Positions 1-64,000 of a stretch of DNA of 64,000 nt are shown piece by piece. Where the stretch lies: positions 1 to 64,000 of the forward strand of contig CADBEA010000008.1 in NCBI GenBank assembly GCA_902793635.1. The letters run 5' to 3'. Source of the DNA: an uncultured Erysipelotrichaceae bacterium. Its GTDB lineage: Bacteria; Bacillota_I; Bacilli_A; Erysipelotrichales; Erysipelotrichaceae. The notes under the pieces are model-generated. The model ran no database searches. It saw nothing but the letters and a program-made list of their open reading frames with translations, and was not told the origin of the DNA. The translations under genes were made by a program, and so were the position numbers. Numbering within the stretch: position 1 is the stretch's first letter; each line of letters starts with the position of its first letter.

Positions 1-11
1 GATGTGATTTC

Positions 12-1598
12 ATGAAGTATGCTGACACCGTCGAAAAGGTGATGTTGCTACTTAAAGAAAAGGAGGTGTGTTTAAGCAGCAGAAAGTCACATAAGGACTG
101 TTATGAATCTCTTGGATTGTATCTCGACCAAAATAGCATCGAGTATACGTCCAAAACGCGAGATGAATGGTTTTCTGAAATCAAGAAAAACCTTCCTTCA
201 CAGCGATGTGCCATATGGATCCGGTATGTATATCAGTTAGAGGAAATGGATTCTTCAGGAACAGTATCTGACCGCAGACTATATTTAAATCAATCGATCT
301 ACGATAAACTTTCAGTTTCATGGAGAGCTGATCTTGATTTCTATCTTGAAGACTGTTGTAAACGTTATACAAAACGCACATTAGAATTAACACGTACCTA
401 TTGTTCCGAAGGGTTACTCATCTTTGAAGAAATGGGAGTTGTTAATGTATCAGATATCTCATACGAGGTGGTGCTGAAACTCGTAAACACAAAAATGTAT
501 CAATCAGATGAAACCAGAAGTGCAATCCTTAATTACACGGCCAGGATGATACAGTTCTATGAAAAGATTGGTAAATGCACAAAGCCATGCAGTCTTCTCC
601 TTAACAGCCAGATTTTTCCTCATATCGGTTTGACTGATACATTTTGTTCAGAAAATAAGACAGCTTTACACAAAACGACAGATGTTATTATGTCAGCCGA
701 AGACTTCAAAGGAAAGATTGAGCCTTTTATCAAATGCCTGCAAGCCCATGGATATATCGGTACTACATTGAAACTGGCAAAACATGCACTAACAGCTTAT
801 TATCTGTTTCTGGATATACATGATCTCGGTTATCATCCAGACATCGTTTGGATATGGTTCTCTGAGGTAAAAAATAAACTGGGAACTTCATGGCTTCACT
901 GGAGAAGAGTTCTGAGCTTTTGCAATGAATACCTTCTTAACGGCGATATCCACCCGGAGGGAAAATATAAATACGTTCCAACCATATATGATGAACTCCC
1001 CGAATGGTGCAAAGAAGCCGTCGCAGGTCTTTTAGAACAGAAAAAGCGTGAATATCGAGAAAGCGGTACACTTAACTCTTATCGATGTTCCTGTGCAAGC
1101 TTTTGTCTGTTTTTGATTGAACATGGATATGACAGTTTCAAACATCTTTCTCCGGAGATAATCAAAGAATTCTCCATTCAGGATGAGCATTCCACATTTA
1201 AAGGTCGTGCTACCCGCTTTGTAATTGTAAGAGCCTTCCTACGCTATCTTGATGAACATCGATATACAGAAAGACATGGTCTGGAGCAATGCCTTATATC
1301 AGGAAGCGCACCCGCAGATAAGATCATTGATGTTTTGTCCGATGAACAGATTCAGAGGATCCGGGAGTACCGACTGACCCATAATGCTCCTGTAGAACTT
1401 CGCGACATTGCCATTGTTTTGCTTGGACTAAAAACAGGACTGAGGGCCTATGATATACTGGCACTCCGTTTTCAGGATATTGACTGGAAAAAACGCCAGA
1501 TTTCAATCATCATGAAAAAAACCAAAACACAGCTCACACTTCCGATGCCTGTTGAAGTGGGAAATGCTATATATTCGTACCTGAAATACGGCAGACCT
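12..1598 (+). pseudogene. Truncated tyrosine recombinase (integrase), mobile-element remnant
   Basis: The first 529 residues of an open frame that continues into an unrelated enzyme. Residues about 90-430 look like one or two core-binding (SAM-like) domains. The catalytic domain starts near residue 445 (LSDEQIQRIREYRL) and shows the first catalytic Arg (GLKTGLRAYDI, R478) and the beta-hairpin Lys (MKKTKTQ, about K503-K505). The frame then leaves integrase sequence after KYGRP, so the HxxR motif and the catalytic Tyr are missing and the protein cannot recombine DNA. Large size and architecture recall the recombinases of Tn554-type or RIT multi-recombinase elements; no partner recombinase is visible because the window begins here. 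Base composition is visibly more AT-rich than the rest of the window, as expected of acquired DNA. Only about 11 bases precede the ATG. Confidence 0.8.
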
Positions 1599-2150
1599 GA
1601 CTACATCGCCTTCAATTACTACCGCACCCTGTGCGCGTCCTATCTGCCGGCTGATGAGGAACATCCGATCGGCATGCGTGTCTACCGCGGCAATGAAGTC
1701 GACTTCGATCAGTACGGATACTGCCGTGATGAGCGAAACAACAATCTGGCAGCCAGTGAATACGGCGCCCAGATCGATCCGATGGGTTTGCGCATTGTTC
1801 TCAATGACTACTGGGGCCGCTACCATCTGCCGATGATCATTACCGAAAACGGTCTCGGCATGGCTGATACGCTGACCGAGGACGGCCGCGTCCATGACGA
1901 CTACCGCATCGACTATCTGCGGGAACACGTCAAGGCCTGCGCGCTGGCCATCGAAGACGGTGTTGATCTGATCGGTTATTCGCCATGGTCCTTCGAAGAC
2001 CTGCTGTCGTCCCACCAGGGCTTCCGCAAACGCTACGGCTTCGTCTATATCAACCGTGAGGACATGGATCTCAAGGATCTGCAGCGCATCAAAAAAGACA
2101 GTTACTACTGGTATCAGAAAGTCATCGCCACCAACGGCAGAGAACTCTGA
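1599..2150 (+). pseudogene. C-terminal fragment of GH1 6-phospho-beta-glucosidase
   Basis: Residues 530-712 of the same open frame are the last roughly 180 residues of a glycoside hydrolase family 1 enzyme that hydrolyses phosphorylated beta-glucosides after PTS uptake. Recognisable are DYIAFNYY, the segment around SEYGAQIDPMGLR, the nucleophile motif MIITENG (Glu612 of the frame) and the phosphate-binding S...K-x-Y pattern in SSHQGFRKRYGF that marks 6-phospho-glycosidases. The N-terminal roughly 300 residues, including the acid/base NEP motif, are absent, so the fragment cannot be active. Composition here matches the GC-richer chromosome. A terminator follows directly after the stop, showing that this is the native 3' end of the original gene. 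Confidence 0.85.
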
Positions 2151-2161
2151 CAAAAAAACAG

Positions 2162-2194
2162 GCCGCTCCTTTTCCGAAAAGAGGCGGCTTTTGT
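2162..2194 (+). terminator. Rho-independent terminator
   Basis: Inverted repeat GCCGC...GCGGC with nearly paired CTTTT/AAAAG inside, followed by TTTTGTT, 11 nt after the GH1 stop codon. It ends the old glucosidase transcription unit. Confidence 0.8.
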
Positions 2195-2233
2195 TATACG
2201 CTGCGGGCATAACGTGATATTCCGAACAACTAT

Positions 2234-2262
2234 TTGTGAATACAGTGAAAAAGGGGTATTTT
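2234..2262 (+). promoter_or_regulatory. Candidate sigma-A promoter for the Fe-S reductase operon
   Basis: TTGTGA, 17 bp, TATTTT. It lies after the terminator and about 30 nt before the start codon. Both hexamers are imperfect, so this is a suggestion only. Confidence 0.4.
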
Positions 2263-2294
2263 TAAACTATAAAAAGCAGAAGGAGGACAGCAGT

Positions 2295-3395
2295 ATGAGG
2301 TACAGAACCAACCGGCGGACCGGTGATGTGATCAGTGAAATCGGCATCGGCTCTTCGTATATGTATGAAGCAGGACGCAAAGAAGCCGTAAAAGCGCTGC
2401 GGCGGGCATATGACGGCGGCATCAACTATTTTGATCTGGCGGCCGGCCACGGTGACTCCTTTCCGATCTATGGCGAAGCCCTGCATGAGGTCAGAGAAAA
2501 CATCTTTTATCAGATTCATTTCGGCGCCGACTATACATCAGGTGAATACGGCTGGTCACTGGATCTGGATACCGTTAAAAAGTCCGTTGAAAAAATGCTG
2601 AAGGAACTGCGTACCGACTATATCGATTACGGATTCATTCACTGTCAGGATGAACTGTCCGACTGGGAAACCTATAAGAAAAACGGCATCTACGACTATA
2701 TTCTGCAGCTGAAGAAAGAAGGAAAGGTCAGACACATCGGTCTGTCCTCTCATACACCCGACGTCATTATGAAGATCCTTGATGAAGCGGAAGTGGACAT
2801 GCTGATGTTCTCCGTCAATCCGGCTTATGACTATGGCGAAGGCACCTATGCCAATGGCACGGTCGAAGAACGCAACGCCGTCTATCAGCGCTGTGAGAAA
2901 GAGGGCATCGGCATCTCTGTCATGAAGCCGTTCTCCGGCGGTCAGCTGCTGGACGCTTCGCTCTCGCCGTTCAGACAGCCGCTGAGCATTTATCAGTGCC
3001 TGAAGTACATCCTCGACAAACCGGGTGTACTCGTCGCTCTGCCTGGTGCCAAGAGTGTCAAAGAAGTGGAAGCGCTGCTGGCCTATGAAGAGAAGAGTGA
3101 AGAGGAAACGGACTATTCCGTGATTGCTTCCTTCGCACCGCCGCAGGCAGCCGGCAAATGCGTCTACTGCGGCCATTGCAAACCATGTCCGATGGGCATC
3201 GATATCGGCCTGGTCAACAAATACTACGATCTCGCCAAAGCCGGTGATGCGATGGCGGTGGAACATTACCGGACGCTTGCTGTCAATGCGTCTGACTGCA
3301 TCGGCTGCGGCCATTGCGACAGCCGCTGTCCGTTCAGTGTGAAGCAGAGTGAACGTATGCAGACGATCCGGGCATACATGGAGGAATGGAAATGA
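2295..3395 (+). CDS. Aldo/keto reductase with C-terminal 2x[4Fe-4S] domain
   Basis: A 366-residue protein with an aldo/keto reductase TIM barrel (GINYFDLAAGHGDS near residue 45, then RTDYIDYGFIHC, VRHIGLSSH) followed by a ferredoxin-like tail. The tail has two clusters of cysteines: C289-x2-C-x2-C-x3-CP and C335-x2-C-x2-C-x3-CP. Members of this group are usually annotated as 4Fe-4S aldo/keto reductases; substrates are rarely known, and the Fe-S centres suggest electron transfer to or from ferredoxin or flavodoxin instead of simple NADPH chemistry. The frame extends 27 codons upstream, but the start chosen has an AGGAGG site 6-7 nt before it, and no family sequence precedes it. It is the first gene of a four-gene operon and overlaps the next by 4 nt (ATGA). 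Confidence 0.85.
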   Translation: MRYRTNRRTGDVISEIGIGSSYMYEAGRKEAVKALRRAYDGGINYFDLAAGHGDSFPIYGEALHEVRENIFYQIHFGADYTSGEYGWSLDLDTVKKSVEKMLKELRTDYIDYGFIHCQDELSDWETYKKNGIYDYILQLKKEGKVRHIGLSSHTPDVIMKILDEAEVDMLMFSVNPAYDYGEGTYANGTVEERNAVYQRCEKEGIGISVMKPFSGGQLLDASLSPFRQPLSIYQCLKYILDKPGVLVALPGAKSVKEVEALLAYEEKSEEETDYSVIASFAPPQAAGKCVYCGHCKPCPMGIDIGLVNKYYDLAKAGDAMAVEHYRTLAVNASDCIGCGHCDSRCPFSVKQSERMQTIRAYMEEWK

Positions 3396-3880
3396 AAAAA
3401 ACAGCAGCAGTTTTCCTTTCGCTGCTATTGCTGCTGAGCGGCTGTCAGGCCAGTGAAGCAGTACATGATCAGACCAACGGCACCACAGACGAAGAAACAG
3501 CACAGCCTTCAGAAACAGAGGAGAACAAAGAAATGAGAATGAAGATCGGCAGCACGGAAGTGCAGGTAACATGGGAAGAAAACGAAGCGGTCGATGCACT
3601 GCGGGAAATCGTGAAGGAAGCACCGCTTACCGTATCGATGACAATGTACGGCGGCTTTGAACAGGTCGGTCCGCTCGGTGTCACACTGCCCAGCAACGAC
3701 GTTGACACAGTGACTGATGCCGGCGACATCGTTCTTTACAACAGCAACATGATGGTCGTCTTCTACGGCACCAACTCCTGGCCGTATACCAGACTTGGTC
3801 ATGTCGCTGATAAATCCGCGGCGGAAATGAGCGAGCTGCTCAGCAACGGTGACGTGCAGATCACCCTGTCATTCGAGTGA
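3392..3880 (+). CDS. Cyclophilin-like-fold lipoprotein
   Basis: A 162-residue secreted lipoprotein: short basic N-terminus (MKKTAAVF), hydrophobic stretch, then the lipobox LLSGC with Cys near residue 18. A low-complexity Thr/Glu-rich linker runs to about residue 48 (EETAQPSETEENKE). The remaining ~110 residues fit the cyclophilin-like domain found in many gut anaerobe proteins (MKIGSTEVQVTWEEN, then GDIVLYNSNMMVVFYG and NSWPYTRLGHV). These domains are next to flavodoxins and aldo/keto reductases in many genomes but have no established function. The start was chosen at the ATGA overlap, with GGAGG 7 nt upstream; an ATG two codons earlier is less well placed. Confidence 0.75.
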   Translation: MKKTAAVFLSLLLLLSGCQASEAVHDQTNGTTDEETAQPSETEENKEMRMKIGSTEVQVTWEENEAVDALREIVKEAPLTVSMTMYGGFEQVGPLGVTLPSNDVDTVTDAGDIVLYNSNMMVVFYGTNSWPYTRLGHVADKSAAEMSELLSNGDVQITLSFE

Positions 3881-3889
3881 GGTAAAAAG

Positions 3890-4414
3890 ATGAAGATACT
3901 TGTCCTCAACGGCAGTCCCCATCTGAACGGAGCGACGTCCGACATGGTCGCCGCTTTCGCGAAAGGGGCGCAGGAAGCTGGTCACGAAGTTGTATGCATG
4001 AACGTTGCCCATATGCAGGTACGCGGCTGTATGGCATGTGAATACTGCCGGGAAAAGGAAAAGGGTGTCTGCGTGCAGAAAGATGACATGCAGAAGATCT
4101 ATCCGGAGATTCTCTCTTCCGACATGATCGTCTTCGCTTCACCGATCTACTACTTCACACTCTCCGCTCAGCTGCAGGCGGTCATTCACCGCACCTATTC
4201 GGTGGACATTCCGGCCAATGTGAAGAAGGTTGCCCTGATCATGAGCTCCGGCAGTAAATTCGTTTACGGTGCGGCCATCACCGAATACTTCCAGTCGATC
4301 GTCGAATACTGGAATGTTGAAAATGCAGGTATCTTTACCGCCAACGGTGAAGAGAATAAATCGGAAAAGAAACGGCAGGAGCTGTATGAGTTCGGCCGCT
4401 CATTGAAAGGATGA
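3890..4414 (+). CDS. Flavodoxin-fold NAD(P)H-dependent FMN reductase family protein
   Basis: 174 residues with the flavodoxin-like FMN-binding start MKILVLNGSPHLNGAT, the C-x2-C-x2-C segment VRGCMACEYCREK typical of iron-sulfur flavoprotein or multimeric flavodoxin relatives, and the second FMN loop FASPIYYFTLSAQLQAVIHR. Such proteins carry FMN and move electrons between nicotinamide or ferredoxin and small substrates. GAGGT lies 6 nt before the ATG, 9 nt after the lipoprotein stop. Position between the lipoprotein and cupin genes, with an Fe-S aldo/keto reductase upstream, suggests a small redox pathway; the substrate cannot be read from sequence. Confidence 0.8.
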   Translation: MKILVLNGSPHLNGATSDMVAAFAKGAQEAGHEVVCMNVAHMQVRGCMACEYCREKEKGVCVQKDDMQKIYPEILSSDMIVFASPIYYFTLSAQLQAVIHRTYSVDIPANVKKVALIMSSGSKFVYGAAITEYFQSIVEYWNVENAGIFTANGEENKSEKKRQELYEFGRSLKG

Positions 4415-4422
4415 AAACAGTT

Positions 4423-4824
4423 ATGGACAAGAATAACGTATCACCATTCCCGCTCGGCGGAGAGAACCCTGTGAAACAGTATTTTTCCGGTGAATGCTGG
4501 CTTGCTTCACTGACTTCTGCGGATGCGCAGACCGATATCGCCAATGTCACTTTCGAACCGGGCTGCCGCAACAACTGGCACGTGCATCATGGCAGTCAGC
4601 AGATCCTCGTCTGTGTGGGCGGCGAAGGCTGGTATCAGGAATGGGGAAGGGAACCGGTGAAGATGAAGCCGGGCGATGTCATTGAAATTCCCCTCGATGT
4701 CAAGCACTGGCATGGGGCAACAAAGGATTCCTGGTTCGCCCATCTCTCCATCATTTCACGTCTGGCGGAAGGTTCGCACGAGTGGCTTGAACCGGTCGAT
4801 GACGAACACTACGAATCTCTCTGA
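4423..4824 (+). CDS. Cupin-domain protein
   Basis: 133 residues forming a single conserved beta-barrel cupin: motif 1 near NNWHVHHGSQQILVCVGGEG (two His and a Gln as likely metal ligands) and motif 2 PGDVIEIPLDVKHWHGA (His). The family often accompanies carboxymuconolactone decarboxylase-like and aldo/keto reductase genes. An in-frame ATG at 4411 overlaps the previous stop as ATGA but would leave no gap after the GAAAGG site; the ATG used here sits 11 nt after it and the first extra residues (MKTV) match nothing conserved. Last gene of the operon, with a terminator just after it. Confidence 0.75.
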   Translation: MDKNNVSPFPLGGENPVKQYFSGECWLASLTSADAQTDIANVTFEPGCRNNWHVHHGSQQILVCVGGEGWYQEWGREPVKMKPGDVIEIPLDVKHWHGATKDSWFAHLSIISRLAEGSHEWLEPVDDEHYESL

Positions 4825-4835
4825 ATACAGACAAG

Positions 4836-4858
4836 AACCGGTTTATGAACCGGTTTTT
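4836..4858 (+). terminator. Rho-independent terminator
   Basis: AACCGGTT, loop TATG, AACCGGTT followed by TTT. It closes the redox operon and lies immediately before the next promoter. Confidence 0.75.
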
Positions 4859-4861
4859 CAA

Positions 4862-4870
4862 TGTTAGAAT
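4862..4870 (+). promoter_or_regulatory. Extended -10 promoter, probable leaderless start
   Basis: TGT-TAGAAT ends 7 nt before the ATG at 4878 and no Shine-Dalgarno lies between, so transcription should begin at or within a base or two of the start codon. Confidence 0.5.
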
Positions 4871-4877
4871 TATGCTC

Positions 4878-6089
4878 ATGAAACAGGCAAGAACATTCCC
4901 GTATATCCGGGTTACGAAAAAACAGGAAAACCGCATTAAGAACGGCCATCCGTGGGTCTATGCGGACGAGATCACGGAACAGACGGAAACGATTGAAAAC
5001 GGTGCGTTCACTGACGTCTTCGGACAGAAGGGAAACTATCTCGGCACCGGCTTTTACAGCGAACTCTCCAAGATCAGAGTGCGCATCCTCGGCGCCAATG
5101 CCAACGAGAAATATGACGATGCTTTCTTTGCCAGAAAGGTCCGCTACGCGATTCAGTACCGGCTTGACGTGATGAAGGACGATTTCAGCGCCTGCCGTAT
5201 CATTCACGGTGAGGCGGACGGTCTGCCGGGTCTGACCGTGGACCGCTACGAAAACGTTCTGGTCAGTGAAATCGCCAGCTACGGCATGGAACAGCACAAG
5301 GATGTCATCTACCGTGAACTGCGGAAACAGTTCGCCGAACTGGGCGTCACGATCGCCGGCATTTATGAACGCAACGAAGATGATCTGCGTGCCAAGGAAG
5401 GCCTGATGCAGTACAAGGGCTGGTATGGCGAAGAACATCCGGAAAGCTGTGTTGTCAGTATCACGGAAAACGGCATCCGTTATGATGTGGACGTGGAGAA
5501 CGGCCAGAAGACCGGCTTCTTTCTCGATCAGAAATACAACCGTCTGGCGGTGCGCCGCATCGCTGAAGGAAAAAAGGTACTGGACTGCTGCACACATACC
5601 GGTTCGTTCGCCTTCAATGCAGCCAAAGGCAACGCCGCGTCCGTCACGGCAATGGACATCTCGGAAACAGCCCTGCAGATGGCTGCCCGCAACGCGGCTG
5701 AAAACGGACTCGATATTACCTTCCGGCAGGGTGACGTTTTCACAGTGCTGAAAGACCTGCGCCGTGCGCATGCTGATTTTGACTTTATTATTCTTGATCC
5801 GCCCGCCTTCACAAAAAGCCGCCGGACCTTCCATAATGCCTACGGCGGCTACCGGGAGATCAACGCCGATGCGATGAAGCTGCTGCCGCGCGGCGGCTAC
5901 CTTGCCACCAATTCATGTTCCCACTTCATGCCGAAGGAGGAATTCATGAAAATGCTGCAGGACGCATCGCATGATGCCGGTGTGTCTCTGCGTCTTGTCG
6001 AGGTCAGGGGAGCGTCCTTTGACCATCCGGTCATGCCGGCCGTTCCGGAGACCGAATACCTGAAATTCGTCCTGCTGCAGATCGTCTGA
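4878..6089 (+). CDS. Class I SAM-dependent rRNA methyltransferase (RlmI-like)
   Basis: 403 residues. The N-terminus is a PUA-like RNA-binding domain (IRVTKKQENRIKNGHPWVYADEI), followed by the RlmI-type linker and a Rossmann methyltransferase: motif VLDCCTHTGSFAFNAAKGNA for SAM, then DPPAFTKSRR, the DPPxF catalytic segment, and SCSHFM. RlmI of E. coli makes m5C1962 in 23S rRNA; family members in Firmicutes are usually unassigned as to the exact base. The frame is open from 4845, but that start is inside the terminator hairpin; an ATG at 4872 overlaps the promoter. The 4878 start has no Shine-Dalgarno. Confidence 0.85.
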   Translation: MKQARTFPYIRVTKKQENRIKNGHPWVYADEITEQTETIENGAFTDVFGQKGNYLGTGFYSELSKIRVRILGANANEKYDDAFFARKVRYAIQYRLDVMKDDFSACRIIHGEADGLPGLTVDRYENVLVSEIASYGMEQHKDVIYRELRKQFAELGVTIAGIYERNEDDLRAKEGLMQYKGWYGEEHPESCVVSITENGIRYDVDVENGQKTGFFLDQKYNRLAVRRIAEGKKVLDCCTHTGSFAFNAAKGNAASVTAMDISETALQMAARNAAENGLDITFRQGDVFTVLKDLRRAHADFDFIILDPPAFTKSRRTFHNAYGGYREINADAMKLLPRGGYLATNSCSHFMPKEEFMKMLQDASHDAGVSLRLVEVRGASFDHPVMPAVPETEYLKFVLLQIV

Positions 6090-6127
6090 AAGACAGAAAA
6101 ATAACATTATTTCACATCTTTCAGCGC

Positions 6128-6157
6128 TTAAAAAACACCTCTCGGAAATGGTATAAT
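6128..6157 (+). promoter_or_regulatory. Promoter of the CarD-like gene
   Basis: TTAAAA, 18 bp, TATAAT with TGG directly before it (extended -10). An AGAGGTGG ribosome site follows 9 nt before the start codon at 6184. Confidence 0.7.
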
Positions 6158-6183
6158 ATATCTACCAAAAGAGGTGGCTTGAA

Positions 6184-6684
6184 ATGTATAAGGTGAATGA
6201 TATTGTCGTCTACCGACGGGATGTCTGCAAGATCATTGGCAAGCACCGCAGTGATTTTACAGGAGAACAGTGTTACATCCTTGTTCCTTATGAGAAGCAG
6301 GACGGCTCAGTGAAAATGCAGGTGCCTGTTTCCAATCGGGGCGGACATCTGCGAAACCTGATTACCAGAGATGAAATCGACAGCCTGATTGCGGAGGCAC
6401 CGGATATTCAGCAGCTCGAAAACAAACCGGCCAATATGAAAAGCCAGTATGCCTCACTGCTGAAAACAGACAGTCTGACTGACCTGATCTGCATTATTAA
6501 AACATCCTACAACCGCAACCGGCTGCGGCGTGAGCAGAATAAAAAGATGGCTTCCGTGGATGATGAATATCTTCAGAAAGCGGAAAGGTATCTGTATGCC
6601 GAAATCGCCGTCGCTCTGGGACTGAGTTATGATGAGTCCAAGGAATTCTTCGAAAACGAAGTGAAGAAGATATCCGGACAGTAA
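6184..6684 (+). CDS. CarD/CdnL-family transcriptional regulator
   Basis: 166 residues, the usual length for the family. Residues 1-65 form the RNA-polymerase-interacting Tudor-like domain (MYKVNDIVVYRRDVCKIIG, then YILVPYEKQDGSVKMQVPV) that binds the RNAP beta subunit; the rest is the helical DNA-binding part, ending with ALGLSYDESKEFFENEVKK. CarD/CdnL proteins stabilise open promoter complexes, notably at rRNA and housekeeping promoters. In this family a conserved Trp at the upstream fork is common; none is evident here. Monocistronic: own strong promoter and terminator. Confidence 0.85.
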   Translation: MYKVNDIVVYRRDVCKIIGKHRSDFTGEQCYILVPYEKQDGSVKMQVPVSNRGGHLRNLITRDEIDSLIAEAPDIQQLENKPANMKSQYASLLKTDSLTDLICIIKTSYNRNRLRREQNKKMASVDDEYLQKAERYLYAEIAVALGLSYDESKEFFENEVKKISGQ

Positions 6685-6719
6685 AAAAGGGAAGAATCAT
6701 GAATTCTTCACTTTTTCTT
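6685..6719 (+). terminator. Rho-independent terminator
   Basis: AAAAAGGGAAGAAT, loop CATG, AATTCTTCACTTTTT, starting directly after the stop codon. Confidence 0.8.
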
Positions 6720-6746
6720 TGTTCTGTCGGTTTTATGGTTTATGAT
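6719..6746 (+). promoter_or_regulatory. Promoter of mntP
   Basis: TTGTTC, 16 bp, TATGAT. The predicted leader is only about 20 nt, too short to hold a yybP-ykoY manganese riboswitch. Confidence 0.6.
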
Positions 6747-6772
6747 ACTTCTATGTGTGATGGAGGTAATGC

Positions 6773-7366
6773 ATGGTAAGTTCGGATCTGTATTTCTTTA
6801 TTGCGAACAGCATAGCCCTGGGTGTCGGCCTGGCCATGGACGCGTTTTCGGTCTCGCTGGCCAACGGTCTCAATGAACCGAAGATGGAATCAGGCAGGAT
6901 GAACCTGATCGCCGGTACCTTTGCCTTCTTTCAGTTTCTGATGCCGCTGCTGGGCTGGATCTGCGTGCACACGGTTCTTCAGTACTTCACCGCTCTGCAG
7001 TCCTATATTCCCTGGATCGCTCTTGTGCTGCTGGTCTTTATCGGCGGCAAGATGCTGTGGGAAGCGGGAAAGCAGGACGAAGAGAGCGAAGGGGTGCCGG
7101 TCTCGCTGAAAATGCTGGCCATGCAGGGTATCGCGACATCCATCGACGCGCTTTCCGTCGGCTTCACGATTGCCGAATATGATCTGACCGTGGCACTGTC
7201 CGCATCCCTGATCATCGGCTTCGTCACTTATGTCATCTGCATTATCGGCGTCCGGCTGGGCCGTATCGCCGGCATGAAATACGCCTCCAAGGCATCAGTT
7301 CTCGGTGGCTGTATTCTGATCTTCATCGGGATCGAGATCTTCGTCCGCGGTTTCTTCGGCATCTGA
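6773..7366 (+). CDS. mntP: Manganese efflux pump MntP
   Basis: 197 residues, six predicted membrane helices in two repeated halves. The acidic helix motifs typical of MntP are present: GVGLAMDAFSVSLANGL near residue 17 and the matching GIATSIDALSVGFTIAEY near residue 122, each with an Asp in the membrane. MntP exports Mn2+ and protects against manganese excess. GGAGG lies 7 nt before the ATG. Its stop codon abuts the stop of the convergent sirtuin gene, the two forming TGATCA with no spacer. A CDF exporter gene lies 2.3 kb downstream. Confidence 0.9.
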   Translation: MVSSDLYFFIANSIALGVGLAMDAFSVSLANGLNEPKMESGRMNLIAGTFAFFQFLMPLLGWICVHTVLQYFTALQSYIPWIALVLLVFIGGKMLWEAGKQDEESEGVPVSLKMLAMQGIATSIDALSVGFTIAEYDLTVALSASLIIGFVTYVICIIGVRLGRIAGMKYASKASVLGGCILIFIGIEIFVRGFFGI

Positions 7367-8092
7367 TCAGATGTGCAGTTTCGGGAAGACCTGATCGAAG
7401 CTGTCCTGGATCAGCAGGTCGGCGGAGCTGTCATACGGTGTTACCGAACGGTTGATCAGCACCAGTTTTTTACCGCCGAAATAGCGGATCAGACCGGCGG
7501 CCGGATAAACAACCAGTGATGTGCCGAGGACGATCATGACGTCAGCTGACTGGATCGCCGCCACGGCGCCGTTGATGACCGCGCTGGAAAGGCCTTCCTC
7601 GTAGAGAACGACATCCGGTTTGATGATTGCACCGCATTTATCGCAGCACGGAATACCGGTGCTGTTTTTTATATACTCAGCCGGGAAGAACTTATTGCAG
7701 CGGGTGCAGTAATTGCGCAGTACCGATCCGTGCAGCTCATAGACACGCTTGGAGCCGGCTTTCTGATGCAGACCGTCAATGTTCTGAGTGACGACACCAA
7801 GGCACTTGCCGGCTTTTTCAAGATCAGCGATATACTTGTGCACGGCGTTCGGCTCGGCATCGAGGAACAGCATCTTGTTGCGGTAGAAGCGGTAGAACTC
7901 CTCCGGGTTTTCCTCATAGAAATGATGCGAGATGATCTCCTCCGGCGGATACTTGTACTCCATGTTGTACAGACCGTCCTGGGAACGGAAATCAGGAATG
8001 CCGCTGTCCGTGGATACACCGGCACCGGTAAAGAATACGATGTGTCTGGCATTGTCGATAATGCTCTGCAGTTCCTGGATCTTGTCAGTCAT
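7367..8092 (-). CDS. cobB: NAD-dependent protein deacylase (sirtuin)
   Basis: 241 residues, complete Sir2 fold. NAD-binding motif FFTGAGVSTDSGIPDFRS near residue 20, TQNIDGLH and catalytic His in ELHGS, and a structural zinc site made of CTRC and CCDKC. Sirtuins remove acetyl or other acyl groups from lysines using NAD+. The short sequence after GIPDFRS (QDGLYN) and Y-x-x-R pair typical of the desuccinylase class III is not clear, so acyl preference is open. Co-transcribed with, and overlapping by 4 nt, the upstream WYL regulator gene. Confidence 0.9.
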   Translation of the reverse strand: MTDKIQELQSIIDNARHIVFFTGAGVSTDSGIPDFRSQDGLYNMEYKYPPEEIISHHFYEENPEEFYRFYRNKMLFLDAEPNAVHKYIADLEKAGKCLGVVTQNIDGLHQKAGSKRVYELHGSVLRNYCTRCNKFFPAEYIKNSTGIPCCDKCGAIIKPDVVLYEEGLSSAVINGAVAAIQSADVMIVLGTSLVVYPAAGLIRYFGGKKLVLINRSVTPYDSSADLLIQDSFDQVFPKLHI

Positions 8093-9069
8093 TTTTTACC
8101 TTCTTTCTGATATGTCTTATGAATGATATCCGCTGTTTCCATCAGTCTGTCGATCAGCTCCTGCGGCCGGATCACCCGTATCGAGGAGGGATACTGAAGC
8201 AGCCAGCTGATGAGCGGCGGTGTGATGGCAGTGCGGAAACTGGCGGTGAATGTCCTGTCTGTGACTTTGCTGATGATCAGGTCGGTGCCGAAAGAGTCAA
8301 AGACCTGACTGCTCAGGGAAAGATCAATTTCAGCTGTGACAGTCCGGGCATCGCCGTGATACATCTGAAAGGAAGAACGCATGTGATCGGCCAGCGAGAA
8401 GGGGACGGGGTCCGCCTTGAGCGTCGTGCAGGTCACACTGTCCATCTTGTCGATGCGGTAATTGGCGAAATTCTGATGGACGGGGGAATAGAAAACACAG
8501 TAGAAGCGGCCGCCGGAAGATACGACGGCATAGGGCACGAGATGATACCGTTCGCTGTTGCGGCGGTATTTTTTCTGCCGGCTGACGGTCATGTCGTAAT
8601 AACGGAAGTCGACAAAGACGCAGTCACGGATCGCTTCCAGAAGTTTCTGGGAGATTTCCAGAACCTGCTCGTTTTCCGTGTGGATCACGTCCTGACGGAT
8701 CTCGGGAAGAAGCAGTTCCTCCTGTCTGCTCATCAGTGACCTGATCTTGGCGGCGAAAAGATCCGCCTTGCCGGGCGTCAGGGAAAAAGAATCCCGGACG
8801 GCGCTGATCAGATACATCGACTCAGCCGGAGTGAACAGATGCACCAGCCGGTAGCCCTGTTTTCCGCCGGTTTTGTCAAAGATGACTTCAACACCGTTTT
8901 CTTTAAGAACATTGATTGCTTTATATACCGAACGGCGGTCCGCCTGGAATCCTTCCTCCTCCAGCATGGCCAGCAGCTGCGGCATGGACAGCCGGTTTTC
9001 CCGGTCGGTGTTCTGCTGAAGAATGCGGTAAAGGACCGGCGGCAGCCAGATCATTTCCGAATGTTTCAT
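8089..9069 (-). CDS. WYL-domain transcriptional regulator
   Basis: 326 residues: N-terminal winged HTH (RILQQNTDRENRLSMPQL, then RRSVYKAINVLKENG) and a central WYL domain (residues about 140-220, with YHLVPYAVVSSGGRFYCVFY as the ligand-sensing strand pair). WYL regulators respond to nucleotides, nucleic-acid ends or metabolites, often in stress or defence settings. The frame is open to 9093, but that ATG overlaps the likely -10 box TACAAT (9092-9097 on this strand), so the later ATG is used; it has AAAGG about 12 nt upstream. The gene is divergent from the membrane protein gene at 9163 and runs into the sirtuin gene. Confidence 0.8.
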   Translation of the reverse strand: MKHSEMIWLPPVLYRILQQNTDRENRLSMPQLLAMLEEEGFQADRRSVYKAINVLKENGVEVIFDKTGGKQGYRLVHLFTPAESMYLISAVRDSFSLTPGKADLFAAKIRSLMSRQEELLLPEIRQDVIHTENEQVLEISQKLLEAIRDCVFVDFRYYDMTVSRQKKYRRNSERYHLVPYAVVSSGGRFYCVFYSPVHQNFANYRIDKMDSVTCTTLKADPVPFSLADHMRSSFQMYHGDARTVTAEIDLSLSSQVFDSFGTDLIISKVTDRTFTASFRTAITPPLISWLLQYPSSIRVIRPQELIDRLMETADIIHKTYQKEGKK

Positions 9070-9162
9070 AACTGTTTTTGCCTTTTTTATCATTGTACAC
9101 CATTATGAACAGTGGTTTACAGGGGAAGTTCTAGAATACAGTCAGACAGAGAGGTGACTGTG

Positions 9163-9666
9163 ATGGAACGTGTCAGATTTATATTTTCGGAAGCTTTGGT
9201 GATCTGGGCTTATGCCTGCCTGCTCAGCGGCTATCATGCTGCTGCCATCGGCATTGCCGTATGGGCGGCCGCAGGCACAGCCGTGGTATTTACAAAAGAA
9301 AAGCAGATGCGTATTCTGCCGTATGTCTGCCTGATGAGCCTGGCCGGTCTTATTCTGATCCATATCTGTGATCTGAAAGCTTATCTGCCGTCTTTGGGCA
9401 TTGTCATTATCGCCGGCATCTACTGCTCCATCATTCATCCGTATTACCATCAGGAAGAAACAGAAGGGGCAATGCGGATCATCATGGGAGCGGGCCTTGT
9501 CTTTGTGATCCTGGCATTGCTGGTTCCAGCGGCGTTGTTTGCCCCCAGGGAAATGCTGATCATTCTGCTGATCATCTTCGGACCGTGCACAGGTATGTAT
9601 CTGCGCGGTCTGCTGATTGAAAACAACATTATAAAACCAGTGGCGGCGGACGCTCCCTTGCGGTAA
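9163..9666 (+). CDS. Unrecognised multi-pass membrane protein
   Basis: 167 residues, strongly hydrophobic with about five to six membrane helices (for example ALVIWAYACLLSGYHAAAIG, MRIIMGAGLVFVILALLVPA, MLIILLIIFGPCTGMYLRG). I do not recognise the family and no charged or catalytic motif stands out. The frame is open from 9112, but the start used has AGAGGTG 7 nt upstream. The stop codon overlaps the putative -10 box of the cation efflux gene that follows 12 nt later, so the two may be partly co-transcribed. Confidence 0.65.
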   Translation: MERVRFIFSEALVIWAYACLLSGYHAAAIGIAVWAAAGTAVVFTKEKQMRILPYVCLMSLAGLILIHICDLKAYLPSLGIVIIAGIYCSIIHPYYHQEETEGAMRIIMGAGLVFVILALLVPAALFAPREMLIILLIIFGPCTGMYLRGLLIENNIIKPVAADAPLR

Positions 9667-9669
9667 AAT
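9664..9669 (+). promoter_or_regulatory. Candidate -10 box, possibly leaderless CDF gene
   Basis: TAAAAT lies 9 nt before the ATG at 9679 and there is no Shine-Dalgarno between. No -35 or TG extension, so weaker than the other leaderless cases. Confidence 0.3.
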
Positions 9670-9678
9670 CATTGTATT

Positions 9679-10863
9679 ATGACAGAGTTTCTGATCCGCC
9701 GCTTCATCAAAAACGCCGATGACGTGCATCTGGAACGCGTCCGGCTGGCATATGGGAAACTGAGCAGTATAACCGGCATAATATGCAATATACTGCTTTT
9801 TATCGTTAAGTTTGTCATCGGTATGATCAGTGGTGCCATCGCTGTCACCGGTGATGCCTTCAATAATCTCAGCGACGCGGCTGCCTGTCTGGTGACTCTC
9901 GCCGGATATAAACTGTCTGCCAAACCTGCCGACCGTGAACATCCTTTCGGCCACGGAAGGATGGAATATATCTTCTCCCAGGGGATTGTCTTCATGATCT
10001 TCCTGGTCGGATACAATCTTCTGAAAAGCAGTATTGAACGGATCATCACTCCCCGGGAAGCGGTATTTCATCCGGTGGTCTTCGCCATTTTGCTGTTGAC
10101 CATTGCCGTGAAACTGTGGATGAGCCGCTTTAACAAAACACTTGGCACGCGGATCAACAGCGTGGCCATGCTGGCAACGGCGGAAGATTCCCGCAACGAC
10201 GTTCTGGCTACCGGCATCGCGGCACTTTCGATGCTGCTGTCTGCCTTTGTCGGTTCGTTCCCGTTTGACGGTATTGCCGGTGTCATGGTCGCTCTGTTCA
10301 TTCTTTATTCCGGATACGGCATCGCTTCCGACATCATTTCCCGTATTCTCGGCAAGCCGGCGGAAAAGGAACTGTGCGACAGGATCACCGAGCGGATCGT
10401 CAGTCATCCGGAAGTCATTGGTGTCCACGACGTCGTGATCCATGACTACGGCCCCGGCATGAAGATCGGTTCCGCTCACATCGAGCTGGATCAGCGGATG
10501 CCGTTTGCCGATGCGCATGAAGTCACGGATACAGCCGAACAAGAGATCCTTGCCGAGACCGGCGTGCGCATGAGCCTGCATATGGATCCTGTCGATCTGC
10601 GTGATCCCCGCCGGGATTATTATGAACAGCAGATCCTGGCAGTTCTGCATCAGGTCAATGAAAACATCAGCATTCACGATCTGCGCATCAGAGAGGAGAA
10701 CGGTATCGATTCCGTCAGCTTCGAAGTGCTGCTTCCGTTTACCGCGAAAATTGATACGGATATTCTGCAGGCGAAGGTGGATGAAGCACTGGCCGGCAGT
10801 CCGCATCCGGCGGAAGCAAAAGTGACCTTTGAACACGGCTACACGGAGGAGGACGAAGCATGA
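9679..10863 (+). CDS. Cation diffusion facilitator, probable Mn/Fe-type
   Basis: 394 residues: a six-helix CDF transporter (residues about 25-220) and a long cytoplasmic tail. The two metal-coordinating helix motifs read NxxxD (GDAFNNLSDAA) and DxxxD (EDSRNDVLAT). The HxxxD form marks Zn exporters, whereas NxxxD with DxxxD is found in manganese exporters such as MntE, so Mn2+ (or Fe2+) is the likely cargo by inference. The family signature REHPFGHGRMEYI is intact. The C-terminal roughly 175 residues are twice the normal length and seem to hold a second ferredoxin-like domain (DYYEQQILAVLHQV onward). No Shine-Dalgarno; overlaps the next gene by 4 nt. Confidence 0.85.
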   Translation: MTEFLIRRFIKNADDVHLERVRLAYGKLSSITGIICNILLFIVKFVIGMISGAIAVTGDAFNNLSDAAACLVTLAGYKLSAKPADREHPFGHGRMEYIFSQGIVFMIFLVGYNLLKSSIERIITPREAVFHPVVFAILLLTIAVKLWMSRFNKTLGTRINSVAMLATAEDSRNDVLATGIAALSMLLSAFVGSFPFDGIAGVMVALFILYSGYGIASDIISRILGKPAEKELCDRITERIVSHPEVIGVHDVVIHDYGPGMKIGSAHIELDQRMPFADAHEVTDTAEQEILAETGVRMSLHMDPVDLRDPRRDYYEQQILAVLHQVNENISIHDLRIREENGIDSVSFEVLLPFTAKIDTDILQAKVDEALAGSPHPAEAKVTFEHGYTEEDEA

Positions 10864-11768
10864 ACAACTGGCGCTACCAGCTGCTTCTGATCCTCGCCGC
10901 TCTGATCTGGGGCGGTGCTTTTGTCGCTCAGTCAGCCGGCATGGATTACATCGGTCCCTGGACATTTCTCTGCCTGCGCTCTTTTATCGCTTTCGCGGCA
11001 CTTTCCGCATTGATGCCGCTGCTTGACAGGATCAGAAACACGGAAAAACCGCGGACGGATGCAGAAAGAAAGTATCTTTTCAAAGCGGCGCTGTGCTGCG
11101 GTGCGGCTCTGTGCGCCGCCTCGATCTTACAGCAGGCCGGCATTCAGTACACCACGGTAGGCAAAGCCGGGTTTCTGACGACTCTGTATGTCGTCCTTGT
11201 TCCGGTTCTCTCCGTCTTTCTCGGCCGGAAGATCCGCTGGAATGTCTGGCTGGCGGTCATGGTGGCCATGGCCGGCACCTATTTTCTGAGCCTCTCCGGT
11301 ATGGAAGCGCTGGCCCTCGGCGATATTCTCCTGCTGATCTGCTCGCTGCTTTTCGCTGTGCATATCCTGACGATTGATCATTTCTCACCGCATACCGATG
11401 CAGTCCGGCTTTCCGCCTGGCAGTTTCTTGTCTGCGGCATGATCAGTCTCGTTCCGATGCTGGTGTTTGAGAAGCCGGCGGTTTCCATGATCCTGCAGGC
11501 GGCCGGACCGATCCTCTATGCCGGTGTCATGTCGAGCGGCGTGGCATATACTCTGCAGATCGTTTCCCAGAAGAATCTGGAGCCATCCCTGGCAAGTATT
11601 CTCATGTCATTGGAAAGCGTCTTCTCAGCGCTGTGCGGCTTTGTCATCCTGCATCAGGTATTGCTGCCGCGCGAACTGCTTGGCTGCTGTCTGGTCTTTG
11701 CCGGCGTGCTGCTGGCCCAATTGCCGGAAAAAAAGCAGACTGCCGAAGCGGACAGCCTGCCGGAATAA
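10860..11768 (+). CDS. DMT-superfamily (EamA) transporter
   Basis: 302 residues, ten predicted membrane helices in two EamA repeats. The first begins LLLILAALIWGGAFVAQSAG, the second is near ALGDILLLICSLLFAVHI, with the typical ending SLESVFSALCGFVILHQVL. Members export or import amino acids, nucleotide precursors and other small metabolites; substrate cannot be told from sequence. It starts inside the end of the CDF gene (ATGA) and is therefore translationally coupled to it. Ends 3 nt before the convergent htpG stop. Confidence 0.85.
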   Translation: MNNWRYQLLLILAALIWGGAFVAQSAGMDYIGPWTFLCLRSFIAFAALSALMPLLDRIRNTEKPRTDAERKYLFKAALCCGAALCAASILQQAGIQYTTVGKAGFLTTLYVVLVPVLSVFLGRKIRWNVWLAVMVAMAGTYFLSLSGMEALALGDILLLICSLLFAVHILTIDHFSPHTDAVRLSAWQFLVCGMISLVPMLVFEKPAVSMILQAAGPILYAGVMSSGVAYTLQIVSQKNLEPSLASILMSLESVFSALCGFVILHQVLLPRELLGCCLVFAGVLLAQLPEKKQTAEADSLPE

Positions 11769-11771
11769 ATC

Positions 11772-13670
11772 TTAATTTGAACGGATCATCAATTCGGTGA
11801 TCTTTTTTGTATAGGCGACAGGATCTTCGATCGGCAGTCCCTGAATCAGAAGAGCCTGCTGGAAGAGAACGTCCGCGTAATCACCGATCTGTTCCGGATG
11901 ATCACGGTAGATTTCCTGCAGCTTGCTGAAGATGGCGTGATCCGGATTGATTTCCAGGATCTTGTTGGCCTTGATCTTGCCGAACATGGCATTCTGTTCA
12001 TTGGCCATATAGCGTTCCATATCCAGAGAAGGGCCTTCCGCTGCGACGACGCAGACCGGATCATCCTTCAGACGGGATGAAATTCTGACTTCCTTGACGG
12101 CTTCACCGAGGGCGTCCTTCATAGCGCTCAGCATATCCTTGTTGGCTTCCGTCTTTTCTTCTCGGTCTTTCTTTTCCTCTTCACTGTCGAGGTCGAGATC
12201 GGCCGTTGTGATGGACTGGAACTGTTTGCCGTCGTAATCACGCATCATCTGTACGCAGAATTCGTCGATGTCATGCAGGAAGCAGAGGACTTCATAGCCT
12301 TTGTCATGGATCTTTTCAAGAGCCGGCAGCTGTTTGATTTCGTCAAGTGACTTACCGCAGGCGTAATAGATGACTTTCTGATCATCCTTCATGTTCTCCG
12401 TGTATTCCTTCAGAGTGACATACTTGCCTTCTTTGTCGGAACGGAACATCAGCAGATCCTGCAGCTGGTCTTTGTGCAGGCCGTAGTCCTTGTAAATGCC
12501 GTACTTCAGATTCAGTCCGAATTCGTCAAAGAACTTCTCGTATTTCTCACGCTCGTTCTTCAGCATGTCTTCGAGCGCGGACTGGATCTTCTTTTCAATT
12601 GATTTGGCGAGCGCTTTCACCTGTCTGTCCTGCTGGAGGATCTCACGGGAGATGTTCAGATTCAGGTCATCACTGTCAACGAGACCTCTGACGAAACGGA
12701 AATGATCCGGCAGAAGATCCTTGGCCTTGTCCATGATGAAGACGCCTTTGGTATATAACTGCAGACCGCTTTCATAGGTCTGATAATAGAAGTCGGAAGG
12801 TGCCTTGGCAGGAATGTACATCAGAGCTGTGTAGGAGATGTTTCCTTCGATATTGTAATGAATGACCTTGGCCGGATCTTCCCAGTCGGCAAATTTTGTC
12901 TTGTAGAACTCGTTGTATTCTTCGTCCTTGATCTTTGACTTGTTCTTTTTCCAGAGCGGGATCATGGAGTTCAGTGTTTCCATTTCCGTCGTGTCGATCG
13001 TTTCGTTTTCGTCGGTCGGATCCGGAATGGATTTCACGACTTCCATGTTGATCGGATATCTGACATAGTCGGAATATTTCTTCACGAGATCGCGGATCTT
13101 GTATTCCTGCAGGTAATCGGAATATTTCTCGTCATCGGTATCGTCTTTCAGATCGAGCGTGATGCGGGTGCCGATCTGTTCTTTTTCGATCGGTGTGATC
13201 GTGTAGCCGTCCTGGCCGCTGCTGACCCAGCAGAAGCCTTCGTCGGAAAGGGCGGAACGGGATTCCACCGTGATCTTTTTGGCGACCATGAACGCACTGT
13301 AGAAACCGACGCCGAACTGACCGATGATGTCGACGTTCTTCGCCGCTTTTTCCATCTGGGCGACAAATTCCGCGGAACCGCTGCGGGCGATGGTGCCGAG
13401 ATTCTTTTCCATTTCTTCGGCGCTCATGCCGATACCGGTATCTTCAATGATAAGCTGACGGTTTTCCTTGTCACGGGTGATCGTGATCGTCAGATCCTTC
13501 TTCGCGACTTTATGATCCGGATCCGTCAGAGAAAGATAGTGACGCTTGTCCAGAGCATCACTGGCATTGGAAATCAGTTCTCTCAGAAAGATTTCCTTGT
13601 TGGTATAGATCGAATTGATCATCAATTCAAGCAAACGCTTGGATTCTGCCTTAAACTGCTTTTTTGCCAT
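11772..13670 (-). CDS. htpG: Chaperone HtpG (Hsp90)
   Basis: 632 residues, full length. GHKL ATPase N-terminal domain: IFLRELISNASDAL, DTGIGMS, GQFGVGFYSAFMVA near residue 120; middle domain with NLNISREILQQDR; C-terminal dimerisation domain to the end. HtpG is a cytosolic ATP-driven chaperone for late folding clients. AGGAGG lies 7 nt before the ATG. Unlike B. subtilis htpG, which is outside the HrcA regulon, this copy has a near-perfect CIRCE between promoter and ribosome site, so HrcA control is predicted. Confidence 0.95.
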   Translation of the reverse strand: MAKKQFKAESKRLLELMINSIYTNKEIFLRELISNASDALDKRHYLSLTDPDHKVAKKDLTITITRDKENRQLIIEDTGIGMSAEEMEKNLGTIARSGSAEFVAQMEKAAKNVDIIGQFGVGFYSAFMVAKKITVESRSALSDEGFCWVSSGQDGYTITPIEKEQIGTRITLDLKDDTDDEKYSDYLQEYKIRDLVKKYSDYVRYPINMEVVKSIPDPTDENETIDTTEMETLNSMIPLWKKNKSKIKDEEYNEFYKTKFADWEDPAKVIHYNIEGNISYTALMYIPAKAPSDFYYQTYESGLQLYTKGVFIMDKAKDLLPDHFRFVRGLVDSDDLNLNISREILQQDRQVKALAKSIEKKIQSALEDMLKNEREKYEKFFDEFGLNLKYGIYKDYGLHKDQLQDLLMFRSDKEGKYVTLKEYTENMKDDQKVIYYACGKSLDEIKQLPALEKIHDKGYEVLCFLHDIDEFCVQMMRDYDGKQFQSITTADLDLDSEEEKKDREEKTEANKDMLSAMKDALGEAVKEVRISSRLKDDPVCVVAAEGPSLDMERYMANEQNAMFGKIKANKILEINPDHAIFSKLQEIYRDHPEQIGDYADVLFQQALLIQGLPIEDPVAYTKKITELMIRSN

Positions 13671-13683
13671 ACAGCTAACCTCC

Positions 13684-13710
13684 TTAGCACTCTATACGCT
13701 TGACTGCTAA
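13684..13710 (-). promoter_or_regulatory. CIRCE operator (HrcA site) of htpG
   Basis: TTAGCACTC, 9 nt, GACTGCTAA: 17 of 18 positions match the CIRCE consensus TTAGCACTC-N9-GAGTGCTAA. It starts at about the transcription start of htpG. A further half-site TTAGCACT (13717-13724) overlaps the -10 box. Confidence 0.85.
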
Positions 13711-13713
13711 ATC

Positions 13714-13742
13714 ATATTAGCACTAAGTAATGCGGATTGCAA
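13714..13742 (-). promoter_or_regulatory. Promoter of htpG
   Basis: On the minus strand TTGCAA, 17 bp, TAATAT, immediately upstream of the CIRCE. Confidence 0.7.
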
Positions 13743-13805
13743 CAGAGCATTTTCAGCCCATCAATTTATGTTATATTAATAGGCGGTAAAGGGAAGGGAG
13801 CCGCT

Positions 13806-14657
13806 ATGGGAAAGATCCGGGAAATCAATGTATCTGATCTGATACCGCTGATCAGAAACGCCTGCCGTGAGATGGCCATGGAATACGGATGTGATATCCG
13901 TGATGCGATCCGTCAGGCACGGGAAACGGAAAACGAGCGGGCCCGTTCGATTCTCGATCTGCTGCTCCAGAACGCGGATATCGCGTCTTCTGAGCAGATC
14001 CCCATCTGTCAGGATACCGGCATGATCATCGCATTTGCCTCCGTCGGCCAGGATGTCCATTTTACCGGCGGCAGTTTTCAGGAAGCACTTCAGGAAGGTG
14101 TCCGCCAGGGGTATCACGACTTTGCCCTGCGGGCTTCCGTTGTGGCGGATCCGCTGTATGATCGAACCAATACGAAAGACAATACACCGGCTGTGATCCA
14201 TACCGAGATCACCGAAGGCGACAAAGTGCAGATCAGTCTGATGGCTAAAGGCTTCGGATCGGAGAATAAATCGGCGGTGGCGATGCTGACACCGGCGGAC
14301 GGTGAGAAGGGCGTCATCCGCTTCGTGCTCGATACCGTGAAGAAAGCCGGTCCCAATGCCTGTCCGCCGTTTATCATCGGCGTCGGCATTGGCGGCACGT
14401 TTGAAGCCTGCGCTTTGCTGTCCAAGAAGGCGCTGCTGCGGCCGCTGCAGAAAAAAAACAGTGATGCCCGCTATGCCGCGCTGGAAGACAGACTGCTGCG
14501 GGAAGTCAATGCTCTCGGCATCGGCCCTCAGGGTCTGCATGGTGTGACGACGGCTCTGAAAGTGCAGATCGAACAGATGCCGACCCATATCGCCGGCATG
14601 CCGTGCGCCGTCAATATCTGCTGCCATGTCTGCCGGCACGCAAAGGTGGTGATCTGA
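13806..14657 (+). CDS. Class I fumarate hydratase (or tartrate dehydratase) alpha subunit
   Basis: 283 residues, matching the N-terminal catalytic half of class I [4Fe-4S] hydro-lyases. The three cluster cysteines are visible: PICQDTGM, GPNACPPFIIGVGIGG and NICCHVCRHA. The reaction is fumarate to malate (or tartrate to oxaloacetate in close relatives). The frame starts at 13737, but the ATG used has AAGGGAAGGGAG just upstream and starts the conserved sequence (MGKIREINV). The beta subunit starts one base inside the stop codon (TGATG) and malic enzyme follows, which favours fumarase. Confidence 0.88.
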   Translation: MGKIREINVSDLIPLIRNACREMAMEYGCDIRDAIRQARETENERARSILDLLLQNADIASSEQIPICQDTGMIIAFASVGQDVHFTGGSFQEALQEGVRQGYHDFALRASVVADPLYDRTNTKDNTPAVIHTEITEGDKVQISLMAKGFGSENKSAVAMLTPADGEKGVIRFVLDTVKKAGPNACPPFIIGVGIGGTFEACALLSKKALLRPLQKKNSDARYAALEDRLLREVNALGIGPQGLHGVTTALKVQIEQMPTHIAGMPCAVNICCHVCRHAKVVI

Positions 14658-15184
14658 TGAAAAAACTGACATTGCCCCTGAGTATGGAAGAACGCCGCGG
14701 GTTAAGAGCAGGGGAAGGGGTACTGCTGAGCGGCACCGTATATACCGCAAGAGACGCCGCCCACAAGCGTCTTCACGAAATGATCATCAACGGTGAAGAA
14801 CTGCCGTTCGATCTGCATGAAGCATGCATTTATTATGTCGGACCGACCCCGGCAACCAATGGCCGTCCCATCGGTTCGGCCGGACCGACGACCAGTTCCC
14901 GCATGGATCCCTATACACCGGAACTGATCCATCACGGTCTGCGCTATATGATCGGCAAAGGCCGCCGCAGTGAAGAAGTGAAAGAAGCCATCCGCCAGTA
15001 TGACGCCATCTATTTTGTCACCGTCGGCGGGGCCGGCGCGCTGCTTTCGCACTGCATCAAAAAACGCCGCATGGTCGCGTTCGAAGACCTGCTGGCGGAA
15101 GCTGTCACGGAATTGTATGTCGAAGATTTCCCGTGTTATGTCGGCATCGACAGATACGGTAACGATATTTATGACGAAGAATAG
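14657..15184 (+). CDS. Class I fumarate hydratase beta subunit
   Basis: 175 residues, the usual size for the separate beta chain. Typical segments: LLSGTVYTARDAAHKRLHEM, YYVGPTPATNGRPIGSAGPT and TSSRMDPYTPELI, which binds the dicarboxylate. It completes the heteromeric iron-sulfur fumarase with the alpha chain encoded directly upstream (1-nt overlap). AAGGTGG lies about 11 nt before the ATG. The malic enzyme gene starts 19 nt later, so the three form one transcription unit. Confidence 0.88.
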   Translation: MKKLTLPLSMEERRGLRAGEGVLLSGTVYTARDAAHKRLHEMIINGEELPFDLHEACIYYVGPTPATNGRPIGSAGPTTSSRMDPYTPELIHHGLRYMIGKGRRSEEVKEAIRQYDAIYFVTVGGAGALLSHCIKKRRMVAFEDLLAEAVTELYVEDFPCYVGIDRYGNDIYDEE

Positions 15185-15203
15185 AAACTGTGAGGAAAAA
15201 ACA

Positions 15204-16382
15204 ATGAACCTTTATGAAGAATCACTGCTTCTGCATGAAGAACACAAAGGAAAACTGCGTGTGGAAGCCAAGGTACCGTGTGCGGACCGTCATGATCTGA
15301 GTATTGCCTATACACCGGGTGTCGCTCAGCCATGTATCGAGATTCACAAGGATCCGGAAAACTCATACCGTTATACCGGCCGCGGCAACACGGTAGCCGT
15401 CGTTACGGACGGCACCGCCGTACTTGGTCTTGGCGATATCGGTCCGGATGCCGCATTACCGGTTATGGAAGGCAAGGCTCTGCTGATGAAGCGTTTTGCC
15501 AATCTTGACGCATGGCCGATCTGTCTGGATACCAAGGATCCGGATGAAATCGTCCGTATCTGCAAGGCGATCGCGCCGGGTATCGGAGCAATCAACCTGG
15601 AAGACATCAGCGCGCCCCGCTGTGTTGAAATTGAGAGAAGACTGATCGAAGAATGTCCGATCCCGGTCTTCCATGACGACCAGCACGGAACGGCGATCGT
15701 CGTTCTGGCCGCCCTGATCAACTGCATGCGTCTGAAGAAGACAAAGCCGGAAGACATGAAGGTCGTCATCAGCGGCTGCGGCGCTGCCGGATCTTCGATC
15801 ATCCGCATGCTGTACAATTACGGTTTCAAACGTATCTATGCCTTTGACAGCAAGGGATGTGTTTCAGCCGACAAGGCGGACAGCTACAATGCCCTGAAGA
15901 AAGAACTGCTGCAGTATGTCAACCTCGACAACCAGCACTACGAAAACATTGCCGAAGGTCTCAAAGGCGCCGATATCTTTGTCGGTGTCAGCGCGCCGCG
16001 GCTGCTCACGAAGGAAATGGTCCGCAGTATGAATCCCGGCTGCATCGTCTTCCCGATGGCGAATCCGGAACCGGAAATCTCTTATCAGGAAGCAGCGGAA
16101 GCAGGTGCCTACATCATCGGCACCGGCCGCAGTGACACACCGAACCAGGTCAACAACATTCTGGCTTTCCCGGGCATCTTCCGCGGTGCGCTGGATGCCA
16201 GAGCGACCCGCATCAGCGAAGGCATGAAGATTGCCGCCGCGCAGGCGCTTGCCGATCTGCTGCCGGAAGAGGAACTGACACCGGAAAACGTCATCGTTTC
16301 CGCCTTTGATGACAGAGTCGTACCGGCTGTGGCAGGTGCTGTCGCGAAACAGGCCGAGAAAGAAGGCTGGGTCCGCAAATGA
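15204..16382 (+). CDS. Malic enzyme (NAD(P)-dependent, decarboxylating)
   Basis: 392 residues, the short bacterial form without the phosphotransacetylase domain. SIAYTPGVAQPC holds the catalytic Tyr; VAVVTDGTAVLGLGDIGP and the catalytic Lys in GKALLMKRF follow, then metal ligands in FHDDQHGTA and the dinucleotide loop ISGCGAAGSSI near residue 190. Malate is decarboxylated to pyruvate. After the fumarase genes it gives a route fumarate to malate to pyruvate, useful for using fumarate from aspartate or purine turnover and for NAD(P)H supply. TGAGGAAA precedes the ATG. Confidence 0.92.
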   Translation: MNLYEESLLLHEEHKGKLRVEAKVPCADRHDLSIAYTPGVAQPCIEIHKDPENSYRYTGRGNTVAVVTDGTAVLGLGDIGPDAALPVMEGKALLMKRFANLDAWPICLDTKDPDEIVRICKAIAPGIGAINLEDISAPRCVEIERRLIEECPIPVFHDDQHGTAIVVLAALINCMRLKKTKPEDMKVVISGCGAAGSSIIRMLYNYGFKRIYAFDSKGCVSADKADSYNALKKELLQYVNLDNQHYENIAEGLKGADIFVGVSAPRLLTKEMVRSMNPGCIVFPMANPEPEISYQEAAEAGAYIIGTGRSDTPNQVNNILAFPGIFRGALDARATRISEGMKIAAAQALADLLPEEELTPENVIVSAFDDRVVPAVAGAVAKQAEKEGWVRK

Positions 16383-16407
16383 CAGATACGCTCAAAGAGC
16401 GTATAAT
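16379..16407 (+). promoter_or_regulatory. Promoter with palindromic spacer
   Basis: ATGACA, 17 bp, TATAAT, beginning in the last bases of the malic enzyme gene. The spacer contains a perfect palindrome ACGCTC-AAA-GAGCGT (16388-16402), a possible operator. Confidence 0.55.
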
Positions 16408-16431
16408 CATTAACATAAAGAGGTGTTCTCT

Positions 16432-16773
16432 ATGCATATAGCCACTGAGTTTCTGCATATTATCGTTCACTGTTCGCAGATGATCCTGGAACTGATGGGT
16501 ATCGTCATTCTTCTGTCCGGAGCGACGAGATGTCTTTTTGCCCACTTCAGAGGGGACAAAAAAGTCCGGCTGATCCTGGCGGAACGCATATCGCTTGCTC
16601 TGGAATTTCTGATGGCCGGTGAGATCCTTCATACGATCGTCGCCCAGGAGATCCAGGAACTGATCGCCTTAGGTGCCATTATTGTCTTCCGTGCTATCCT
16701 GACATGGGAGAACAGCCATGAGATCAAGGAACTCGAAGAACAGATCGGACATCAGGAAAACAAAAAAGAATAA
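16432..16773 (+). CDS. DUF1622 membrane protein
   Basis: 113 residues with three hydrophobic helices (MILELMGIVILLSGATRCL, LALEFLMAGEILHTIV, ELIALGAIIVFRAILTW). The pattern LAERISLALEFLMAGEIL...GAIIVFRAILT is the hallmark of DUF1622, a small inner-membrane family of unknown function found across bacteria. A GTG at 16423 is in frame, but it is part of the AGAGGTG ribosome site, so the ATG 9 nt later is the start. Single-gene unit with its own promoter and terminator. Confidence 0.8.
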   Translation: MHIATEFLHIIVHCSQMILELMGIVILLSGATRCLFAHFRGDKKVRLILAERISLALEFLMAGEILHTIVAQEIQELIALGAIIVFRAILTWENSHEIKELEEQIGHQENKKE

Positions 16774-16780
16774 CCATGTT

Positions 16781-16812
16781 AAAAAGAGACATCCGCAAAG
16801 GAGTCTCTTTTT
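16781..16812 (+). terminator. Rho-independent terminator
   Basis: AAAAAGAGAC, 12-nt loop, GTCTCTTTTT. Confidence 0.85.
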
Positions 16813-16869
16813 CCGTTTGAAACGGTCACACAGAAGAGCAACGTGCCAGGATTCCCGCCGACTGTTGTA

Positions 16870-17634
16870 TTATGGCTGACAGATTCTGATCACAAAGGAA
16901 GCTTTTACGTCCAGATGATCCAGACCGTCCAGTTTGCGGCGGTCTTTTTCTGAGGTGTGATAGAAATAGGGCGTCATCGCGAAAAGATCCATCAGACCTT
17001 CATGATCCAGATGCATGACTTCCGATATGCGGATCTCATCTTTGAGCGGCAGGCCGATTTCGTCGACCGTGTTTTCGTAAGGTTGCTCATAGAGAACCTG
17101 CTTCAGTTCAAACAGATGATCTTCGGCCGGAGTGACGGCGATGAAGATGCCGCCCGGTTTAAGAATGCGTATGATTTCCTCCTTCGCAATCGGTGCGAAA
17201 CAGGTCGTCACAATATCAGCGTTGCTGTCCGCAAAGGGCAGGGCGAAGATCGAAGCGACGGTATACGCGGTGGAAGGATCCGCCTTGGCGGCATGTTTCA
17301 GCGCGTCTTTGGAAAGGTCGAAGCCGTATTTGTCATCACCCGCCAGGGCAGCAGTGTAATAGCCTTCACCGCAGGCCAGATCGACAGTGACGGAATGATT
17401 ATACTGCTCACTCAATTGCCGCAGGTGCTCTTTGAGAAAGCTGTAGCAGCCGCGGTTCAGGAAACGGGTGCGGGCCGCGACACTTTCCTTGGAATCGCCA
17501 TGGCTGCCGCCGCGGGAAAGATAGAGATTCAGATATCCCTGTTTGGCATAATCAAAGGAATGACCGTTGGCACAGAGGGCGGAGCGGCCGTTTCTGATCA
17601 GTTCTTTCTGGCATACCGGACAACGTAAAAGCAT
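16870..17634 (-). CDS. RlmA-like rRNA (guanine-N1) methyltransferase
   Basis: 254 residues. An N-terminal zinc site (LLRCPVCQKEL and ALCANGHSFD, C-x2-C and C-x3-H) and GYLNLYLSRG are diagnostic for RlmA(I/II), which methylates G745 or G748 of 23S rRNA. The Rossmann domain has DLACGEGYYTAALAG, GFDLSKDALKHAAK and LKPGGIFIAVTPAEDHLFEL. In Gram-positives RlmA(II) can influence macrolide susceptibility; which base is modified here is not decidable. Frame opens at a GTG at 17652, but this lies upstream of the -10 box; the ATG used has no Shine-Dalgarno and lies at the predicted transcription start. Confidence 0.85.
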   Translation of the reverse strand: MLLRCPVCQKELIRNGRSALCANGHSFDYAKQGYLNLYLSRGGSHGDSKESVAARTRFLNRGCYSFLKEHLRQLSEQYNHSVTVDLACGEGYYTAALAGDDKYGFDLSKDALKHAAKADPSTAYTVASIFALPFADSNADIVTTCFAPIAKEEIIRILKPGGIFIAVTPAEDHLFELKQVLYEQPYENTVDEIGLPLKDEIRISEVMHLDHEGLMDLFAMTPYFYHTSEKDRRKLDGLDHLDVKASFVIRICQP

Positions 17635-17640
17635 ATGAAA

Positions 17641-17649
17641 AGTATACCA
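17641..17649 (-). promoter_or_regulatory. Extended -10 promoter, probable leaderless start
   Basis: TGG-TATACT on the minus strand ends 6 nt before the RlmA-like ATG; no Shine-Dalgarno. Confidence 0.55.
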
Positions 17650-17659
17650 CACAAAACGG

Positions 17660-17688
17660 TTGACTGGTAGTCAGTCGGTGGGTATGAT
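17660..17688 (+). promoter_or_regulatory. Promoter and TetR-type operator
   Basis: TTGACT, 17 bp, TATGAT for the TetR gene. The -35 is part of the palindrome TGACT-GGT-AGTCA (17661-17673), so the repressor probably regulates itself and perhaps the divergent RlmA-like gene, whose -10 ends 12 bp away. Confidence 0.65.
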
Positions 17689-17716
17689 GAAGGTATACAG
17701 AAGGAGGATTGACATC

Positions 17717-18283
17717 ATGCCTGAAAGCAAAGACAGTGAAGTGCGCAGAAATGAATTTGTCGATGCTGCTGAAAAACTGTTTCAGGAAAACGGCATTGTA
17801 GATACGACGATCAGTTCCATCGTCAAGGAAATGGATGTTGCCAAAGGACTCTTTTATTACTATTTCAAATCCAAGGATGACGTAATCGACGCGATCAGTG
17901 AAAAATACAATGAAGTATTCCGGGAAATGCTGAATGCGGCAATGGATCAGGATACTTACGAATCCAGACTGAAACAGTATGTGCATAATTCCGTACTCTC
18001 GTTCAGGGAACTGAACAACAAACTGCAGGGTAAAAACGGCGAAGTGGACCTGACCGCTCTGAGTTCCCGTTCCATTGACGACGCCAAGCAGGAAGCCATC
18101 CGCGCTCTTCAGGAACTCCTGGAAGAGGGCAACACGATCGGTGAACTGACAATTACCCATGCCAGATATTACGCCAACATACTGGTCAGCGGCATCGTCG
18201 AACTGATCGCGGAAAACGAAGCGACTGACGATGAAATCGAATTCATCGTTTACGATCTGATTGAAAGGGCAGGTAAAGACTGA
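17717..18283 (+). CDS. TetR/AcrR-family regulator
   Basis: 188 residues. Residues about 10-55 form the TetR HTH (FVDAAEKLFQENGIVDTTIS, then VAKGLFYYYFKSKDDVIDAI, the recognition helix being VAKGLFYYYF). The C-terminal helical ligand/dimer domain shows no family-specific motif, so the inducer is unknown. The start has AGAAGGAGG 9 nt upstream; the longer frame to 17660 would include the promoter. Followed one base later by a coiled-coil protein gene, with which it forms an operon. Confidence 0.88.
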   Translation: MPESKDSEVRRNEFVDAAEKLFQENGIVDTTISSIVKEMDVAKGLFYYYFKSKDDVIDAISEKYNEVFREMLNAAMDQDTYESRLKQYVHNSVLSFRELNNKLQGKNGEVDLTALSSRSIDDAKQEAIRALQELLEEGNTIGELTITHARYYANILVSGIVELIAENEATDDEIEFIVYDLIERAGKD

Positions 18284-18284
18284 A

Positions 18285-18629
18285 ATGAGTGAAGATCTGA
18301 ACAAGAAAATAAATGAACTGACACAGAATATCAGCAAGATCGTCGAGGACGGCAGTAAAACCGTGATGGACACGATCAGCACCACCGGCAAAAAGGTCAT
18401 GGACACCTTTGACCTGGAAAAGAAAAAGGCGGAGATCCGTTCCGAGATCGGCCATAATTCCCGTGATCTCAGCAAAGCGTATGAGAAACTGGGCCGTGAT
18501 TATTACACAGCCAAGATGGCCGGCCACGATCTCAGTTCCAACAACGAAACATTCAGCCTGATCCGTTCCAAGGAAAAAGTCATTGAACTGCTCAACGAGA
18601 AACTGGATCTGCTGGAAAAGGAAAATTAA
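18285..18629 (+). CDS. Small coiled-coil protein of unknown function
   Basis: 114 residues, highly charged, heptad-rich from about residue 45 on (DLEKKKAEIRSEIGHNSRDL, SKEKVIELLNEKLDLLEKEN). No membrane segment, signal peptide or catalytic motif. The middle (DLSKAYEKLGRDYYTAKM) resembles small DUF-type zinc-less relatives that often precede zinc-ribbon domains, but no cysteines are present. One base separates it from the TetR stop, and the only plausible ribosome site is GAAAGGGCAGG inside the TetR gene, so it is co-translated with the regulator and is the most direct candidate for its function. Confidence 0.7.
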   Translation: MSEDLNKKINELTQNISKIVEDGSKTVMDTISTTGKKVMDTFDLEKKKAEIRSEIGHNSRDLSKAYEKLGRDYYTAKMAGHDLSSNNETFSLIRSKEKVIELLNEKLDLLEKEN

Positions 18630-18649
18630 GCAGGAATTAAGAAACTGAA

Positions 18650-18670
18650 GCAGGTATAACCTGCTTTTTT
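18650..18670 (+). terminator. Rho-independent terminator
   Basis: GCAGGT-ATA-ACCTGC followed by six T. Confidence 0.85.
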
Positions 18671-18724
18671 ATCTTCAGTCATGCTATGATATATGATGAA
18701 TCTGTTCATTACAGGGGTAGAAAT

Positions 18725-19801
18725 ATGGTGAAATGGTTATTGAGGGTACTGAGGAATCTGCTGATCTTCATTGTCGTGATGGCAGTCATCATACTTGTGG
18801 GTTTGTGGCTGCTGGTTACCAAAACGGCATATTATCCGGAAGATTTCGAGGAAATAGAAACCAGCGGACGTTCGGAGACGGTCATCTCGCCGGGACAGTC
18901 GCTGACACTGCTGACATGGAACATCGGCAACGGCGCCAACGGCAGTGACGCGGAATACATTCTTGACGGCGGTCAGTCGGTACTGGCAACCACAGAAGAC
19001 AGAGTCAAGGAAAACACCGCGGCGATCATTGCGAAACTGAAAGAAACCGATCCGAATATCATTCTTCTGCAGCAGGTGGATTTCAATTCAACCCGCAGTT
19101 ACTACTATGACGAAACAAAGGCGATCAGTGATGCCTTTGAGGAAACGGAAAGCGCGTTTGCCCTGGATCAGAAAGCACATCTCGTGCCGTATCCATGGCC
19201 GATGATCGGCAAGATCAAGGGCGGTTCCCTGACGCTTTCCCGCATCAACAGCCTTGGCGCGGAACGCATTGCTCTGCCGGCAACAGCGAAGAAACCGGAC
19301 AACCTGTTCACGGTACGTCCATGCATGCTGGTAACGAGATATCCGATCTACGGTGTTGAGCAGCAGCTGGTCATCATCAATATCCGTCTGATGACATATG
19401 ATGATCCGACGGAAGTACGCACCCAGATGACGATGCTTCGTGACTTCATGAAAACGGAATACGAAAAAGGCAACTTTGTCATTGCCTGCGGAGACTTCCA
19501 TCAGTCATTCGCAACCGAAGAGAACAGCTTCCCGATCGTGGAAGGCAGATGGCAGGCGGAACCGTTCGCATCCGATCTCTTTGAAGAAGGCTGGCACTGG
19601 GGAAGTGCCGGCGGCGGCATACCGACGGAAAGATCTCTGAATCTTCCTTACAAGGAAGGCACAAGAGAACAGATCCAGTTCAGTCTGACGGATGGCTATG
19701 TCACGACACCGAACATTGGCGTCAGCAGCGCGGAAGCAATCGACATGCAGTTTGTACCATCCGATCACAATCCGATCCTGCTGCGTATCACACTGCAGTA
19801 A
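18725..19801 (+). CDS. Membrane-anchored EEP-fold protein with altered active site
   Basis: 358 residues. Residues 7-32 are an uncleaved signal anchor, so the domain faces outward. The rest has the endonuclease/exonuclease/phosphatase fold as seen in a Firmicute family of this length: TLLTWNIGNG (N66), NIILLQQVDFNSTRSY, LVIINIRLMTYDD, FVIACGDFHQSF and PSDHNPI (D347, H348). Compared with the family pattern as I know it, key positions are changed: LQEVD is LQQVD (Q117), NLHL is NIRL (R220) and GDFN is GDFH (H258). It may be a pseudoenzyme or have altered specificity. The start has AGGGG 8 nt upstream; the longer frame adds unrelated residues. Confidence 0.75.
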   Translation: MVKWLLRVLRNLLIFIVVMAVIILVGLWLLVTKTAYYPEDFEEIETSGRSETVISPGQSLTLLTWNIGNGANGSDAEYILDGGQSVLATTEDRVKENTAAIIAKLKETDPNIILLQQVDFNSTRSYYYDETKAISDAFEETESAFALDQKAHLVPYPWPMIGKIKGGSLTLSRINSLGAERIALPATAKKPDNLFTVRPCMLVTRYPIYGVEQQLVIINIRLMTYDDPTEVRTQMTMLRDFMKTEYEKGNFVIACGDFHQSFATEENSFPIVEGRWQAEPFASDLFEEGWHWGSAGGGIPTERSLNLPYKEGTREQIQFSLTDGYVTTPNIGVSSAEAIDMQFVPSDHNPILLRITLQ

Positions 19802-19816
19802 TCAGTTATGACAATA

Positions 19817-19846
19817 CAGGGATGCCGGCGGCATCCCTGCGCTTTT
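19817..19846 (+). terminator. Strong hairpin, likely terminator or partial attenuator
   Basis: Perfect 10-bp stem CAGGGATGCC-GGC-GGCATCCCTG followed by CGCTTTTG. The T-run is short, so read-through into the acetyltransferase gene is possible. Confidence 0.6.
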
Positions 19847-19865
19847 GAAAAGGAGGAAGGCGGAA

Positions 19866-20393
19866 ATGGAAGATTTCAGAAACAGGTTCCTGTTCAGGGA
19901 CATCCGGGCTGATGAAGCGGAACAGGCAGCGGAAATGGAACAGATCTGCTTTCCGCCGCATGAGGCATGCAAACCGGAAGTCATGCGGCAGCGGGTCTTA
20001 CTGACACCGGATATGTTCCTGGTCGCGGAAGATGTCACACTTGGCAGTCTGGCCGGTCTCATCAACGGCATGCCGACATCCGCACCGGCTTTTTCCGACG
20101 ACGCCTTTACCGGTTTTGACCTGTATGATCCCTGCGGTGAGCGAATGTTCCTGGCCGGGGTTGAAGTCCTGCCTGCCTACCGGCATATCGGTCTGGCCCA
20201 TGCCATGATGAAAGAACTGGCCAGACGGGAAAAAAAGAAAGGCCGCAGGGAGATCCTGCTGACCTGTCTGCCGGAAAAACTCACGTTTTATGAAGAAATG
20301 GGATTTGAAAACCGCGGAATTTCCTCTTCCAGCTGGGGCGGGGAAGTATGGTATGAAATGACCATGGATCTGCAGAAAGAAGAGGATGCCTGA
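19866..20393 (+). CDS. GNAT-family N-acetyltransferase
   Basis: 175 residues. The acetyl-CoA binding segment GVEVLPAYRHIGLAHAMMKE (a variant of Q/RxxGxG/A) is near residue 100, preceded by the beta-4 strand and followed by ILLTCLPEKLTFYEEMGF, the typical GNAT end. It transfers an acetyl group from acetyl-CoA to an amine; substrate unknown. AAAGGAGGAAGGCGG provides the ribosome site, and the ATG chosen starts the conserved part. Overlaps the YdcF gene by one base. Confidence 0.85.
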   Translation: MEDFRNRFLFRDIRADEAEQAAEMEQICFPPHEACKPEVMRQRVLLTPDMFLVAEDVTLGSLAGLINGMPTSAPAFSDDAFTGFDLYDPCGERMFLAGVEVLPAYRHIGLAHAMMKELARREKKKGRREILLTCLPEKLTFYEEMGFENRGISSSSWGGEVWYEMTMDLQKEEDA

Positions 20394-21133
20394 TGGCTGT
20401 GTGGATCCTGTATCTGCTGGCCGGGGTGACACTCCTGTATGCCGTGTTCCTGAGTGATCCGGCCATGGGTTCACCGTTCTTCGCGGTCTGGTATGCCATC
20501 AGCGCGCTGCTTTTCGGCTGTGCCTGGCTGAGCAGTCATGATATGTGGGGCATCATTCCCGACTGGCTGCTGACCTGCGCCATCATTGTCCTGGTGATCC
20601 TTGTGATCCTGCTTGGCGCTGCCGGTCTGACGATTCTGTCCGCTTTCCATCTGAAGGCACCGGCAGATCTTGATGTCCTGATCGTTCTCGGCGCGCTTGT
20701 TTATCGAAGCGGACCGAGCAAGGTCCTGCAGTACCGGCTCGATGCGGCAGCTGCTTATCTGCGTGACAATCCGCGCACCCGCTGTATCGTCAGCGGCGGC
20801 CAGGGCAGCAATGAACCATGTCCGGAAGGGGAAGTCATGAAAGCCTATCTGGTTGGCAAGGGCATTGAAGAAGAGCGGATCACGATGGAAAACAGATCCT
20901 GCAGCACGGTGGAAAACATCCGCTTCAGCATGGAATTCTGTGATCCCAAAAAGGACAGGGTGGCCATTGTCACCAACGACTTCCATCTCTGGCGCGGCAT
21001 GGCACTGGCCCGGAAGGCGGGCTTTAAGGACGTATACGGCATCAGCGGCCGTTCCCGCGTCATTTACCTGCCGAACAATTTCCTGCGTGAATGCTGTGCG
21101 CTGATCAAGGATTATCTATTCCGGAATATATAA
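20393..21133 (+). CDS. YdcF/SanA-like (DUF218) membrane protein
   Basis: 246 residues: three membrane helices in the first 85 residues (VWILYLLAGVTLLYAV, then a helix near 28-45, then CAIIVLVILVILLGAAGLTI), then a DUF218 domain: DVLIVLGALVYRSGPSKVL, RCIVSGGQGSNEPCPEG, EERITMENRSCSTVENI, VAIVTNDFHLWRGMALARKAG. The family includes SanA and ElyC, which affect envelope integrity and lipid carrier metabolism in E. coli; the chemical reaction is not settled. Translationally coupled to the GNAT gene (TGATG). Confidence 0.88.
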   Translation: MAVWILYLLAGVTLLYAVFLSDPAMGSPFFAVWYAISALLFGCAWLSSHDMWGIIPDWLLTCAIIVLVILVILLGAAGLTILSAFHLKAPADLDVLIVLGALVYRSGPSKVLQYRLDAAAAYLRDNPRTRCIVSGGQGSNEPCPEGEVMKAYLVGKGIEEERITMENRSCSTVENIRFSMEFCDPKKDRVAIVTNDFHLWRGMALARKAGFKDVYGISGRSRVIYLPNNFLRECCALIKDYLFRNI

Positions 21134-21137
21134 ACAA

Positions 21138-21170
21138 AGCTCCGTGCTGCAATGCACAGAGCTGTTTTTC
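21138..21170. terminator. Bidirectional terminator between convergent genes
   Basis: AGCTCCGTGC, loop, GCACAGAGCT followed by GTTTTTC on the plus strand; the matching A-rich side serves the minus-strand gene that ends at 21172. Confidence 0.7.
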
Positions 21171-21171
21171 T

Positions 21172-22032
21172 TTAATGGAGATCTTCCTGGCTCAAAAGCA
21201 GGGTGATATCCGATATCCGGCTGTCCCTGACCTGGAAGGAGAGGTTGTAATACTCATAACCGCTGTCGGATGGTGCGTCATTGACGATGCGGTATTCCTC
21301 CATGTCACTGTAGGTATAGGTGCCGATATCATAGCCATAGTCCTCCAGGTCTTCCAGGAAGTAGTACTCGCTGTTGCCCGGCGAATACCAGTCACTGATC
21401 GTCAGGTTATAGGAGCTGGAAGAGATGCCGATGATGACAGATTCGGAAAGCGGGACAGTGCTGCCGTCCGGTGATACGACCAGAAGAACAGTATCGGTAT
21501 CGCCCCATTCATTCTGCAGAAGCACTCTGACTGGTTCGGCGCCGACTTCCGTGATTTCCTCACTGAAGGCGTCTTTTTTGATCGAGTATTCCTTCAGATC
21601 AAAGTCCGCGAAGGAAACCGGCAGCCGATAGTACTGATCGTTGAAGACAAACTCCGGAGTCCGGAAGCCGCGGCCAAGAGAACTGTAGGCAGCATCGACA
21701 TCATCATAGTCATAATCGTCATCATATGTGTATGGTTCAACGTAGTAATCATCCTGCGCGCTGTCCGAGATTCTCATGAAAGCTCCGACCGCGCCGGCTG
21801 TCAGCAGTGTCACGCCGACCAGCGTGCCGATGATCACACCTTTGGCCGTACGCTTTCTTTTTTTCTCATTGCTGTAATGATCGAGGTCCTGTTCGACCCG
21901 GTAGCTGAGGCCGTTTTCGTCCTCCTCCGGTTCTGTCTGACCTTCCTCATCAAGCGAGTTCATGTAGTCATTCCAGAGATCCTGGCGGTAGGGATCTTTC
22001 AGCTGATCCTCATCATACTGTTTCTTTTCCAT
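21172..22032 (-). CDS. Membrane-anchored protein with acidic/Tyr-rich linker, unknown function
   Basis: 286 residues. A charged cytoplasmic N-terminus of about 60 residues ([15 protein letters not shown]...) ends in KKRKRTAKG, followed by one membrane helix (VIIGTLVGVTLLTAGAVGAF). Outside lies a striking Asp/Tyr run (DDYYVEPYTYDDDYDYDD) and a ~180-residue beta-rich domain (PEFVFNDQYYRLPVSFADFD...) that I do not recognise. Frame is open to 22122 but GGAGG 7 nt before the ATG at 22032 decides the start. Its first 20 nt overlap the queH 3' end, so it is the last gene of the tgt-queA-queH transcript, although nothing links it to queuosine. Confidence 0.7.
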   Translation of the reverse strand: MEKKQYDEDQLKDPYRQDLWNDYMNSLDEEGQTEPEEDENGLSYRVEQDLDHYSNEKKRKRTAKGVIIGTLVGVTLLTAGAVGAFMRISDSAQDDYYVEPYTYDDDYDYDDVDAAYSSLGRGFRTPEFVFNDQYYRLPVSFADFDLKEYSIKKDAFSEEITEVGAEPVRVLLQNEWGDTDTVLLVVSPDGSTVPLSESVIIGISSSSYNLTISDWYSPGNSEYYFLEDLEDYGYDIGTYTYSDMEEYRIVNDAPSDSGYEYYNLSFQVRDSRISDITLLLSQEDLH

Positions 22033-22720
22033 TGTCTGCCTCCGTCTGTTTCTGTTTCTGACGGGCCGCATAGGAATAAATGCAGCCGCAGTAATCCTGC
22101 CGGTAAAGATCATAGGCATCACAGATGGCGTTTGCTTTTTTCTGGCCGTCTGCTTTTTTGAAATCCGAGCAGAAGTATTTCGTATGGGTGTATTTCTCCT
22201 GCAGTTTCAGACCGATCCTGTTCAGGATCTGGGAATCCTTCTGACGGGAGAAGGTCATGACGGTAGTGAAATAGTCATAGCCGTTCTCATCAGCGTAGCG
22301 GAAACATTCGTCCATCCGTTTTTCGTAGCAGGCGAAGCACCGCTTCCATCCTTCCGGATCGTCTTTTCTTTCCTGCAGGGAAAGATTGTAGGTCGCATTG
22401 TCATAGGGCATGACAATCAATTTGATCCTGTCATTCCATCTTTCCTTCAGATACCGCTTCAGTTCGGAAAGCCGCAGGTCGTATTCTTCGGAAGGATAGA
22501 TGTTGGAGTTGTTATAGATCAGTGTCACGTCGAATACATCGCTGAGAAAGTCCATCGGCCAGCAGGCGCAGACCACACAGCAGGCATGCAGGAGGATCGA
22601 AGGTCTTTTCTTTTCCTGCTGCAGCCGGGCCATTTCCTTTACGGCCTGCTGGTGGTAGTTGACCTTGTCGGAAGACTTCCGGCCCCGGATATAGGCAATG
22701 TATTCTTCTCTGTCATTCAT
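22013..22720 (-). CDS. queH: Epoxyqueuosine reductase QueH
   Basis: 235 residues, QueH family (formerly DUF208), which performs the last step of queuosine synthesis, epoxyQ to Q in tRNA, and replaces the cobalamin-dependent QueG. Cysteine ligands: [12 protein letters not shown] near residue 45, [13 protein letters not shown] near 125 and DYCGCIYS near the C-terminus. The first is usually CCAPC; here it is CCVVC, with all cysteines kept. It overlaps queA by 8 nt. Absence of queG in this cluster fits an anaerobe that does not rely on B12 for this step. Confidence 0.9.
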
Positions 22721-23752
22721 TTGTTATCAGCATGCAGTCACCGAAGGAGAAGAAGCGGTATTTCTCTTCGACCGCATGACGGTAGGCTTCGAAAGTGAAA
22801 TCATAGCCGGCAAATGAAGCAATCATCATGATCAGTGTCGACTTCGGCAGATGGAAGTTTGTTAACATGCCGTCGATCGTATGCCATTCATAGCCGGGAT
22901 AGATAAACAGTTTTGTTTCACCGGAACATGCCCGGAATTCATTGAACCGGTTCCATACCGATTCCAGAGTCCTGACCGATGTCGTGCCAACGGCGAAGAT
23001 CCGTCTGCCTTCCGCTTTGGCCTGATTCAGGATGGCCGCTGTTTCTTCAGACATTTCATATACTTCGGCGTGCATTTCATGCTCGGCGATATTCTCGGTG
23101 TCCATCGGCCGGAAAGTGCCAAGGCCGACGTGCAGGGTGACATCGGCAATGATGACACCTTTTTCCCGCAGCTTCGCGAAGATCTCGGGAGTGAAATGCA
23201 GACCGGCTGTCGGAGCGGCGGCAGAACCGCGCACCTTGGCGTAAACCGTCTGATAGCGCTCGGGATCGTCCAGTTTTTCGCGGATATACGGCGGCAGGGG
23301 AACGTTGCCGAGTTCGTCGAGGATCTCATTGAAGATACCGTCATACAGCATCTGCATTTTTCTGAGACCTTTTTCACCGACTTCCGTGCAGCACGCTCTC
23401 AGTCTGCCGTCATGGAAGGAGACGACGGTGCCGGGCTTGACGACCTTGGCATTGCCGACCAGGCATTCCCAGACATCATTTTCTTCCTGACGAAGCAGCA
23501 GAAGCTCGACATGGGCACCGGTCTCTTCCTTGGTGCCGAAGAGTCTGGCCGGGATGACCCGTGTGTTGTTGCGGACCAGCACGTCACCTTCCCGGAGATA
23601 GGAAACGATATCGTAAAAGTGACGGTCTTCATATGTATTTGTATTGCGGTGCAGCACCAGCATGCGTGATGCCGTACGGTCTTTCAAAGGCGTCTGGGCG
23701 ATCAGCTCTTTGGGCAGCTCATAATCAAAATCACTTGTTTTTGTATATTTCA

Positions 23753-23753
<1 letters not shown>
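22713..23753 (-). CDS. queA: tRNA ribosyltransferase-isomerase QueA
   Basis: 346 residues, full length. Starts [18 protein letters not shown], followed by [62 protein letters not shown] and [11 protein letters not shown], all QueA signatures. It moves the ribosyl moiety of SAM to preQ1 at position 34 of tRNA to give epoxyqueuosine. Starts one base inside the tgt stop and overlaps queH, consistent with a single operon. Confidence 0.96.
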
Positions 23754-24937
<1,184 letters not shown>

Positions 24938-24947
24938 TTACGGAACA

Positions 24948-24956
24948 TGTTATAAT
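24948..24956 (+). promoter_or_regulatory. Extended -10 promoter, probable leaderless start
   Basis: TGT-TATAAT, a perfect -10 with TG extension, ends 6 nt before the ATG at 24963; no Shine-Dalgarno is possible. Confidence 0.65.
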
Positions 24957-24962
24957 ACGTTT

Positions 24963-25418
24963 ATGAGATCCCAGGTCATCCGCATCCGCAATCTGCCTGC
25001 CGATGTTATCGTCCGTCATTCGGTTCATGTCAAACCGACGATACTGATGGTTGTTTTTCTGCTGGTCGGGGTAGTGATGCTGTTTATGAAGCCGTATCTG
25101 CTGATGGCGGCGATGACCATGATCCTGCTGGCGCTGTTTTCCCTGTTTATCATGCCGGACAGGAAACTCTGTGATTTTACCGATGACTATCTGGTTCTTT
25201 ACAACCAGTCCGACCGCAGCCGCTGCTATATGGTTTTCTGGGATGATATCGTATCCTGGCACTATGAGTGGCACGCGTCCTATGACCAGCTGGTCATCAT
25301 GCTGAGTGACGGCAGCACCCAGATGCAGGAAATGTATTCACGCCTGAGCATCCAGTATCATATGAATCAGTATGCCAAAGGCAAGGAAGTCAAAAACAAC
25401 GGAATCAAGAGGATGTGA
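24963..25418 (+). CDS. Small two-helix membrane protein, unknown function
   Basis: 151 residues. Two adjacent membrane helices (residues about 28-65: LMVVFLLVGVVMLFMKPYLL and MAAMTMILLALFSLFIM) are followed by a ~85-residue cytoplasmic domain of PH-like character (LVLYNQSDRSRCYMVFWDDI, VSWHYEWHASYDQLVIML). I do not recognise a named family. The frame is open upstream to 24699 across the tgt start and promoter, which is not credible; the start follows the -10 box directly. It ends one base before the SmtB-like regulator gene, so the two are co-transcribed with the exonuclease gene after them. Confidence 0.7.
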   Translation: MRSQVIRIRNLPADVIVRHSVHVKPTILMVVFLLVGVVMLFMKPYLLMAAMTMILLALFSLFIMPDRKLCDFTDDYLVLYNQSDRSRCYMVFWDDIVSWHYEWHASYDQLVIMLSDGSTQMQEMYSRLSIQYHMNQYAKGKEVKNNGIKRM

Positions 25419-25419
25419 C

Positions 25420-25749
25420 ATGAAACTGATCGACCCGGAAGCTGTACAGCTGTGCCGCAGTGCCATGCTGTGTGAAAATGATTATGACGATATGAGCCAG
25501 ATCTTTGATATGTTCGGTGACAGTACGAGACTGAAGATCATGAGCGCGCTTTTTACGCATGAACTCTGTGTTTCGGATCTTTCGGCACTGCTGGAAATGA
25601 GCACCAGCGCCGTCAGTCACCAGCTCGCCTCACTGAAGAAGACAAAACTTGTGCGCACCCGCAAGATCGGCAAGAATGTTTACTATTCCATGGCGGATGA
25701 ACATATTGAAAACATCTACCGGATGGCTTACGAGCATATCAGGGAATAA
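25420..25749 (+). CDS. ArsR/SmtB-family regulator with alpha-5 metal site
   Basis: 109 residues, winged helix: FGDSTRLKIMSALFTHELCVSDL, then STSAVSHQLASLKK as recognition helix, and VRTRKIGKNVYYSM as wing. The last helix reads DEHIENIYRMAYEHIRE, giving D-x-H-x10-H-x2-E, the same spacing as the zinc-sensing alpha-5 site of SmtB (D104, H106, H117, E120). The alpha-3 ELCVCDL site has Ser for the second Cys, so zinc or cobalt sensing through alpha-5 is more likely than Cd/Pb sensing. Its target is unknown: no metal transporter adjoins it. Confidence 0.85.
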   Translation: MKLIDPEAVQLCRSAMLCENDYDDMSQIFDMFGDSTRLKIMSALFTHELCVSDLSALLEMSTSAVSHQLASLKKTKLVRTRKIGKNVYYSMADEHIENIYRMAYEHIRE

Positions 25750-26306
25750 TGAAGATCTGTGCCATCGATTTTGAAACCGCCAACCGTTCCATGGCCAGTG
25801 TCTGTGCCGTCGGCATCAGTACCATGGAAGACGGAGCTGTCGCTGAAAGTTATTATTCACTGATCCGGCCGGAAAAGGATATCGGCTATTTCTCGCCGAT
25901 GAACATCGCCGTGCACGGCATCCGTCCGGCAGATGTCAAAGACGCGCCTGATTTCCGGACTGTGTACAGGGAGATGCGGCCGTTTCTGGAAGACGCCGTC
26001 GTTGTGGCCCATAATGCCCGCTTTGACATGAGCTGTCTGCGTGCGGCATGCCTGCATAACGGTCTGCCGGTGCCGCATCTGGAATACTTTGACAGTGTCG
26101 CGCTTTCCCGCCGTGTTTTTCCCCAGCTGGAACATCACAGGCTCAACGACATGTGTGATTATCTGCATGTCGAACTCGAACACCACAACGCGCTGAGCGA
26201 TTCTTACGGGTGCCTGATGATCGTTGTCCACGTAATGAATCTGACCGGCATCTATGACATCCATGAACTGCTGTCAGCCTGCCGTACTAAAACTTTTACA
26301 TTGTAA
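25749..26306 (+). CDS. DnaQ-like 3'-5' exonuclease
   Basis: 185 residues, DEDDh exonuclease: MKICAIDFETANRSM (Asp, Glu), the second motif VVAHNARFDMSCL (Asp) and the third around HHNALSDSYGC (His, Asp). Small stand-alone proteins of this type trim DNA or RNA 3' ends; not a polymerase domain. The start overlaps the SmtB-like stop by one base (TAATG). After the stop begins a dyad-symmetric region that holds the next promoter. Confidence 0.85.
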   Translation: MKICAIDFETANRSMASVCAVGISTMEDGAVAESYYSLIRPEKDIGYFSPMNIAVHGIRPADVKDAPDFRTVYREMRPFLEDAVVVAHNARFDMSCLRAACLHNGLPVPHLEYFDSVALSRRVFPQLEHHRLNDMCDYLHVELEHHNALSDSYGCLMIVVHVMNLTGIYDIHELLSACRTKTFTL

Positions 26307-26308
26307 TG

Positions 26309-26339
26309 AAACAAATTTCATTATTTTTGAAATTAGTTT
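26309..26339. promoter_or_regulatory. Imperfect dyad, candidate operator
   Basis: AAACAAATTTCA, 7 nt, TGAAATTAGTTT: 12-bp arms with one mismatch. The right arm touches the -35 box of the following promoter, the placement of a repressor site. The regulator is unknown. Confidence 0.45.
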
Positions 26340-26365
26340 ACATTAATCTTGTTACAGGATATAAT
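26337..26365 (+). promoter_or_regulatory. Strong promoter of the pyrophosphatase-like gene
   Basis: TTTACA, 17 bp, TATAAT. AAAGGGG lies about 10 nt before the ATG at 26396. Confidence 0.8.
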
Positions 26366-26395
26366 TGCTGTTAGTAGTTAAAGGGGTTTTGATTT

Positions 26396-26788
26396 ATGGC
26401 TGAGTATGAAAACAATGCATATTTCTGGCAGAAAGTCGATACACTGTTTCTGTCAAGCGGGGTAACGCTGTTTCGCAAAAAAGGAGATGTGCATCCTGTT
26501 TTTGCAAATCTGATTTATCCGACGGATTACGGATACGTCAATGACACGAACAGTGTCAGCGGTGACGGAGTTTCCGTTTATGCCGGAACCGGCAACCGCA
26601 GCATTATCACGGCACTGGTTGTCGCCGCCGATATCCTGGCCAAAGAGCTGGATGTCAAGGTTCTTGTCGGCTGCAACGAACAGGAAACAGACGACGTTCT
26701 GCGTTTTCTGAACCAGACGGATTATCAGAAAACCGTTCTGATCCGCCGCGGCAGTCAGATCCCGGCCTGGGGAATTACTGATAACTGA
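26396..26788 (+). CDS. Family I inorganic pyrophosphatase-like protein, active site degenerate
   Basis: 130 residues. The segment HPVFANLIYPTDYGYVNDTN followed by SGDGVSVYAGT matches the small pyrophosphatase-like proteins of Firmicutes, where HPxYxxxxYPxxYGYI is conserved. True family I enzymes have a DxDPxD metal-binding motif, which is absent here, so pyrophosphate hydrolysis is doubtful; a ligand-binding role is possible. The C-terminal part (VLVGCNEQETDDVLRFL) is not informative. Single-gene unit with a strong promoter, a dyad at the -35, and a terminator. Confidence 0.65.
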   Translation: MAEYENNAYFWQKVDTLFLSSGVTLFRKKGDVHPVFANLIYPTDYGYVNDTNSVSGDGVSVYAGTGNRSIITALVVAADILAKELDVKVLVGCNEQETDDVLRFLNQTDYQKTVLIRRGSQIPAWGITDN

Positions 26789-26794
26789 TTACAT

Positions 26795-26821
26795 GAACAG
26801 CATTTATGCTGTTCTTTTTTT
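26795..26821 (+). terminator. Rho-independent terminator
   Basis: GAACAGCA-TTTA-TGCTGTTC followed by seven T. An ATG in its left arm (26793) is not a gene start. Confidence 0.85.
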
Positions 26822-26837
26822 CCAAGGAGATATCACG

Positions 26838-27305
26838 ATGCAGAAAGAAATGAACATCCGGTATTTTATCGAACACCAGCTGACGAGAAAATGGTTTTTT
26901 GAGGACGGCGAACGGTTTGTGGCTGTGCTGATCGAAAGAGGGGAGCTCTATCCGCAGATGGTCCGCCGCATCTATGAGGACAATGGTCAGGAGTATCCCT
27001 TTACCGACGACCAGTTCGCCGTGCATGGTCTGCATGTCAAAGGTGACGTCTATTGTGTTTTCATCAAAATGCCGGAACCGGAAGCGGAGGCGGACTGTCT
27101 GTACATCATGATGTTCTTTGACAGAGCCTTTGAGAAAACCGCTTATTATACAGTTGAAAACAGCGTCTCGCTGTTCTTCGGCCAGACGCTGACATATCTT
27201 TGTGAATGGACAAAGGATGGTGAGCACCTCAACTATATGCAGTGCAGCGACGATCCGGCTGTCTGTCTTGAACAGTGCAGAAAGCTGTATTTTGAAGAAG
27301 CATAA
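26838..27305 (+). CDS. Hypothetical cytosolic protein
   Basis: 155 residues, no signal peptide or membrane helix. Begins MQKEMNIRYFIEHQLTRKWF; acidic, rich in aromatic residues, alpha/beta pattern (ERFVAVLIERGELYPQMVRR, VYCVFIKMPEPEAEADCLYI). The end (CLEQCRKLYFEEA) has two cysteines four apart. I do not recognise a family. AAGGAGATATCACG gives a textbook ribosome site 8 nt before the ATG; the longer frame starts within the preceding terminator. It is probably expressed by read-through of that terminator or from a promoter I cannot see. Confidence 0.65.
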   Translation: MQKEMNIRYFIEHQLTRKWFFEDGERFVAVLIERGELYPQMVRRIYEDNGQEYPFTDDQFAVHGLHVKGDVYCVFIKMPEPEAEADCLYIMMFFDRAFEKTAYYTVENSVSLFFGQTLTYLCEWTKDGEHLNYMQCSDDPAVCLEQCRKLYFEEA

Positions 27306-27308
27306 GAA

Positions 27309-27337
27309 AACCGTCAATTCAATGACGGTCTTTTTTT
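27309..27337. terminator. Rho-independent terminator between convergent genes
   Basis: ACCGTCA-ATTCAA-TGACGGT followed by CTTTTTTT, 4 nt after the stop codon and just before the end of the convergent deacetylase gene. Confidence 0.85.
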
Positions 27338-27341
27338 ATAA

Positions 27342-28811
27342 TCAGTTGGCGATCCGCTGATGCGGAGCGTAGCTGCCGGGCGAAAGGGCGGAGAAGTGAT
27401 AGCCGTTCGCCAGGCCCCATTTGATAATGTCTTCGACAGCGTTGACAGAATATGCCTTGACGTCGTGCTGCAGGACAACAGACGGAACTCCGGCATTGCT
27501 GCAGGCTTCGATGCCGCCAATGACATTCTGATAAACCTCGTTGGTATCTGTCGTACCGCCGGCGTCGCCGCTTGAAACATTCCAGTCAAAGTAGACATAA
27601 CCGCGGGCATTTGCCTCGGCCGCGAGCCGTGACATGATGCCGGTGTTGTAGTTGGCGGAAACGGTATTGGAACTGCCGCCCGGGAAGCGGAACATGTTTG
27701 TATAGGATCCGGTCTGGGCCGCGATCACCGCGTTCTGGTTATTGAAGTCTTCCCAGTAATTGCTTTCCGAAGCGTAGATATACGCGTAGTTGTGGGTTGT
27801 CGTATGAACGGCAACGGTATGTCCCTGCTGGGCCGCCAGCGCCATGCAGTAGGCATACTGCGGATAGGCGGACGTTGTGAAGAAGGTGGCCTTGACATCA
27901 TATCTTGCCAGGATGTCGAGCAGTTCTTCCGTGTAGGCATAGGGACCGTCGTCAAACGTCAGATAGATCGTCTTGCTGTCTTCACCTGCGGCGCCGTTGT
28001 TGCTGGGCCGCGGCACGACATGCACGATACGGGTGATTTCCGAATGGTTGCCGTGCTCATCGGTGACGGAATAGACCAGTTCATAATCACCGGCTGTTCC
28101 CGTATCGACGGAACCTTCGACCTGAACGTTGGCAGTGACGTCTCCGTCGACATCATCTTCGGCATAGTAGTCGTTGATCCACTGGCTGCCGATATAAGCG
28201 GTTTCTTCCTGGGCACCCTGCGGGAAGGAGATATCCGGACCGCGGCGGTCATCGTAGACGATCGTTCTGGTCACGCGGGCGGCATTGCCGGAAGAGTCCT
28301 TCACGACATACACCACGCTGTCCTTGTACTGGGTGCGGACGACCTTGTCCGTCAGATCGCCGTCATAGTTGTCGGAAGCACTGAAGCCTTCTTCCTCGTA
28401 CTTATGGCCGATCGTCGTGTATCCGTCCGGATCCGCTGTCAGTTTGATTTCCGGTGCGACAGAATCGCGGACGATGACTTTCCGTTCCAGTGTTTCATTC
28501 AGATCATGAAACGCGGCGCTGTATGTCACCGGGTATTCCCCGAGCTTTTTCACATCTACGGTGCCGTCCGTCTTTACTTCGAGTTCTTTTTTCAGAAACG
28601 GAATCAGTGTCTCGTGATAGTAGGCGACGGCGCCTTCTTCCTGATAGTTTTCCCCGTATTCCACATAAGATGGATTCTCGCCGTTCGGCTCGATCACGAT
28701 CTCATGCCGGTTAAAGATAAAAAAGACCCCCGCAAGACCAGTCACGATTGCCGCGCAGATCAGAAGCAGCGGCACCAGCCTGACTTTTCTTTTTTTCTTT
28801 GTATCTGTCAT
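27342..28811 (-). CDS. Membrane-anchored polysaccharide deacetylase with Ig-like repeats
   Basis: 489 residues. A short basic cytoplasmic tail (MTDTKKKRKVRL) and one membrane helix (VPLLLICAAIVTGLAGVFFI) anchor the protein. Residues about 40-270 hold three DUF5011/Ig-like repeats with DxDGDLT or DVDGDVT signatures. The C-terminal NodB domain has all catalytic motifs: TIYLTFDDGPYAYT, the metal pair in AVHTTTHNY, RFPGGSSN, DWNVSSGDAGG and VVLQHD. It likely removes acetyl groups from peptidoglycan or another envelope glycan, helping lysozyme resistance. The start lies 10 nt after a -10 box and lacks a Shine-Dalgarno; the longer frame covers the promoter. Confidence 0.9.
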   Translation of the reverse strand: MTDTKKKRKVRLVPLLLICAAIVTGLAGVFFIFNRHEIVIEPNGENPSYVEYGENYQEEGAVAYYHETLIPFLKKELEVKTDGTVDVKKLGEYPVTYSAAFHDLNETLERKVIVRDSVAPEIKLTADPDGYTTIGHKYEEEGFSASDNYDGDLTDKVVRTQYKDSVVYVVKDSSGNAARVTRTIVYDDRRGPDISFPQGAQEETAYIGSQWINDYYAEDDVDGDVTANVQVEGSVDTGTAGDYELVYSVTDEHGNHSEITRIVHVVPRPSNNGAAGEDSKTIYLTFDDGPYAYTEELLDILARYDVKATFFTTSAYPQYAYCMALAAQQGHTVAVHTTTHNYAYIYASESNYWEDFNNQNAVIAAQTGSYTNMFRFPGGSSNTVSANYNTGIMSRLAAEANARGYVYFDWNVSSGDAGGTTDTNEVYQNVIGGIEACSNAGVPSVVLQHDVKAYSVNAVEDIIKWGLANGYHFSALSPGSYAPHQRIAN

Positions 28812-28821
28812 TTCGAGCAAT

Positions 28822-28830
28822 ATTGTACCA
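28822..28830 (-). promoter_or_regulatory. Extended -10 promoter, near-leaderless start
   Basis: TGG-TACAAT on the minus strand ends 10 nt before the deacetylase ATG, giving at most a 3-5 nt leader. Confidence 0.5.
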
Positions 28831-28856
28831 CGATTTCCATAAAACGATGTACCAAT

Positions 28857-28883
28857 AAAAAAGCATGTCCGCATGGGACATGC
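28857..28883 (-). terminator. Rho-independent terminator
   Basis: On the minus strand GCATGTCCC-ATGC-GGACATGC followed by six T, 7 nt after the phospholipase-like gene and before the deacetylase promoter. Confidence 0.85.
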
Positions 28884-28889
28884 CATGAA

Positions 28890-29750
28890 TCAATATGGTT
28901 CGCCGCAGAAGTTAACCTTGAAGTCCGCGTCGGAATGATGCTCAATCAGCTCAGCGGCCCTGACGACTGCCTTCTGATAGAGTTCCGGGAAGGAATCACT
29001 GATCGTTTGGGAAGGGTCAAAGGCCAGCGGATAAGCTGTATGGGACTGGTTGATGACCGTTCTGTCCGTACGTCCGTTCAGCATCATGCCGGTAAACGAG
29101 TGGGGGATATGCAGAATGTTTTCCGCCACGTAGAACATTTTCTGCTTTCTGACACCCGGTTTGAGAACCGAGGTCCAGAAAGAGAACTGATCGATCGTTT
29201 CCCTGAGCAGGCGGGTGCTGATATCCAGATGATAGACGGAACGGAACATGCCGTGATACAGGTTGGCCAGTTTGCGGGCCGCTTCCTTATCCGTCTTAAG
29301 ATCTTTATAAACGTTGTAGGAGGTGATTTCGCGGTTTTTCTGGCCGAGGATCCAGGCATCGATGTCACCTTCCATGGTGACATGGGCTTCGCCTTCATGA
29401 ATGCCGGTATCCTCATGCTTTTTTCGGGCCACGGCGCAGATCAGCGGATGGGTGATACTGTCGAGAGCATAGTGACAGAGATAACCCATGAAGTAGCTGC
29501 GCAGGTCATCATCCTTCATGCTGTAGCGGTCAAAGTAGGCAACGGTTTCGGCAATACCGGTGTCATGCATCAGGTTGCCGTACTCTTTCAGGGAACCGGG
29601 AAGCAGTGAGGCCCTAGAGAAGAACAGCAGGTCCGGACCCTGGGAACCGATCAGATACATGCTGCGGCTGGTGATCAGATCCTGAAGTTCCGGCTTCAGG
29701 CTGCGGTATACGTCTTTTGCGAATTCGACGTGGGTGGTTGCGGCAGGCAT
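28890..29750 (-). CDS. Zinc-dependent phospholipase C-like protein
   Basis: 286 residues. Pattern of the zinc-dependent phospholipase C/S1-P1 nuclease-like family: PAATTHVEFAKDVY, SQGPDLLFF, YLCHYALDSITHPL and EGDIDAWIL (His/Asp/Glu metal ligands). There is no signal peptide, unlike clostridial alpha-toxins, so it is a cytosolic member whose substrate is not known; intracellular forms are common in gut Firmicutes. AAGGAG overlaps the stop codon of the upstream aminotransferase gene, 3 nt apart, so the two are translated from one mRNA. Confidence 0.8.
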   Translation of the reverse strand: MPAATTHVEFAKDVYRSLKPELQDLITSRSMYLIGSQGPDLLFFSRASLLPGSLKEYGNLMHDTGIAETVAYFDRYSMKDDDLRSYFMGYLCHYALDSITHPLICAVARKKHEDTGIHEGEAHVTMEGDIDAWILGQKNREITSYNVYKDLKTDKEAARKLANLYHGMFRSVYHLDISTRLLRETIDQFSFWTSVLKPGVRKQKMFYVAENILHIPHSFTGMMLNGRTDRTVINQSHTAYPLAFDPSQTISDSFPELYQKAVVRAAELIEHHSDADFKVNFCGEPY

Positions 29751-29753
29751 GGT

Positions 29754-30995
29754 TTACTCCTTCGTGATCTCATCCTCGATCTTTTTCATGACCGCTGCGA
29801 GTCCAATTGCTTTCGCGACCGGCAGTGAGCAGACGGCGACACGGATACCGTGATTGACTTTGACAGTATAGATATGATTGTCCATAAATGCCTTGTGCAT
29901 TTTGTCACGGACACTGTTGTCCGGGATACGCAGGGTGACGAAGAAGCCTTCCTTGTACGGATAGACATCCAGACCGCACTCTTTCGCTTCCTTCAGGAAG
30001 ACATCGGAGCGGGCCTTCATCTGATCGATGTATTTCTGCTTTTCCTGCAGGAATGCCTCGCGGTTTTCAGTGATGATCCAGACAAAGTTTTCCATGGCCG
30101 CGTTCGGAACGTTAGACCAGGTTGCCCGGGCTTTCTTTTCCATGATGATTTCAACTTCTCTGACACTTTCCTGCTTTTTGGCAAGAATGATGGCGGCACC
30201 GCAGCGCAGGCCGTAGGAAGTCAGTGTTTTGGAGCAGCTGAAGCATACTGTGATCAGCATATTGTCACTGATGTCGTTGAAGACATCCATATAGTCGTGA
30301 ACGTGAGGGAGATTATTGGAATAATCCATGTAGGCGATGTCATTGATGATCACGCACGGATGGGAACGTGAGCACTCCTTCAGGAAGCTGATCAGTTCCT
30401 GCCATTCCGTTTTTGTCATCGAATAGCCGGTCGGGTTATGGCACGGGTCATTGAGAATCAGAACGATTTTATCCTGATGGGCCATGACTTCCTTAACCGT
30501 TTCCCTGATGGAGGCGAGATTGAAGGAATCACCGTCAAACATATGATAGCTGACATGATTGATGCCGTTTTCATGCGCCATCAATGTGTAGCTTCCCCAG
30601 GCGATGTCCGGAAGGATCAGTGTTTCACCGGCATCGAGGAAAGTGGTGATAGCGGTGGAGATGGCACCGCTGCCGCCCGGCGTGGCGATCACGCTGGAAC
30701 AAAGATCGACATTGCTCGGACCGATGACCCAGTCATAAACGGCTTTCCGGTAGGACGGATTGCCGATGATGCCGGACGCATAACGGGCTTTGACACGGTG
30801 ATCGATCGCATCATAGTGATCGAAAACGGTATCCAGCGCGACGAGTTTGCCGTCTTCGCTGTAAAGCGAACCGATGGTCGCGTCGACCACGTTCTCTTCA
30901 CCGTTCGCGGCTTTGTCTTCTCTGGCCAGCTGGGCAATACTGAAGACGCCGTCGACCATTGGTGTCAGATCTGCGCTTTTCCTGGTAAATACCAT
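29754..30995 (-). CDS. PLP-dependent aminotransferase, class I/II
   Basis: 413 residues, fold type I aminotransferase. VIATPGGSGAISTAITTF binds the PLP phosphate, NDPCHNPTGYSM is the NPTG motif, INDIAYMDY holds the Asp/Tyr that contact the pyridine ring, and CSKTLTSYGLRCGA carries the Schiff-base Lys. The sequence resembles aromatic or aspartate-type aminotransferases of clostridia; specificity is not decidable. AAAGGAGA lies 11 nt before the start. Follows the YggS gene by 14 nt, and PLP handling by YggS fits. Confidence 0.9.
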   Translation of the reverse strand: MVFTRKSADLTPMVDGVFSIAQLAREDKAANGEENVVDATIGSLYSEDGKLVALDTVFDHYDAIDHRVKARYASGIIGNPSYRKAVYDWVIGPSNVDLCSSVIATPGGSGAISTAITTFLDAGETLILPDIAWGSYTLMAHENGINHVSYHMFDGDSFNLASIRETVKEVMAHQDKIVLILNDPCHNPTGYSMTKTEWQELISFLKECSRSHPCVIINDIAYMDYSNNLPHVHDYMDVFNDISDNMLITVCFSCSKTLTSYGLRCGAAIILAKKQESVREVEIIMEKKARATWSNVPNAAMENFVWIITENREAFLQEKQKYIDQMKARSDVFLKEAKECGLDVYPYKEGFFVTLRIPDNSVRDKMHKAFMDNHIYTVKVNHGIRVAVCSLPVAKAIGLAAVMKKIEDEITKE

Positions 30996-31009
30996 AATGT
31001 TTGTCTCCT

Positions 31010-31648
31010 TTATTTTTCAAATAGATATGTGCCGATGCGGACCATGTTCGATCCGCACGCGAGTGCTTCTGTATAATCGTCGCTCATACCCATGGAAAGG
31101 ATATGAATGTCATATGTCTGATGCAGAGTGTCAAACAGTTCTCTGCCTTGGGTGAAGACTTCCCGGATGCGTGCTTTGTCATCCGTATGCGGGCCCATGG
31201 CCATGATGCCTTCGATCCGCACATGCTCAAGTTTTTCGCAATGGGCGAAGAGGGCGTCCGCTTCCGATGCGTCCAGACCGCTTTTACCGGTGTCTTCAAG
31301 AGCCAGATGGAATTCCGCCAGCACCGGAATGACTTTTCCGATCCGGGCTGCTTCCTTTTCAATGACATCAGCGAGGGCGATGCTGTCGAGCGACTGGATC
31401 ATGGACACGTACGGCAGGATCTTCCGTACTTTGTTGCGCTGCAGATGGCCGATGAAGTGCCACTGGATATCTGCCGGCAGAACTTCCGCCTTGCTGATCA
31501 GTTCTTCCGCCCGGTTCTCAGCGAAGATCCTTTCTCCCTGTTCATAATAGGAAAGGATCTCTTCCGGCGTGCGGTGCTTGCTGACGATGCACAGGACGGC
31601 AGATGTGCCGGTATTCTGTTTTACGGTATCGTAATGGTCCCGAATCAT
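31010..31648 (-). CDS. YggS-family PLP homeostasis protein
   Basis: 212 residues, alanine-racemase-like TIM barrel that carries PLP without enzyme activity and buffers PLP and amino acid pools. The PLP Lys is in VLCIVSKHRT (K near residue 24; usually AVSKTH), followed by FAENRAEELISKAE, QWHFIGHLQRNKVR, and the phosphate-binding end LSMGMSDDYTEALACGSNMVRIG. The frame extends 23 codons upstream, but that start would be inside folT's end and precede the -10 box; the ATG used follows that box by 7 nt with no Shine-Dalgarno. Confidence 0.9.
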   Translation of the reverse strand: MIRDHYDTVKQNTGTSAVLCIVSKHRTPEEILSYYEQGERIFAENRAEELISKAEVLPADIQWHFIGHLQRNKVRKILPYVSMIQSLDSIALADVIEKEAARIGKVIPVLAEFHLALEDTGKSGLDASEADALFAHCEKLEHVRIEGIMAMGPHTDDKARIREVFTQGRELFDTLHQTYDIHILSMGMSDDYTEALACGSNMVRIGTYLFEK

Positions 31649-31655
31649 ATGCGTT

Positions 31656-31664
31656 ATTATAACA
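31656..31664 (-). promoter_or_regulatory. Extended -10 promoter, probable leaderless start
   Basis: TGT-TATAAT on the minus strand ends 7 nt before the yggS-like ATG; no Shine-Dalgarno. Confidence 0.6.
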
Positions 31665-31713
31665 CCAATCAGCGCAACAGGCAGGGCAGATGAAAAAAAG
31701 TGAACGCAGAGGC

Positions 31714-32292
31714 TCACTTAAAGGAAATCGGAACAGAGTTTTCCTCCCTGATCAGATTGCGGCGCTTCAGGATGGGAATCATAACCGAGAAGACCGCGAC
31801 CAGGATGATGATCTCGATCGGCAGAAGGACCGTGTTCTTGATCAGGCTGTTGGTGGCATAAAAGATATAGCCTTTGGAATACAACATGGAAGACCAGAGC
31901 GATCCGAGCAGGACGTTGACAAAATAGTTGATGACAAATTTGGCGCCGGCCAGCTTCAGAACGGTGATCTTTGTGTCATAGAGGAACAGACCCCAGATCA
32001 TGGCCGCCAACATGGCGGTAATCGTGTAGCCGATGAAGAACGGTCCGGTCGGGAACAGCATGACACCGAGCAGATCGCTGATCAGGCCGGATACCAGACC
32101 GGCAGCTGGGCCGATAATGGCTCCTTCGACAGCCGATACGATGAAACTGACGCTGATACGCAGGTTCTCAGCTACCGGAATGAACATTGAGTTGACAACC
32201 ACGCGAAGGGCGATGAAGACAGCCATGATGGCCAGGTATTTTGTGCTTTTGAGGTTGGATGCTGATTTCAGCCACATTTCTTTTCTGAACAT
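31714..32292 (-). CDS. folT: Folate ECF transporter substrate-binding subunit FolT
   Basis: 192 residues with six hydrophobic helices, S-component of an energy-coupling factor transporter. ALRVVVNSMFIPVAENLRIS and SAVEGAIIGPAAGLVSGLISD followed by GPFFIGYTITAMLAAMIWGL are the FolT pattern. It captures folate and docks with a shared EcfA/A'/T module encoded elsewhere. AAAGGAGAAGG precedes the ATG. The ~110-nt leader holds a tetrahydrofolate riboswitch, which supports the folate assignment. Confidence 0.92.
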   Translation of the reverse strand: MFRKEMWLKSASNLKSTKYLAIMAVFIALRVVVNSMFIPVAENLRISVSFIVSAVEGAIIGPAAGLVSGLISDLLGVMLFPTGPFFIGYTITAMLAAMIWGLFLYDTKITVLKLAGAKFVINYFVNVLLGSLWSSMLYSKGYIFYATNSLIKNTVLLPIEIIILVAVFSVMIPILKRRNLIREENSVPISFK

Positions 32293-32355
32293 AAAAACCT
32301 TCTCCTTTCTCCATCATATGAAGTCCGGGAAGGCACTTTTCACATAATGGGATAA

Positions 32356-32428
32356 GTAATAACAACCGCAAGCTGTTTGCTTTTCGTCTGCGAGATTCCC
32401 ATATTCGCAGCACTTGACGCAGTATTAC
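32356..32428 (-). ncRNA. Tetrahydrofolate (THF) riboswitch upstream of folT
   Basis: On the minus strand the closing stem GTAATA/TATTAC encloses GCGTCAAGTG, a hairpin CTGCGA...TCGCAG, ACGAAAAGC, and the hairpin AGC...GCTTGCGG. Order and sequence align with the known folT-type THF aptamer (core GCGUUAAGUG ... ACGAAGCG ... GCGCGGU). It ends about 64 nt before the folT start; no terminator with T-run lies between, so control of translation start is likely. A TTGACA (-35) lies further upstream near 32458 with an AT-rich, poorly spaced -10. Confidence 0.75.
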
Positions 32429-32487
32429 GAGACATAGATTATCATATACACAATCGCTGTCAACTGTTTGGCGCTCTGTCCTGTCCG

Positions 32488-32496
32488 TGATAGAAT
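32488..32496 (+). promoter_or_regulatory. Extended -10 promoter, probable leaderless start
   Basis: TGA-TAGAAT ends 7 nt before the ATG at 32504, with TTGGCG 17 bp upstream of the -10 (32468-32473). No Shine-Dalgarno. Confidence 0.55.
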
Positions 32497-32503
32497 GAAA
32501 GAC

Positions 32504-33376
32504 ATGGTAAAAACTGCTGTAACATGTGAAGATTCACGCCTGATCGGAGCTTTGCGGAAAGCCGGTGCCGATGAGGTGATCCTGGCTCTTGAAAACGGCT
32601 GCTTCAGTGCTCTGAAGCCTTTTGCGGCCGACGAAATCATCGCCCTGGTATCCGCGGTCCATCTGGAAGGCATGACGCTTTCCGTGCTGATGAACCGGCT
32701 CTTTCCGCAGGATGAGATCGCTTCGTTTCAGAATCAGATGATCTGGCTTCTGAACGAAGGCGCTGATCATATCATCGCTGCCGATCCCGGTCTGCTTTAT
32801 CATGCCCAGGCCAAAGGCGTGCTGGACCGGGTGATCTTTGATCCGGAGACCCTGATGACGAATTCCCGTGATGCTTTGTTCTACAGTCAGCTGGGAGTTT
32901 CCTCAGTGATGATCTCCCAGCTGCTCTGTGAAGAGGAGATCCTAGCCATTGCCCGCAATGTGCCGGGCTGTTCGCTGTGTGTTTTCGGCCATCAGCTGAT
33001 GAGTGTTTCCGGCCGGCCGCTGCTTGAAGCCTATGCGCTGCGCAAAGGCACAGACAGTCTGCGGGGCAGGAAAAACCTTCTGCTGAAGGAAGAGAAAAGG
33101 GAAGAGAAGATGCCCGCCTATGAGAATGACTATGCGGCCATGATCTACAGTGACTATATTCAGGATTCCTTTGACCAGCTTGCCTCCTTTGCCGAAAACG
33201 GCATCAGCCGCATTGTCCTTCAGGGTGTTTTCCTGCCGGAAGAAATGCTGCTGGATGCTGCAGCGACCAGCCAGAAAGTTCTGGCCGGCGATCTAAACAG
33301 CAAAGAAGCGTTCAGAAAGAAATACAGCGCCATGCCGCTGTCGGATGGATATTATGGGATTAAGACGATTAAGTGA
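32504..33376 (+). CDS. Peptidase U32-family protein, TrhP1/YrrN-like
   Basis: 290 residues, shorter partner of a tandem U32 pair as in B. subtilis yrrN-yrrO. It has the barrel of the family (LRKAGADEVILALENGCFSA, NEGADHIIAADPGLLYHA, CSLCVFGHQLMSVSG) but is divergent. In B. subtilis YrrN and YrrO (TrhP1/TrhP2) are needed for 5-hydroxyuridine at tRNA position 34; despite the peptidase name, RNA hydroxylation is the better-supported role. The longer frame back to a TTG would cover the promoter. Ends 4 nt before the second U32 gene. Confidence 0.75.
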   Translation: MVKTAVTCEDSRLIGALRKAGADEVILALENGCFSALKPFAADEIIALVSAVHLEGMTLSVLMNRLFPQDEIASFQNQMIWLLNEGADHIIAADPGLLYHAQAKGVLDRVIFDPETLMTNSRDALFYSQLGVSSVMISQLLCEEEILAIARNVPGCSLCVFGHQLMSVSGRPLLEAYALRKGTDSLRGRKNLLLKEEKREEKMPAYENDYAAMIYSDYIQDSFDQLASFAENGISRIVLQGVFLPEEMLLDAAATSQKVLAGDLNSKEAFRKKYSAMPLSDGYYGIKTIK

Positions 33377-33380
33377 CAAC

Positions 33381-34589
33381 ATGAAAAAACCGGAATTATT
33401 GGCACCGGCCGGTGATCTGAAGCGCTGCAAGACCGCCATCCGTTACGGTGCCGATGCCGTGTATATCGGCGGCCGTTCTTTTTCCCTGCGTTCGCGTGCT
33501 TCCAATTTCACGATGGATGATATCCGGGAAGCCTGCGCATTTGCCAGGGAACACGGTTCCGTGATCCACGTGACAGTCAATATCATTCCCCATGAAGAAG
33601 ACTTTGACGGTCTTCGTGAATACCTGATGGAACTGCAGGATGCCGGTGTGCACGCTGTCATCGTTGCTTCACCGGCGATCATGAAACTGGCCCGTGAAGC
33701 AGCCCCGAAACTGGAGATCCACTGCTCGACACAGCTGTCAGTGACAAATGCCGATGCCGCCCGTTTTTTCCGTGAACAGCTTCATGCCGACCGGGTCGTT
33801 CTGGCCCGTGAGTGCACGATGGCTGATGTCAGAAAAATCACGGCTGTCTGCCAGGCGCAGACGGAAGCGTTTATTCACGGCGGCATGTGTGTCAATTACT
33901 CGGGCCGCTGCACGCTGTCCAACCGCATGACCCTGCGGGATGCCAACCGGGGCGGCTGTGCTCAGAGCTGCCGCTGGCTGTATCATCTGTATGAACAGGA
34001 TCAGGAACTCAGTGATGAAGATCTTCTGACCATTGGCTCCCGCGATCTGATGTGCGCTGAATGGATCTGGCCGCTGATCGAAGCAGGCGTGTCCTCGTTC
34101 AAGATCGAAGGCCGGATGAAGACGGAATACTATGTCGCATCCATCGTCAGTGCTTACCGGCATCTGATCGACGAGATCTGGGAAAACCACGGACCGCTCT
34201 CTGGCGAACGCATGGCGTATCACCGCCGGCAGATCATGTTCGCCGAAAACCGTCAGACCTGTGATGGCTTCTACGGCGGCCAGGCGGATGAAAACTCGCT
34301 GATCTATCACATGACCAGCGACGCTGACGTCAACCATGACTTCCTCGGCACTGTGAAGGCCTATGATCCGATCCGCGGCACGGCCCTGATCGAAACAAGA
34401 AACGTCTTCAGCACCCATGAGACAGTGCAGATTCTCACGCCCGATGAAATGCACGGTGATTTTGAGATCACTTCCATCACCGATACGGAAGGGAATGAAC
34501 TCACTTCCAGCCGGCGGCCGATGGTATGCGTTGAAATACCCGTACCCTGGCAGGTCAGGGAAGAAGATATTCTGCGGAGGTCAAGATGA
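33381..34589 (+). CDS. Peptidase U32-family protein, TrhP2/YrrO-like tRNA hydroxylation factor
   Basis: 402 residues. ELLAPAGDLKRCKTAIRYGA, VYIGGRSFSLRSRASNF, EIHCSTQLSVTNADAARFF, and the cysteine-rich segment GGMCVNYSGRCTLSN with GCAQSCRW and SFKIEGRMKTEYYVA are the U32 signature, including four Cys that in related proteins bind an Fe-S cluster. Predicted to form 5-hydroxyuridine at the wobble position of tRNA together with the preceding protein. The start MKKPELLAPAGD is universal in the family; the longer frame overlaps the upstream gene. Overlaps the next gene by ATGA. Confidence 0.88.
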   Translation: MKKPELLAPAGDLKRCKTAIRYGADAVYIGGRSFSLRSRASNFTMDDIREACAFAREHGSVIHVTVNIIPHEEDFDGLREYLMELQDAGVHAVIVASPAIMKLAREAAPKLEIHCSTQLSVTNADAARFFREQLHADRVVLARECTMADVRKITAVCQAQTEAFIHGGMCVNYSGRCTLSNRMTLRDANRGGCAQSCRWLYHLYEQDQELSDEDLLTIGSRDLMCAEWIWPLIEAGVSSFKIEGRMKTEYYVASIVSAYRHLIDEIWENHGPLSGERMAYHRRQIMFAENRQTCDGFYGGQADENSLIYHMTSDADVNHDFLGTVKAYDPIRGTALIETRNVFSTHETVQILTPDEMHGDFEITSITDTEGNELTSSRRPMVCVEIPVPWQVREEDILRRSR

Positions 34590-35314
34590 TCATAGAAGGC
34601 AATCTCAGTGTCAAGGCGGCTCTGCTCGGACAACAAAGAGAAGTGCTGCGGCTGTATATCGACGAAGAGAAGCACAGCCGTGACCTTTCGTATATCAAAC
34701 ACCGGGCAGACGAAAAGAACGTGCCCATTACATATCTGTCCCGGCCGGAAATCGACGCAATGGCATCCGGTCATACGCACGGCGGTCTGCTGGCTGAAGT
34801 GACACCGGCCCGCTGGCAGGAACTGTCGGACATCCATGCCGAAAATCCGTTCTACGTACTGGTTGAAGGCATCGAGGATCCGTTCAACCTCGGCTATATC
34901 ATGCGCACGCTGTACAGTGCCGGCTGCTGCGGTCTGCTGCTGCGCAAACGCAGCTGGGAAACAGCGGAAAGCACGATCATCAAAGCCAGTGCCGGCGCTT
35001 CCGAATATCTCAACGTCGTCATGTGCGAAGATCCGGTGGCGGCCATCCGCCGGTTGAAAGAACAGGGTGTCGTCTGCTGCGCGGCGATGCGCAAAGATGC
35101 CGATATATACTACGAAGCGGACTTTACCGTCCCGCTTCTGCTGGCTATCGGCGGCGAAATGCGCGGTCTTTCATCAGCTGTTCTCAAAGAGATCGACCGC
35201 AACATCTACATTCCTTATGCGAATGACTTCCGCAACGCTCTGAATGCCGCGGCGGCAACTGCCGTGCTGGCTTTCGAAGTGGAACGGCAGCGGGCATCCG
35301 CTCTGCGGATCTGA
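34586..35314 (+). CDS. SpoU/TrmH-family RNA 2'-O-methyltransferase
   Basis: 242 residues. N-terminal substrate-binding domain (IIEGNLSVKAALLGQQREVL) and C-terminal trefoil-knot SPOUT domain: EGIEDPFNLGYIMRTLYSAG (motif 1), LLAIGGEMRGLSSAVL (motif 2), and NIYIPYANDFRNALNAAAATAV (motif 3, usually NxSxAA; here NALNAAAA). Transfers methyl from SAM to a ribose 2'-OH in tRNA or rRNA; target unknown. GCGGAGG ribosome site lies within the end of the upstream U32 gene. Confidence 0.85.
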   Translation: MIIEGNLSVKAALLGQQREVLRLYIDEEKHSRDLSYIKHRADEKNVPITYLSRPEIDAMASGHTHGGLLAEVTPARWQELSDIHAENPFYVLVEGIEDPFNLGYIMRTLYSAGCCGLLLRKRSWETAESTIIKASAGASEYLNVVMCEDPVAAIRRLKEQGVVCCAAMRKDADIYYEADFTVPLLLAIGGEMRGLSSAVLKEIDRNIYIPYANDFRNALNAAAATAVLAFEVERQRASALRI

Positions 35315-35354
35315 TCCGCATGACCAGAACAGTCACAGGAGAGTGGTAAAGACA

Positions 35355-35885
35355 ATGATGAAACTGGAATTCCGCGACATCCATGAAAACGACGAGCTGC
35401 TGCCGGAAAGTGTCAGTCAGTTTCTGATGCCGTACACCGACCGTTATACGATTCAGACCGCTGAGATCGATCCGGCTTTCGCTGACGGCGCAAACATGCA
35501 TGAACAGTACGGTGTCGCTTATGAAGAGGAACTGAACTGTCTGGTCGTTGAAGGCAGCCGCAATGATACAAAGAAATACGCCGCCCTGGTGGTGCCGTAC
35601 GGCAAAAGGGCGAATATGAACGCGAAGGTCAGAAATCCGCTCGATGCCAAGAAGGTATCTTTCGCCGATCTGAATTATGTAACGGCGGAAACCGGTATGG
35701 AATACGGAAGTATCACGCCCCTCGGACTGCCGGAAGACTGGCTGGTGCTGATCGACGCGGAAGTGATGAAACAGGAGAATGTCATTGTCGGCGGCGGTCT
35801 GGCGAAGTCCAAACTGCGTCTGCCCTCAGCCCTGTTTAACGAAATGTCAAACGTCAGGATCATTGAAGGCCTGGCAAAGGAATAA
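35355..35885 (+). CDS. YbaK/ProX-type aminoacyl-tRNA deacylase
   Basis: 176 residues. The C-terminal 130 residues form a YbaK/EbsC editing domain (CLVVEGSRNDTKKYAALVVP, KVSFADLNYVTAETGMEYGS, ITPLGLPEDWLVLIDAEVM, VIVGGGLAKSKLRLP), in which the conserved GxxP-like loop SITPLGLP and a Lys act in freeing mischarged tRNA. Family members hydrolyse Cys-tRNA(Pro), Ala-tRNA(Pro) and similar errors. AGGAGAG lies somewhat far (about 12 nt) from the first ATG; the second ATG, one codon later, is possible. It is flanked by two RNA methyltransferase genes. Confidence 0.8.
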   Translation: MMKLEFRDIHENDELLPESVSQFLMPYTDRYTIQTAEIDPAFADGANMHEQYGVAYEEELNCLVVEGSRNDTKKYAALVVPYGKRANMNAKVRNPLDAKKVSFADLNYVTAETGMEYGSITPLGLPEDWLVLIDAEVMKQENVIVGGGLAKSKLRLPSALFNEMSNVRIIEGLAKE

Positions 35886-35894
35886 AAGAAAATC

Positions 35895-36617
35895 ATGGAA
35901 AAGATCACGTCGGTACACAACGAAAAAATCAAGAAATGGACATTGCTGCATAAAAAGAAATATCGTGATGAAAGCGGCCTTTTCCTCGTGGAAGGGGAAC
36001 ATCTGATCGAAGAGGCGCTGAAAGCCGGCTGTGTGCGGGCGATCCTGTTTGATCAGACATGTCCTTTCGAATTCAGCCATCTGATCCAGGTGACACCGGA
36101 GATCATGAAGAAACTGTCCGCCAATGTATCCGATGTGCATCTGATCGCTGTCTGCAGCCAGGCGCAGAAAGAGCCGGTGTACCGGTGCCGGGCTGTGCTT
36201 CTTGACGGTGTGCAGGATCCCGGCAATCTCGGCACGATCATCCGGACCGCTGTCTCGTTCGGCTATGACGTTGTCATCTGTTCGAAAACATGCGCTGATC
36301 TGTACAACGAGAAGACGATCCGCTCCACCCAGGGTGCTTTCTTCCATATCCCGCTGATCCGCACCGAGCTCAGCGATGCCCTGAAGGAACTGCAGAAGGA
36401 CGGCTTCATCATTTACGCCACGGCACTCGACAGTTCCGTGCCGCTGCAGAGCATTGAAGCAGCTGAGAAGATGGCCTTTGTCTTCGGCAATGAAGGGCAG
36501 GGGGTCAGCGAAGAGATCCAGAGGCTGAGTGATCAGCGTGTCCGTATTGAAATGGACGGCTTCGAATCACTCAACGTGGCGGTCGCGGCCGGCATCATCA
36601 TGTATCGTTTCCAGTAA
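35895..36617 (+). CDS. SpoU/TrmH-family RNA methyltransferase, YsgA-like
   Basis: 240 residues, with the N-terminal L30e-like domain (ITSVHNEKIKKWTLLHKKKY, GLFLVEGEHLIEEALKAG) and SPOUT knot: VLLDGVQDPGNLGTIIRTAVSFG, AFVFGNEGQGVSEEI and IEMDGFESLNVAVAAGI (SLNVxxA motif intact). Related to YsgA, often encoded near pheST in Firmicutes, as here (4 kb away). Predicted rRNA 2'-O-methylation; exact site unknown. Ends the RNA-modification operon at a strong terminator. Confidence 0.9.
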   Translation: MEKITSVHNEKIKKWTLLHKKKYRDESGLFLVEGEHLIEEALKAGCVRAILFDQTCPFEFSHLIQVTPEIMKKLSANVSDVHLIAVCSQAQKEPVYRCRAVLLDGVQDPGNLGTIIRTAVSFGYDVVICSKTCADLYNEKTIRSTQGAFFHIPLIRTELSDALKELQKDGFIIYATALDSSVPLQSIEAAEKMAFVFGNEGQGVSEEIQRLSDQRVRIEMDGFESLNVAVAAGIIMYRFQ

Positions 36618-36654
36618 AAAAACATTGCCCGCAGTATTGCGGACAATGTTTTTT
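36616..36654. terminator. Bidirectional terminator
   Basis: AAAACATTG-CCCGCA-GTAT-TGCGG-ACAATGTTTT with A-run on one side and T-run on the other, between the convergent methyltransferase and adhE genes. Confidence 0.85.
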
Positions 36655-36661
36655 ATCGGAT

Positions 36662-39340
36662 TCAGCGCTGTTTGTAGCGGATGACTTCACCGCTCCAGGC
36701 TTTCTTCAGGATCTCCTGCATATCGCGGACCATCGGCACACGCGGATTGGCTGGCGAGCACTGATCTTCATAAGCGAGATATGCCAGTTTTTCAGTTGCC
36801 TTCATCCAGTCTTCCTCGTTCAGATACGGCAGGCTGCAGAACTTCATGTCGATACCGCTGTCACGGCCGAGTGTTTCGACTGCTTTGGCAAATGCTTCGA
36901 CACCCTGCTGCAGGTTTTCGACCTTCAGGCCGATTGCCTGGGCCAGTTCACAGTAACGCAGGTCGGCGATGTAATGCTTGTACTTCGGCCAGATACCCGG
37001 CTTTTCCGGCTTGGTGCCGTTGTAACGGATCGTATATGGCAGCAGAATCGCATTGGCGAGACCGTGCGGCACGTGGAATTCAGCACCGACTTTGTGAGCC
37101 ATTGAATGGTTCATGCCAAGGAAGGCATTGGCGAACGCCATACCGGCCATGGCGGAAGCGTTGTGCATCTTCTCGCGGGCTTCCGGATCTTTGGCGCCGT
37201 TATGAACCGCTCTTGGCAGATATTCGAAGACCATCTGCACGGCCTTCAGGGCGAGGGCATCGGTGAAGTCAGTTGCCAGTACGGAGACATAGGCTTCGAC
37301 TGCGTGAGTCAGTACGTCCATGCCGGTGTTGGCGGTGATCGCCGGCGGCAGGGTCATTGTCAGAGCCGGGTCGATGATGGCGACGGTCGGCGTCAGTGAG
37401 TAGTCGGTCAGCGGATACTTGATCTGCGTTTCCTTATCGGTGATGACGGCGAACGGGGTGACTTCCGAACCGGTTCCGGATGTCGTCGGAATGCATACCA
37501 GATTGGCTTTCTTACCGAGTTCCGGATACTGGAAGGCACGCTTGCGGATATCCATGAACTTCTGTTTCAGATCGTCGAAGTTGACTTCCGGATGCTCATA
37601 GTAGAGCCACATGCCTTTGGCAGCGTCCATCGCGGAACCGCCGCCGAGAGCGATGATCGTATCCGGCTGGAAGGAGTTCATCAGTTCGAGACCCTTGCGG
37701 ACAGTCTGAATGGACGGATCCGGTTCGACGTCGCAGAAGAGTTCATAGGTGACTTTGTTGATGCGCTGGGCCAGCTGGTCTGTGACTTTGTCGACATAGC
37801 CGAGTTTGACCATCGACTGGTCGGTGACGATGAAGACCTTATTCATTTCCCGCATGTCATGCAGGTATTCGATCGAATTCTTTTCAATATAGATTTTGGA
37901 CGGAATCTTGAACCACTGCATATTGTTTCTCCTCTCACCGACCTTTTTGATATTCAGCAGATTCACGGTGCTGATATTGTCAGATACACTGTTGTGCCCA
38001 TAGGAGCCGCAGCCCAGCGTCATGGACGGAATAAAGGAATTATAGATATTGCCGATGCCGCCGAAGGTGGAAGGGGAATTCCAGATGATACGGCAGGCTT
38101 TTATGCGGCGGCCGTATTCACGGACGAGGTCCTCGTTGGCGGTATGAATGGCGGCGGAGTGACCGGTGCCGTTGAACATGACCATCGCTTCGGCTTTGTC
38201 GAGACCGTCAGCGACGTTCTTTGCTTTCAGCATGGCCAGAACCGGTGAGAGTTTTTCTCTGGTCAGCGGTTCGTTCGGTCCGACTTCCTTGCATTCAGCG
38301 ATGATGATGGAAGTGTCGGGATCGACTTCGAAACCGGCCTGCTGGGCGATCCAGAAGGCGCTCTTGCCGGCGACCGCGCCGTTCAGACGGGCTTCCTGGC
38401 ATCCTTCGCCATATGCTTCGGCATTGAACATGAAGCGTTCGAGTTTTTTCTTTTCTTCTTTTGTCACATAGTGGACATTGTAATGACGGAATTCATTCTT
38501 GACGTCTTCATAGATTTCCTGATCGACGATGACAGCCTGTTCGGAAGCGCAGACCATGCCGTGGTCGAAGGCTTTGGAAAGGGCGACGTCAGAGACTGCC
38601 TGGGCGATGTCGGCTGTCGTTTCGATATAGGCCGGGACATTACCGGCACCGACGCCGAGAGCCGGTTTGCCGCAGCTGTAGGCGGCTTTGACCATGGCGT
38701 TGCCGCCGGTCGCGAGGATCGTCGAAACACCCGGATGGTTCATCAGGGCGCTGGTCGCGTCCATGCTCGGAACTTCGATCCACTGAATGCAGTTTTCCGG
38801 CGCGCCGGCCGCGACTGCCGCATCATACATGACCTTGGCAGCTGCCGCTGAGCACTTCTGGGCATTCGGATGGAAGGCGAAGATGATCGGGTTTCTCGTC
38901 TTGAGGCAGATCAGTGATTTGAAGATCGCCGTGGATGTCGGATTGGTGACCGGGGTGATGCCGGCGACGACGCCGACCGGTTCAGCCACATATTTCAGGC
39001 CTTTGACGGGATCTTCGTCAATGATGCCGACGGTTTTCTGATTGCGCATGTGATTGACGACATACTCGCAGGCGAACAGATTCTTCGTTGCCTTGTCTTC
39101 AAAGACACCGCGGCCGGTTTCTTCAATGGCCAGTTTGGCCAGTTCGCCATGTTTGTCCAGTGCCGCGACGGAGCACTTGGCGACGATGTAGTCGATCTTC
39201 TCCTGATCGAAATGCGCGTATTCGTCCAGTGCTTTCAGAGCCTTCGCAACTTTTTCGTTTACTTCCGCCACCGGTGTCGGAGCGGGTACTTCAACTGCGG
39301 TTTTTGCTGGTGATTTCGTTGTTTTTCTACGTTCAGCCAT
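36662..39340 (-). CDS. adhE: Bifunctional aldehyde/alcohol dehydrogenase AdhE
   Basis: 892 residues. N-terminal CoA-acylating aldehyde dehydrogenase (residues about 30-450: GVVAGITPVTNPTSTAIFKS, GVGAGNVPAYIE, catalytic Cys in DHGMVCASEQ) and C-terminal iron-dependent alcohol dehydrogenase (DTIIALGGGSAMDAAKGMW, PTTSGTGSEVTPFAVITD, metal His in GMNHSMAHKVGAEFHVPHG). Converts acetyl-CoA to ethanol and regenerates NAD+; forms spirosomes. An unusual Lys/Ala/Pro-rich N-terminal extension of about 25 residues (KTTKSPAKTAVEVPAPTPVA) precedes the enzyme. AGGAGG ribosome site; Rex box and promoter upstream. Confidence 0.97.
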   Translation of the reverse strand: MAERRKTTKSPAKTAVEVPAPTPVAEVNEKVAKALKALDEYAHFDQEKIDYIVAKCSVAALDKHGELAKLAIEETGRGVFEDKATKNLFACEYVVNHMRNQKTVGIIDEDPVKGLKYVAEPVGVVAGITPVTNPTSTAIFKSLICLKTRNPIIFAFHPNAQKCSAAAAKVMYDAAVAAGAPENCIQWIEVPSMDATSALMNHPGVSTILATGGNAMVKAAYSCGKPALGVGAGNVPAYIETTADIAQAVSDVALSKAFDHGMVCASEQAVIVDQEIYEDVKNEFRHYNVHYVTKEEKKKLERFMFNAEAYGEGCQEARLNGAVAGKSAFWIAQQAGFEVDPDTSIIIAECKEVGPNEPLTREKLSPVLAMLKAKNVADGLDKAEAMVMFNGTGHSAAIHTANEDLVREYGRRIKACRIIWNSPSTFGGIGNIYNSFIPSMTLGCGSYGHNSVSDNISTVNLLNIKKVGERRNNMQWFKIPSKIYIEKNSIEYLHDMREMNKVFIVTDQSMVKLGYVDKVTDQLAQRINKVTYELFCDVEPDPSIQTVRKGLELMNSFQPDTIIALGGGSAMDAAKGMWLYYEHPEVNFDDLKQKFMDIRKRAFQYPELGKKANLVCIPTTSGTGSEVTPFAVITDKETQIKYPLTDYSLTPTVAIIDPALTMTLPPAITANTGMDVLTHAVEAYVSVLATDFTDALALKAVQMVFEYLPRAVHNGAKDPEAREKMHNASAMAGMAFANAFLGMNHSMAHKVGAEFHVPHGLANAILLPYTIRYNGTKPEKPGIWPKYKHYIADLRYCELAQAIGLKVENLQQGVEAFAKAVETLGRDSGIDMKFCSLPYLNEEDWMKATEKLAYLAYEDQCSPANPRVPMVRDMQEILKKAWSGEVIRYKQR

Positions 39341-39352
39341 ACAGTTTCCTCC

Positions 39353-39370
39353 TGGTGAATAATTTCACGA
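39353..39370 (-). promoter_or_regulatory. Rex-type redox operator of adhE
   Basis: On the minus strand TCGTGAAATTATTCACCA matches TTGTGAA-N4-TTCACAA at all but two positions. It lies just 5' of the Shine-Dalgarno, downstream of the promoter, so Rex would block elongation or the start site when NADH is low. Confidence 0.75.
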
Positions 39371-39387
39371 ACTTACGTTACCATGTT

Positions 39388-39416
39388 ATTATGTCAGATG
39401 CAACACATATGATAAA
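39388..39416 (-). promoter_or_regulatory. Candidate promoter of adhE
   Basis: On the minus strand TTTATC, 17 bp, TGA-CATAAT (extended -10). Start of transcription near 39381, leader about 40 nt containing the Rex site. Confidence 0.5.
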
Positions 39417-39451
39417 AAAATCACAAATTAACAGACAAGTTTTTTGATGAT

Positions 39452-39474
39452 AAAAAAGGGCGGTCAGAACCAGC
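39452..39474 (-). terminator. Terminator overlapping the acylphosphatase stop
   Basis: On the minus strand GGCTGGT-TCTG-ACCGCC followed by CTTTTTT; the stop codon lies in the loop. Confidence 0.65.
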
Positions 39475-39742
39475 CATAGGAAAAGCGTTTTTCGTCCGGT
39501 TTGACCTCCGTCGGTTTGACCGTGATGTCGTCGACGCGGATAAATCTGCCGTCGCCTTTGGCAACCGCCGCAAGAAAACTGTCGATGTCCGCTTCTTCGC
39601 CCTGAACGAAGATCTCGACCATGCCGTTGCTCATATTCTTCACTGAGCCGGTCAGTCTGCGTTTCTGCGCCTGCAGAGTAACGAAGCCGCGGAAACCGAC
39701 GCCCTGAACCTGTCCTTCAACGATCACATGATAACGTTTCAT
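39464..39742 (-). CDS. acyP: Acylphosphatase
   Basis: 92 residues, usual size. VEGQVQGVGFRGFVTLQA contains the phosphate-binding loop with catalytic Arg, and GSVKNMSNGMVEIFVQGE the catalytic Asn; both are intact. Hydrolyses acyl phosphates such as acetyl phosphate or 1,3-bisphosphoglycerate; physiological role unclear. GGAGATTTT precedes the start. Single gene between adhE and the divergent S51 peptidase gene. Acetyl phosphate is also the product of the PduL encoded at 53519. Confidence 0.93.
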   Translation of the reverse strand: MKRYHVIVEGQVQGVGFRGFVTLQAQKRRLTGSVKNMSNGMVEIFVQGEEADIDSFLAAVAKGDGRFIRVDDITVKPTEVKPDEKRFSYGWF

Positions 39743-39827
39743 AAAATCTCCTGACAGTTACAGTATAGCAATTCCTCCTTTCTTTTTAAAAGAAGAAGAA
39801 TATAATAAATGCATTGCGGAGAACAAT

Positions 39828-40535
39828 ATGGCAAACATACTTCTGAATATTTCAAACTTTGACGCACCCTGGGCATATGCGAGTCTGTCACAGTATCTGA
39901 CAGCTGATAAAAAAGTGCTGATCCTGCCGCTCAGCTATCATGAGGACTGGATCACGGATGACCTGGAGTGGCATCACGAATACGGCAAGGGGACAGACGG
40001 CTATGAAATGCTGATACGGCCGTTTCTTTCCTATGGCATAAAGGAAAAGAATATCCACTGGGTCAACTACTATGAAGATGACGAAGTGAGTGCCCGTAAG
40101 AAACTGGAGTGGGCTGATGTGCTTTTCTTTACCGGCGGCTATCCGGACTGGATGCTGCAGAGGCTCTATGATTTCGGCATCGAACAGGCGGTGCATGACT
40201 TTGACGGTGTCATCATGGGCACCTCAGCCGGCGCCCTGATCCAGCTGGAGGAATATCATCTGACACCGGAAGACGGTTACGAATTCCAGTATCAGTACGG
40301 CCTGGGGATGCTGTCGGGCTTCGACCTCGAAGTGCATTATGAAGAAGATGAAAGACATCTTGAGGCAATCATCCGGACCATCGAGGAAAAGGGGATCCCG
40401 GTCATTGCCATGCCGAATGAAGGAGGTCTCTTGATCGACGGCGATCATTTTGAACTGCTGGGCGGCTCATTCATCCTCGACAGCCGGCATCTTGACGAAC
40501 TGTACGAAACCTGCGAATACCTGCGTTATCTGTGA
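39828..40535 (+). CDS. Peptidase S51 family (dipeptidase E-like) protein
   Basis: 235 residues with the class I glutamine-amidotransferase-like fold: DVLFFTGGYPDWMLQRLYD and the nucleophile elbow GVIMGTSAGALIQLEEY (catalytic Ser), followed by EVHYEEDERHLEAI, with the presumed catalytic His, and ALPNEGG-like IAMPNEGGLLI. S51 peptidases cleave aspartyl dipeptides or cyanophycin; the exact substrate is uncertain. TATAAT at about 39802 and a CGGAG ribosome site 6-8 nt before the ATG. It is just upstream of the Phe T-box but separate from it. Confidence 0.85.
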   Translation: MANILLNISNFDAPWAYASLSQYLTADKKVLILPLSYHEDWITDDLEWHHEYGKGTDGYEMLIRPFLSYGIKEKNIHWVNYYEDDEVSARKKLEWADVLFFTGGYPDWMLQRLYDFGIEQAVHDFDGVIMGTSAGALIQLEEYHLTPEDGYEFQYQYGLGMLSGFDLEVHYEEDERHLEAIIRTIEEKGIPVIAMPNEGGLLIDGDHFELLGGSFILDSRHLDELYETCEYLRYL

Positions 40536-40558
40536 ATGGCTGAAAATGCCGGAAGAAC

Positions 40559-40586
40559 TTGAAAAAATCATTAATTCTTCTATAAT
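40559..40586 (+). promoter_or_regulatory. Promoter of the pheST T-box transcript
   Basis: TTGAAA, 16 bp, TATAAT. Transcription should start near 40593. Confidence 0.75.
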
Positions 40587-40592
40587 CATAGA

Positions 40593-40832
40593 TATTGAAA
40601 ACGCTATAAAGAAAAGACCAGTACCCGCAGTGCGAAGTCACAGAGAGGGATCCGGATGCTGAAAGGATCCTGTCCGAGCGGCGGCGAATTCACTTTTCCA
40701 GTGAGGTTAATCCCCTCCGGATACTCCCGTTACGAGTCAACTGAGGTGCATGTCCATATACCGGACATGAATCAGGATGGTACCGCGTGTCAAGCGTTCC
40801 TGTATTTTTACAGGAACGTTTTTTGTTGGAGG
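40593..40832 (+). ncRNA. T-box riboswitch, Phe specificity
   Basis: Leader before pheS. Stem I carries CAGAGAGGGATCC and the distal GGATGCTGAAAGG loop; the specifier loop GAATTCAC holds UUC (40689-40691), a Phe codon followed by the usual purine. The T-box AGGATGGTACCGCG (40774-40787) has the UGGN bulge UGGU, expected for tRNA-Phe. It is followed by the terminator AGCGTTCCTGT...ACAGGAACGT with T-run (40793-40826). Uncharged tRNA-Phe would promote readthrough into pheST. Confidence 0.93.
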
Positions 40833-40842
40833 AAAGAAAGAA

Positions 40843-41877
40843 ATGGACAAGATCACAGAAGTACAGAATCAGGCCCTCGAAGCAATTGCGGCGGCCGGCG
40901 ATCTGGATGCCCTGCAGCAGGCCAGGATCCGCTATCTTGGCAAAAAAGGCGACATTCAGGCATTGATGAGTGAAATGAAATCCCTGCCGAAGGAAGAAAA
41001 ACCGGCTTTCGGCCAGAAAGTCAATGTGTGCAAGCAGGTTGTCAGCGAAGCCCTGGAGAAGCGCCAGGCAGAATTGCAGAAAGAAGCACTGGCAGCCCAG
41101 CTTGTCGAAGAGAAGATCGATATCACGCTGCCGGGTACAAAACACAGCATCGGCACGATGCATCCGCTGTTCATGATCCAGCAGGAAATCGAAGACCTCT
41201 TTATCGGTATGGGCTATAAAGTGGCGGAAGGTCCGGAAGTCGAACTGGACCATTACAACTTCGAACTTGCCAACATCCCGAAGGACCATCCAGCCCGCGA
41301 TATGCAGGATACCTTCTATGTTGATCCGAATACACTGCTGCGCACCCACACGACAGCCATGCAGATGCGTGAGCTGGAGAAGGCGGAAGGCCAGACACCG
41401 ATCAAGCTGATCTGCCCCGGCAAGGTGTACCGCAGAGACGATGACGATGCGACTCATTCCCATCAGTTCATGCAGTGCGAAGGTCTGGTCGTCGGCGAAC
41501 ATATCACCTTGGCCGACCTGAAGGGAACACTCGAACACATGGCCAATACGATGTTCGGAAACGGCCGTCAGATCCGCTTCCGTCCGTCCTACTTCCCGTT
41601 CACGGAACCGTCTGTTGAAGTCGATGTCTCCTGTCCGTTCTGCAACGGCAAGGGCTGCTCGGTCTGCAAGGGCTCGGGCTGGATCGAGATCCTCGGCGCC
41701 GGTATGGTGCATCCGCATGTTCTGGAAATGAACGGTTTCGATTCCGAAAAGTGCACCGGCTTTGCTTTCGGTATCGGTCTTGAACGTATTGCCATGCTGA
41801 AATACGGTATCGACGATATCCGTAATTTCTATATCAACGACGTCAGATTCCTGAAGAATTTTGACCGCTTTGACTGA
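40843..41877 (+). CDS. pheS: Phenylalanyl-tRNA synthetase alpha subunit
   Basis: 344 residues, complete. N-terminal coiled coil ([20 protein letters not shown]), then class II motifs: motif 1 around [20 protein letters not shown], motif 2 [22 protein letters not shown] and motif 3 [20 protein letters not shown]. The [17 protein letters not shown] loop is typical of Firmicute PheS. GGAGGAAAG ribosome site after the T-box terminator. The longer frame upstream runs through the T-box and is not coding. Confidence 0.97.
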
Positions 41878-41891
41878 GGAGGGAAACGGAA

Positions 41892-44288
41892 ATGAGATTA
41901 AGTTACAAATGGCTGAGCGAGTATGTCGATCTTTCCGGCATCACTCCTGAAGAACTGGCTGAAAAAATGACGACGGCCGGCCTGGAAGTGGAAGGCATCG
42001 AACCGATGGCACAGGGTTCCAACCTGGTGATTGGCGAAGTCGTCGAATGTGAAGATATCCCGGAAACACATCTGCATGCGACCGTGACAAGAATCGGACC
42101 GAATCCGGAAGATGTCACGAAGATCGTCTGCGGCGCTCCCAACTGCCGCAAGGGCCTCAAGGTCATTGCCGCGCTTCCCGGCGCTGAACTGCCGGGCGGC
42201 ACCATTACCGCCAAGCCGCTTCGCGGTTATGAATCCAATGGCATGCTGTGTGCGTTATATGAACTGGGCGTCGATAAGAAAAACCTGACGGAATACCAGC
42301 TGTCCGGCATCGAGGAACTTCCTGCCGATGCTCCGGTCGGTGAAAGAAATGTCTTCGAGTATCTCGGTCTTGACGATACGATCCTCGATGTCTCCCTGAC
42401 CCCCAACCGGGCAGACTGCTCCTCGATGTGGAATATGGCCAAGGAAGTCGGCGCCATTCTGCACCGCGAAGTAAAATGGCCGGATTATGAAGGCAAGGCA
42501 GACGTCGGCACCCCGACATCCTTCAAAGTCGCAAGCAGAACGGAAAAATGTCCGGCTTTCACCGGCAAGGTCGTCAACCATGTCAAGGTCGGACCTTCCC
42601 CGAAGTGGATGGTCAACTACCTGCATGCGGCCGGTATGAATTCCATCAACAACGTTGTCGACATCTCCAACTTCGTCATGCTGGAAACCGGCCAGCCGCT
42701 GCATTATTACAACCTGGCCAAACTGCCGGCCGGCGATATCACGGTCGTCGATGACAGAGAACTGACGATGACAGCTCTGGACGGTGAACAGTTTGATATC
42801 AAAAAGGGTGATCTTCTGATCACGACCGGCGGCGAAGCTACCGGTATTGCCGGCATCATGGGCGGCGAGGAGTCGATGATCGACGAAACGACCGAAGGAA
42901 TCTTCATCGAAGCTGCCAACTTCAACGCTGTCAGCATCCGCCGCACATCGATCCGCCTTAACCTGATCACCGAAGCGGCCCAGCGCTTCACCAAGGGCAT
43001 CGAACCCCTCAGCATGAAGAAGGCGGTCGACCGCTCCGTTCAGCTGCTTGAAAAATATGCCGACGCGTCCGGTTTCGAAGAGACGATCCTCTGCGGCGAC
43101 CACAGTTATCAGCCGGTCGTTGTCAAGGAAACACTGAGCCATTGCAATGATCTGCTTGGTACGGAATTCTCGATGGACCAGGTCACGGAAGCCCTGAAAT
43201 GGCTGGATTTCAAACCGGATGTCAACGGTGACGAGATCATCTGCCATATTCCGAGCTACCGTACGGATATCGAAAGACCAGCGGATATCGACGAGGAAGT
43301 CATCCGTCTGATCGGCTTTGATTCCCTGAAGAGCACGCTGCCTTACATGGCTGCTACCGTCGGCCGTCTGACACCGGTGCAGAACACACGCCGCCGCATC
43401 CGTGAAGTCATGCGCGCCTACGGGCTCAACGAAATCGTTACCTATACCCTGGTATCACAGGATTATATCGACAACGCATTCCATCCGGCCGGCAAAGCGA
43501 TCGCCCTGGCCATGCCGATGAGCGATGCCCGCAAATATATCCGCAGTTCCCTGATCAACTCCGTTCTCGAATGCGTTCAGTACAATGAAGCACACCAGAA
43601 CAGCGACAATACTTTCTTCGAGATTTCCAAGGTTTACGGCGAAGGTGCCGAAGAAGAACGTCTGGCCATTGTCTTTGACGGCCGCCTGCAGGAAGATCCG
43701 CTCTACAAGGTGGAAGAGAAGGGTGACTTCTATGCCATGAAGGGACTGATCATGAACTTCCTGGGACGTCTCGGCTTCAATGAAAACCGTATTCAGGTCA
43801 CGGAGAATACCATCGATACCGACAAGTTCCATCCATACAGAAGCGCGGCAGTTTCTCTGGACAAGAAACTGATCGGTGTCTTCGGCGAAGTGCATCCGGC
43901 TTACGCGGCAAAATTCGATCTGAAGAGAGTCGTCTACGCCGAACTGTTCCTCGATACCGTCTTCGCGGCAAAAGCAGCCCGTCTGCGTTTTGAGGCAATC
44001 GACCGCTTCCCGGCTGTCGAACGCGACCTCGCCCTTGTTGTAAAGAGAGAAGTCACGGCTGCCCAGCTGCTGGCCGCTGTCAAGCGGGCAAGCTCCAAAC
44101 TGATCCGCAGCACTTCGATCTTCGACGTTTACGAAGGCGAACATATCGAAAAGGGCAAGAAGAGCGTCGCTCTGCGCATCACCTATCAGGCGCCTGACCA
44201 CACTCTGAAGGAAGAGGAAATCGCGCCTGTCCATGCCCGCATCCTCGCTCTCCTGAAGGAAAAACTGGGTGCCGAACTGCGCGGCTGA
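41892..44288 (+). CDS. pheT: Phenylalanyl-tRNA synthetase beta subunit
   Basis: 798 residues. Domain order: N-terminal B1 and tRNA-binding OB domain (residues 40-150, NLVIGEVVECEDIPETHLHA), B3/B4 editing domain (GNMLC-like GYESNGMLCALYELG; VVDISNFVMLETGQPLHYYN; IMGGEESMIDE), B5 DNA-binding-like domain, catalytic-like core, and C-terminal FDX-ACB anticodon domain (RFPAVERDLALVVKREVTAA). Forms the alpha2-beta2 enzyme and hydrolyses Tyr-tRNA(Phe). GAGGAGGG ribosome site, 14 nt after pheS. Confidence 0.97.
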   Translation: MRLSYKWLSEYVDLSGITPEELAEKMTTAGLEVEGIEPMAQGSNLVIGEVVECEDIPETHLHATVTRIGPNPEDVTKIVCGAPNCRKGLKVIAALPGAELPGGTITAKPLRGYESNGMLCALYELGVDKKNLTEYQLSGIEELPADAPVGERNVFEYLGLDDTILDVSLTPNRADCSSMWNMAKEVGAILHREVKWPDYEGKADVGTPTSFKVASRTEKCPAFTGKVVNHVKVGPSPKWMVNYLHAAGMNSINNVVDISNFVMLETGQPLHYYNLAKLPAGDITVVDDRELTMTALDGEQFDIKKGDLLITTGGEATGIAGIMGGEESMIDETTEGIFIEAANFNAVSIRRTSIRLNLITEAAQRFTKGIEPLSMKKAVDRSVQLLEKYADASGFEETILCGDHSYQPVVVKETLSHCNDLLGTEFSMDQVTEALKWLDFKPDVNGDEIICHIPSYRTDIERPADIDEEVIRLIGFDSLKSTLPYMAATVGRLTPVQNTRRRIREVMRAYGLNEIVTYTLVSQDYIDNAFHPAGKAIALAMPMSDARKYIRSSLINSVLECVQYNEAHQNSDNTFFEISKVYGEGAEEERLAIVFDGRLQEDPLYKVEEKGDFYAMKGLIMNFLGRLGFNENRIQVTENTIDTDKFHPYRSAAVSLDKKLIGVFGEVHPAYAAKFDLKRVVYAELFLDTVFAAKAARLRFEAIDRFPAVERDLALVVKREVTAAQLLAAVKRASSKLIRSTSIFDVYEGEHIEKGKKSVALRITYQAPDHTLKEEEIAPVHARILALLKEKLGAELRG

Positions 44289-44314
44289 CAACAAAATCCT
44301 GTGAATCGATCCGG

Positions 44315-44349
44315 GCAGACTCTGTACATCATTGCAGAGTCTGCTTTTT
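44315..44349 (+). terminator. Rho-independent terminator of pheST
   Basis: GCAGACTCTG, 10-nt loop, CAGAGTCTGC followed by TTTTT. Confidence 0.9.
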
Positions 44350-44396
44350 ATGTTTTCTGAGGATTCATTTTCCGCATCCGGCTGACAGTTAAAAAA

Positions 44397-44405
44397 TGGT
44401 ATTAT
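44397..44405 (+). promoter_or_regulatory. Extended -10 promoter
   Basis: TGG-TATTAT, with no clear -35. A Shine-Dalgarno GGGGAGGG and the ATG at 44427 follow. Confidence 0.5.
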
Positions 44406-44426
44406 TTGCAGGGGAGGGTAAGCTTT

Positions 44427-45179
44427 ATGATGATTCCGGACTGGGTGTTCCTGGCTTTCAATTTCGTTCTGATTATCACTCTGCTGTTCTGCATGGCTTT
44501 CGGCTGGCAGCAGGGCGGAAAGCATATGCTGGCGGATATTGTCAGAACGGTCCTGCAGATCGCTGTTACTGTTTTTGTCACGTATTTTCTGACAACCCAC
44601 TACAGTCTGTTCAATGAACAGAAATTCTATGCATACATGGAAGGCTTAAGAAACGCATCAGGCACGCCGCAGCCTTATTCACCTCTGGAAGTGAACAAGT
44701 TCCGCTTTTACAGGTCGGGAATCATCTGGTTTTTTGTCGCGCTGGTCGGTGTCGGACTGCTCTTCGGGATCATCAGGCATTTTTACCGCAAACTTCACAA
44801 AAACAGTGAAAAGAAACCCATCAGCAAAACCGATCATATTCTCGGTGAGATCCTCGGCGGTGTTCTCTTTCTGTTCTGGATCACCTTGTTCACCCCGGTC
44901 ATGATTTCAACCGAGAAAGCGGATGTCTTCATCAACGGATCCGATCTCGTCAGCCGGACCGTGCTGAAATATCCTGTCAACTATGCAGCAAAACCACTGA
45001 CAAAACTGATTCTGGGTGACAACCCGGCCGCCATGGTGTTTGACGACGGTCGGGAAGCAATCACCCAAGGTGTTGAAGGTTTTGCCGGCTGGATCGAAGA
45101 ACATTGCGATGACGTGACGGAAGTCGCTGATCTGACGCAGCTGTTCACCATTGAGGAACAGACGAAGAACAGCCAGTGA
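44427..45179 (+). CDS. Multi-pass membrane protein, possibly CvpA-like
   Basis: 250 residues with four predicted helices: WVFLAFNFVLIITLLFCMAF, MLADIVRTVLQIAVTVFVTY, GIIWFFVALVGVGLLFGIIR and ILGGVLFLFWITLFTPVM. The arrangement of four helices, with a loop containing KADVFINGSDLVSRTV, resembles CvpA/colicin V production proteins, but sequence support is weak. GGGGAGGG is the ribosome site; a second ATG lies one codon later. Located between pheST and groESL with its own promoter and terminator. Confidence 0.6.
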   Translation: MMIPDWVFLAFNFVLIITLLFCMAFGWQQGGKHMLADIVRTVLQIAVTVFVTYFLTTHYSLFNEQKFYAYMEGLRNASGTPQPYSPLEVNKFRFYRSGIIWFFVALVGVGLLFGIIRHFYRKLHKNSEKKPISKTDHILGEILGGVLFLFWITLFTPVMISTEKADVFINGSDLVSRTVLKYPVNYAAKPLTKLILGDNPAAMVFDDGREAITQGVEGFAGWIEEHCDDVTEVADLTQLFTIEEQTKNSQ

Positions 45180-45217
45180 AAAAACTCTCTGCAAGGAAAA
45201 TAAAACAGGCGGTGAAG

Positions 45218-45249
45218 GAAGCGAAAATGTTTCTTTGTCGCTTTTTTTT
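45218..45249 (+). terminator. Rho-independent terminator
   Basis: AAGCGA, 18-nt loop, TCGCTT followed by a run of T. Separates the membrane protein gene from groESL. Confidence 0.7.
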
Positions 45250-45324
45250 AGTGTTCTGCTCGGCCTGTCTGACGGAGGAAACGTACGTTCCGGATCCGGC
45301 AATTTTATAAAGATGTAAAAAGAT

Positions 45325-45351
45325 TTAGCACACCCCTTGACTGAGTGCTAA
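45325..45351 (+). promoter_or_regulatory. CIRCE operator 1 of groESL
   Basis: TTAGCACAC, 9 nt, GAGTGCTAA: 17 of 18 positions fit. It contains the -35 box TTGACT. Confidence 0.9.
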
Positions 45352-45365
45352 CTGCGGCATACAAT
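45337..45365 (+). promoter_or_regulatory. Promoter of groESL
   Basis: TTGACT, 17 bp, TACAAT, lying across CIRCE 1. Confidence 0.85.
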
Positions 45366-45374
45366 ATTCCATGG

Positions 45375-45401
45375 TTAGCAAGAGCACCTAAAGAGTGCTA
45401 A
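45375..45401 (+). promoter_or_regulatory. CIRCE operator 2 of groESL (degenerate left arm)
   Basis: TTAGCAAGA, 9 nt, GAGTGCTAA: 15 of 18 positions fit. It lies in the leader immediately before AAGGAGG. Confidence 0.75.
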
Positions 45402-45413
45402 AGGAGGCTTAAA

Positions 45414-45695
45414 ATGTTAAGACCGTTACATGATTATGTAGTGCTTGAGAAAATCAAGGAAGAAGAAAAAACACAGAGCGGTATCATTCTGACCGAAAAG
45501 CCGAAGGATCAGCCGAGCAAGGGACTGGTCATCGCTGTCGGCCCCGGCAAAACAGAAGACGGAAAGCTTGTTCCCGTCGATCTGACAGCCGGCCAGCAGG
45601 TCATTTATAAAAAGTATTCCGGCACGGAAGTCACAGAAAACAAAAAGGATTATCTGCTGATCAAGGCAGAGGATATCCTCGCGGTCATTGAATAA
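45414..45695 (+). CDS. groES: Co-chaperonin GroES
   Basis: 93 residues, complete. Starts [20 protein letters not shown]; the mobile loop [16 protein letters not shown] binds GroEL, and [15 protein letters not shown] with [11 protein letters not shown] follow. It caps the GroEL cavity. AAGGAGG before the ATG, dual CIRCE control, and groEL 15 nt downstream. Confidence 0.97.
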
Positions 45696-47321
<1,626 letters not shown>

Positions 47322-47340
47322 TCCGATCATAAATCATTCT

Positions 47341-47370
47341 GAACCGCAGAAAACCTGCGGTTCTTTTTTT
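47341..47370 (+). terminator. Rho-independent terminator of groESL
   Basis: GAACCGCAG-AAAAC-CTGCGGTTC followed by seven T. Confidence 0.9.
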
Positions 47371-47373
47371 GCG

Positions 47374-47382
47374 TGTTATGAT
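47374..47382 (+). promoter_or_regulatory. Extended -10 promoter
   Basis: TGT-TATGAT, 4 nt after the groESL terminator; AGAGGTG and the ATG at 47399 follow. Confidence 0.5.
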
Positions 47383-47398
47383 AGGAGCAGAGGTGTTT

Positions 47399-47878
47399 AT
47401 GAAACTGAAAAGACTGACAGCAGCTGTATCCGTGCTTGCTTTATGTGCCTGCACAGACACTCCCCGGCCGGGTGATGTCATGGACGGCGACGGCATGATC
47501 CGTGACTTCTTTTCCTATGATCTGAAAGGAACCTGGCAGGAGATCTGGCCGGGCAGAGGCGAAACACTGATCTTCAGCAAAGACACGGTGCGCCAGATCA
47601 CCGTGGAAGGCCGTGAGAGTGATATCGCGTATCAGATCGAAGACGGCAGTGAACTGCGCAGCAGCGATCATGTCATCACACTGGATACAGCAGGGAAAGA
47701 ATACAATGAACTGATCTATCAGGACTTCAAGACTGAGTATGGGATGAAGGGCTATCTCTTCGCTGTATGGCCGATCACCGGCGATGATGAGCCATATCAG
47801 ACGGTGAAGATCTTCCAGCATGAAGAAGACCGGAACAACTACACGGAAGAGAATCTGCCCCGGCTGACAAATAAATAA
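47399..47878 (+). CDS. Lipoprotein of unknown function
   Basis: 159 residues. Signal peptide MKLKRLTAAVSVLALCAC with lipobox LCAC, the lipid-bearing Cys near residue 18. The mature part has an early GxW-type segment (FFSYDLKGTWQEIWPGRGET), IFSKDTVRQITVEGRE and HVITLDTAGKEYNELIY, the pattern of small beta-barrel (lipocalin-like) Firmicute lipoproteins, though no name can be given. AGAGGTG ribosome site 7 nt before the ATG. The YdjC/ChbG-like gene follows after 19 nt and is probably co-transcribed. A similar layout (lipobox, then GSWRLIE) is seen in the partial gene at 63754. Confidence 0.7.
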   Translation: MKLKRLTAAVSVLALCACTDTPRPGDVMDGDGMIRDFFSYDLKGTWQEIWPGRGETLIFSKDTVRQITVEGRESDIAYQIEDGSELRSSDHVITLDTAGKEYNELIYQDFKTEYGMKGYLFAVWPITGDDEPYQTVKIFQHEEDRNNYTEENLPRLTNK

Positions 47879-47897
47879 AACGGAGAGGGAAAGAAAT

Positions 47898-48596
47898 ATG
47901 AAACTGATCGTCAACGGCGATGACCTCGGCTACACCAGAGGCAATACATACGGTATCTTCCAGGCATATCAGGAAGGCATTCTGCGTTCCACGACCGCCC
48001 TGGCCAATTCACCGTATTTTGAAGACGCCATCCGGACAGCTCATGAAGAATATCCCGGCCTTGGCATCGGCGTGCATCTGACCCTGACACTGGGCAGACC
48101 GCTGAAGGAGAGCAGGACCCTGCAAGATCCGGAAACCGGCAATTTCTTCAAACTGAAGAAACTCTTTGAACAGGAGATCGACTATGATGAAGTCTATGCG
48201 GAATGGAAGGCGCAGATCGAACGCTTTATCGAAGTGTCCGGCCATAAGCCGACACATATGGACTCCCATCATCACGTATATGAAAAAACACCGCAGGCCC
48301 TGAAAGCCGCGATGCGTCTTGCGGAAGAATATGGTCTGCCGATGCGCAGTCATGGAGATTTCGCATTTGTCAGCAGTTTCAGCGGTCCCTCAGCAACAAA
48401 GGAATATCTGCTGCAGATCCTGGCAGAAAACAGCGGCCGGGATATCGAACTGATGTGCCATCCGGGCTGGTGTGATCTGGAACTCTACCGGCAAAGCAGT
48501 TACGCATTGGAGAGAGTGAAGGAACTGGCTGTGCTGTGCGATCCGGAAGTCAGGAAGTATATTGAAGAACATCACATTGAACTCTGTCATTACTGA
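47898..48596 (+). CDS. YdjC/ChbG-family carbohydrate deacetylase
   Basis: 232 residues, length and motifs of the family: VNGDDLGYTRGNTYGIFQAY (catalytic and metal Asp), GVHLTLTLGRPL, HMDSHHHVYEKTPQ (metal His) and MCHPGWCDLEL. ChbG removes an acetyl group from chitobiose or chitotriose phosphate; the exact sugar here is unknown. GGAGAGGGA ribosome site. It is followed, after 182 nt without a recognisable gene, by a sulfatase gene; deacetylase, sulfatase and the NagB encoded at 62618 suggest use of amino sugars. Confidence 0.88.
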   Translation: MKLIVNGDDLGYTRGNTYGIFQAYQEGILRSTTALANSPYFEDAIRTAHEEYPGLGIGVHLTLTLGRPLKESRTLQDPETGNFFKLKKLFEQEIDYDEVYAEWKAQIERFIEVSGHKPTHMDSHHHVYEKTPQALKAAMRLAEEYGLPMRSHGDFAFVSSFSGPSATKEYLLQILAENSGRDIELMCHPGWCDLELYRQSSYALERVKELAVLCDPEVRKYIEEHHIELCHY

Positions 48597-48778
48597 TAGA
48601 CAGGATAAAGGACGGGCTGCTGAGAGATCCGACTTCTTTCCACGTGTCTGAAGAAAAAGAACAGTTTTCCGATCAACAGTCCGGAATTCTGCCGCTGTAT
48701 GAGGCAGAACAAAAAAGATAACCGGATAAAACACTGTCAGAATAGACTTGCATACAAGAATGACCGAAAGGACCCTTT

Positions 48779-50257
48779 ATGAACAAGAGACCTAATATAA
48801 TCATTATCAATCCTGATGAAATGCGCTGGGATACCATGGGTCACATGGGAAATCCGGCCGCCTGCACACCGCGCCTGGACGCCTTCGCAAGGGAAGACGC
48901 TGTATCGTTTGAAAACGCCTTCTGTCAGAATCCGGTCTGCGTGCCGAGCCGCTGCAGTTTTCTGACCGGTCTGTATCCGCATGTTCATGGTTTTCGCACC
49001 ATGCATTATTTGAAACACGACGGCAGTGACACACTGTTTTCTGAACTGCGTCAGAATGGCTATAAAGTCTGGATGAATTCCCGCAACGATTTCATCGCCG
49101 CCAATGTGCCGGGCCTGATGGCCACCCAGTTCGATGAACTGCAGACCTACGGAGCGGGCGGAAACATTGATTCCGCTAAAGGTCATGCCGTATCGGAAGA
49201 GTTCCCGTACTCGCACTATATCGGCGTGGTAGACAAAGTGACGACCGATATGGCCGATACAGAAGCCGCCTGCCAGCGTATCAGAGCCGTGAAGGAAGGC
49301 GATGATCCGCTCTGTCTGTTTATTGGCTGGGCGAATCCGCATGTGCCGTATGTGACGGATAAAGAGCACTATGACCGTATCGATCCGGCGAAGATTCGCG
49401 AACGCGTGCATATGAAAGACTGCTCCGGCAAGTCACTGATGATCCACCGGCTGCGTGATTTCGCGGCCCTGGGTGAAATGCCGGAAGAAACATGGAAAGA
49501 GATCCAGCGGGTATATCTTGCCCAGTGCTCCTATATCGACGACCTGTTCGGTATGATCGTCGACGCTCTGAAGGACGCCGGCATCTATGATGACTCCCTG
49601 ATCGTCTTCCTTTCCGACCACGGTGATTTCGCGGCTGACTTCGGTCTGCCGGAGAAAGCTCAGAATTCCTTTGAAGATGTCTTGACCAGAGTGCCGCTGC
49701 TGATCAAGCCGCCGAAGGACTGTCCCGTCGATGCCGGCAAAACATCTTCTCTGGCGGAACTGGTCGACTTCTATGCCACCATCATGGACTATGCCGGTGT
49801 CGCGCCGACGCACGATCAGTTTGGTGTCAGTCTGCGTCCGATCGTCGAGAACAGGGAAGCAGCCGGCCGTAAGTATGTCTTCAGTGAAGGCGGCAGACTT
49901 GCCCATGAAAAACAGGCGGACGAATATCATAAGTACGGAGAAGACGGACCGCCGAAAACAAGTGACTACTGGGCGAAGATGAATGCCGAAGCGGATGATG
50001 AGGCCCATGCCAAAGGTACGATGATCCGCGACAGCCGCTATAAATACGTTCTGCGTCTGAACGGAGATGATGAATTCTACGACCTTGAAAAGGATCCGCA
50101 GGAAAAGATCAACCGTATCGATGTTCCGGAATATGCATCTGTCATCCTGAACATGAAACTGGAAATGCTGAAGTGGTATCAGGCAACCTGCGACACAGTG
50201 CCGCGGAAATTCGACTCCCGTTTCCTGACGCCGGAATCGCTCACGCCGCAGAAATAA
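48779..50257 (+). CDS. Cys-type sulfatase
   Basis: 492 residues, alkaline-phosphatase superfamily. RPNIIIINPDEMRWDTMGHM (metal Asp), the formylglycine motif CVPSRCSFLTG (C-x-P-S-R, Cys59 or nearby) and FLSDHGDFAADFGL (metal Asp/His) are intact. The Cys needs conversion to formylglycine by an anaerobic radical-SAM sulfatase-maturating enzyme, not seen in this window. No signal peptide, so it acts in the cytosol on imported sulfated sugars. GAAAGGACCC is a weak ribosome site. The 182 nt upstream hold a 7-bp hairpin (48696 region) but no clear promoter. Confidence 0.9.
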   Translation: MNKRPNIIIINPDEMRWDTMGHMGNPAACTPRLDAFAREDAVSFENAFCQNPVCVPSRCSFLTGLYPHVHGFRTMHYLKHDGSDTLFSELRQNGYKVWMNSRNDFIAANVPGLMATQFDELQTYGAGGNIDSAKGHAVSEEFPYSHYIGVVDKVTTDMADTEAACQRIRAVKEGDDPLCLFIGWANPHVPYVTDKEHYDRIDPAKIRERVHMKDCSGKSLMIHRLRDFAALGEMPEETWKEIQRVYLAQCSYIDDLFGMIVDALKDAGIYDDSLIVFLSDHGDFAADFGLPEKAQNSFEDVLTRVPLLIKPPKDCPVDAGKTSSLAELVDFYATIMDYAGVAPTHDQFGVSLRPIVENREAAGRKYVFSEGGRLAHEKQADEYHKYGEDGPPKTSDYWAKMNAEADDEAHAKGTMIRDSRYKYVLRLNGDDEFYDLEKDPQEKINRIDVPEYASVILNMKLEMLKWYQATCDTVPRKFDSRFLTPESLTPQK

Positions 50258-50262
50258 TGACG

Positions 50263-50290
50263 AAAAGAAGATCATCGGGGTCTTCTTTTT
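50263..50290 (+). terminator. Rho-independent terminator
   Basis: AAAAGAAGA, loop TCATCGGGG, TCTTCTTTTT. Confidence 0.85.
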
Positions 50291-50336
50291 CAGTGGGAGG
50301 AAAATATGCTACAGTAGGTGGCAGGAGATACCGCGT

Positions 50337-50900
50337 ATGAATGTTTATGACTGGGACGATACGATTTACCGGGGTGATTCGACCTTTGGGTTCGTGAAAT
50401 ATCTGTATGTGAAATATCCGAAAACACTGCTCAGCATTCCCCGCACGGCACTGTGCGGACTGCTGTTTGTGCTGAAGATCATGCCGAAACTGACCTTCAA
50501 GCAGAATCTGTATCACATGTTCGTGTTCGTTGACGACATGGAGAAGGCAGTGGAGGATTATACATCCACGCATCTTGACCATGTCAAGCAGTGGTATCAG
50601 GATCACCGGCAGGAAGACGACGTGGTCATTTCCGCCTCGCCGGAATTCCTCATCTCGTCGTTCTGCGAAAAAGTGCATATCAGAACCTGCATGGCCAGCA
50701 AGGTCAATATGCATACCGGTATATATGACGGTCTGAACTGCCATGGTGAAGAGAAGGTCAGACGCTTTCATGAGATCTTTCCGGAAGGGAAGATCCAGGA
50801 ATTCTATTCTGATTCCTATTCGGACACACCGCTGGCCCGACTGGCTGAGAAGGCATTCATCGTCAAAGGGGACGAGCTTCTTCCCTGGCGGAAATTCTGA
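50337..50900 (+). CDS. HAD-superfamily phosphatase (SerB-like HAD-IB)
   Basis: 187 residues. Motif I is MNVYDWDDTIYRGDST (DxDxT), motif II VVISASPEFLISSF (Ser), and motif III/IV the Lys in GEEKVRRF and YSDSYSDTPLA (Asp pair), a complete HAD phosphatase of the phosphoserine phosphatase-like group. A central hydrophobic cap stretch (LLSIPRTALCGLLFVLKIMP) could rest on the membrane. Substrate unknown. AGGAGAT lies 7 nt before the ATG, and the gene ends at a terminator. Confidence 0.85.
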   Translation: MNVYDWDDTIYRGDSTFGFVKYLYVKYPKTLLSIPRTALCGLLFVLKIMPKLTFKQNLYHMFVFVDDMEKAVEDYTSTHLDHVKQWYQDHRQEDDVVISASPEFLISSFCEKVHIRTCMASKVNMHTGIYDGLNCHGEEKVRRFHEIFPEGKIQEFYSDSYSDTPLARLAEKAFIVKGDELLPWRKF

Positions 50901-50906
50901 AAAAAT

Positions 50907-50934
50907 GCAGCTGCTTCCATAGCGGCTGCTTTTT
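50907..50934 (+). terminator. Rho-independent terminator
   Basis: GCAGC, 13-nt loop, GCTGC followed by TTTTT. Confidence 0.7.
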
Positions 50935-50938
50935 GTAA

Positions 50939-50944
50939 TACAAT
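50939..50944 (+). promoter_or_regulatory. Candidate -10 box, possibly leaderless GTPase-NYN gene
   Basis: TACAAT ends 9 nt before the ATG at 50954. Only GGACGG lies between, a poor Shine-Dalgarno. Confidence 0.4.
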
Positions 50945-50953
50945 GGACGGGCA

Positions 50954-53434
50954 ATGAAAAGAACAGTACTGGGCATCCTGGCACACGTGGATGCCGGCAA
51001 GACAACCTGTATCGAAAGCATGCTGTATCTGTCCGGAGCAATCCGGAAAATGGGACGTGTCGATCATAAAGACGCCTTTCTTGACTATGATGAGCAGGAA
51101 AGGGATCACGGCATTACCATTTATGCCAAAGAGGCGCATTTCGTCTATGGCGATACGGAAGTTTTTGTCATTGACACACCCGGTCATGTCGACTTTTCAG
51201 CCGAGATGGAACGCACCCTGCAGGCACTGGACCTGGCGGTCATTCTGATCAACGGCCAGGACGGTGTGCAGGCTCATACCGAAACGATCTGGAACTGTCT
51301 GGCGACTTATCACGTGCCGTGTCTGATCTTCGTCAATAAAATGGATATTTCCTTCCGCAGCGAAGAAGAACTGCTCAGTGATCTGCAGAAACACTGCTCG
51401 TCTGCCTGCATCCGTTGGGACGACAATAAGGATGAAGAACTGGCCATGGTCAGTGAAGAGATGATGAATCATTATCTCGAGGAAGGACATATTCCCGAAA
51501 CGATGATCAGACAGGCTGTCAACGAAAGAAAATGCTTCCCGGTTCTCTTCGGTTCGGCGCTCAAGCAGACCGGCATCCGCCAACTGCTCGATGCGGTATC
51601 AGAATACTGTCCGGAAAAGACCTATCCGGACGAATTCGGCGGGCGGGTCTACAAGATCTCCCGGGATGCCCAGGGCAGCCGTCTCTGCCATGTGCGCATT
51701 ACCGGCGGCGTGCTGAAGACAAAACAGAAACTGAACGAAGAAGATAAGGTCGATCAGATCCGTATATACAACGGCCAGGATTATCAGGCGGTCAATGAGG
51801 CGGAAGCCGGCATGATCTGCGTTCTCAAGGGACCTGTTTTGCTGGAAGCGGGGCAGGGGCTCGGCTTTGAGGAAGATGCCGAAAAACCGCTCCTGAACGC
51901 CTATATGGACTATCAGCTGAGCCTGCCGAAAGGCACTGATGTTCTCGCACTTTCCGACACCATGCAGCAGCTGGCATCGGAAGATCCCCAGCTGATGATC
52001 ACCAGCGATCCGGAAGCGCATGTCATCCGGCTTTCCATCATGGGTGAAATGCAGAAGGACGTTGTGCAGAAAAAGATCTATGAGCGGACCGGCATCCGGG
52101 TCGGCTTTACCGAAGGCCGGGTGGTGTTCGCCGAGACCGTGGCGGAAAGCATGGACGGTGCCGGCCACTTCGAGCCGCTGCGTCATTATGCTGAAGTTCA
52201 CGTCCGTCTGGATCCGCTGCCAAGAGGCGAGGGCATCGTCGTCGCTGATGAATGTCCGCGGGACATGCTGTCGGGAAACTGGCGGCGTTCCATTCTTTCC
52301 GTTCTTCGGGAGACAAGACACCGCGGTGTTCTGACCGGTTCGCTGCTGACCGATGTGAAGATCTCTCTGACAGCCGGTCGCGGCCATCTCAAGCATACCG
52401 AAGGCGGTGACTTCCGTGAAGCGGCCCGCCGGGCGGTGAGACAGGCTCTGAAAAAGGCCGAATGCATCGTTCTGGAACCGTACTACGAATTCACTCTGAA
52501 GCTTTCTTCCGAAGTGCTGAGCCGCGCTTTATACGATCTGGAAACCAGATCAGCTGAAGTCGAAGTGGAAGATCTCGGCGAAGGCATGATGCTGATCCGC
52601 GGCAAAGGACCGGTCCGCAAACTGATGAACTATCAGGCGGAGGTATCAGCCTATACGCGCGGCAAGGGCATATTCAGCTGCCGGGCCTGCGGCTATGAAG
52701 CATGCACCGATCAGGAAGAGGTCATTGCCGAAAGAGGCTATGACAGTGAAACGGACCGCCGGCATCCGACCGGTTCCGTCTTCTGCGCGCATGGCTCGGG
52801 ATTCTACGTGCCGTGGGATGAAGCGGACCGCTATATGCATATCATCATGAACCGGGAAGAAAGCACTTCTTCCTATGAGCACCGCCGTTATCATGTCGGT
52901 GAAGATGAAATGCAGCAGCTGGTGCATGCCGCATCTTCCAACAACCGCAACCTGCATAAAAACCGCAAGCCGCGCAGGAAGGAAGACGAGGAGCTGAAGA
53001 AGGTCAAGGCAAAACCGAATATGCCGCCGTACATGATCGTCGACGGTTACAACATGATCTATGAATATGAAGACCTCAAGGAACTGGCGAAAGAGGATCT
53101 TTACAATGCCAGAGAGAAACTGATCACCCGGCTGATGAACTATCAGGCCTATGTCGACATTCCAATGGCGATCGTCTTTGACGGTTATAAAGTCAAAGAC
53201 AATTATGGTACTGTGCAGAAAATGGGCAGGGTGGAGGTCATCTATACCAGAACGGATGAAACCGCCGATCAGCGGATCGAGAAAATGGCCTATGACCTGC
53301 ATGAGAAATACACGCTGACCGTCGTCTCTTCGGACGGCCTGATCCAGAACGCGGTATTCTCGCAGGGCGCTCTGCGCATGTCAGCCCGTGAACTGCGTTC
53401 CCGCATGGACGCGCTGGACACATTGCTGAAATGA
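50954..53434 (+). CDS. TetM/EF-G-like translational GTPase fused to a NYN (YacP-like) RNase domain
   Basis: 826 residues; TetM-type proteins have about 640. G1 AHVDAGKTT (residues 10-18), switch T55, G3 DTPGHVDF (74-81), G4 NKMD (128-131), then EF-G domains II-V to about residue 640. A basic linker (NLHKNRKPRRKEDEELKK) leads to a C-terminal NYN/PIN domain from about residue 691: MIVDGYNMIYEYEDL (D697), AIVFDGYK (D743), YTRTDETADQRIE (D768, D772) and VVSSDGLIQN (D794), as in YacP/Rae1, a ribosome-associated endoribonuclease. Predicted to act at the ribosomal A site and perhaps cut mRNA or tRNA there. Tetracycline resistance should not be assumed. Confidence 0.9.
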   Translation: MKRTVLGILAHVDAGKTTCIESMLYLSGAIRKMGRVDHKDAFLDYDEQERDHGITIYAKEAHFVYGDTEVFVIDTPGHVDFSAEMERTLQALDLAVILINGQDGVQAHTETIWNCLATYHVPCLIFVNKMDISFRSEEELLSDLQKHCSSACIRWDDNKDEELAMVSEEMMNHYLEEGHIPETMIRQAVNERKCFPVLFGSALKQTGIRQLLDAVSEYCPEKTYPDEFGGRVYKISRDAQGSRLCHVRITGGVLKTKQKLNEEDKVDQIRIYNGQDYQAVNEAEAGMICVLKGPVLLEAGQGLGFEEDAEKPLLNAYMDYQLSLPKGTDVLALSDTMQQLASEDPQLMITSDPEAHVIRLSIMGEMQKDVVQKKIYERTGIRVGFTEGRVVFAETVAESMDGAGHFEPLRHYAEVHVRLDPLPRGEGIVVADECPRDMLSGNWRRSILSVLRETRHRGVLTGSLLTDVKISLTAGRGHLKHTEGGDFREAARRAVRQALKKAECIVLEPYYEFTLKLSSEVLSRALYDLETRSAEVEVEDLGEGMMLIRGKGPVRKLMNYQAEVSAYTRGKGIFSCRACGYEACTDQEEVIAERGYDSETDRRHPTGSVFCAHGSGFYVPWDEADRYMHIIMNREESTSSYEHRRYHVGEDEMQQLVHAASSNNRNLHKNRKPRRKEDEELKKVKAKPNMPPYMIVDGYNMIYEYEDLKELAKEDLYNAREKLITRLMNYQAYVDIPMAIVFDGYKVKDNYGTVQKMGRVEVIYTRTDETADQRIEKMAYDLHEKYTLTVVSSDGLIQNAVFSQGALRMSARELRSRMDALDTLLK

Positions 53435-53518
53435 TGCGGCAGTTGCTGAAGAGATAAGCGTATTGCCGGCCGGGAAATGGTATATAATACAGATGTACAT
53501 AGTGGAGGAAAAAACATA

Positions 53519-54094
53519 ATGGACAAGTTTTTAGTTGAAGTATCTGCCCGTCATATTCACCTTAACCGTGAAGACATGGATATTCTGTTCGGTGCGGGTT
53601 CCGAACTGCATCCGATGAAGGAACTCTCCCAGCCGGGTCAGTATGCTTCCGAAGAAAAAGTCACACTGGTTGGCCCGAAGGGCAAATCCAGCGTGCGCGT
53701 TCTCGGACCGCTGCGTTCGGAAACACAGGTAGAGCTTTCCCTGACCGATGCGAGAAGCCTTGGTGTCAAAGCCATGATCCGCGAATCCGGCGATCTCGAA
53801 GGCACGACAGGCGACCTGACACTGGTCGGTCCGGCCGGTGAAAAGGCAATTACCTGCGGCGTCATCGCTGCCAAGCGTCATGTTCATATGACACCGGCAG
53901 ACGCGGAAAGATTCGGCGTTGAAAACGGCGAAATCGTCAATGTCAAGATCGACACAGACGGCCGTTCCGTTGTCTTCGGCGACACTGTCATCCGCGTCAG
54001 CGAAAAGTATGCTCTGGCGATGCACATCGACACCGACGAAGCAAACGCAGCTGCCATCTCCGGCACCGCTGAAGGAACCATTATCAAGTTATAG
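53519..54094 (+). CDS. pduL: PduL-type phosphate acyltransferase
   Basis: 191 residues, two PduL domains. Zinc ligands in VEVSARHIHLNREDMD and VIAAKRHVHMTPADAERFG; PMKELSQPGQYASEEKVTLV and VRVLGPLRSETQVELSLTDA are diagnostic. Interconverts acetyl-CoA (or propionyl-CoA) and the acyl phosphate, replacing Pta. It lacks the N-terminal extension that targets PduL to microcompartments, and no shell genes are near, so it is a cytosolic housekeeping form. TATAAT at 53483-53488 and GTGGAGG before the ATG. Confidence 0.93.
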   Translation: MDKFLVEVSARHIHLNREDMDILFGAGSELHPMKELSQPGQYASEEKVTLVGPKGKSSVRVLGPLRSETQVELSLTDARSLGVKAMIRESGDLEGTTGDLTLVGPAGEKAITCGVIAAKRHVHMTPADAERFGVENGEIVNVKIDTDGRSVVFGDTVIRVSEKYALAMHIDTDEANAAAISGTAEGTIIKL

Positions 54095-54104
54095 GAAACA
54101 GCAG

Positions 54105-54130
54105 AAAAGCCATCGTGTGAGATGGCTTTT
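54105..54130. terminator. Bidirectional terminator
   Basis: AAAAGCCATC-GTGTGA-GATGGCTTTT, 10-bp stem between the convergent pduL and HD-domain genes. Confidence 0.85.
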
Positions 54131-54594
54131 CATTTCAGATCAAACTCTTCACACAGTGCCTGATGGCGCTGTTTTTCTTTATCCTTGACAGGTTTGGAAG
54201 GATCGTGGAAACAGTGATGGATGACATCGGCGTCTTTCAGTACTTCATCATACGGACTGTCAGTGACGTGCTTGTCGTCGTGATGATAGATCATCGAGCA
54301 GATCAGTTCGTTTTCTTCCTCGCTCGTCTGATTCAGTTCGGCAAGATACGTCTTCGCCAGTTCGGCGCCGCGGTGGGCATGGTCTTCATAGCTGCCGGAA
54401 AGATAGGCCGCCATGTCATGCATCATCGCTGCCATGGCCGGCAGTTCCGGATCCATGCCGCGTTTTTCAGCGATCAGGACAGCCGCCAATGACACGCCGT
54501 TGAGATGAATGACAGCGGAAGTTTTCTTTTCTTCGTCGCTGACTTTCTGCAGTTCGCGGAAAATGATCGCCCGCAGGTCTTTCAGTCTGCTCAT
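54130..54594 (-). CDS. HD-domain hydrolase
   Basis: 154 residues. Metal motifs of the HD superfamily: AVIHLNGVSLAAVLIAEKRG (His), AAMMHDMAAYLSG (HD) and MIYHHDDKH, then DADVIHHCF (final Asp). HD proteins of this size hydrolyse nucleotides or other phosphate esters; the substrate is unknown. Its start overlaps the serine acetyltransferase stop by 4 nt (ATGA), so it is a stable member of the cysteine operon in this genome although no role in sulfur metabolism is evident. Confidence 0.8.
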   Translation of the reverse strand: MSRLKDLRAIIFRELQKVSDEEKKTSAVIHLNGVSLAAVLIAEKRGMDPELPAMAAMMHDMAAYLSGSYEDHAHRGAELAKTYLAELNQTSEEENELICSMIYHHDDKHVTDSPYDEVLKDADVIHHCFHDPSKPVKDKEKQRHQALCEEFDLK

Positions 54595-55427
54595 GAGTTC
54601 TCCTTCTGGTCATAGTTGCGGTAGACGATGGTGCTGTGCGGCGGCACGGAATTCAGCAGCCAGACGTTGCCGCCGACGATCGAGTTGTCACCGATCACGG
54701 TGTCACCGCCGAGAATCGTCGCGTTGGCGTAGACAATGACATGATTGCCGAGATCCGGATGACGTTTGCCGCCTTTGACAGGCAGGCCGTTTTCGTCGAG
54801 ATCGAAGCTTTTGGCACCGATCGTGACACCCTGATAAAGCTTGACATGGTGACCGATCACGGCGGTTTCACCGATGACGATACCGGTGCCGTGGTCAATG
54901 CAGAAATACTCGCCGATCTTCGCACCCGGGTTGATGTCGATACCGGTCTTCTCATGGGCGTATTCCGTCATGATACGGGGAATATAGGGAACCTTGAGAT
55001 CATACAGTTCATGGGCGAGACGGTAGATGCAGATGGCGTAGAAGCCGGGATAGCAGAGGATGACCTCCGCTTTCGACTTGGCGGCCGGGTCACCGTCGTA
55101 GATGGCCTGGATGTCGGTGCAGATCAGATGCATGACTTTCGGCATGCGGCTCAGAAACTCTTCCGTCAGTTCTTCCGAAACGGAAGGGTCAAGGTCGTCG
55201 AGATCACGGGCAATGGCGATTTCATAGGTCAGATCACCGATCAGCGTCGCCAGCGAAGTCTCCTGGGTATAATCCTGAAAACGGTAGAAATCAGGCAGTA
55301 AAAGCAGCTGCAGGCGTTTGATGATGCTGAGAATGCGCTTGCGGTCCGGCTTTGGCTTGCGGGTCGCGATGTTCGTGTCACGCTCCGCTTCGATTTCTTT
55401 CAGAAGTTCGTTATTGTATACTCTCAT
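54591..55427 (-). CDS. cysE: Serine O-acetyltransferase
   Basis: 278 residues, EpsC/CysE type. N-terminal helical domain, then a left-handed beta-helix with hexapeptide repeats: TGIDINPGAKIGEYFCIDHG, TGIVIGETAVIGHHVKLYQG, VTIGAKSFDLDENGLPVKGG, KRHPDLGNHVIVYANATILG. The catalytic His lies in IDHGTG and the second in KRHPDLG. Makes O-acetylserine from serine and acetyl-CoA. Starts 2 nt after cysK, with GAGGAATAAAG overlapping the cysK end. Confidence 0.94.
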   Translation of the reverse strand: MRVYNNELLKEIEAERDTNIATRKPKPDRKRILSIIKRLQLLLLPDFYRFQDYTQETSLATLIGDLTYEIAIARDLDDLDPSVSEELTEEFLSRMPKVMHLICTDIQAIYDGDPAAKSKAEVILCYPGFYAICIYRLAHELYDLKVPYIPRIMTEYAHEKTGIDINPGAKIGEYFCIDHGTGIVIGETAVIGHHVKLYQGVTIGAKSFDLDENGLPVKGGKRHPDLGNHVIVYANATILGGDTVIGDNSIVGGNVWLLNSVPPHSTIVYRNYDQKENS

Positions 55428-55429
55428 CT

Positions 55430-56365
55430 TTATTCCTCGGCAAACATTTTCGTGGAAAGGTAACGGTCGCCGGAATCCGGCAGGATCACGACGATTTTCT
55501 TGTTTTCGTTTTCCGGCAGTTTCGCGAGTTCAATAGCCGCATGCAGGGCGGCACCGCCGGAGATGCCAATGAGGACACCCTGGGTTTTTGCGAACATCGC
55601 GCCATCCCGGATGGCGTCATCGTTTTTCACTCTTACCACTTCATCATAGACGGAAGTGTCCAGCACGGAAGGGATGAAGCCGGCGCCGATACCCTGAATG
55701 GCATGCGGACCGGGCTGATCACCGGATAATACAGCTGAGCTGTCAGGTTCCACGGCGATGACGCGGACAGCCGGATTCTTTTCCTTCAGATAGCGTCCGG
55801 TGCCGGTAATCGTACCGCCGGTGCCCACCCCGGCCACCAGCATGTCAACCGCGCCGTCCGTATCCTGCCATATCTCCGGACCGGTCGTGTTATAGTGGGC
55901 TTTCCAGTTGGAAGGATTGTCAAACTGGGCGGGAATGAAGGAATGCGGGATGCCGGCTGCCAGTTCTTCGGCTTTGGCGATCGCGCCTTTCATGCCAAGT
56001 GTTCCGTCGGTCAGAACGATTTCAGCACCATAGGCCTGGATCATGCGGATGCGCTCCGCTGACATCGTGTCCGGCATGACGATGATCACCCGGTAGCCGT
56101 GCGAGATGCCGACCGCCGCCAGACCGATGCCGGTGTTGCCGGATGTTGGTTCAATGATCACGGAACCAGCCTGCAGACGGCCGTCTTCCTCCGCGTCCAG
56201 GATCATCTGCAAAGCCACCCGGTCCTTGATGGAACCGGTCGCGTTGACGAATTCCATCTTGCCGTAAAGCACTGCCTTAAGACCAAACTGCTGTTCGATG
56301 GCCCGCAGCTCAAGCAGCGGCGTGGAACCGATCAGCTGTTCCATGGAAGTATAAATTCTGCTCAT
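55430..56365 (-). CDS. cysK: Cysteine synthase (O-acetylserine sulfhydrylase)
   Basis: 311 residues, fold type II PLP enzyme. GSIKDRVALQMI carries the PLP Lys, EPTSGNTGIGLA binds substrate carboxylate, VAGVGTGGTITGTGRYLKEK binds phosphate, and GISGGAALHAA is the final motif. Converts O-acetylserine and sulfide to cysteine. AAGGAGG lies before the ATG, right after a terminator hairpin in a leader of about 160 nt that holds a short Cys-codon-rich reading frame. First gene of cysK-cysE-HD. Confidence 0.95.
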   Translation of the reverse strand: MSRIYTSMEQLIGSTPLLELRAIEQQFGLKAVLYGKMEFVNATGSIKDRVALQMILDAEEDGRLQAGSVIIEPTSGNTGIGLAAVGISHGYRVIIVMPDTMSAERIRMIQAYGAEIVLTDGTLGMKGAIAKAEELAAGIPHSFIPAQFDNPSNWKAHYNTTGPEIWQDTDGAVDMLVAGVGTGGTITGTGRYLKEKNPAVRVIAVEPDSSAVLSGDQPGPHAIQGIGAGFIPSVLDTSVYDEVVRVKNDDAIRDGAMFAKTQGVLIGISGGAALHAAIELAKLPENENKKIVVILPDSGDRYLSTKMFAEE

Positions 56366-56381
56366 TGTATCCTCCTTGATT

Positions 56382-56404
56382 GAAAAAACCGGGTATGTCC
56401 CGGT
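56382..56404 (-). terminator. Terminator hairpin in the cysK leader (candidate attenuator)
   Basis: On the minus strand ACCGGG-ACATA-CCCGGT followed by six T. It lies between the leader promoter and the cysK ribosome site, with no gene to end before it other than a short leader frame. The 5' arm CCGGG could instead pair with CCCGG at 56458-56462 inside the leader. Confidence 0.75.
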
Positions 56405-56429
56405 CAGTTGTCAGTGATACAGATCGTCA

Positions 56430-56513
56430 TTACAAAACATCCTGTTCCTGAACAGTGCCGGGTAAACTCGGTATGCGGCGACAACATGCATTGTAATACA
56501 GACCTGAAATCAT
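56430..56513 (-). CDS. Candidate 27-residue leader peptide with tandem Cys codons
   Basis: Reading frame MISGLYYNACCRR... of 27 codons, ending in TAA 26 nt before the terminator hairpin. AAGGA lies 8 nt before the ATG, an ideal distance. Codons 10-11 are TGT TGT (56481-56486), as expected of a peptide through which ribosomes sense charged tRNA-Cys. The Cys codons themselves (GTTGTC, 56480-56485) can pair with GACAAC (56407-56412) just 5' of the terminator. An overlapping frame from 56520 also contains four Cys codons but its start is too close to the ribosome site. No homologue search was possible. Confidence 0.55.
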   Translation of the reverse strand: MISGLYYNACCRRIPSLPGTVQEQDVL

Positions 56514-56533
56514 CTTTCATTTCCTTTTTTTTA

Positions 56534-56561
56534 ACTTTATCACTTTGCCAAGGAGCGTCAA
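56534..56561 (-). promoter_or_regulatory. Promoter of the cysK leader transcript
   Basis: On the minus strand TTGACG, 16 bp, TAAAGT; start of transcription near 56527. Confidence 0.6.
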
Positions 56562-56593
56562 GCGATATGTTCATGGCTGCTGTAACGGACATT

Positions 56594-56622
56594 TTGCGTT
56601 CCTATCTAAAAGAAAATATAAT
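56594..56622 (+). promoter_or_regulatory. Promoter of the membrane protein/Hsp70-like operon
   Basis: TTGCGT, 17 bp, TATAAT; leader about 18 nt. Divergent from the cysK leader promoter. Confidence 0.7.
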
Positions 56623-56645
56623 ATAAAAAAGACGAGGTTGTTTTT

Positions 56646-57521
56646 ATGGAAACGATGCAGTCCATACTGGAAAAAGATAAAGAGAAATTTCTGCAGCTGC
56701 TGAACAGCGAAGACGACGCTGAAAGGGCAGCCGCACAGGTCAGCCGCGAACTGAGCCGCATCCTTTATGTCTTCAACGAACAGGACGAAAGCGACGCTGT
56801 CAAAAAGGCTGCCATGCAGATGATCACGGCCGCCCAGGCGTTCACGTCTCTTCTGGACAGTGCCGGTGCCACTGATGTATATCACCGCACCCGGCAGGAG
56901 ACCAACAGCAATGGCCATCTGCCAGCCCGCTTCTGGATATATGTTCTGCTGACCGTTGCCTGCGGCGGCGGAGCTGTGGTGATGTATGTACTGAAAGGCA
57001 ATCCGGTTTCTTCGGTCATTGAACTGCCGCTGATCCTGGCACTGCTGGTACTGATGATCTTCTTTACCTTCATGAGCGGCCGCAGCGCCCATAAAGTCAC
57101 AGCCACGCCGAAAGAAGAATATCTGACAAAGACAACGTTCGACGCCATGAAGATCTACCGTTCCCTGTTCACTACGGTCGTCGCCATTGACCGCCAGCTG
57201 CAGGATGTCAGGATGGATACCGCCATGGCGGAAAAGAAACAGCGGACTGAAACACGCGGCAATCTGTCGGATGCCGAACTTGACCTGCTTTCCTCACTGC
57301 TGGAAACAGCTTTGGCGGAAGAAGGGGAAGGTGCGAAGCAGACTGTTTCGGAAATCAGTTACTATCTCCATCGGAAGGGTGCTGAAGTCGTGCATTATTC
57401 CGCCGATCACAAACCATGGTTTGACATGATGCCGTCCGGCGGCGGCTCCGGAACGATCCGCCCGGCGATTGTCATGGACGGCAATGTCCTGCGGAAAGGA
57501 CTCGCGGCAGGAGGTCAGTAA
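56646..57521 (+). CDS. Membrane protein paired with the Hsp70-like ATPase, unknown function
   Basis: 291 residues. A helical cytoplasmic N-terminal region (1-90) is followed by two membrane helices close together (about 96-116 FWIYVLLTVACGGGAVVMYV and 124-144 IELPLILALLVLMIFFTFM) and a long cytoplasmic C-terminal region (145-291) with predicted helices (TTFDAMKIYRSLFTTVVAID; LSDAELDLLSSLLETALAEE) ending in PSGGGSGTIRPAIVMDG. I recognise no family. Its gene ends 3 nt before the Hsp70-like gene, whose ribosome site is within it, so the two proteins are made together and may form a membrane complex. Confidence 0.75.
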   Translation: METMQSILEKDKEKFLQLLNSEDDAERAAAQVSRELSRILYVFNEQDESDAVKKAAMQMITAAQAFTSLLDSAGATDVYHRTRQETNSNGHLPARFWIYVLLTVACGGGAVVMYVLKGNPVSSVIELPLILALLVLMIFFTFMSGRSAHKVTATPKEEYLTKTTFDAMKIYRSLFTTVVAIDRQLQDVRMDTAMAEKKQRTETRGNLSDAELDLLSSLLETALAEEGEGAKQTVSEISYYLHRKGAEVVHYSADHKPWFDMMPSGGGSGTIRPAIVMDGNVLRKGLAAGGQ

Positions 57522-57524
57522 GAT

Positions 57525-59435
57525 ATGGACAGATACTACGGATTTGATCTGGGCGATGCCGAAAGCGCGGTAGCCCGTCTGGAAAAAGAAGACAGCGAAC
57601 CGGAAATTCTCACCGTTCAGGATGAGAAGAGTTTTATCACGGCGTTCGCCCAGCTGAAGGACGGCCAGCTGCTGGTCGGTGAAAAAGCCTGCTACGCACC
57701 CGATGCGGTGCTCCGCAAAATACGTTTCAAGAGCCGTTATCTGACAGATCCTTCTGTCAAAAAGGACATTACCGGTTTCGCGGCCGGAGTCCTCGGTGAA
57801 CTGTATACCAACGCCTCGCTGCTCAAGGGCGGTGACGACTGTTTCTATATCGGCTGTCCGGCCGGATGGGACAAGGCAGCCAGAGAAGAATACCGTGAGA
57901 TCTTTGAAAAGATCGGCTACCCACCGGCGAAGATCATATCCGAATCACGGGCGGCTCTGGTCAGCGCCTGTCAGTCACGCCATCTGCAGGTCGGCTATGA
58001 CATTCTCAAGAAGCCGGTTCTGGTCATTGACGTCGGCTCTTCAACGACTGACTTCGCCTATATCATGGGCGGCAAGGAAGTCCAGCTGCAGACCGGCGGT
58101 GAAGTGTTCTTCGGCGGCGGCATCATGGATGAAGTGCTGCTGGAAATCTGCGTGGCGGCATCCCCGCATGCCAAGAAGATCCGCCGCATCTTTGAAGAAA
58201 GCGAACCGTGGAAGAACTACTGTGAATTCGCGGCCCGCCGTCTGAAGGAGAAATACTTCAGCGATGAGGAATACTGGCAGAACAATGAATGCACACAGAT
58301 CGTGACCATCCGCCACACGGCGCTGCCGGTGCGTCTGACCCTGCATATGAGCAAGACAATCGCCGACAAGCTGCTGAACCAGAAGGTCGAGAAACTGCAG
58401 AACCGTTCGTTCAAGGAAATGTTCATCGATTCCCTCGAGGAGGCCAAGGCATCCCTGACGGAAAAACAGCCGGAAATGATTTTCCTGACCGGCGGTGTTT
58501 CCAAACTGCCGGCCATGAAGGGCTGGTGCCGGGAAGTCTTCCCGGACGCCGTGCTGATCAGCGGTGCTGATCCGGAATTCTCGGTCGCCAAGGGTCTTGC
58601 CTACTGTGGCCGCATCGATGACGAACTGCGCGCCTTCAAGGAAGAGGTGGACCTGCTGATTTCCTCAACTGTGGTGGAGCGCATCGTTTCCCAGCACATG
58701 CCGGAACTGTACAAAGCGGCGGTCAAGACGCTGATCGAACCGATCATTGAAGATGCGGCCTGGCCGGTCGTCGACCGCTGGCGCAGCGGCCATGTGGAGA
58801 AGCTTTCCGACATCAACGGCGAACTGCAGAAGGAAATCGATTTCTTCCTGCATTCCGAAAAAGCCAGAACACTGCTGACAAAACCGATCACTGCCTGGCT
58901 GAAGACAGTCGCATATGATCTTGAAGAATACACGATTCCGATCTGTACCAGACACAACGTGCCGTATTCAGCCCTGAACCTGAATTCCTATCTGGCTGTT
59001 CAGGATATCGAGATCCAGATGGCGGCGGAAGACGTCTTCGCCATCAAGGAGATCACCTGGACAATTGATACGCTCGTATCACTGATCATCGGCTTCCTGT
59101 GCGGCGGCAACGGCATTGCTGTGATTGCCAGCGGTTTCCCGGGCATCGTCGCCGGCGCTGTCATTTCGCTGCTTGTCCTCGCCCTCGGCAAGGAAAAGAT
59201 GGAAGAGGCGATCCTCAACGCCAATATTCCGCACATGCTCCGGCGCCTGATCCCGAAGATGTACCTGAAAGCACGTCTGGATGTCGTCAGTGAGGAAGTG
59301 AAGAAAAACCTGTACCAGAGTCTGGAACAGGAAAAGAACGACGAGATCTCGGAACGGGTGGCCAAGGAAATCTCCGAACAGATCGAGACATGCCTGGTCC
59401 ATATGGCGGAAGTCGTCGAGATTCCGCTCGGTTAA
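57525..59435 (+). CDS. Hsp70/actin-fold ATPase with C-terminal membrane hairpin
   Basis: 636 residues. Residues 1-365 form an Hsp70-like nucleotide-binding domain: phosphate-1 YYGFDLGDAESAV (5-16; the usual GTTxS is replaced by GDAES), YIGCPAGW, phosphate-2 VLVIDVGSSTTDFAY (165-179) and adenosine motif MIFLTGGVSKLPAMK (318-332). No peptide-binding beta domain follows. Instead a long helical region (370-510) leads to a Gly/Ala-rich hydrophobic hairpin (about 515-556: LVSLIIGFLCGGNGIAVIAS, GIVAGAVISLLVLALG) and a charged coiled C-terminus. The ATPase is thus probably attached to the membrane beside the preceding protein. Function unknown. Confidence 0.8.
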   Translation: MDRYYGFDLGDAESAVARLEKEDSEPEILTVQDEKSFITAFAQLKDGQLLVGEKACYAPDAVLRKIRFKSRYLTDPSVKKDITGFAAGVLGELYTNASLLKGGDDCFYIGCPAGWDKAAREEYREIFEKIGYPPAKIISESRAALVSACQSRHLQVGYDILKKPVLVIDVGSSTTDFAYIMGGKEVQLQTGGEVFFGGGIMDEVLLEICVAASPHAKKIRRIFEESEPWKNYCEFAARRLKEKYFSDEEYWQNNECTQIVTIRHTALPVRLTLHMSKTIADKLLNQKVEKLQNRSFKEMFIDSLEEAKASLTEKQPEMIFLTGGVSKLPAMKGWCREVFPDAVLISGADPEFSVAKGLAYCGRIDDELRAFKEEVDLLISSTVVERIVSQHMPELYKAAVKTLIEPIIEDAAWPVVDRWRSGHVEKLSDINGELQKEIDFFLHSEKARTLLTKPITAWLKTVAYDLEEYTIPICTRHNVPYSALNLNSYLAVQDIEIQMAAEDVFAIKEITWTIDTLVSLIIGFLCGGNGIAVIASGFPGIVAGAVISLLVLALGKEKMEEAILNANIPHMLRRLIPKMYLKARLDVVSEEVKKNLYQSLEQEKNDEISERVAKEISEQIETCLVHMAEVVEIPLG

Positions 59436-59450
59436 GAATAGTTTTCAAAG

Positions 59451-59477
59451 AGCCGGCTGGAAACAGCTGGCTTTTTT
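59451..59477 (+). terminator. Rho-independent terminator
   Basis: AGCCGGCTG-GAAA-CAGCTGGCT followed by TTTTT. Confidence 0.85.
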
Positions 59478-59493
59478 CTGCGCTTCCGACAAG

Positions 59494-59511
59494 ATTGACC
59501 AACCGGTCAAT
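59494..59511. promoter_or_regulatory. TetR-type operator 1
   Basis: Perfect palindrome ATTGACC-AACC-GGTCAAT. It covers the expected -35 position of the TetR gene promoter. Confidence 0.8.
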
Positions 59512-59532
59512 CAATGTTATTCTGAAAACGAA

Positions 59533-59538
59533 TATAAT
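59533..59538 (+). promoter_or_regulatory. -10 box of the TetR/ligase operon
   Basis: TATAAT, with no good -35, placed between the two operators. Confidence 0.6.
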
Positions 59539-59554
59539 TGACTCGCTGGTCAAT
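59537..59554. promoter_or_regulatory. TetR-type operator 2
   Basis: ATTGACT-CGCT-GGTCAAT, same palindrome with one mismatch, 43 bp (four helical turns) from operator 1, overlapping the -10 and transcription start. Confidence 0.8.
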
Positions 59555-59568
59555 ATAAAGGAGACAAT

Positions 59569-60213
59569 ATGGCAATTGACGCATTTGAGAAACTGCCGGA
59601 AGAGAAAAGGGAGATGATCATCACAGCCGGCATCCGGGAATTCGCCGGGCAGTCTTACCGGGATGTGAAAACAGATGTCATCGTCGGAAGATGCGGTATC
59701 TCCAAAGGCATTCTGTTTCATTATTTCGGCTCCAAAAAGGGCTTCTACCTGTATTGCCTGGATACGGCACTGAGGCGTTTGACAGAGATGACACCGCCGC
59801 CGGAAGGGAATGACTTCTATGAGGTGTTGTTTGCCGAAATGAAACAGAAAATGGATGTCTGCCGCAGATACAGTGATGAAATGCATATCGTCAACATGGC
59901 TTCCCGCGACGCTTCAGTCGAGATTGCCGAAGACAAAGCGGCTCTTTTGGGAAAGTACATGACGGCCGTGCATGCGGCTTCGGCAAAGACGCTGAAGCGG
60001 GCGATGTCGTTTCTCACTTTGAAGGCTACCGGTAAACCCAAGGTTACCGCGGAAGCTCTGCATGTTTATATCACTGCCATACTGAACCTCTATCTGACGC
60101 AGTATCAGCAGGATCCCGACCGGTTCTTCAGTCAGGAAAAAAGGATCCAGAAAGAGATGAAGGAATATCTTGACATGATGCTGTACGGTATCTGTACACA
60201 GGAGGAAGTATGA
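59569..60213 (+). CDS. TetR/AcrR-family regulator
   Basis: 214 residues. HTH at residues about 12-60: EMIITAGIREFAGQSYRDVK and VGRCGISKGILFHYFGSKKG, the recognition helix being ISKGILFHYF. The C-terminal domain is helical and unspecific (LHVYITAILNLYLTQYQQDP). It probably binds the two palindromes in its own promoter and so controls itself and the overlapping ligase gene (4-nt ATGA overlap). AAAGGAG is 6 nt from the ATG. The inducer may be a substrate or product of the ligase, for example an aromatic acid or its CoA ester. Confidence 0.9.
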   Translation: MAIDAFEKLPEEKREMIITAGIREFAGQSYRDVKTDVIVGRCGISKGILFHYFGSKKGFYLYCLDTALRRLTEMTPPPEGNDFYEVLFAEMKQKMDVCRRYSDEMHIVNMASRDASVEIAEDKAALLGKYMTAVHAASAKTLKRAMSFLTLKATGKPKVTAEALHVYITAILNLYLTQYQQDPDRFFSQEKRIQKEMKEYLDMMLYGICTQEEV

Positions 60214-61595
60214 AAAAAACCGGCATGCTGAAGGCGATGAAGCTCTGTCTGGATTATCGGAAGATGGACGCGGATGAAAGGGAAAAACTGCGGACTGAAA
60301 GACTGCAGGAACTTGTCGCCTACGCAAGAGAACACAGTCCGTATTATAAAAAGCTGTATCAGGACATACCGGCTGATTTCCGGCTGCAGGATCTTTCGCC
60401 TGTCAATAAAAGAGAACTGATGGACCATTGGGACGAGTGGGTCACGGATCAGGAATTGAAACTGGCTGATGCGGAAGCGTTCATGACTGACCGGAACAAT
60501 ATCGGATCGCGGCTGAACGGAAAGTATATGGTGTTTACCACCTCAGGATCGACCGGCAATCCGCTGGTGGCCGTCTATGATAAAACGGCAGAAAACATCA
60601 TGGGTGCGATCAGTGCCTGCCGCAGTTATGCCCGAAGCGAAGACTTGAAGGCATTTGTCCTGAAAGGCGGCAAAAGCATCGGTGTCTTCGCGGACGAAGG
60701 GTTTTATCTGGGCAACAGCAGTATCCGCTCGTGGCTGAAGACGATGCCCTGGAAGAGAAAACAGCTGGCCGTATCGAGCGCTCTCTGGCCGATCGATAAG
60801 ATCGTCGCTCAGCTGAATGAATTCCAGCCGGCCATGCTGGGCGGTTATCCGTCCCATCTGGAACTGCTGATCGAAGAAGCGCAGGCCGGCCGTTTGCGGA
60901 TCCATCCGGTGATCATCATGACCGGCGGTGAATATCTTTCCGACACCCTGCGGCAAAGACTCGCGGATACCTTTCACTGCTATGTGCAGACCTCCTATTC
61001 CTGCACGGAAGGCGGAACCGTTGCCTGCGAGTGCCGGCAGCGCCATTTCCATGTCAATGATGACTGGCTGATCGTTGAGCCGGTGGATGCCGCGGGCAAT
61101 CCGGTGCCGGACGGCGTGCAGTCCGATCGGATCCTGCTGACCAACCTCTACAATTACACCCAGCCCTATATCCGCTATGAAGTGACTGACCGGGTGATCA
61201 TGCATCATGAAAAGTGCCCCTGTGGCAATCCGTCACCATGGCTCGAACTGGAAGGCCGCACCGACGACGTAACTGAATTTCAGGAAGGGGATGAAACGAT
61301 CCGCATCGCACCGCTGTCCTTCTACGCTTTGCTGAAGGAGATCCACGGGATCCGTCGCTTCCAGCTGATCGTTTATCCAAAAAACCGCATCGAAGTGCGT
61401 CTGGAGGAAAAGGAAGGCGAGGACAGAGGGGCATTATTCACTGCCGCAAAGACTGCCCTGACGGATTATCTGGCGGCTCAGAACGTCCATCACGTGCAGA
61501 TCAGTCTGGCGGAAGAACAGCCGCGTCAGGACAAAGGCAGCGGCAAATTCAAGCATATTGTCAGCCGTCAGAAAGAAACAGCCCCACAGGATTGA
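60210..61595 (+). CDS. Phenylacetate-CoA-ligase/CapK-like adenylate-forming enzyme
   Basis: 461 residues, ANL superfamily. Start region YAREHSPYYKKLYQDIPADF (family hallmark HSPYY), ATP-binding loop VFTTSGSTGNPLVAVYD, PAMLGGYPSHLELLIEEA, YSCTEGGTVACEC in place of the usual YGxTE, and LLTNLYNYTQPYIRYEVTD followed by the hinge. A cysteine set (CEC, CPCG) could bind zinc. Activates a carboxylic acid as adenylate, probably passing it to CoA; the acid is unknown. Encoded with, and presumably controlled by, the TetR protein. Confidence 0.85.
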   Translation: MKKTGMLKAMKLCLDYRKMDADEREKLRTERLQELVAYAREHSPYYKKLYQDIPADFRLQDLSPVNKRELMDHWDEWVTDQELKLADAEAFMTDRNNIGSRLNGKYMVFTTSGSTGNPLVAVYDKTAENIMGAISACRSYARSEDLKAFVLKGGKSIGVFADEGFYLGNSSIRSWLKTMPWKRKQLAVSSALWPIDKIVAQLNEFQPAMLGGYPSHLELLIEEAQAGRLRIHPVIIMTGGEYLSDTLRQRLADTFHCYVQTSYSCTEGGTVACECRQRHFHVNDDWLIVEPVDAAGNPVPDGVQSDRILLTNLYNYTQPYIRYEVTDRVIMHHEKCPCGNPSPWLELEGRTDDVTEFQEGDETIRIAPLSFYALLKEIHGIRRFQLIVYPKNRIEVRLEEKEGEDRGALFTAAKTALTDYLAAQNVHHVQISLAEEQPRQDKGSGKFKHIVSRQKETAPQD

Positions 61596-61602
61596 AAACA
61601 AC

Positions 61603-61655
61603 AGCAGGCAGGAAACGGAAATCGCTGATTTCCGGCGTGAATGCCTGCTTTTTTT
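61603..61655 (+). terminator. Rho-independent terminator
   Basis: AGCAGGCA...TGCCTGCT enclosing a second hairpin GGAAATC-GCT-GATTTCC, followed by seven T. Confidence 0.8.
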
Positions 61656-61666
61656 GTGCCTGTGCA

Positions 61667-61675
61667 TGATATAAT
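61667..61675 (+). promoter_or_regulatory. Extended -10 promoter
   Basis: TGA-TATAAT; a leader of about 85 nt precedes the epimerase gene, with no recognised RNA element. Confidence 0.6.
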
Positions 61676-61765
61676 GACAGCAGAAAATCTGTACGAGATA
61701 TCATTCCCATCTGCATCAGGAATACTTTAATCATGATGTTTGCGGCAATGTAAAGGAGGAAAGAC

Positions 61766-62593
61766 ATGGCTTCATTCACAATGCAGAATGAAAAGGTAAC
61801 CGTCGTCATTGACGAACAGGCTTCCGAGATTCACAGTTTCAAGAATAACAAGACCGGCATCGAATACATGTGGCAGGGCGACCCGGCTTTCTGGAAGGGC
61901 AGAAACCCGACGCTGTTCCCGATGGTCGGCTCGACCTGGGACAAGATCCTGCACATCAACGGCAAAGAGTACAAGACCGGCAACCACGGGTTTACCCGCA
62001 ACAGTCTGTTTACCTGCACCGAACATGACAGCAGTCATATCGTCATGGTGCTGAAGGATTCCGAGGCAACCCGTCAGGAATACCCGTTCGGCTTTACCCT
62101 GCAGATCACTTACACACTGAAGGACGACACACTGGACATCCGCTATGACATCACCAACGAAAACGATGTCACGATGCCGTTCAACTTCGGTCTGCACCCG
62201 GCGTTCAACTGCCCGATCGAACCGGAAAAGGATTTCTTCGATTATCATATTGAATTCAACACACCGGAAACATTCAGCTGGAAGGTAACGGAACTGAATA
62301 ATGAAACCGTTCTGCCGCTGAACAAGGATGCCCTTGCCGAAACGGTGATCATCACTGATCCAAAGAGCACTGTATCCACACTGACCGACGGCGTCCACGG
62401 TGTCAGCGTCGGTTACGAAAACTACGAGTGGCTGGCCTTCTGGTCACCGCAGGCACCGTTTGTCTGCATCGAACCATGGCATTCCCATGCCGACTTTGAA
62501 GAGGTCAGGGTTCCGTTCGAGGAAAGAGAAGGAACACTTTTCCTGGATGCGGGAAAGACCTGGACCACTTCCTATACGATCCGCATCTGGTAA
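61766..62593 (+). CDS. Aldose 1-epimerase family (LacX-like) protein
   Basis: 275 residues, galactose mutarotase fold. Typical for the LacX/YeaD-like branch: GRNPTLFPMVGSTWDKILHI, NHGFTRNSLFTC (catalytic His), MPFNFGLHPAFNCPIEP (His) and PFVCIEPWHSHAD (Glu as general base in WxxEPW-like position). Interconverts alpha and beta anomers of a free or phosphorylated hexose. AAAGGAGGAAAG is an excellent ribosome site. Followed by nagB after 24 nt, so it may serve hexosamine or hexose phosphate turnover. Confidence 0.88.
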   Translation: MASFTMQNEKVTVVIDEQASEIHSFKNNKTGIEYMWQGDPAFWKGRNPTLFPMVGSTWDKILHINGKEYKTGNHGFTRNSLFTCTEHDSSHIVMVLKDSEATRQEYPFGFTLQITYTLKDDTLDIRYDITNENDVTMPFNFGLHPAFNCPIEPEKDFFDYHIEFNTPETFSWKVTELNNETVLPLNKDALAETVIITDPKSTVSTLTDGVHGVSVGYENYEWLAFWSPQAPFVCIEPWHSHADFEEVRVPFEEREGTLFLDAGKTWTTSYTIRIW

Positions 62594-62617
62594 GAACAGC
62601 GGAAAGGGGACAGAATC

Positions 62618-63343
62618 ATGTTCAATATCATCATTACCGAAAACTATGACCTGGTATCAAGCGAAGCCTTCCGGATCATGAAGTCCGTTGTCACGAAAGG
62701 GGAGCCGGTACTCGGTCTCGCGACCGGTTCCAGTCCGATCGGCCTGTACAAGAAAATGATCGCTGACCGCAATACCAACGGCACCAGTTATAAAAAGGTC
62801 GTGACATACAACCTGGATGAATATATCGGCATTCCCCGTTCTCACGATCAGAGTTATTGGACATTCATGCACGAGAATCTGTTTGACGGTCTGAATATAC
62901 CGGAAGCCAATATCCATATCCCGTGCGGCGACGCTGAGGACTTGGAGGAAGAATGCCGCAGTTATGAAGAAAAACTGCAGGAAAGAGTGATCGACCTGCA
63001 GGTTCTCGGCATCGGCTCGGACGGCCATATCGGCTTCAATGAACCGGGTACGCCGTTTGACAGCGTCACCCATATCACCGAGCTGACCCAGCAGACCCGC
63101 AGCGACAATGCCCGCTTCTTTGACGGCGATATCGACAAGGTTCCCGAAAAGGCGATCACTATGGGTCTCGCCAGCATCATGCGGGCAAGACAGATCATCG
63201 TCCTGGCGACCGGAGCCGGCAAAGCTGACGCGGTCTACGGCATGATCAAAGGGCCGAAGAGCGAAGAATGCCCGGCCAGCATCCTGCAGGACCACAGCCA
63301 TGTCACAGTCATTCTCGACAAGGCTGCCGCAGCCCGTCTGTAA
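62618..63343 (+). CDS. nagB: Glucosamine-6-phosphate deaminase
   Basis: 241 residues, usual short Firmicute size. VLGLATGSSPIGLYKKMIAD binds the sugar phosphate, YNLDEYIGIPRSHDQSYWTF holds the catalytic Asp, VLGIGSDGHIGFNEPGTPFD the His/Glu pair, and LATGAGKADAVYGMIKGP the final loop. Converts glucosamine 6-phosphate to fructose 6-phosphate and ammonia. AAAGGGGACAG before the ATG. With the sulfatase and YdjC/ChbG-like deacetylase it fits use of host or dietary amino sugars. Confidence 0.95.
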   Translation: MFNIIITENYDLVSSEAFRIMKSVVTKGEPVLGLATGSSPIGLYKKMIADRNTNGTSYKKVVTYNLDEYIGIPRSHDQSYWTFMHENLFDGLNIPEANIHIPCGDAEDLEEECRSYEEKLQERVIDLQVLGIGSDGHIGFNEPGTPFDSVTHITELTQQTRSDNARFFDGDIDKVPEKAITMGLASIMRARQIIVLATGAGKADAVYGMIKGPKSEECPASILQDHSHVTVILDKAAAARL

Positions 63344-63372
63344 GTCATACTTCTTGAGCATAATCTGAATTG

Positions 63373-63381
63373 TGTCATAAT
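63373..63381 (+). promoter_or_regulatory. Extended -10 promoter of trxA
   Basis: TGT-CATAAT, then CCGGAGG and the ATG at 63403. Confidence 0.5.
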
Positions 63382-63402
63382 GATTCCGGAGGTACATAAC
63401 AA

Positions 63403-63714
63403 ATGAAAGTCATTGAAACAGAAAAAGAGTTTGTTGAAACACTGAATACAAATCCGCTGGTATTTGTCGATTTCTATGCCGACTGGTGCGGACCGTGCAA
63501 GATGCTCGGACCGGTCGTTGAAGAACTGGCCGGTGAAACACCGGACGTCACATTCGTCAAGGTCAACGTTGACGATCTGCCGGACATCGCTCAGAAATAC
63601 GGCATCATGTCCATCCCGGCTGTGTTTGTCTTCAAGAACGGCGAAGTCGCCAATCAGTCACTGGGCTTCCAGCCGAAGGCTGCCCTGAAAGCAGTCGTCG
63701 ACGCTGCCAGATAA
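63403..63714 (+). CDS. trxA: Thioredoxin
   Basis: 103 residues, complete. VFVDFYADWCGPCKMLGPVV contains the WCGPC active site; the cis-Pro loop is MSIPAVFVFKNG, and the buried Asp is in VDFYAD. General disulfide reductant with thioredoxin reductase (not in the window). CCGGAGG ribosome site 11 nt before the ATG, own promoter and terminator. Confidence 0.97.
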   Translation: MKVIETEKEFVETLNTNPLVFVDFYADWCGPCKMLGPVVEELAGETPDVTFVKVNVDDLPDIAQKYGIMSIPAVFVFKNGEVANQSLGFQPKAALKAVVDAAR

Positions 63715-63723
63715 CAGTGAAAC

Positions 63724-63745
63724 AAGCCGTCTGCGGACGGCTTTT
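63724..63745 (+). terminator. Rho-independent terminator of trxA
   Basis: AAGCCGTC-TGCG-GACGGCTTTT. Confidence 0.85.
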
Positions 63746-63753
63746 CATTCTTT

Positions 63754-64000
63754 ATGATGAAAAAGATCATAACCGCCGTCTCACTGATGCTGTTTCTGCT
63801 GGCTGGATGTGCGAAACCGACAGCGGCCGGATCATGGCGGCTGATCGAGATCAGTGACGAAAGCAGCGGCATGTATATCAGCGAAGAAAACCTGGCTGGT
63901 ATGGGTGTATATACCATGCAGCTATACGAAGACGGCAGCGGACAGATGAACATGGCCGGACAGCTGACCAATCTGAAGTGGGATGCTGAAACGATTACTC
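63754..64000 (+). CDS. Lipoprotein, N-terminal part (cut by window end)
   Basis: At least 82 residues without a stop. Begins MMKKIITAVSLMLFLLAGCA, a lipoprotein signal with lipobox LAGC (Cys19). The mature part starts AKPTAAGSWRLIEISDESSG and continues YTMQLYEDGSGQMNMAG, the G-x-W then D-G-S-G pattern of small lipocalin-like lipoproteins in Firmicutes. ATG at 63754 or 63757; neither has a Shine-Dalgarno, only the trxA terminator lies upstream. Similar in build to the lipoprotein at 47399. Confidence 0.7.
   Translation, partial: MMKKIITAVSLMLFLLAGCAKPTAAGSWRLIEISDESSGMYISEENLAGMGVYTMQLYEDGSGQMNMAGQLTNLKWDAETIT

Follow-up and report, generated by a model that had tools for sequence, protein, structure and literature searches.

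In a gut bacterium of the Solobacterium/Erysipelotrichales group, ribosome stalling on two cysteine codons appears to switch on the cysteine-making genes. Based on sequence comparison and folding predictions, the leader of cysK is very probably a ribosome-mediated transcription attenuator, with charged tRNA-Cys as its signal and cysK-cysE as its target. The leader of about 160 nt, which consists mostly of a short reading frame and two hairpins, lies on the minus strand of the window, the 64,000-nt stretch analysed here, on contig 8 of a draft genome of 2.43 Mb. Among named relatives the nearest is a goat-ileum MAG, Solobacterium sp. RGIG2362, whose CysK is 93% identical. The sequence features of an attenuator are found together: a Cys-run frame led by a Shine-Dalgarno (SD) sequence, an intrinsic terminator, a mutually exclusive antiterminator, and an antiterminator arm just past the footprint of a stalled ribosome. 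The features, from promoter to operon, are as follows.

56534..56561, minus strand: sigma-70-type promoter TTGACG-16-TAAAGT with TG ahead of the -10, from the sequence; block kept in relatives
56561-56556, minus strand: -35 element TTGACG
56539-56534, minus strand: -10 element TAAAGT, 16 nt from the -35
56522..56526, minus strand: SD sequence AAGGA of the leader frame, 8 nt ahead of the ATG
56430..56513, minus strand: leader peptide frame of 27 codons plus TAA, MISGLYYNACCRRIPSLPGTVQEQDVL (ATG 56513-56511, TAA 56432-56430)
56481..56486, minus strand: tandem, putatively regulatory Cys codons TGT TGT, codons 10-11
56458..56462, minus strand: antiterminator 5' arm CCCGG, 18 nt past the Cys codons and 21 nt past the first of them
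56412-56407, minus strand: GACAAC, able to form 6 bp with the Cys codons
56399..56462, minus strand: predicted antiterminator, a long imperfect helix closed by the pair CCCGG:CCGGG, -23.3 kcal/mol by folding
56403-56399, minus strand: terminator 5' arm CCGGG
56383..56405, minus strand: intrinsic terminator, stem GACCGGG/CCCGGTT (56405-56387), loop ACATA, six T (56388-56383), -10.7 kcal/mol
56371..56377, minus strand: cysK SD sequence AAGGAGG
55430..56365, minus strand: cysK, cysteine synthase A (TIGR01139, 418 bits, above the curated cut-off)
54591..55427, minus strand: cysE-like serine O-acetyltransferase, 2 nt after cysK (PF06426)
54130..54594, minus strand: HD-domain protein overlapping the end of cysE (PF01966)

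Every element named in the initial annotation, including the SD-led 27-codon frame, TGT TGT and the six-T terminator, was found in place on checking the sequence. The separate promoter it had proposed also lies where it had been put, and transcription would start near 56527. Both the -35/-10 block and the Cys codons are kept in the nearest relatives (L072/L154, L003 and L004), where the surrounding sequence has diverged. The terminator ends 5' of the cysK SD sequence, which is located outside the stem. For the window on its own, the promoter is unremarkable (2 sites in a scan, 3.1 expected) and the arm pairing of this single leader is not significant (p=0.14); short frames with a Cys pair arise by chance in 9 of 318 blocks of 400 nt. 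Directly 5' of the -35, a further block at 56562-56573, GAACATATCGC, is kept in L072, L003 and L004 between diverging flanks and is a possible operator or upstream promoter element.

Downstream, the cysE-like gene has TIGR01172 as its best NCBIfam match, with 163 bits below the cut-off of 211 for that family. The HD-domain gene probably shares the operon with cysK-cysE. The leader would control a cysteine-making operon and seems to travel with it: cysE follows cysK in most leader-bearing relatives.

From the elements, their conservation and spacing, the covariation of the arms and the folding predictions we infer that the leader is translated, that ribosomes stall on it, that transcription terminates before cysK, and that the system responds to cysteine. 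RNA polymerase would start near 56527 and a ribosome would begin the 27-codon leader. With ample Cys-tRNA the ribosome would pass the Cys codons and move through the CCCGG arm towards the stop codon; its passage would break the antiterminator helix, allowing the terminator at 56405-56383 to fold and transcription to stop just before cysK. If Cys-tRNA is scarce, the ribosome would wait at the first TGT with its footprint ending just before CCCGG (56462-56458). The free arm could then pair with CCGGG (56403-56399) before the 3' arm of the terminator is made, and the polymerase would read on into cysK-cysE.

For comparison, DNA upstream of cysK was extracted from 70 further genomes or species of the genus. 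An own transcription unit was defined by at least 130 nt between cysK and the long frame upstream, giving 39 distinct leaders. Detection and terminator scoring were custom-built for this analysis; the detector requires consecutive Cys codons inside an SD-led frame 6-60 codons long, and a T-run GC hairpin downstream of that frame. It found frame and terminator in 28 of the 39 leaders, compared to 3 of 299 control genes (Fisher p=1e-28, uncorrected for relatedness; all p-values given here are optimistic, the sequences being related). One of the three control positives is a metY-like gene with a Cys-rich leader (L137). Where cysK is closely packed behind another gene, the combination occurs in 1 of 26 cases. 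Relatives retaining the terminator without the frame or without its Cys codons would have spoken against the proposal of the initial annotation; the opposite is observed. By eye the number rises to 32 of 39, four of the eleven detector negatives having the parts: L016 and L175 have no SD and carry a -10 just 5' of the ATG, and L174 and L180 have a weaker stem. The remaining seven cysK genes with their own unit have no Cys leader, which is thus dispensable. A GC stem with T-run stands between frame and cysK in 30 of 31 genus leaders scanned, L180, where a weaker one is visible by eye, being the sole exception.

The leader peptides diverge, as in MSEFIRYSACCCRNV..., MTAMLTNTCCCCKKNARRCR, MKIVTVFTAVCCCMYHTGIHLA and MKNNVAVLNCCCCFNSG..., and further examples (MISGLYYNACCRRIP, MKIVTVFTAVCCCMY, MTAMLTNTCCCCKKN, MKNNVAVLNCCCCFN, MKYTMNCCCMHCCKC) have little in common beyond the Cys run. 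The run itself, two to six consecutive codons in the relatives, is the one constant. Nearly all frames in the relatives are preceded by an SD sequence. L016, L026 and L175 appear leaderless, with the -10 box ending a few nt 5' of the leader ATG; they resemble mycobacterial polycysteine frames, yet retain terminator and antiterminator. By comparison of the sequences, the combination of elements and its conservation lie far beyond chance.

The pairing of CCCGG with the CCGGG arm of the terminator, likewise proposed earlier, is backed by the position, covariation and predicted folding of the arms. In 30 leaders the best complement of the terminator 5' arm lies 7-19 nt after the Cys run; its position next to the run, as opposed to other parts of the leader, is significant (p=7e-8). 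In 27 of 29 leaders, 15-23 nt separate the first Cys codon from the antiterminator core. Judging from the footprint size, a ribosome that waits with this codon in the A site would expose the RNA from about that point, so the spacing matches stalling there. The arms change together, as in CCCGG/CCGGG, ATACCGGG/CCCGGTGT, CTCTCGG/CCGAGAG, GAAACCGGGCTC/GAGTCCGGTTTC and ACGACCGGATA/TATCCGGTCGT, and a leader's own arms score above arms swapped between leaders (p=5e-5). RNAalifold on a MAFFT alignment of 20 leaders returned only a 4-bp helix between the antiterminator arm and the terminator 3' arm. This result is uninformative because the arms change in sequence and shift in position, and because CCGG is self-complementary; little in the alignment is conserved apart from Cys codons and arms.

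Partition-function calculations give a mean probability of the terminator 5' arm being held upstream of 0.77 with the ribosome stalled, 0.34 with the ribosome at the stop codon, and 0.57 with the spacers shuffled (mononucleotide shuffles). All 28 leaders conform to both inequalities, predicted sequestering in the stalled state always exceeding that with the ribosome at the stop. For the window leader the values are 0.85, 0.44 and 0.65, respectively. Its stop codon begins about 25 nt beyond CCCGG, so that the arm stays unmasked and sequestering falls only from 0.85 to 0.44, which counts against the model; according to the folding, a ribosome at this stop would open the middle of the antiterminator rather than mask the CCCGG arm. 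Taken together, the conserved Cys run, covarying arms, spacing and folding support the earlier suggestion that stalling for want of Cys-tRNA could prevent termination.

A second suggested pairing, between the Cys codons and GACAAC, forms 6 bp in the window leader and is not conserved: across the family, complementarity to the Cys region is no greater than expected (combined p=0.45), and we reject it as a general second structure. The same family-wide test therefore gives no sign of a conserved protector (1:2) hairpin of the trp type, and the leader falls outside the four-segment trp/his subtype. An untranslated leader is consequently predicted to read through in most species. The system looks like a three-segment attenuator in which termination would need translation.

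A Cys leader could instead act on translation or via Rho, freeing the cysK ribosome site or blocking Rho, with the hairpin being secondary. Such arrangements have precedent, since actinobacterial Cys leaders come without obvious terminators (PMC1262725) and translation attenuation is the mode cited for the M. smegmatis ones (PMC13236596); within the family, L235, L239, L245 and L268 have Cys frames without an obvious terminator. We nevertheless consider it improbable here, as a GC stem and T-run separate frame and cysK in the window and nearly all scanned leaders of the genus, the terminator stops short of the cysK SD, and covariation links its 5' arm to the arm of the antiterminator. It is also very unlikely that the frame is incidental or encodes a small functional Cys-rich protein, with the terminator unregulated or control exerted by a protein such as a CymR-like repressor at the promoter. 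The chance frequency of Cys-pair frames given above and the presence of Rrf2 proteins (the CymR/IscR superfamily) in many relatives would fit this explanation. In the source genome, it is a second cysK, not the window locus, that has an Rrf2 gene next to it, with a product that matches IscR/CymR chains. However, only the Cys run of the peptide is conserved, and the spacing and the covariation of the arms, explained by a stalling ribosome, would be left unexplained. Moreover, two genomes (G002, 91% complete, and G035, 98% complete) carry the leader without any Rrf2 match, indicating that the attenuator is independent of such a regulator. In another family of the order, Rrf2 proteins were found in 24 of 24 genomes searched, several beside cysK, and the cysK leaders scanned there contained no Cys-run frame.

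That an unrecognised riboswitch or T-box-like RNA senses cysteine or the tRNA directly is barely conceivable, even though a Cys T-box precedes cysK-cysE in C. perfringens (PMC2940859). The absence of a T-box noted in the initial annotation holds: no Rfam family, T-box (RF00230) included, matched anywhere in the 64-kb window at the gathering score, and relaxed thresholds gave nothing beyond chance-level matches in the leader. The leader is, besides, mostly filled by frame and hairpins, with conservation largely confined to Cys codons and arms. We thus retain the ribosome-mediated attenuator as the preferred reading.

Beyond the genus, the architecture recurs in three other genera of the family (L220-L227). 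Where cysE stands alone in the genus, it is not preceded by a Cys leader. A covariance model of the leader, built from the 20-leader alignment and with 50 candidates per genome scored across the genus, retrieved the known cysK leaders and the type of the second cysK and no further targets. Four marginal matches (E 0.025-0.044) are attributed to chance, since none of them is a Cys leader upstream of a gene. For leaders of the second-cysK type (L002), a pattern search across the phylum yielded nothing; the pattern was too strict and missed even its own genome. Comparison of the leader with phage gave no match.

The second cysK of the source genome, 61% identical to the first (L002 1160-1380; G000:C1:107580-107800), has its own Cys-rich leader MKRITLNSTNKQMMCCRVLCSRACCMAGVFACAPQ and a terminator, next to a divergently oriented IscR/CymR-like Rrf2 gene. 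Leader and neighbouring regulator together suggest double control of this gene. In a Lachnospiraceae MAG (L137 1339-1560), a metY-like sulfhydrylase gene is preceded by the leader MTSRNITVDFRMCNCRMCFSRACQYGQVHSCCAPCTDR, an 11-bp antiterminator CTCCCGGGCAT/ATGCCCGGGAG and a terminator. L137 and L002 share the segment SRAC / TCCCGGGCAT, which suggests a common origin or transfer. In four Synergistales MAGs (L106, L127, L128, L148), frames that end in a Cys run, such as MLNHRTFKAIFEAVYCCCPFTF, lie some 80-115 nt ahead of cysK; most have no evident terminator. A Ruthenibacterium MAG (L121, minus strand, about 4116) has the Cys-rich leader MARCCETCTMCCGCACV... and a strong terminator ahead of a cysE-like gene, and a MAG labelled Treponema (L085 1481) has another such leader, MKYFFEKLIRENFRNGVMCLCCCLHY, ahead of a metY-like gene. 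Short Cys-run frames with no obvious intrinsic terminator, such as MKRKRMCCC and MTIRQMCCCWCMCTR, stand before cysK in L235, L239, L245, L249 and L268 as well as in Gemmiger (L083, L096); these may act on translation, via Rho, or be due to chance.

Glimpses of this kind, namely the metY gene of L137, the second cysK, the Synergistales cysK and the Ruthenibacterium cysE, are the basis of a wider reading, for which we see an even chance: Cys-run leaders would be widespread and partly mobile sensors of Cys-tRNA, in Bacillota and elsewhere, that take the place of T-box and CymR control, with three segments, no protector hairpin and termination that needs translation. If the attenuator is real, it adds to CymR, CysR and the T-box another way of regulating this operon by this signal, conserved across the genus and present in other genera of the family. 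The roughly 40 variable leaders then offer a natural set for testing what spacing and arm strength an attenuator needs. The attenuator also suggests a regulatory role, in place of a protein product, for the unannotated Cys-rich micro-ORFs that gut bacteria carry before cysK, metY and cysE.

Stalled ribosomes also select antiterminator over terminator in the enterobacterial trp and his attenuators; the family described here differs from them in that its leaders conserve no protector (1:2) hairpin. Canestrari reportedly treated the polycysteine leader ORFs of Actinobacteria in 2020. The mycobacterial ones are leaderless, whereas the window frame is SD-led. As the initial annotation had noted, Cys-rich leaders are known from actinobacteria, where Cys-codon runs in short frames before cys genes were predicted in Mycobacterium, Propionibacterium and Bifidobacterium (PMC1262725). 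Those leaders are reported without terminators and were proposed to be Rho-dependent or translational; the window leader shares the Cys run and, with its intrinsic terminator and antiterminator, falls outside that class. Close in design is uORFC-8-2 of Rhodobacterales (PMC8632094), a short upstream frame with tandem Cys codons and an intrinsic terminator for which ribosome-mediated attenuation is likewise predicted. It belongs to Alphaproteobacteria and precedes cysS instead of cysK-cysE, and its Cys codons (about 14-15) lie in stem 1, whereas codons 10-11 of the window frame are covered by no conserved stem. Within the same order, His attenuators are described in six Erysipelotrichales species, and also in Peptostreptococcaceae and the B. 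cereus group (PMC9413887); they share leader peptide, antiterminator and terminator with the window leader, but use histidine codons and control the his operon. For the cysteine synthesis genes of Bacillota, the control described is by CymR-type regulators, CysR or Cys T-boxes; the C. perfringens T-box serves the same operon, responds to uncharged tRNA-Cys and ends transcription prematurely, yet its RNA reads the tRNA directly, without a leader peptide (PMC2940859). A Cys leader peptide in Bacillota, before cysK or elsewhere, was not reported in the literature searched, which took in few subscription papers. As far as can be seen, the mechanism is that of the textbook and the amino acid is known from elsewhere, while the operon and the phylum are new.
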